Shown here piece after piece: positions 1 through 14,364 of a stretch of 14,364 bases of DNA. This DNA comes from Hydnum rufescens UP504 (Eukaryota > Basidiomycota > Agaricomycetes > Cantharellales > Hydnaceae). The notes below the pieces were generated by a model. That model ran no database searches and was not told the origin of the DNA. It saw nothing but the letters and a program-made list of their open reading frames with translations. Each line of letters starts with the position of its first letter. Positions within the stretch are counted from its first letter, which is position 1. The position numbers and the translations under genes were made by a program. The stretch lies in the NCBI GenBank assembly GCA_014904985.1, contig MU128948.1, positions 6,061-20,424 of the forward strand, read 5' to 3'.

Positions 1-449
1 GGAATAAATAATATAATAATTATTCCAATAAAATGCGAGAAAGAAGAAAATAAAGAGCAGAGCTCAATAAGCATGGAGCTAATTGCAGATGGATTGGCCA
101 CTTTCTATGCATCAGAATGGCCAAATTAAATATAGTAATTTTATATAACACTCTACGTGGCGATTGATTATCTCGGACGATTCTCGCATTTTCAATTTTT
201 CACGCCTCAATTCCTAATAGGGATTGAAGGCGTGAAAATTGAAAAATGCGAGAATCGTCCGAGATAATCAATCGCCCACGTAGAGTGTATATATAAAAAT
301 TACTATATTTAAATTTGGCCAATTCTTGATGCATAGAAGTGGCCCAATCCACTCTGCAATTAGCCATCTCATGCCTTATTGAGCTCTGACTCTTTATTTC
401 TTCTTCTTCGCATTTATTGGATAAATATTTATTATATATTATCTATTCC
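1..449. repeat. Large fold-back palindrome, MITE-like element
   Basis: The left arm (1 to about 212) is nearly the reverse complement of the right arm (about 222 to 449), with the centre at CCTAATAGG (213-221). The pairing can be followed from the centre (CACGCC / GGCGTG), through the arms either side of 150-190 and 240-285, to the ends, where GGAATA at position 1 matches TATTCC ending at 449. Arms of more than 200 bp with almost no loop are typical of fold-back or MITE-type elements. No coding frame is visible. The left end sits on the window edge, so a target duplication cannot be checked and the element may start a few bases earlier. It directly abuts the leader repeat at 451. Confidence 0.85.
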
Positions 450-450
450 A

Positions 451-545
451 TATCTACATGCTTGCTATTGATGTGTGCTGTGCTTGTAGCGCCAGCACTT
501 GGCGCTTCCTGAGTATCGGCAATTGCCAGTTGAATTTCACATCTT
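451..545 (+). repeat. Array leader repeat, copy 1
   Basis: This stretch, starting TATCTACATGCTTGCTATT, is repeated almost unchanged at 2327-2424. Both copies are followed by the first hairpin A and the first intron of an array block, so I read it as the 5' leader of the block. It carries small inverted repeats (GCGCCAGCACTTGGCGC and GGCAATTGCC). An ATG at 459 opens a frame that is conserved with copy 2 for about 15 codons and then differs because this copy has one G fewer in the TTGGGCGC stretch. Function unknown. Confidence 0.8.
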
Positions 546-597
546 CTTTTTCATCTCCGCAACCACAACAACGAACCGCCCGAAAAGGCAAGCGTGG

Positions 598-737
598 ACC
601 ACACACCCACACAGCGGGTGTGTGGTCATAAGGTGAGTTTTTTTTTGCTTGTAGATACGACGGCGCAAAAAGAGCAGCAAAGCTGTCTTTTTGCGCCTCT
701 TTGAATCTTTTTACTAACATATCTTGTATTCTTCTAG
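598..737 (+). other. Hairpin-intron unit 1
   Basis: Hairpin A (598-626, arms ACCACACACCC / GGGTGTGTGGT) is followed 6 nt later by a donor-like AAG|GTGAGT. The intron-like segment 633-737 (105 nt) contains hairpin B (662-697, GGCGCAAAAAGAGCAGC arm, right arm one C short), a branch-point-like CTAAC (714-718) and the acceptor TTCTAG ending at 737. All four signals are in the order and spacing of a fungal spliceosomal intron. Splicing itself is inferred. Confidence 0.75.
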
Positions 738-1101
738 ATTGAGGCCTGGGGTCTAAGGCACGACGAAAACCCATGAAACGAGGGCCCAAACGCAACACCT
801 GAACGAAACCCAAATGATGCGACATACAGCAATGGCCCCACCACACGACATACGGCATGCACCAATGACGTGACATACGGCACCACGCCCACAATGCAAC
901 ACACGCAACCACACCGACGCGACACACGCATCACAGCCAACGGACACAATACACGGCACCATGCCAAACTCGACACTGCAACGTGCCAAACGCGCGATAC
1001 ACGGCAACGCCAAACGACGTCAATACACTGCAACCGCAAATGAGGACGCGACATAGGTAACGGGCAAACGAGACGCGACCACGCCATATGAGGCCCCAGG
1101 A
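738..1101 (+). other. C/A-rich exon-like spacer, array block 1
   Basis: The segment between intron 1 and hairpin A2 is C/A-rich and T-poor on the + strand, with a loosely repeated word of the type CCAAATGAxGACGCGACA. All three forward frames meet a stop soon after the acceptor (TGA or TAA within about 40 nt), so it is not coding as it stands. Long minus-strand open frames here are products of the T-poor composition and look like no protein family. Related spacers occur in every unit. Confidence 0.6.
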
Positions 1102-1244
1102 ACCACACACCGCCATGGCGGGTGTGTTGTCCTATTTAAGGTGAGTCACCACCCCCGTAGCTACAACCGCGCAAAAAGAGCAGCAAAAGCTGCTCTTTTT
1201 GCATGGTGTTTAAACCTCAACTAATTATAAACTTTCTATTATAG
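1102..1244 (+). other. Hairpin-intron unit 2
   Basis: Hairpin A (1102-1130, GCCATGGC at its tip) lies 10 nt before AAG|GTGAGT. The intron-like segment 1141-1244 (104 nt) holds hairpin B (1171-1202, perfect 14-nt arms), CTAAT (1221-1225) and an acceptor TAG at 1242-1244. Unit 2 and its downstream exon are the counterpart of the unit at 5415-5560. Confidence 0.75.
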
Positions 1245-1369
1245 GTCTTTTACTTCGCCCAACGAATACCCGATGCAACCCCCCCCCCTCCTGACCCCGC
1301 CATCAAACTCCGAACGACGGGGTCCTGGGGGACCCACAAACCGCCGTACATGAGCGGAGTACAGTCCCA

Positions 1370-1521
1370 GTACCCCACACCGCTGCAGCGGGTGTGGGTA
1401 CTACAAGGTATTTTATATTATTTTATTTCTTATTCTCGTGGCGCAAAAAGCAGCATATGCGCTCTTTCATTGCATTCATCATTTTTTACTAACACTATTA
1501 TTATTCTCTATACCTGGCCAG
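1370..1521 (+). other. Hairpin-intron unit 3, acceptor damaged
   Basis: Hairpin A (1370-1401) has an outer stem GTACCCCACAC pairing with GTGTGGGTAC, unlike unit 1 but changed on both arms. Donor CAAG|GTATTT is at 1408. Hairpin B (1443-1473) is degenerate, with several unpaired positions. CTAAC is at 1489-1493, but the expected TTCTAG reads CTCTATAC, so the usual acceptor is lost. The next usable AG is CAG at 1519-1521. It reads as a decaying copy of the unit. Confidence 0.6.
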
Positions 1522-1652
1522 AACCCGCCGAACCCCGACCATAAACCCACGGAACAACACGCCGCAACGAAACCGTGAATGACCCCCACAAACGAAAACT
1601 GCAGGTAGACTATACAACCCACCGTACGTACGGACCCGTAGTACAGGCCTCA

Positions 1653-1805
1653 GTACCTGACACCCGCTGCAGCGGGTGTGGGTACTGCAAGGTCAGTTTT
1701 CTTTTCCTTTTTATTTTTATTCTTGTGGCACAAAAAGAGCAGTTTAAGCTGCTCTTTTTGCGCTGCATTACTGTTCAACTAACCTTTCATTTTAAATTCC
1801 TCTAG
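1653..1805 (+). other. Hairpin-intron unit 4
   Basis: Hairpin A (1653-1685, perfect centre CACCCGCTGCAGCGGGTG) is followed 6 nt later by CAAG|GTCAGT. The intron-like segment 1692-1805 (114 nt) contains hairpin B (1728-1763), CTAAC (1779-1783) and CTCTAG ending at 1805. The exon that follows begins ATCCTGAACC, as do the exons at 5844 and, in part, 8078. Confidence 0.72.
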
Positions 1806-1940
1806 ATCCTGAACCCGAACTCTGTTACACCCCAACCACAAACCCGCGAATGACGCTCCACAAACGAAAACCGTGAACAAGCGCCACGAACGAAAATCTG
1901 CTCCCCCGAGGAGCCCCAAATTGACCCGGCCCTGACTGGG

Positions 1941-2042
1941 GCATATGGACCCCACCTGCTGCGGGGGTGTGGTGGGTATATGCAGGTGCATGGCCTGCAT
2001 GAACTATGCCCCCCCCTGGGGTGGCAAACCCCAGGGGGGGGG
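1941..2042 (+). repeat. Terminal hairpin A5 plus C-run/G-run hairpin D
   Basis: The last hairpin A of block 1 (1941-1983) has an extended outer stem, GCATATG with TATATGC, around a CCCCACC/GGTGGG core. No intron follows it. Instead a second inverted repeat, hairpin D (2009-2042), pairs a C8 run plus TGGGG with CCCCA plus a G9 run around a TGGCAAA loop. The pair is repeated at 5982-6087, so it is a fixed 3' module of one block type. Confidence 0.8.
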
Positions 2043-2285
2043 ATAATATGTATATAGCGTAATATGTATATAATAATAAGTAATAATAATAATAATATAA
2101 ATAGTAAACAAACAATAGTAAATAAACAAATAATCTAGCACAGCCATGGATTGGCTGATAGATGGCCAAAAAAACTGAATATGGAATGGCTTGATTCGCC
2201 GAAAGGTCTCGGGGACCTCTAGGTACCATTTTCTGCCCCGAAAGTGGTACCTAAATTAGGTCCCCTATGTGACTGACCAGCTGAG
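2043..2285 (+). repeat. Array tail module with hairpin C, copy 1
   Basis: An AT-rich run (2043-2133, GTATATA and AATAAT repeats) leads into a CAGCCATGGATTGGC segment and then hairpin C at 2211-2265. The arms of hairpin C are GGGGACCTcTAGGTACCA and TGGTACCTAAATTAGGTCCCC around a TTTTCTGCCCCGAAAG loop. It ends with TGACTGACCAGCTGAG. The same order recurs at 6088-6301, and hairpin C with TGACTGACCA also occurs at 4921-4986, marking the end of array blocks. Confidence 0.8.
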
Positions 2286-2326
2286 TAAAAAATTTCGAAA
2301 CAGTGCATCATCTACCTTTTTTTTTA

Positions 2327-2424
2327 TATCTACATGCTTGCTATTAATGTGTGCTGTGCTTGTAGCGCCAGCACTTGGGCGCTTCTTGAATATCGGCAAT
2401 TGCCGGCGTTGAATTTCGCAACTA
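2327..2424 (+). repeat. Array leader repeat, copy 2
   Basis: Second copy of the leader at 451-545. An ATG at 2334 opens a frame that stays open to the next donor: 2334-2564 is 231 nt, 77 codons, ending exactly at CAT AAG|GTAAGT in phase 0. The N-terminus MLAINVCCACSAS is conserved with copy 1 apart from N to D. If the next intron is spliced, the frame ends after 11 more codons at TGA in exon 2668, giving an 88-residue product rich in T, A and H. No family is recognised and coding is unproven. Confidence 0.7.
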
Positions 2425-2527
2425 CGCAGCCACACCCAGCAACAGAAAGGCGACCGCACAACCACGACACAACAGCAACAGCAACAGCAGCAACAGCAGC
2501 AGCCCTAGCGCACGACCACGACCACAT

Positions 2528-2667
2528 GACCACACACCCGCTGAGGCGGTGCTGTGGTCATAAGGTAAGTTTGTCTCAATACATACAATAGCGCAAAAAG
2601 AGTAGCGCAAGCTACTCTTTTTGCGCTGCTGTGAATTTTTATACTAACATAGCCTTTATTATTCCAG
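2528..2667 (+). other. Hairpin-intron unit 6
   Basis: Hairpin A (2528-2559, outer stem GACCACA with TGTGGTC) is 5 nt before AAG|GTAAGT. The intron-like segment 2565-2667 (103 nt) contains hairpin B (2590-2627), whose arms read GAGTAGC and GCTACTC where most copies have GAGCAGC and GCTGCTC, a matched two-sided change. CTAAC is at 2644-2648 and the acceptor ATTCCAG ends at 2667. This is the first intron after leader copy 2. Confidence 0.78.
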
Positions 2668-2715
2668 ACCAAAACCAAAAACAAACGACAGGCCACCCAA
2701 TGAGTGGCCCCAGGA

Positions 2716-2757
2716 ACCACACCCGCTGCAGCGGGTGTGGTCCTATTTAAGGTGAGT
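2716..2757 (+). other. Truncated unit 7: hairpin A and donor, no intron body
   Basis: Hairpin A (2716-2741) is a perfect 26-nt palindrome. Ten nt later comes AAG|GTGAGT at 2752, but no hairpin B, branch point or acceptor follows before the next exon-like C/A-rich stretch (GAAACGAAACG repeats, about 2791-2900). The intron body appears to have been deleted, leaving an orphan donor. Confidence 0.7.
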
Positions 2758-2915
2758 CTCCCGATTGGCCAGGGCCCAGTGGAAATACGCAAAACCACGC
2801 GAAACGAAACGAAACGAAGCCAAACGAAACGACGCCCAACCCCACGCCAAACCCAACGAAACCACGCCACACCCAACGAAACAACGCCAAGCGAAAACGC
2901 GAGAGGTGGCCACGC

Positions 2916-3055
2916 GAACCACACACCCGCTGCGGCGGGTGTGTGGTTCTATACAATGTAAGTAATCTTGTGCACCCCAACGGCGCAAAAAGAGCAGCAA
3001 ATGCTGCTCTTTTTGCGCTGGTTTTAATTTTTTAACTGATAATGTTTTATTCTAG
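2916..3055 (+). other. Hairpin-intron unit 8
   Basis: Hairpin A (2916-2949) has perfectly paired 15-nt arms, GAACCACACACCCGC and GCGGGTGTGTGGTTC. Donor CAAT|GTAAGT begins the intron-like segment 2958-3055 (98 nt), with hairpin B (2983-3018, perfect 16-nt arms), a CTGAT branch-like site (3036-3040) and TCTAG ending at 3055. Confidence 0.78.
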
Positions 3056-3154
3056 GTATCACCACAAATGAAGACCCATGGAGCGAGCCCCCCCCCCGAG
3101 ATCAAACTCCCGCAAAACGAGACCCGTGAGCGACAATGCGCCAAACGAAGCCAC

Positions 3155-3306
3155 GAACCACACACCCGCATGGTAGCGGGTGTGTGGTTCTATACAAGAT
3201 AAGTAATTAGTGCACCCCCCCCCCTCACCAACGCAAAAAGAGCAGCCCTTGCTGCTCTTTTTGCGTTTGTTTTAATTTTTAACTAATAGATTCTCTATTA
3301 TTCTAG
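3155..3306 (+). other. Hairpin-intron unit 9, donor GT changed to AT
   Basis: Hairpin A (3155-3190) has the GAACCACACACCCGC outer stem of unit 8. At the donor position the sequence is CAAG|ATAAGT (3199) in place of GTAAGT. The acceptor is an ordinary TTCTAG (3306), not the AC of AT-AC introns. Hairpin B (3231-3266) is perfect, with ACGC / GCGT ends, and the branch-like CTAAT is at 3283-3287. I read it as a unit that has lost its donor by G to A change. Confidence 0.65.
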
Positions 3307-3437
3307 GCTATCGCCTGAACCACCCGCCAAACGAACCCCCTCTCCGGGAAATGACAACGCAACGCGCCAAGGAACACCCCCCAGACGAAACCCGGGACCG
3401 AGAACGCACGACGCGGGGCCCCAGGGACCCCAGACGA

Positions 3438-3565
3438 ACCACACCCGCTTCGGCGGGTGTGTGATAATTCTAAGGTAAATACAACCACGCAAAAGGAGCA
3501 GCGTACGCTGCTCCTTTTGCGTGGCTCTTCTTTTTTTTCTTTTACTAACATATTTACTATTCTAG
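3438..3565 (+). other. Hairpin-intron unit 10
   Basis: Hairpin A (3438-3465) pairs ACCACACCCGC with GCGGGTGTG around TTCG, so the RNA would carry a C(UUCG)G tetraloop. Donor TAAG|GTAAAT starts the intron-like segment 3475-3565 (91 nt). Hairpin B (3485-3524) is a perfect 40-nt palindrome and uses AAAAGGAG / CTCCTTTT in place of AAAAAGAG / CTCTTTTT. CTAAC is at 3545-3549 and TCTAG ends at 3565. Confidence 0.78.
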
Positions 3566-3739
3566 ATGGTCAAGCAAAATGACAACCCGCCGAACGAACC
3601 CGCCCAACTCCCCCCTGGGAATGATGATGCGACCTGCCAAAACAACACGTGCCAAACGAAACACGCCAACGACGACCGGCCAGACCAAACCCAAGAGAGT
3701 ACCACACACCCGCTTCGGCGGGTGTGTGGTAATTTTAAG
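3566..3739 (+). other. Exon-like segment with PNE-type repeats
   Basis: The 174-nt segment between intron 10 and intron 11 is open in at least two forward frames. One begins at ATG 3566 and reads MVKQNDNPPNEPAQLPPGND. The alternative frame joins, across introns 9 and 10, with open frames in the exons at 3056-3198 and 3307-3474, giving about 161 codons if unit 9 were spliced. Because the + strand is T-poor, stops are rare by chance, so openness alone is weak evidence for protein. No family is recognised. Confidence 0.35.
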
Positions 3740-3840
3740 GTGAGTACAACCGCGCAAGAGGAGCAGCGTACGCTGCTCCTTTTGCGTGGCTTCTCTTGTT
3801 TTTTTTTTTTACTAACGTATTATTTATTATTTTATTTTGT
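3701..3840 (+). other. Hairpin-intron unit 11, acceptor missing
   Basis: Hairpin A (3701-3730) pairs 13-nt arms perfectly around TTCG, the C(UUCG)G tetraloop geometry. TAAG|GTGAGT begins at 3740, hairpin B lies at 3753-3786 with one G-T pair that is a G-U wobble only in a + strand RNA, and CTAAC is at 3812-3816. The expected YAG near 3840 reads TTTTGTCAT, so no acceptor is present at the normal distance. Confidence 0.65.
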
Positions 3841-3956
3841 CATCTGGACCTAACACCTGCGACCCCGCCGAATGAACACGAGAGAACGACGACCCACCCG
3901 CCAAACGAATCCCGCAAACAGCAACGAGTCGAAACCCCAACGCAAGCCCCGGACGA

Positions 3957-4100
3957 ACCCCACACCCGCTTCGGCGGGTGTGTGGTAATTTTAAGGTGAG
4001 TACAACCGCGCAAGAGGAGCAGCATACGCTGCTCCTTTTGCGTGGCTTTCCTTGTTTTTTTTTTTACTAACGTATTATTTATTATTTTATTTTGTCATTT
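3957..4100 (+). other. Hairpin-intron unit 12, acceptor missing
   Basis: A near tandem duplicate of unit 11. Hairpin A is at 3957-3986 (two mismatches in the outer stem, TTCG loop), donor TAAG|GTGAGT at 3996, hairpin B at 4009-4042 (loop ATAC instead of GTAC), CTAAC at 4067-4071. The acceptor region again reads TTTTGTCAT. Shared loss in units 11 and 12 shows the duplication came after the mutation. Confidence 0.65.
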
Positions 4101-4213
4101 GGACCCAACACCCGCGACCCCACCGAACGAACACGGGAGAACGACGACCCGCTCGCCAAACGAATCCCGCGAACAGCAACGAGTTGAAACCACGACGCAA
4201 GCCCGGACGAACC

Positions 4214-4352
4214 CCACACCCGCTCGAGCGGGTGTGGTAATCTTTAAGGTAAGTATATATGTACATGTCCGACTATGCAAAAGGAGCAGCAGGGGCTGCT
4301 CCTTTTGCCTGGTTTTTTCTTTTTTTAACTAACTTATTATTTATTATCATAG
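4214..4352 (+). other. Hairpin-intron unit 13
   Basis: Hairpin A (4214-4237) is a perfect 24-nt palindrome with CTCGAG at its centre. TAAG|GTAAGT begins the intron-like segment 4249-4352 (104 nt), with hairpin B (4277-4308, AAAAGGAG type), CTAAC (4329-4333) and TCATAG ending at 4352. Confidence 0.77.
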
Positions 4353-4465
4353 GTATTCTTCTGAACCCGCATCCCCCAACCGAAGCCACGACCCCGCCGA
4401 GTGAAAACACGCGACCATGGGTGAGGGGGAACCCCAACGGTGAAGCGCGAAATAATGTCCCCGGT

Positions 4466-4651
4466 ACCACACACCTGCCCAAGCGGGTGTGTGGTGCTAC
4501 TAGATACTAGATAGTTGTTATTTTAATTTTTTTGTTCTTTGATTCACATGGACAGTACCACACACCCGCTAGAGTGGGTGTGTGGTGCTACTAAGTAGTC
4601 TTTTTTTTATTTATTTCTACGGAGTACCACACACCAGAGTGGGTGTGTGGT
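4466..4651 (+). repeat. Three successive A hairpins without introns
   Basis: Hairpin A recurs at 4466-4495, 4557-4586 and 4626-4651 with no donor or hairpin B between them. Loops shorten along the series, the third lacking the CCGCT of the standard left arm (ACCACACACC AGAGT GGGTGTGTGGT). The stretches between are T-rich (runs of T, ATTTTTT) and may be remnants of intron 3' halves. They precede the AT-rich tail. Confidence 0.8.
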
Positions 4652-4986
4652 ATAATTTTAAATAAATAAATAAATAATAAGAATAAAACACGGGACTCCT
4701 GAATGAAACCCCACTGACCCGGGGTAGCATAAGTATAATATAGTGATAATAAATAAATAATTATAAATGGAAGATATTATCCCCGATAAGCCCGTATGGC
4801 CTGCTGCAAGTCTGAGATTCTCCAAGTCCCAGTTTCGGCCAATTTTCGGCCATTTCGGCCAATTCTGGTTCAGGAGGTGAAATCATAAAAATGGCCATTT
4901 CGGCCGAAATAGTGATGGGACCTACTTAGGTACCATTATCTGCCCCAGAAGTGGTACCTAACTAGGTAGGCTTAGATGACTGACCA
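4652..4986 (+). repeat. Array tail module with hairpin C, copy 2
   Basis: An AT-rich run (AATAAATAAATAAATAATAAG) leads to a GATAAGCCCGTATGGCC segment, then a cluster of TTTCGGCCAA words and TTTCGGCCGAAA, then hairpin C (4921-4970, CCTACTTAGGTACCA with TGGTACCTAACTAGGTAGG), ending ATGACTGACCA. The 4655-4833 part is present as an inverted copy at 13299-13460. AATAAA-like words could act as polyadenylation signals for a + strand transcript (inference). Confidence 0.75.
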
Positions 4987-5021
4987 AGGTGTTTTTACTA
5001 ATGTGCTTTTAATTATTCTAG
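4987..5021 (+). other. Orphan intron 3' end
   Basis: Directly after tail copy 2, the sequence reads TTTTTACTAATGTGC...TTATTCTAG, which is the branch point (CTAAT, 4998-5002) and acceptor (TAG, 5019-5021) part of a unit intron without hairpin A, donor or hairpin B. It marks a truncated start of the third array block. Confidence 0.65.
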
Positions 5022-5089
5022 CTGGGCCCTCGTCCAACGCACGATGGTAACCCACAAAATGACCGGAGCCCAAACACCCACACGACCCA

Positions 5090-5312
5090 CCAACGCAGCA
5101 CAGCAACGCGACATGCCAACGCAACGCGACACGCCACGCAACGTGACACGCCAACACAACGCGACATGCCATGCAATGCGACACACCACGCAACGCAACA
5201 CGCCACGCAACGCAACACGCCACGCAACGCAACACGCCAACGCAACACGCCAACGCAACACGCCACGCCAACGCGACACGCCAACGCAACACGCCACACC
5301 AACGCGCCCAGG
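5090..5312 (+). repeat. Degenerate minisatellite in exon-like segment
   Basis: Short tandem repeats of CCACGCAACGCAACACG (17 nt, three consecutive copies around 5186-5236) and the shorter CCAACGCAACACG alternate with variants. Long open frames in several phases and on the minus strand here follow from this C/A-rich composition and do not resemble known proteins. Confidence 0.8.
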
Positions 5313-5414
5313 GCATGACATGTGGCGCCACACCAAACGAGGATGCGACCGCATCAAATGGGGATGCAACCATGCCAAACGAGGACGCACCCACGCCTAA
5401 TGCGGGCGCCAGGA

Positions 5415-5560
5415 ATCACACCCGCCACGGCGGGTGTGTGGTCCTATGTAAGGTGAGTCCCCACCCCACCCAGTAGCTACACACACGCAAAAAGAGCAGC
5501 TTTCGCTGCTCTTTTTGCGTGGTGTTCAATTATTAACTTATTTAATTTCTTATCCTGTAG
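5415..5560 (+). other. Hairpin-intron unit 17
   Basis: Hairpin A (5415-5442, CACACCCGCC / GGCGGGTGTG) is 10 nt before AAG|GTGAGT. The intron-like segment 5453-5560 (108 nt) contains hairpin B (5485-5520, perfect with ACGC / GCGT ends) and ends CCTGTAG. The branch site is weak (ATTAACTT, no CTAAC). It is homologous to unit 2, as is the exon that follows (GTCTT...GCGAATACC in both). Confidence 0.68.
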
Positions 5561-5687
5561 GTCTTGACTCCTCTCGCAAGCGAATACCAATGCGAACCCC
5601 CCACAACCCCGCTTATCAACACCCGAACGACAGGGCACAGAGGATCCGTACGAACCGCCGTACGTACAGCCAGAGTACACGGCCCCA

Positions 5688-5843
5688 GTACCCCACACTC
5701 CCGCAGCGGGTGTGGGGTACTACAAGGTATGTTTTATTTTTTATTTTTATTTCTTATTCTTGTAGCGCAAAAAGAGCAGCATAAGCTGCTCTTTTTGTGC
5801 TGCATTACTGCTCTACTAATATTTTCATTATTTATTTCTTTAG
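5688..5843 (+). other. Hairpin-intron unit 18
   Basis: Hairpin A (5688-5720) has the GTACCCCACAC outer stem pairing with GTGTGGGGTAC, like units 3 and 4. CAAG|GTATGT begins the intron-like segment 5727-5843 (117 nt). Hairpin B (5765-5800) has one G-T pair, CTAAT is at 5816-5820, and CTTTAG ends at 5843. The upstream exon resembles that of unit 3, while this intron and the downstream exon resemble those of unit 4. Confidence 0.75.
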
Positions 5844-5981
5844 ATCCTGAACCAGAACCCCTGCAAGCCCCCAAGCAGAACCTGCCGAACGACACGGCAA
5901 ACAGTTACCGCGAACAAAGCCCCGCAAATGAAGACCGACTCCTTTGAGGGAGCGCCCAAATGGAATCGGCCCCTGACTGGG

Positions 5982-6087
5982 GCATATGAACCCCACCCGC
6001 TGCGGCGGGTGTGGTGGGTATATGCAGGTGCGTGGTCCGCATGAACCATGCCCCCCCCTGTGGTGGCAAACCCCAGGGGGGGGGGGG
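5982..6087 (+). repeat. Terminal hairpin A19 plus hairpin D, copy 2
   Basis: Copy of the 1941-2042 module. The hairpin A has the GCATATG / TATATGC outer stem around CACCCGCTGCGGCGGGTG (5982-6025), followed by hairpin D (6051-6087), a C8 run paired with a run of 12 G. No donor-intron follows. Confidence 0.8.
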
Positions 6088-6301
6088 ATAATATGTATAT
6101 AGCATAATATGTATATAATAATAGTAATAATAATAAATAAATATATAATCTAGCACAGCCATGGATTGGCCGATAGATGGCCAAAAAACTGAATTGGAAT
6201 AGCCTGATTTCGGCCGAAAGGTCTGGGGGACCTATTAGGTACCATTTTCTGCCCAGAAGTGGTACCTAAATTAGGTCCCCCATTTGACTGACCAGCCTGA
6301 G
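6088..6301 (+). repeat. Array tail module with hairpin C, copy 3
   Basis: Same order as 2043-2285: AT-rich GTATATA/AATAAT run, CAGCCATGGATTGGCCGATAG segment, TTTCGGCCGAAA, hairpin C (6225-6281, with five more G-C pairs at its base than a simple TAGGTACCA stem) and TGACTGACCAGCCTGAG. The array similarity stops at about 6301, where the gag fragment begins. Confidence 0.8.
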
Positions 6302-7202
6302 TTATACCTTGGTGAGCCATCCGCTTCAACATTAGATGTGTTCGCTATCTGTTCCTGTAGGACTCGGGCGACACCTCCTTTATCCACGTCACCACAAGGC
6401 AAATCCGAGCCATCGAACTTCACGAGACGTCCCTCATGCGAAAACTTCAAAATCTTCTTCGCAATAAAAGCTTTGGTCTCCGGGCAGTCCCTCAGTGAGT
6501 GCCCATTCTCTGTGCACATGAAACATGTTATTGATGATCCAGAAGGCCTAGGAGGCCTCTTTGTTGACCTATCCACCTCAATCGCAATCGTCAAACGGCC
6601 GATCTTATCGACAAGGTCGTCGATATTCAATTTTGACGTGTCCCGGGCTCCTGCGCCTGGGGCTTAGCTTCCTGTTGGAGCTTCATGGTAGGTTCTTCTC
6701 TCTTGACCTTCGACTCAAGTCTAACGCGACGTTTCTTAGACTTAGATTGACTAGTATCTTTCTCGACATCCGAATCAGACATTGAGGACTCGTCGTCCGA
6801 ATCCGAGGAACTCAATACACCCGTCTCGCTCAAGACTTCTGGGCTTTCGTCATCATCAACAACATGGTAAAGATCTTGCTTAAGACGGGTTTTAATGGTA
6901 CTAATAACCTCGTTCATAGGTGGGGGTTTTGTCAAGTCCATCCATAATTCAAGATTCATGAGGACATTAGTGACGTTTTCACGAAAGGTACGAGGCTTTA
7001 AACCTCTCCAAAAATAGTCATGTTTATCAGTCTCAGATAGAGACCGGTGGTCTTCAAGCGCCTTTGCGATAACTTTGAACTCACAAATGTATTCATCAAA
7101 CTTTTGGATAGACGTTAAATTACAACTCTTCCTAGCTAGTTTGATGAGATGGTCGAGTTTGTAATAAGGCTTTTCTTCCTCAGACGGATAGTACTCAAGT
7201 AA
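6302..7202 (-). pseudogene. Gypsy-type retrotransposon Gag fragment, frameshifted
   Basis: Reading on the minus strand from 7202, an open frame begins within Gag. It has a helical segment (KLDHLIKLARKSCNLT, then FDEYICEFKVIAKAL and a YFWRGLKPRTFRENV motif), followed by an acidic and basic linker rich in S, D, E and K. That frame stops at 6627. The sequence resumes in another frame from about 6640 with DDLVDKIGRLTI and a CCHC zinc knuckle (CFMCTENGHSLRDC, about 6520), typical of the nucleocapsid part of fungal Ty3/gypsy Gag. It lacks the N-terminus and all of Pol. It is cut at 7202 (TGA at 7203-7205, next to the LTR) and fused at 6301 to an array tail, so it is a dead fragment with one frameshift. 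The family assignment rests on motif memory. Confidence 0.75.
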
Positions 7203-7207
7203 TCAAG

Positions 7208-7876
7208 TGTCAGGGTTCGCCCCCAACTCCGGTCTACTCCGGTCTACTCCGGTCTACTCCGGTCCTCGTCTGCCCACCTCCAGTCCGGTTCTCCACTTAT
7301 TTCCCTCGCCCAAGTCCACTTTGCTTCCGGCTTGATTCCGGTTTGACTCCGGTCCAACCCTATCTTGGTTTCATTTCCTTTTCATTTCCCTTTCATTTCC
7401 CATTGCTTCCGGTTCACCCCTGGCCGAGTTCCTGTTCCTGTTCCTGTCCCCCTTGTAACCACCTCCAGTTTAGCGATCACTCCCCCGTAGTATAGTCATC
7501 ATGTATAAGTAGTCCGAGAGCGAAGTCCAGAGACCCCAGCTTTGGTCTCTCAGGATTTCCGCTGTTACTCCGGACTACAGGTCAGCCTTCATGTATTCCG
7601 TATTCGTATTACATAATCTCAGGATTTCCGCTGTTACTCCGGACTACAGACTACAGGTCCGAGTATTTTCCAGTTGACTCCGCGAGCTTAAGGACCGCTG
7701 TGCTCGTTTCCGCCTAGTCCCTTCCGGGCTGCTGGATTGCCTCTCCGTCCCCTCCTATCTTCGTCATCTCATTCCTGCCCGGATTCTCTCGGACTCAGCC
7801 GGACTTACACCGGACTTAGCCGGAATTATCTGTGTTTATATTTGTTTGGTGCTCTCGTCGCAGCGTGGCCCTGACA
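7208..7876 (+). mobile_element. Solo LTR 1, gypsy-type, without target duplication
   Basis: The segment starts TGTCAGGG and ends GGCCCTGACA, giving matched TG...CA ends, and its 3' two thirds match the LTR at 10323-10959. Inside are TATAAGTAG (from 7504), a tenfold-period repeat TCCGGTCTAC near 7228-7264, and a 32-bp direct repeat at 7549-7580 and 7618-7649. The + orientation is inferred from the TATA position and from the T-rich 3' end. The flanks are TCAAG on the left and GACCC on the right, so no target-site duplication is present. The adjacent gag is on the opposite strand, so it is not the interior of this element in a simple arrangement. Confidence 0.78.
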
Positions 7877-8290
7877 GACCCCCCCCAAACAACAATCTGC
7901 CGAACAAACACTGGCCAAATGGCCACCCGCCAAACAAAACTGCCCAAACCACACACCCGCTGCAGTGGGTGTGTGGTAATATATAAGTAGTGTACACAAC
8001 CATGCAAAAAGAGCAGCAAATGCTGCTCTTTTTGCACTGGTTATAAATTTTAACTAACATCTTATTGATTTTTCTAGGACATCGCCTGAACCAGAACCCA
8101 GTGAATGAAACACATGCCCATAGATAGATGTGTATATAATAACTTAATGATTATCCATGAGAACAAACAATAATAAGTAAATAATCATAGTTGCTGATAA
8201 GCCTGTATGGCCCGTTGACCTGCTTGGGGGCATTCCTGGGCTTGCTGGGGCCTATCCTGATACCCCCAGGCAAATATGAGTTTGATATCA
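7877..8290 (+). other. Hairpin-intron unit 20 and degenerate tail
   Basis: After LTR 1 the array type resumes. An exon-like C/A-rich stretch precedes hairpin A (7948-7977, one G-T pair). The donor position reads ATATAAGT, not a GT donor. Hairpin B (8004-8035) is perfect, CTAAC is at 8054-8058 and TTTCTAG ends at 8077. The exon start (CATCGCCTGAACCAGAACCC) resembles exons at 3307 and 5844. An AT-rich tail follows with TGATAAGCCTGTATGGCCCG (8192-8211), matching tail copy 2, but hairpin C is not found. Confidence 0.7.
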
Positions 8291-8466
8291 AAATGCCTAT
8301 GGGCAGACTTACAGATTGACCTAAGGTCACCCTGTTGAAATTATTTGAGATCAAAGGATTTTGATGCCTCATAGGCAATTAATTTGATGTGGTTCAACAT
8401 GCCTTTTGAGATCAGTCCAAGTGGCTGACCGAGGTGGACTCAGACTATGTCATGCTTGACGGGGAG

Positions 8467-8872
8467 TGTTGGAGTGAATGGATATGGAAGCGGCTGGGTA
8501 CAACATCGGAGACAAGCACGACCCCTGTGAGGCTATGCTGACAACCTCACCAATTGTCAATCCTCCAATCTAGCTAAAACCTGTAGCTGAGTTTCACCAG
8601 TGATCTTTTACCTCTTTGTTTTGCTGGCACCACTGGCAGTCAGACATTCTTTTCTTTTCCTCAGTCCATTTTCATGTGCTCTTTACCCTCATGTAAATAC
8701 TATAAAAGTCAGGCTTAGGCCCTCCAAATATTAAGGACTTCTCTGTGTGTTCTTCCTGCCATTGCTGCTTAATTCACCTGGGCGACTCGAGTCTCGCCAG
8801 TGTACCGAATTCATCCTCACCTGCTTAGTAATCAGGGGGAGTTCTTCTCGTGTGAATACCGTAACTCTCACT
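8467..8872 (+). mobile_element. Copia-like LTR remnant
   Basis: TGTTGGAGTG at 8467 is the usual start of fungal copia LTRs and is preceded by a purine tract (GACGGGGAG) of the kind found at the polypurine site. A TATAAAAG box is at 8701. The 3' boundary is uncertain. CTCTCACTAATAGGTTATTG near 8870 resembles an LTR end followed by a primer-binding site, which is why I end it at about 8872. No gag or pol follows. The call is by resemblance and the right boundary is a guess. Confidence 0.45.
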
Positions 8873-9008
8873 AATAGGTTATTGTGCACAGGCTCAGAAC
8901 AGGCCAGAGACTGGCCCCATACTCCCCAGAGAGGTCTGGGAACTATTTCTTGATCATTCCGGACTCAGGTGTCAGCCATCAGAATTTTTTGAAAATTATT
9001 TTTAACTA

Positions 9009-9034
9009 CAGTCATTGACCGGTCAATGAACTGG
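9009..9034. repeat. Candidate left terminal inverted repeat of the pogo element
   Basis: TA followed by CAGTCATTGACCGG... (9007 onward) contains a perfect 18-bp palindrome TCATTGACCGGTCAATGA (9012-9029). A related word (GTTCATTGACTGG within 12579-12610) lies at the other side of the transposase in inverted orientation. Pogo-family elements insert at TA and often have CAGT-type ends, so these may be the terminal repeats, with a badly decayed right end. Confidence 0.4.
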
Positions 9035-10317
9035 ATTTCAAGACTTCACTCTCCCTGGTGTAAATTTAAACCTATTGACTTGAAACTTTCGTCAGCTTGT
9101 AGTGTAGTTTATTTTGCTGTAGTGTATGCAATATTATAGCAATTGGACAAAAACTGAGCAAGGACGGGGGATATTACTGAGGAGGGTGCATTTCGGCCAT
9201 TACCGGTCCTTGAACCACCCACCTCAGATCCCATCCAAGGACTCATTGTCACTACTCCCGGTGTCAGGACTTGATCCTCTGTCGATACCATCCCCCACTG
9301 TGTCATCAGGTCCATCCTGCTCCATCTCCTCTGTCTGATCTGGATCAAACATAGCGAAAATATCCTTTCTCAGCACCATCACTGGTTTTGGAGGCAGACG
9401 AACACCATCAGTGTGACTCCGCACACATGCCTCCTTCCATTCTGCCTCCCGCCTCTCGTTCTCCGCTTTGGCTTGTTCCCACGCTGCTGCACGCTCTTTC
9501 CGGTGAGCATCAGCCTTTGCATTGCGACACTTTGCTAATAATCACTGCTTCACTCTAGCCGTCTTCTCCACCCTTGCCTGCTCCCATCTCATATCTGCCT
9601 CCCTGATTTCTTCATGCAGCACAGGGTCAGTGAGAATCCGACTCTTCCCATTTGCTTTAATGCGAGTGTGGTCCTTGCCCTTCTTGTTCTCTTTGTGGGT
9701 AAGCTGACAGCGGGTTCGGTCTAGGTGCATCCCAGCAAGTGTAAGTTGGGCATTGCCCACATCTACAGCCGTGTGGTATGCAGCTATCTGTTCCTTTGCG
9801 CCTTGAAGATGAGAGTGGAGGAACTCATTTTCCTCTAGGATTTCTTCCTTTGTTTGAGTCTCTGACAAGGGGGGGAGTGGGCCAGTGTTGCTCTGGTTAG
9901 GAGTCTGAGGTAAGGGGTGCTTCTGGTATATCCATGGGGGGAGGATTGATGTTGACTTCAATGGAGATGAACTGAATAGGAAGTGAGCAGATGAGTCTGA
10001 GAATGCATCTTTTAGCCACTCTGGAGTCGATGGTGGCAACAAGGAAGGGTCCAGTTCCATAGGCCTTGGCAACAGACTCGCTACAGTATTGCTACTTGTA
10101 GACTGTGCTGTTGGTGTGTTGTCGTAATTTTGTGGGCCAGCTGATGTGCTATTGTCATCATTGTGAAGCTGCCGAAAGATAGCTAGCACACGCTTGACTG
10201 GGGATGGAGGGTTGATAGGCATGGACCCAGTGGCAGCCAGTTCAACACTCGGGGCCATTTGCTGTACTGTGACTGCTCCTGGGTTGAACAGAACAACACC
10301 AGTTTTCTGGAAGGAGG

Positions 10318-10322
10318 CTAGG
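10318..10322. repeat. Target-site duplication CTAGG, left
   Basis: CTAGG precedes the LTR at 10323 and the same five bases follow it at 10960-10964. Removing the LTR and one copy restores the transposase reading frame. Confidence 0.9.
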
Positions 10323-10959
10323 TGTCAGAGTTCATCCGTTTCCCGGTTAATTCCAGATTTGTTTCCGGTTTGTTTCCAGTTTGTTTCTGGTTTTGGTTCC
10401 AGCCTGTTTCCGATTTGTCCCTGTCTCCCCTTCATTCCCCCTTCATTTCCGCATTTCCTTTACTTCCGGTTCCCACACACTTACCCCTGGCCCTGTCCCT
10501 TCCCCCTCCACTTTCCCATCCCCTGCCCACTCCCCCTCTTGTGCCTGCCCCCCTGTAACCACCTCTCATTAAGCGATCAGTCCCCCATAGTATAGGACCT
10601 ATGTATAAGTAGTCCAGGGTGAAATCCAGAGACTCAGCTTTGGTCTCTCAGGATTTCCACTTCTACTCTGGACTACAGGTTAGCCTCACTGTACCTATTC
10701 CCTTAATGTTAAACTCAGGATTTCCGCTTCTACTCCGGACTACAGTCCGAGTACCTTCCAGCTGACTCCGTGAGCTTAAGGACTGCTGTGCTCGTTTCCG
10801 CCTAGTCCCTTCCGGGCTGCTGGATTGCCTCTCTGTCCCATCCTCATTATATCGTTCTTGCCCAGATTCTCCTGGACCTAGCCAGACTTACACCAGACTT
10901 AGTCGGAGTTATCTGTGTTTATATTTGTTTGGTGCTCTCGTTGCAGCATGGCCCTGACA
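10323..10959 (+). mobile_element. Solo LTR 2 inserted in transposase
   Basis: Starts TGTCAGAG and ends GGCCCTGACA, with TATAAGTAG from 10604 and the same CTCAGGATTTCCRCT..CTCCGGACTACAG repeats as LTR 1. At 637 bp it is somewhat shorter than LTR 1 (669 bp) and differs mostly in its first 250 bases. It is flanked by CTAGG on both sides, the 5-bp duplication usual for gypsy integration. No internal region remains, so it is a solo LTR left by LTR-LTR recombination. Confidence 0.92.
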
Positions 10960-10964
10960 CTAGG
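10960..10964. repeat. Target-site duplication CTAGG, right
   Basis: Right copy of the five-base duplication flanking solo LTR 2. It is part of the codons for ILA in the uninterrupted transposase. Confidence 0.9.
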
Positions 10965-12669
10965 ATGTTGTCGCGAGTAAAGGATTTGAGGTGAGCAGCT
11001 CCATAGACTTTTAGGAAGGTCTCTTTCGTAACCTTGAACCCTGTTGTTGTCTCAAAGGTATGCACCTCATCCGCCCAAGCCCACTTTGCTGCAGAGAAGA
11101 CCACTACATCCAGAGCTTGCAGTGCATGTGTTGAGTGTGATGGGAAGCATAACACAACAATATTATGAGTGTCAGCATAATTGATGAATGCGATTGACTC
11201 GTGGGAAACATGTCCATCGAGTAACAAGAGACGAGGCTCGCCTGGGTGTGCCAATTTATCTTGAGTCTCTTTGTTAAAGTGCTCTAACCAGTTCAATGGT
11301 ATTTCGCTGTCAGTCCAGCCCTTACTAGAGTGACAATACCTATGAGAATAGCAATTAATAGCATAGAGAAGAGTGGGTAAGTACAGTACCCACGCAGTCT
11401 CAATAGGGTTTTCTTGTAGCCAATCCTTCATAAAGTACTGACCCTTGAATATGACTGTAGGTGCAATAGAGGTGCCATCTGCGCATATTGCAGCCAGCAC
11501 CGTAACGTTCTCCTTGTCGCCACTACATCGCTTTTTCTGGTGCTTCAATCCCTTTCGACCCACTACACACTCCCTGCCGCTTGCACCGAGTGGATAGCCG
11601 CTCTCATCAAAATTGTAAATATTGCAATCGCAAAAGTGATGTGTATTATAGGCCTTCTTCAACATATCAAAGTAGTTCTTTGTATTTTCGGGTTTAGGGC
11701 GGCAGCACAGACAGTGTCTAGCCCTGAGCTCCATAACGAGGTGAGTCAGTCACTGTGCTTGGCCACAAACCGGTGAGACCAGTTCTTCCCAATCTCTGTA
11801 AGGTCTGGGTTCCGTTTCTTGGCAATCTCGAGGGCATAAGCACGGATCTGTTCAAGGGTCAAAGGAAAGCCACAGTCGGCCATCTTGAGGATGAAGTTGA
11901 TCAGTACTTCACTCTCTTCAAGATTAAGGTGACTTTTCTCTGCATTAGCTTGGCTTGTTGTTTTCCCCCCTTCTAGATGCTGTCTTAGGGTGTTCCTATC
12001 CACCCCAAGTTTCTTGGCCATACCACGAATACTAGGGATATTGTCACCATTGAGATGTGCTTCATTGGCTGCAACATGATACACATCTACTGCATGACTA
12101 TGGTTTGCATCACGTGCATGGGTCACAATGTGGGCTTTACGTTCTTGAGACAATGCATGTTTCAGCATAGGTAAGCAGCCTATTAAGGAAAGCGGTGTGT
12201 ACGATGTGAGGCCGGGGGCTCAGGAAGCCAATTGAGATGAAGTGTGTCTGTTGGAGATTGAAAGTTTATTGTTTCCGTGATTTCTCCGTCAAAACAAACA
12301 CCCATACTTCATGCCAATAATAAATATTGTTCCCATACATGTCATCATACCTTTCTGTAGATTTCCGAAGGTTGGGAGGGTACAAGAAATAAAAAAAAGC
12401 TTGCTGCGGAATTGGGTGCTTACAAAAATCATCTCAAGAATGCTTTTTAACCCCACTGTACATTTTCTGTGCATCCATTTCACTTCAAATTTGGCACAGA
12501 CACTATGTAGATACACCCCATTAAGGTGCAAAAGAAAGCAAGCAAATATCTTACAAACTGACAGAGATCTGGGGGGGTGGTTCATTGACTGGTCTGGCTC
12601 ATTGATGTCAGGGCGACACTGCCGTCAAAGCCACAAACAGAAAGAGGAAAGAGATTAATTAACCACACG

Positions 12670-12750
12670 CTATCGCAGTGGGAATCCTGAGTATACACCA
12701 CACAACAAGGGACACACAAGTCTCGCACCTATCGCAGTGGGAATCCTGAG
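12670..12750. repeat. 22-bp exact direct repeat pair
   Basis: CTATCGCAGTGGGAATCCTG plus AG occurs at 12670-12691 and again at 12729-12750, start to start 59 bp. The sequence between is A/C-rich (ACACCACACAACAAGGG). Two copies only, function unknown. Confidence 0.85.
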
Positions 12751-13234
12751 AGATCGAAACTGGTGATCCCCCAACTGCAAAGGGCTCTGAGCGGATCAAT
12801 CATTTATCAAATCCCACCACTTAGACATCAATTTCGAGCCAGAAATGGCACCACTGGAGGCCAATGTATGTGTTGTCCAAGACAAACTATCTTGTCATGC
12901 ACGGTGGAAACACACACAGGCTCGTCGGTGGGGTGACAATGTCCTCCCATCACTGATTTGTCCTTTTATGAGGTTTCAAAGAGAACAGAACACTGGGCCC
13001 AGGTTGATTCCATAGAACCCTGTATGTGTTCACAGCATCATCACATACTGAAGATCATTTGGGTGCATATGGAATATTTGGAGGACATTGATTTGGTTGT
13101 TTGCTCTTGTCGCCCTGCAGCAATCCAGCTTGTGAGCCAGGGATTGTTCCCATGCTCAAACCAGTCAGCCATAATTGTATATCTAGTTAGGCCCTTTTGC
13201 CTTGCTTTTATTCAATCTAAGAGCAGGTTTTTAG

Positions 13235-13256
13235 GTGGGGGCCCCTGGGGCCCCAC
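13235..13256. repeat. GC-rich palindrome
   Basis: GTGGGGGCCCCTGGGGCCCCAC is an imperfect inverted repeat about 43 bp before the inverted array tail begins at 13299. It has no similarity to hairpins A, B or C. Confidence 0.7.
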
Positions 13257-13298
13257 TGGGTGATTTCACGCATGAGACAAGGGCCCTCCTCACCTTAG

Positions 13299-13460
13299 AC
13301 TGGGACTTAGAGATTCTCAGACTTGCAGGACAGCAGCCATATGGCTTATTGGGGATAATATGCTCCATCTATAATTATTTATTTATTATCACTATATTAT
13401 ACATTTTCATTCAGTAGTCCCATGTTTGTTCTTATTACTTGTTTATTTATTTAAAAAACT
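13299..13460 (-). repeat. Inverted copy of array tail 2
   Basis: Read on the minus strand, this segment follows 4655-4833 closely: AT-rich run with AATAATAAATAAATAATTATA, GATAATATCCCC, GATAAGCC-type segment, CTGAGAATCTC and AGTCCCAGT at the end. It shows that the right-hand array is the same repeat family in opposite orientation and fixes 13299 as its 3' end in this copy. Confidence 0.8.
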
Positions 13461-13506
13461 ATCTACAGTAATACCCACTTGGGTGAAAAAAAAACTATCT
13501 AATAGC

Positions 13507-13536
13507 ACCACACACCTGCTTCAGTGGGTGTGTGGT
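13507..13536 (-). repeat. Hairpin A of inverted array, no intron
   Basis: ACCACACACCTGCTTCAGTGGGTGTGTGGT, the last hairpin A before the tail on the minus strand. It corresponds to the intron-less hairpins at 4557-4651. Confidence 0.8.
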
Positions 13537-13609
13537 ACTAGGGTGTGCCTTGGCACTTCACCATTGGGTGTGGGTCACGGGTTGTGTTTGCCGTGCTTCA
13601 ATTTGGATC

Positions 13610-13741
13610 CTAGTTAGTAAAAAAAACTAAGTGATGCAAAAGGAGCAGCTTGCACAGCTCCTTTTGCATCATTGTAGATATAGAAATTTAAAAAAAAAAG
13701 CCTTGTAGTACCACACACCCACCAAAGTGGGTATGTGGTAC
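13610..13741 (-). other. Degenerate hairpin-intron unit, inverted array
   Basis: On the minus strand hairpin A (13741-13708) is followed by CTACAAG|GCTTTT where a GT donor would be expected. Hairpin B (13671-13632) has TGATGC / GCATCA ends and a long loop, CTAAC is at 13617-13613, and TAG follows at once (13612-13610), too close to act as its acceptor. A decayed copy. Confidence 0.6.
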
Positions 13742-13875
13742 TGTTTGTATGGTGGTCGTGCCGGTTCATACTCAGTACCAGGGCTGGTCATCATCTAGGG
13801 GTTCATGGGTTTTGTTTGGGGGGTGCATGTTTGTATGGTGGCATCACAGGTCTTGATTGAGGGCTCAAAAGATAC

Positions 13876-14015
13876 CTATGATAATAAGTAATAAGTTAGT
13901 AAAAAAGAAAAACCATGCAAAAGGAGCAGCACATGCTGCTCCTTTTGTGTGTTGCACTAATAGAAGGCAAATACTTACTTTAAAAATTACCCACACCCGC
14001 CGAAGCAGGTGTGGG
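13876..14015 (-). other. Hairpin-intron unit, inverted array, second
   Basis: On the minus strand hairpin A (14015-13990) reads CCACACCTGC TTCG GCGGGTGTGG, again C(UUCG)G, with one T-G pair that is allowed only in a minus-strand RNA. Donor AAA|GTAAGT, intron-like 13978-13876 (103 nt), hairpin B 13948-13917 (AAAAGGAG type), CTAAC 13899-13895, acceptor ATCATAG. Exon continues GTATCTT, as after unit 13 (GTATTCTT). Confidence 0.75.
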
Positions 14016-14094
14016 GTTCATCCCGGGCTTCTGTGGCCTTGCATCATGTTCTGTCATTCTCAGGTTTTGTTTCGGGTGTGGGGGTAGATGAAAC

Positions 14095-14224
14095 CTACAG
14101 TACAGAATAATATGTTAGTAAAAAAAAAGAAAAGCTACACCACAGGAGCAGCATATGCTGCTCTTTGGTGCAATCATATTTATTTACCTTAATTACCACA
14201 CACCCACTTTGGCGGGTGTGTGGT
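14095..14224 (-). other. Hairpin-intron unit, inverted array, first in window
   Basis: On the minus strand hairpin A (14224-14195) is followed 7 nt later by TAAG|GTAAAT. Intron-like 14187-14095 (93 nt) has hairpin B (14170-14138) in which the usual GCAAA end is replaced by CACCA with matching TGGTG, CTAAC at 14118-14114 and TACTGTAG as acceptor. The exon upstream (14225-14364) is of the same loosely repeated type and runs off the window. Confidence 0.75.
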
Positions 14225-14364
14225 TTGTGTCTTGGAGTTCCACAGTCTTGCATCATGGGTCCCCATTCCCGGGTTTTGTCTGGTGGGTGTCTCTTGCCAG
14301 TCATCATTGGCGGGCTTCATTTGGCATTTGCTTGGCCGGTCATGGTGTCATTTTCCCAGGGGTG

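What the first reader, a model, noticed from the sequence alone, without database searches (positions are those of the whole stretch)
451..8290. Array of exon-hairpin/intron-hairpin units with fixed geometry
Twenty copies of hairpin A on the + strand (four more on -) end exon-like segments, sitting 5-11 nt before the donor in most copies that have one. Fourteen copies of hairpin B on + (three on -) lie inside the following intron, 10-36 nt after the donor. Eleven units have a complete donor-to-acceptor set, 91-117 nt long, ten of them with a clear CTRAY branch site. A repeat in which each copy supplies its own intron with an internal hairpin and a second hairpin at the exon end is not something I can match to a named family. 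Candidates are introner-like elements, a multi-exon noncoding RNA, or a non-autonomous repeat.
Basis: partly seen in the sequence, partly recalled or inferred. Interest (0 to 1): 0.88.

Follow-up and report, generated by a model that had tools for sequence, protein, structure and literature searches.

The report
Mushroom transposon packed with hairpin introns
This stretch of the hedgehog mushroom genome holds rearranged copies of a mobile DNA element, present in hundreds of copies, that seems to code for no protein but is predicted to make two outward-running RNAs with many introns, each carrying its own hairpin, so the element is likely kept by selection for being spliced rather than for what it encodes.

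Summary
The repeat is real and its geometry holds, but 451-8290 is not one transcription unit. It is a patchwork of pieces of a DNA transposon of Hydnum rufescens UP504. The element has two arms running outward from a near-perfect central palindrome, each ending in GACTGACCARSSTG. Target duplications of 7-8 bp flank 11 of 24 end pairs (9 perfect). Each arm is a series of units: unconserved C/A-rich exon, hairpin A, 5' splice site, hairpin B, branch site, 3' splice site. Hairpin B has 5,814 sites genome-wide (up to 3 mismatches; reversed-pattern control 0); a consensus donor lies just before it 867 times and just after it never. Between diverged units exons are no more alike than shuffled sequence, while hairpins and splice signals are. 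Both hairpins show compensatory changes. Coding tests went against a protein, though one copy has a 321-codon spliced frame. Best reading: an apparently non-autonomous transposon whose arms are non-coding, multi-intron genes, with hairpin B likely folding each ~104-nt intron to about host length (~62 nt). Splicing is predicted, not observed: no RNA data were at hand. What the element gains is inferred.

The parts
1..158 (-). Head (promoter side) of a reverse arm, truncated
   Evidence: 86% match to Head on the minus strand
159..276 (.). Central palindrome P between two divergent arms
   Evidence: inverted repeat I3, 89% complementary; lies between two heads in most held copies; in L009 it is part of a 665-bp, 98.6% palindrome
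277..450 (+). Head of arm 1, predicted half of a bidirectional promoter (TATATATAA and CCAAT-like boxes by eye)
451..2284 (+). Arm 1: exons with introns 633-737, 1141-1244, about 1406-1515 (degraded here, intact in L009) and 1692-1805; tail ends at the motif GACTGACCAGCCTG, here mutated
2326..4991 (+). Arm 2 without its head; introns 2565-2667, 2958-3055, 3475-3565, 4249-4352; the units with donors near 3199 (AT donor), 3740 and 3996 (no acceptor) are incomplete here and in L009; ends GACTGACCAAGGTG
2958..3055 (+). Intron whose predicted junction 2957|3056 is used by the public gene model at this place (P0022, BS47DRAFT_1360849)
4992..6299 (+). Arm-1-type fragment without exon 1: 3' part of an intron (acceptor 5021), introns 5453-5560 and 5727-5843, tail ending GACTGACCAGCCTG
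7884..8100 (+). Arm-2-type fragment: exon, hairpin A, decayed donor, hairpin B, branch site, acceptor at about 8077
13299..14224 (-). Reverse-strand arm fragment with four A hairpins, three B hairpins and introns 14187-14095 and 13978-13876

Best explanation
The window holds rearranged copies of an apparently non-autonomous DNA transposon of Hydnum rufescens whose two arms run outward from a central palindrome and are each predicted to be transcribed into a likely non-coding RNA from which many hairpin-bearing introns would be spliced. Shown by sequence: sharp ends with related terminal repeats, 7-8 bp target duplications in 11 of 24 end pairs, divergent orientation of the splice units, and likeness of hairpins and splice signals but not of exon sequence between diverged subfamilies. 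Predicted: the central palindrome, with a copy of the same head on each side, acts as a bidirectional promoter. Predicted: hairpin B, between 5' splice site and branch site, folds a ~104-nt intron to an effective ~70 nt, close to the host median of ~62 nt, so that it is spliced efficiently. Inferred: the element is moved in trans by a transposase made elsewhere. Inferred: many efficient introns raise RNA accumulation and keep the element transcribed and away from nuclear decay or RNA-triggered silencing, so selection among copies keeps the splicing cassettes while exons drift. The role of hairpin A at exon ends is the least certain step.
For: Divergent arms: of 14 end-bounded intervals of 3-10 kb among the listed places on contigs C1-C14, 12 contain exact donor+hairpin B hits and 12 of 12 have minus units on the left and plus units on the right; 2 contain none. 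Ends: 362+360 exact hits, control 6+4; same two ends in held loci. Target duplications: perfect 8 bp in 5 (one in a GTT repeat) and perfect 7 bp in 4 of 24 end pairs, one mismatch in 2 more. Splice cassettes: 115 of 270 complete, shuffles mean 0.84, largest 5; donor before against after hairpin B 867 to 0. Units of different sources: exon identity 0.61 against 0.60 shuffled; hairpin A 0.78/0.58, donor 0.79/0.55, hairpin B 0.77/0.56, branch 0.79/0.57, acceptor 0.73/0.46. Compensatory changes: 4 of 16 hairpin B pairs (-2, 2, 6, 10) and 5 of 8 hairpin A outward pairs (3, 4, 6, 7, 8) exceed all 300 dealt shuffles. Hairpin A: donor on one side in 100 of 148, on both sides in 0. Non-coding: the L009 frame is not open over its length in any of 13 other aligned copies; third codon positions are not the most variable. 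Public gene models: 11 of the 13 carry a predicted junction peptide; the model at the window itself spans 2957|3056. Length: median 104 nt, 70 without hairpin B (100 of 178 units); host CCT introns median 62, 22 gaps, coarse. Precedents, abstracts read: intron stems shorten the branchpoint distance in yeast (PMC2536676); introns raise mRNA levels cumulatively in Cryptococcus (PMC3744415).
Against: No RNA data. The junctions in public gene models may be ab initio guesses, and most donors of P0022 do not agree with the predicted ones. 155 of 270 hairpin B sites lack a full strict signal set and 48 of 148 A hairpins have no donor nearby. The conserved features were chosen by pattern, so part of their likeness is by construction. 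The dealt shuffles do not keep relatedness, and the variable CpG pairs of hairpin B (-1, 0, 13) do not exceed them. The predicted fold does not expose the donor (0.403 unpaired against 0.404 for the segment, 0.420 with hairpin B scrambled; only shuffled flanks are lower, 0.343, p=0.02), so a 'donor presentation' role is not supported. Sense-strand wobble bias is weak in hairpin B (55:13, or 34:13 without two fixed columns, p=0.03 against the exon CpG baseline) and absent in hairpin A (29:22). Among young arm-1 copies only the two hairpins are nominally less variable than exons; donor, branch and acceptor are not. L009 has a 321-codon spliced frame, longer than in 200 of 200 base shuffles. 13 of 24 end pairs have no target duplication. 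No transposase was found in the stretches read, so the driver is unknown.
Confidence: 0.6

Rival explanations
1. The palindromes are kept by a DNA process (template switching or conversion at hairpins, or concerted evolution of tandem units) and the splice signals are inherited relics; nothing is selected at the RNA level.
For: Both hairpins are near-perfect palindromes; paired transversions such as A-T to C-G occur with few single-change forms (pair 2: 9 against 6); hairpin A shows no sense-strand wobble bias; tandem duplication of units is plain at 3701-4255.
Against: Donor, branch site and acceptor are not palindromic, yet keep their place relative to the hairpins in units whose exons no longer resemble each other; donor before hairpin B 867, after 0.
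Confidence: 0.2
2. The arms are protein-coding genes of the transposon (public databases list them as hypothetical proteins), the exons encoding fast-evolving, low-complexity proteins.
For: 27 distinct annotated proteins in two searches, all from H. rufescens; L009 arm 1 is open for 321 codons through four introns, beyond 200 of 200 shuffles; parts of that frame persist elsewhere, for example its first 141 codons in L010 at 91%, and L013, L012 and L011 have frames of 313, 256 and 220 codons.
Against: The L009 frame is not open over its length in any of 13 other aligned copies. The long frames of L013, L012 and L011 match it at only 47-56% although the DNA is 93-97% identical, so they are largely other frames. 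8 of 70 exon indels against L009 (12 copies, window left out, shared indels counted repeatedly) are multiples of three; variable non-CpG sites by codon position 19/244, 24/250, 13/227, lowest at the third. Exons do not resemble each other between units. No Pfam family in P0013 or P0022.
Confidence: 0.08
3. Introner-like elements: each unit is a mobile intron that spreads on its own into genes.
For: Thousands of similar hairpin-bearing introns in one genome.
Against: Target duplications and terminal repeats bound the whole element; the 6 apparently isolated loci read lie among other units; exons travel with the introns.
Confidence: 0.04
4. The hairpins are DNA binding sites for a transposase or host protein, and their place beside splice sites is incidental.
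For: Repeated palindromes inside transposons often bind proteins (general knowledge, not tested here).
Against: They keep an order and a short distance to donors on one side only (100 one side, 0 both; 867 to 0), and continue through kilobases of arm.
Confidence: 0.08

Closest known systems
Introners / introner-like elements (Gozashti 2022, PMC9860276: passages read)
   Same: Many similar spliceosomal introns in one genome, spread by DNA transposition with target duplications in many families.
   Different: Here the mobile unit is a multi-kilobase element carrying many introns with its own exons; target duplications bound the element, not the intron. Hydnum is not named in that paper's main text.
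Symmetrical sister stwintrons and cropped introns of Hypoxylaceae (PMC8469720: abstract and passages read)
   Same: Multiplying fungal introns that can fold on themselves.
   Different: Those are integrated in host genes, lack flanking duplications and are symmetric over most of the intron; here a short hairpin lies inside the intron and the carrier is a transposon.
Non-autonomous TIR transposons, MITEs and foldback elements (general knowledge)
   Same: Terminal repeats, short target duplications, hundreds of copies, no transposase gene found, two long inverted arms.
   Different: The interior is two divergent, multi-intron, structured units; I know of no MITE with such conserved content (recalled, not searched exhaustively).
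Zisupton (KDZ) and hAT7 transposons of fungi (Kojima 2025, PMC12730594: passages read)
   Same: Target duplications of 8 and 7 bp respectively; KDZ transposase matches are abundant in this genome.
   Different: No such transposase was found inside an element read here; membership not shown.
Yeast intron stems that shorten the branchpoint distance (Rogic 2008, PMC2536676: abstract read)
   Same: A stem between 5' splice site and branch site.
   Different: There in single host genes; here a cassette repeated thousands of times in a transposon.

Membership tests
TIR DNA transposon | Inverted terminal repeats at both ends | tested here: met
   CA[CC/GG/GC]YTGGTCAGTCA ... TGACTGACCARSSTG in 24 end pairs (pairs were picked by the motif, so its presence is by construction; its frequency against control is 722 to 10)
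TIR DNA transposon | Target-site duplication | tested here: met
   7-8 bp in 11 of 24 pairs, 9 of them perfect; none in 13
TIR DNA transposon | Own transposase (autonomous member) | tested here: inconclusive
   No transposase family in the frames of one whole long interval (L075, which holds a Copia-type insert) and of parts of two others (L073, L074); no autonomous copy seen, most copies not read
Introner | Single intron copies inserted in host genes | tested here: inconclusive
   6 apparently isolated loci of 5,814 sites read; each lies among other units
Introner | Similarity and target duplications end at or near the splice sites | tested here: not met
   Duplications lie at the ends of the whole element
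KDZ / Zisupton | KDZ transposase inside the element | tested here: inconclusive
   154 KDZ matches from 150 scored of 584 candidates; comparing the listed places by eye with the ends, one (C5:444428) lies 1.8 kb inside an end whose partner end is not listed; none lies between two matching ends
KDZ / Zisupton | 8-bp target duplication | tested here: inconclusive
   8 bp in 5 and 7 bp in 4 perfect cases
Protein-coding gene | Conserved reading frame | tested here: not met
   one copy (L009) has a long frame
Spliceosomal intron | GT, CTRAY branch site and AG in order at intron distances | tested here: met
   115 of 270 strict; shuffles mean 0.84
Spliceosomal intron | Removed from RNA | not testable with these tools
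   No RNA data; public gene models use several junctions
Known structured RNA (Rfam) | Match at gathering score | tested here: not met
   0 matches in the window

The most novel reading that the evidence does not exclude
A transposon whose conserved cargo is splicing itself: it codes for nothing and lives by making two outward RNAs studded with hairpin-braced introns that buy it transcription and protection from silencing. This would be selfish DNA selected for intron content and pre-RNA structure.
Probability: 0.35. Interest if true: 0.88.

Novelty: new variant of a known kind. Interest (0 to 1): 0.72.

Why it matters
Introns are usually thought of as passengers of genes or as mobile elements that invade genes. 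Here thousands of look-alike introns sit between apparently non-coding exons of a transposon, and the parts that stay alike between diverged copies are the splice signals and two hairpins. If they are spliced, this is a natural library of several thousand variants for asking how intron structure drives splicing in a basidiomycete, and it makes testable whether a transposon can gain from being spliced (RNA accumulation, escape from intron-sensing silencing). It also suggests that the 27 annotated Hydnum rufescens 'hypothetical proteins' found here are likely not proteins.

Tried and rejected
Rfam search of the window: no match. tRNA search: none. Hairpin B pattern, exact, in viral contigs: none; in prokaryote genomes 2 hits, in a Bacteroidales and a Burkholderiaceae MAG, without a donor before them by eye, taken as chance terminator-like palindromes. 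Donor presentation by the two hairpins: tested by folding, not supported. Coding arms: tested and rejected, with the L009 frame told as evidence against. Introner reading: six loci read, rejected on that small sample and on the place of the target duplications. KDZ as the driver: abundant but not linked to these ends. Long end-bounded intervals as autonomous copies: one whole and parts of two read, no transposase family. Literature: no paper found that describes this element in PMC open-licence text with the terms (listings only, best-ranked papers shown); 'Hydnum rufescens' with 'transposable element' gives one paper, PMC7550596, of which I saw 12 of 21 passages, none about it. Subscription papers and Repbase were not searched.
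Full report
What was claimed and what is there. The counts hold almost exactly: 13 of 14 plus-strand and 3 of 3 minus-strand B hairpins by scan, 19 of 20 plus-strand and 4 of 4 minus-strand A hairpins (and one by eye), and eleven complete introns of 91-117 nt. The bounds do not hold as one unit: 1-2284 is an arm with part of a central palindrome, 2326-4991 a second arm in the same direction, 4992-6299 a fragment like the first arm, 6300-7880 other mobile DNA, 7884-8100 another fragment.

Where it comes from. The window lies in a 63.2-Mb assembly. Searches with arm translations returned only Hydnum rufescens UP504 proteins, 13 of 13 and 15 of 15 (capped at 7,989 scored candidates; one protein is in both, 27 distinct). 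Three lie on contigs with the lengths of G000 contigs (358,723; 337,867; 338,092, the last being the window's contig). Pieces of protein P0022 (BS47DRAFT_1360849) map exactly to arm 2 of the window.

The element. In most held copies two arms leave a central palindrome head to head. In L009 the palindrome is 665 bp and 98.6% self-complementary. Arm 1 ends GACTGACCAGCCTG and arm 2 ends GACTGACCAAGGTG, with sharp borders. The genome has 362+360 ends of the form GACTGACCARSSTG; the reversed pattern has 6+4. Of 24 end pairs (18 picked by hand from the list, 6 from held loci), 9 have a perfect 7- or 8-bp target duplication (one of them in a GTT-rich stretch), 2 a duplication with one mismatch, 13 none. 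Ten of the 11 with a duplication are 4.4-6.9 kb long; the one in the GTT-rich stretch is 13 kb. On contigs C1-C14 the listed places give 14 end-bounded intervals of 3-10 kb: 12 contain exact donor+hairpin B hits and 12 of 12 are divergent; 2 contain none. The nearest listed end within 4 kb downstream of a donor points the same way in 46 of 51 cases, the nearest upstream the opposite way in 27 of 30.

The splice cassette. Hairpin B has 5,814 sites with up to 3 mismatches, control 0. A consensus donor lies 3-33 nt before it 867 times and after it never. In 26 held sequences 115 of 270 hairpin B sites have donor, branch site and acceptor in order; shuffles give 0.84 on average and at most 5. Of 148 A palindromes, 100 have a donor on one side, none on both, 48 on neither.

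What is conserved. Among 28 units from ten sources, 80-nt exon segments upstream of hairpin A are as alike as their shuffled versions (0.61 against 0.60, 89 pairs), and intron filler nearly so (0.45/0.43, 0.52/0.49, 0.56/0.54), whereas hairpin A, donor, hairpin B, branch site and acceptor exceed shuffles by 0.20-0.27. Because those features were found by pattern, part of that excess is by construction; one search is the control for the splice signals. Compensatory changes exceed every one of 300 dealt shuffles at hairpin B pairs -2, 2, 6 and 10 of 16 examined (131 distinct of 159 hairpins with 4-nt loops, out of 180 oriented ones from 263) and at hairpin A outward pairs 3, 4, 6, 7 and 8 of 8 (78 distinct). 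Dealing does not keep relatedness, so this is support, not proof. Among 13 close arm-1 copies, CpG exon sites differ at 0.37 and other exon sites at 0.022; hairpins A and B are lower (0.0069, 0.0078; 134 and 275 of 10,000 exon resamples as low); donor, branch and acceptor are not significantly lower.

Not coding. L009 arm 1, spliced, is open for 321 codons, beyond 200 of 200 base shuffles, which I report against my reading. In none of the 13 other aligned copies is that frame open over its length. Parts persist (the first 141 codons in L010 at 91%), and L013, L012 and L011 have frames of 313, 256 and 220 codons, but these match the L009 translation at only 47-56% while the DNA is 93-97% identical, so they are largely other frames. 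8 of 70 exon indels in the 12 copies other than the window are multiples of three (shared indels counted repeatedly); variable non-CpG sites by codon position are 19/244, 24/250 and 13/227. Gene models P0013 and P0022 hit no Pfam family.

How it may work. Element introns have a median of 104 nt, and 70 without hairpin B (100 of 178 distinct units). Introns of host CCT genes, estimated from gaps between domain matches, have a median of 62 (22 gaps). A stem between donor and branch site that shortens their distance promotes splicing in yeast (abstract of PMC2536676). In the basidiomycete Cryptococcus, removing introns greatly reduces mRNA accumulation for most tested genes and the number of introns acts cumulatively (abstract of PMC3744415). 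From these I infer that the cassettes make the element's RNAs accumulate, and possibly avoid silencing set off by poorly spliced transposon RNA (recalled; only a search listing was seen). Folding gives no support for a role in exposing the donor: 0.403 unpaired against 0.404 for the segment and 0.420 with hairpin B scrambled, though 0.343 with shuffled flanks (p=0.02). A strand test is weakly in favour of RNA-level selection for hairpin B (55:13; 34:13 and p=0.03 after dropping two fixed columns) and neutral for hairpin A (29:22).

Annotation. Public gene models cut through the arms: 11 of the 13 contain a peptide across a predicted junction, and P0022 spans 2957|3056 exactly, while its other mapped pieces start within a codon of the predicted acceptors 2667, 3306, 3565 and 4352 and its other donors do not agree. 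Whether RNA supported these models is not known here.

What it is not. Six apparently isolated hairpin B loci (of 5,814 sites) each lie with other such units within 2 kb, more diverged ones included. No transposase family was found in one whole long end-bounded interval, which holds a Copia-type insert, nor in parts of two others. KDZ transposase matches are abundant (154 from 150 scored of 584 candidates) and Zisupton makes 8-bp duplications (PMC12730594), but no link to these ends was found.

Noticed in passing
window 7207-7876 and 10322-10958: Two related LTR-like segments beginning TGTCAG and ending CCCTGACA (by eye; similar stretches, family D15); the second lies between fragments of a pogo-like transposase on the minus strand.
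   Followed up: partly
window 6271-6959, minus strand: Gag-like fragments directly after the arm tail; weak zinc-knuckle match below the curated cut-off.
   Followed up: partly
window 10919-12168, minus strand: Pogo/Tigger-like transposase fragments: DDE_1 and Tc5-type HTH domains over the curated cut-offs; five distant relatives found.
   Followed up: partly
arm-1 copies, L009-L021: CpG exon sites differ about 17-fold more than other exon sites (0.37 against 0.022), as expected from heavy cytosine methylation or a RIP-like process.
   Followed up: partly
window 3198-3306; same unit in L009 and L012: A unit whose donor reads AAG|ATAAGT (AT instead of GT) in the window and in both other copies, so inherited rather than a new mutation.
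   Followed up: no
window 3740-3840 and 3996-4095; same units in L009 and L012: Two tandem units keep donor, hairpin B and branch site but lack the AG, reading TTTTGTCAT, in all three copies looked at.
   Followed up: no
window 2285-2330: Arm 2 begins here at the predicted transcript start without its promoter side, after a T-run; origin of this junction unexplained.
   Followed up: no
window 541-2010 (arm 1): This copy has 31 short exon indels against L009, most of one or two bases, far more than the other copies; assembly error or a decaying copy.
   Followed up: no
G000 genome: At least 154 KDZ transposase domain matches in one mushroom genome (capped scoring).
   Followed up: no
L075 2432-5748: Copia-type retrotransposon frames (gag, integrase, reverse transcriptase) nested inside an end-bounded interval.
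   Followed up: yes
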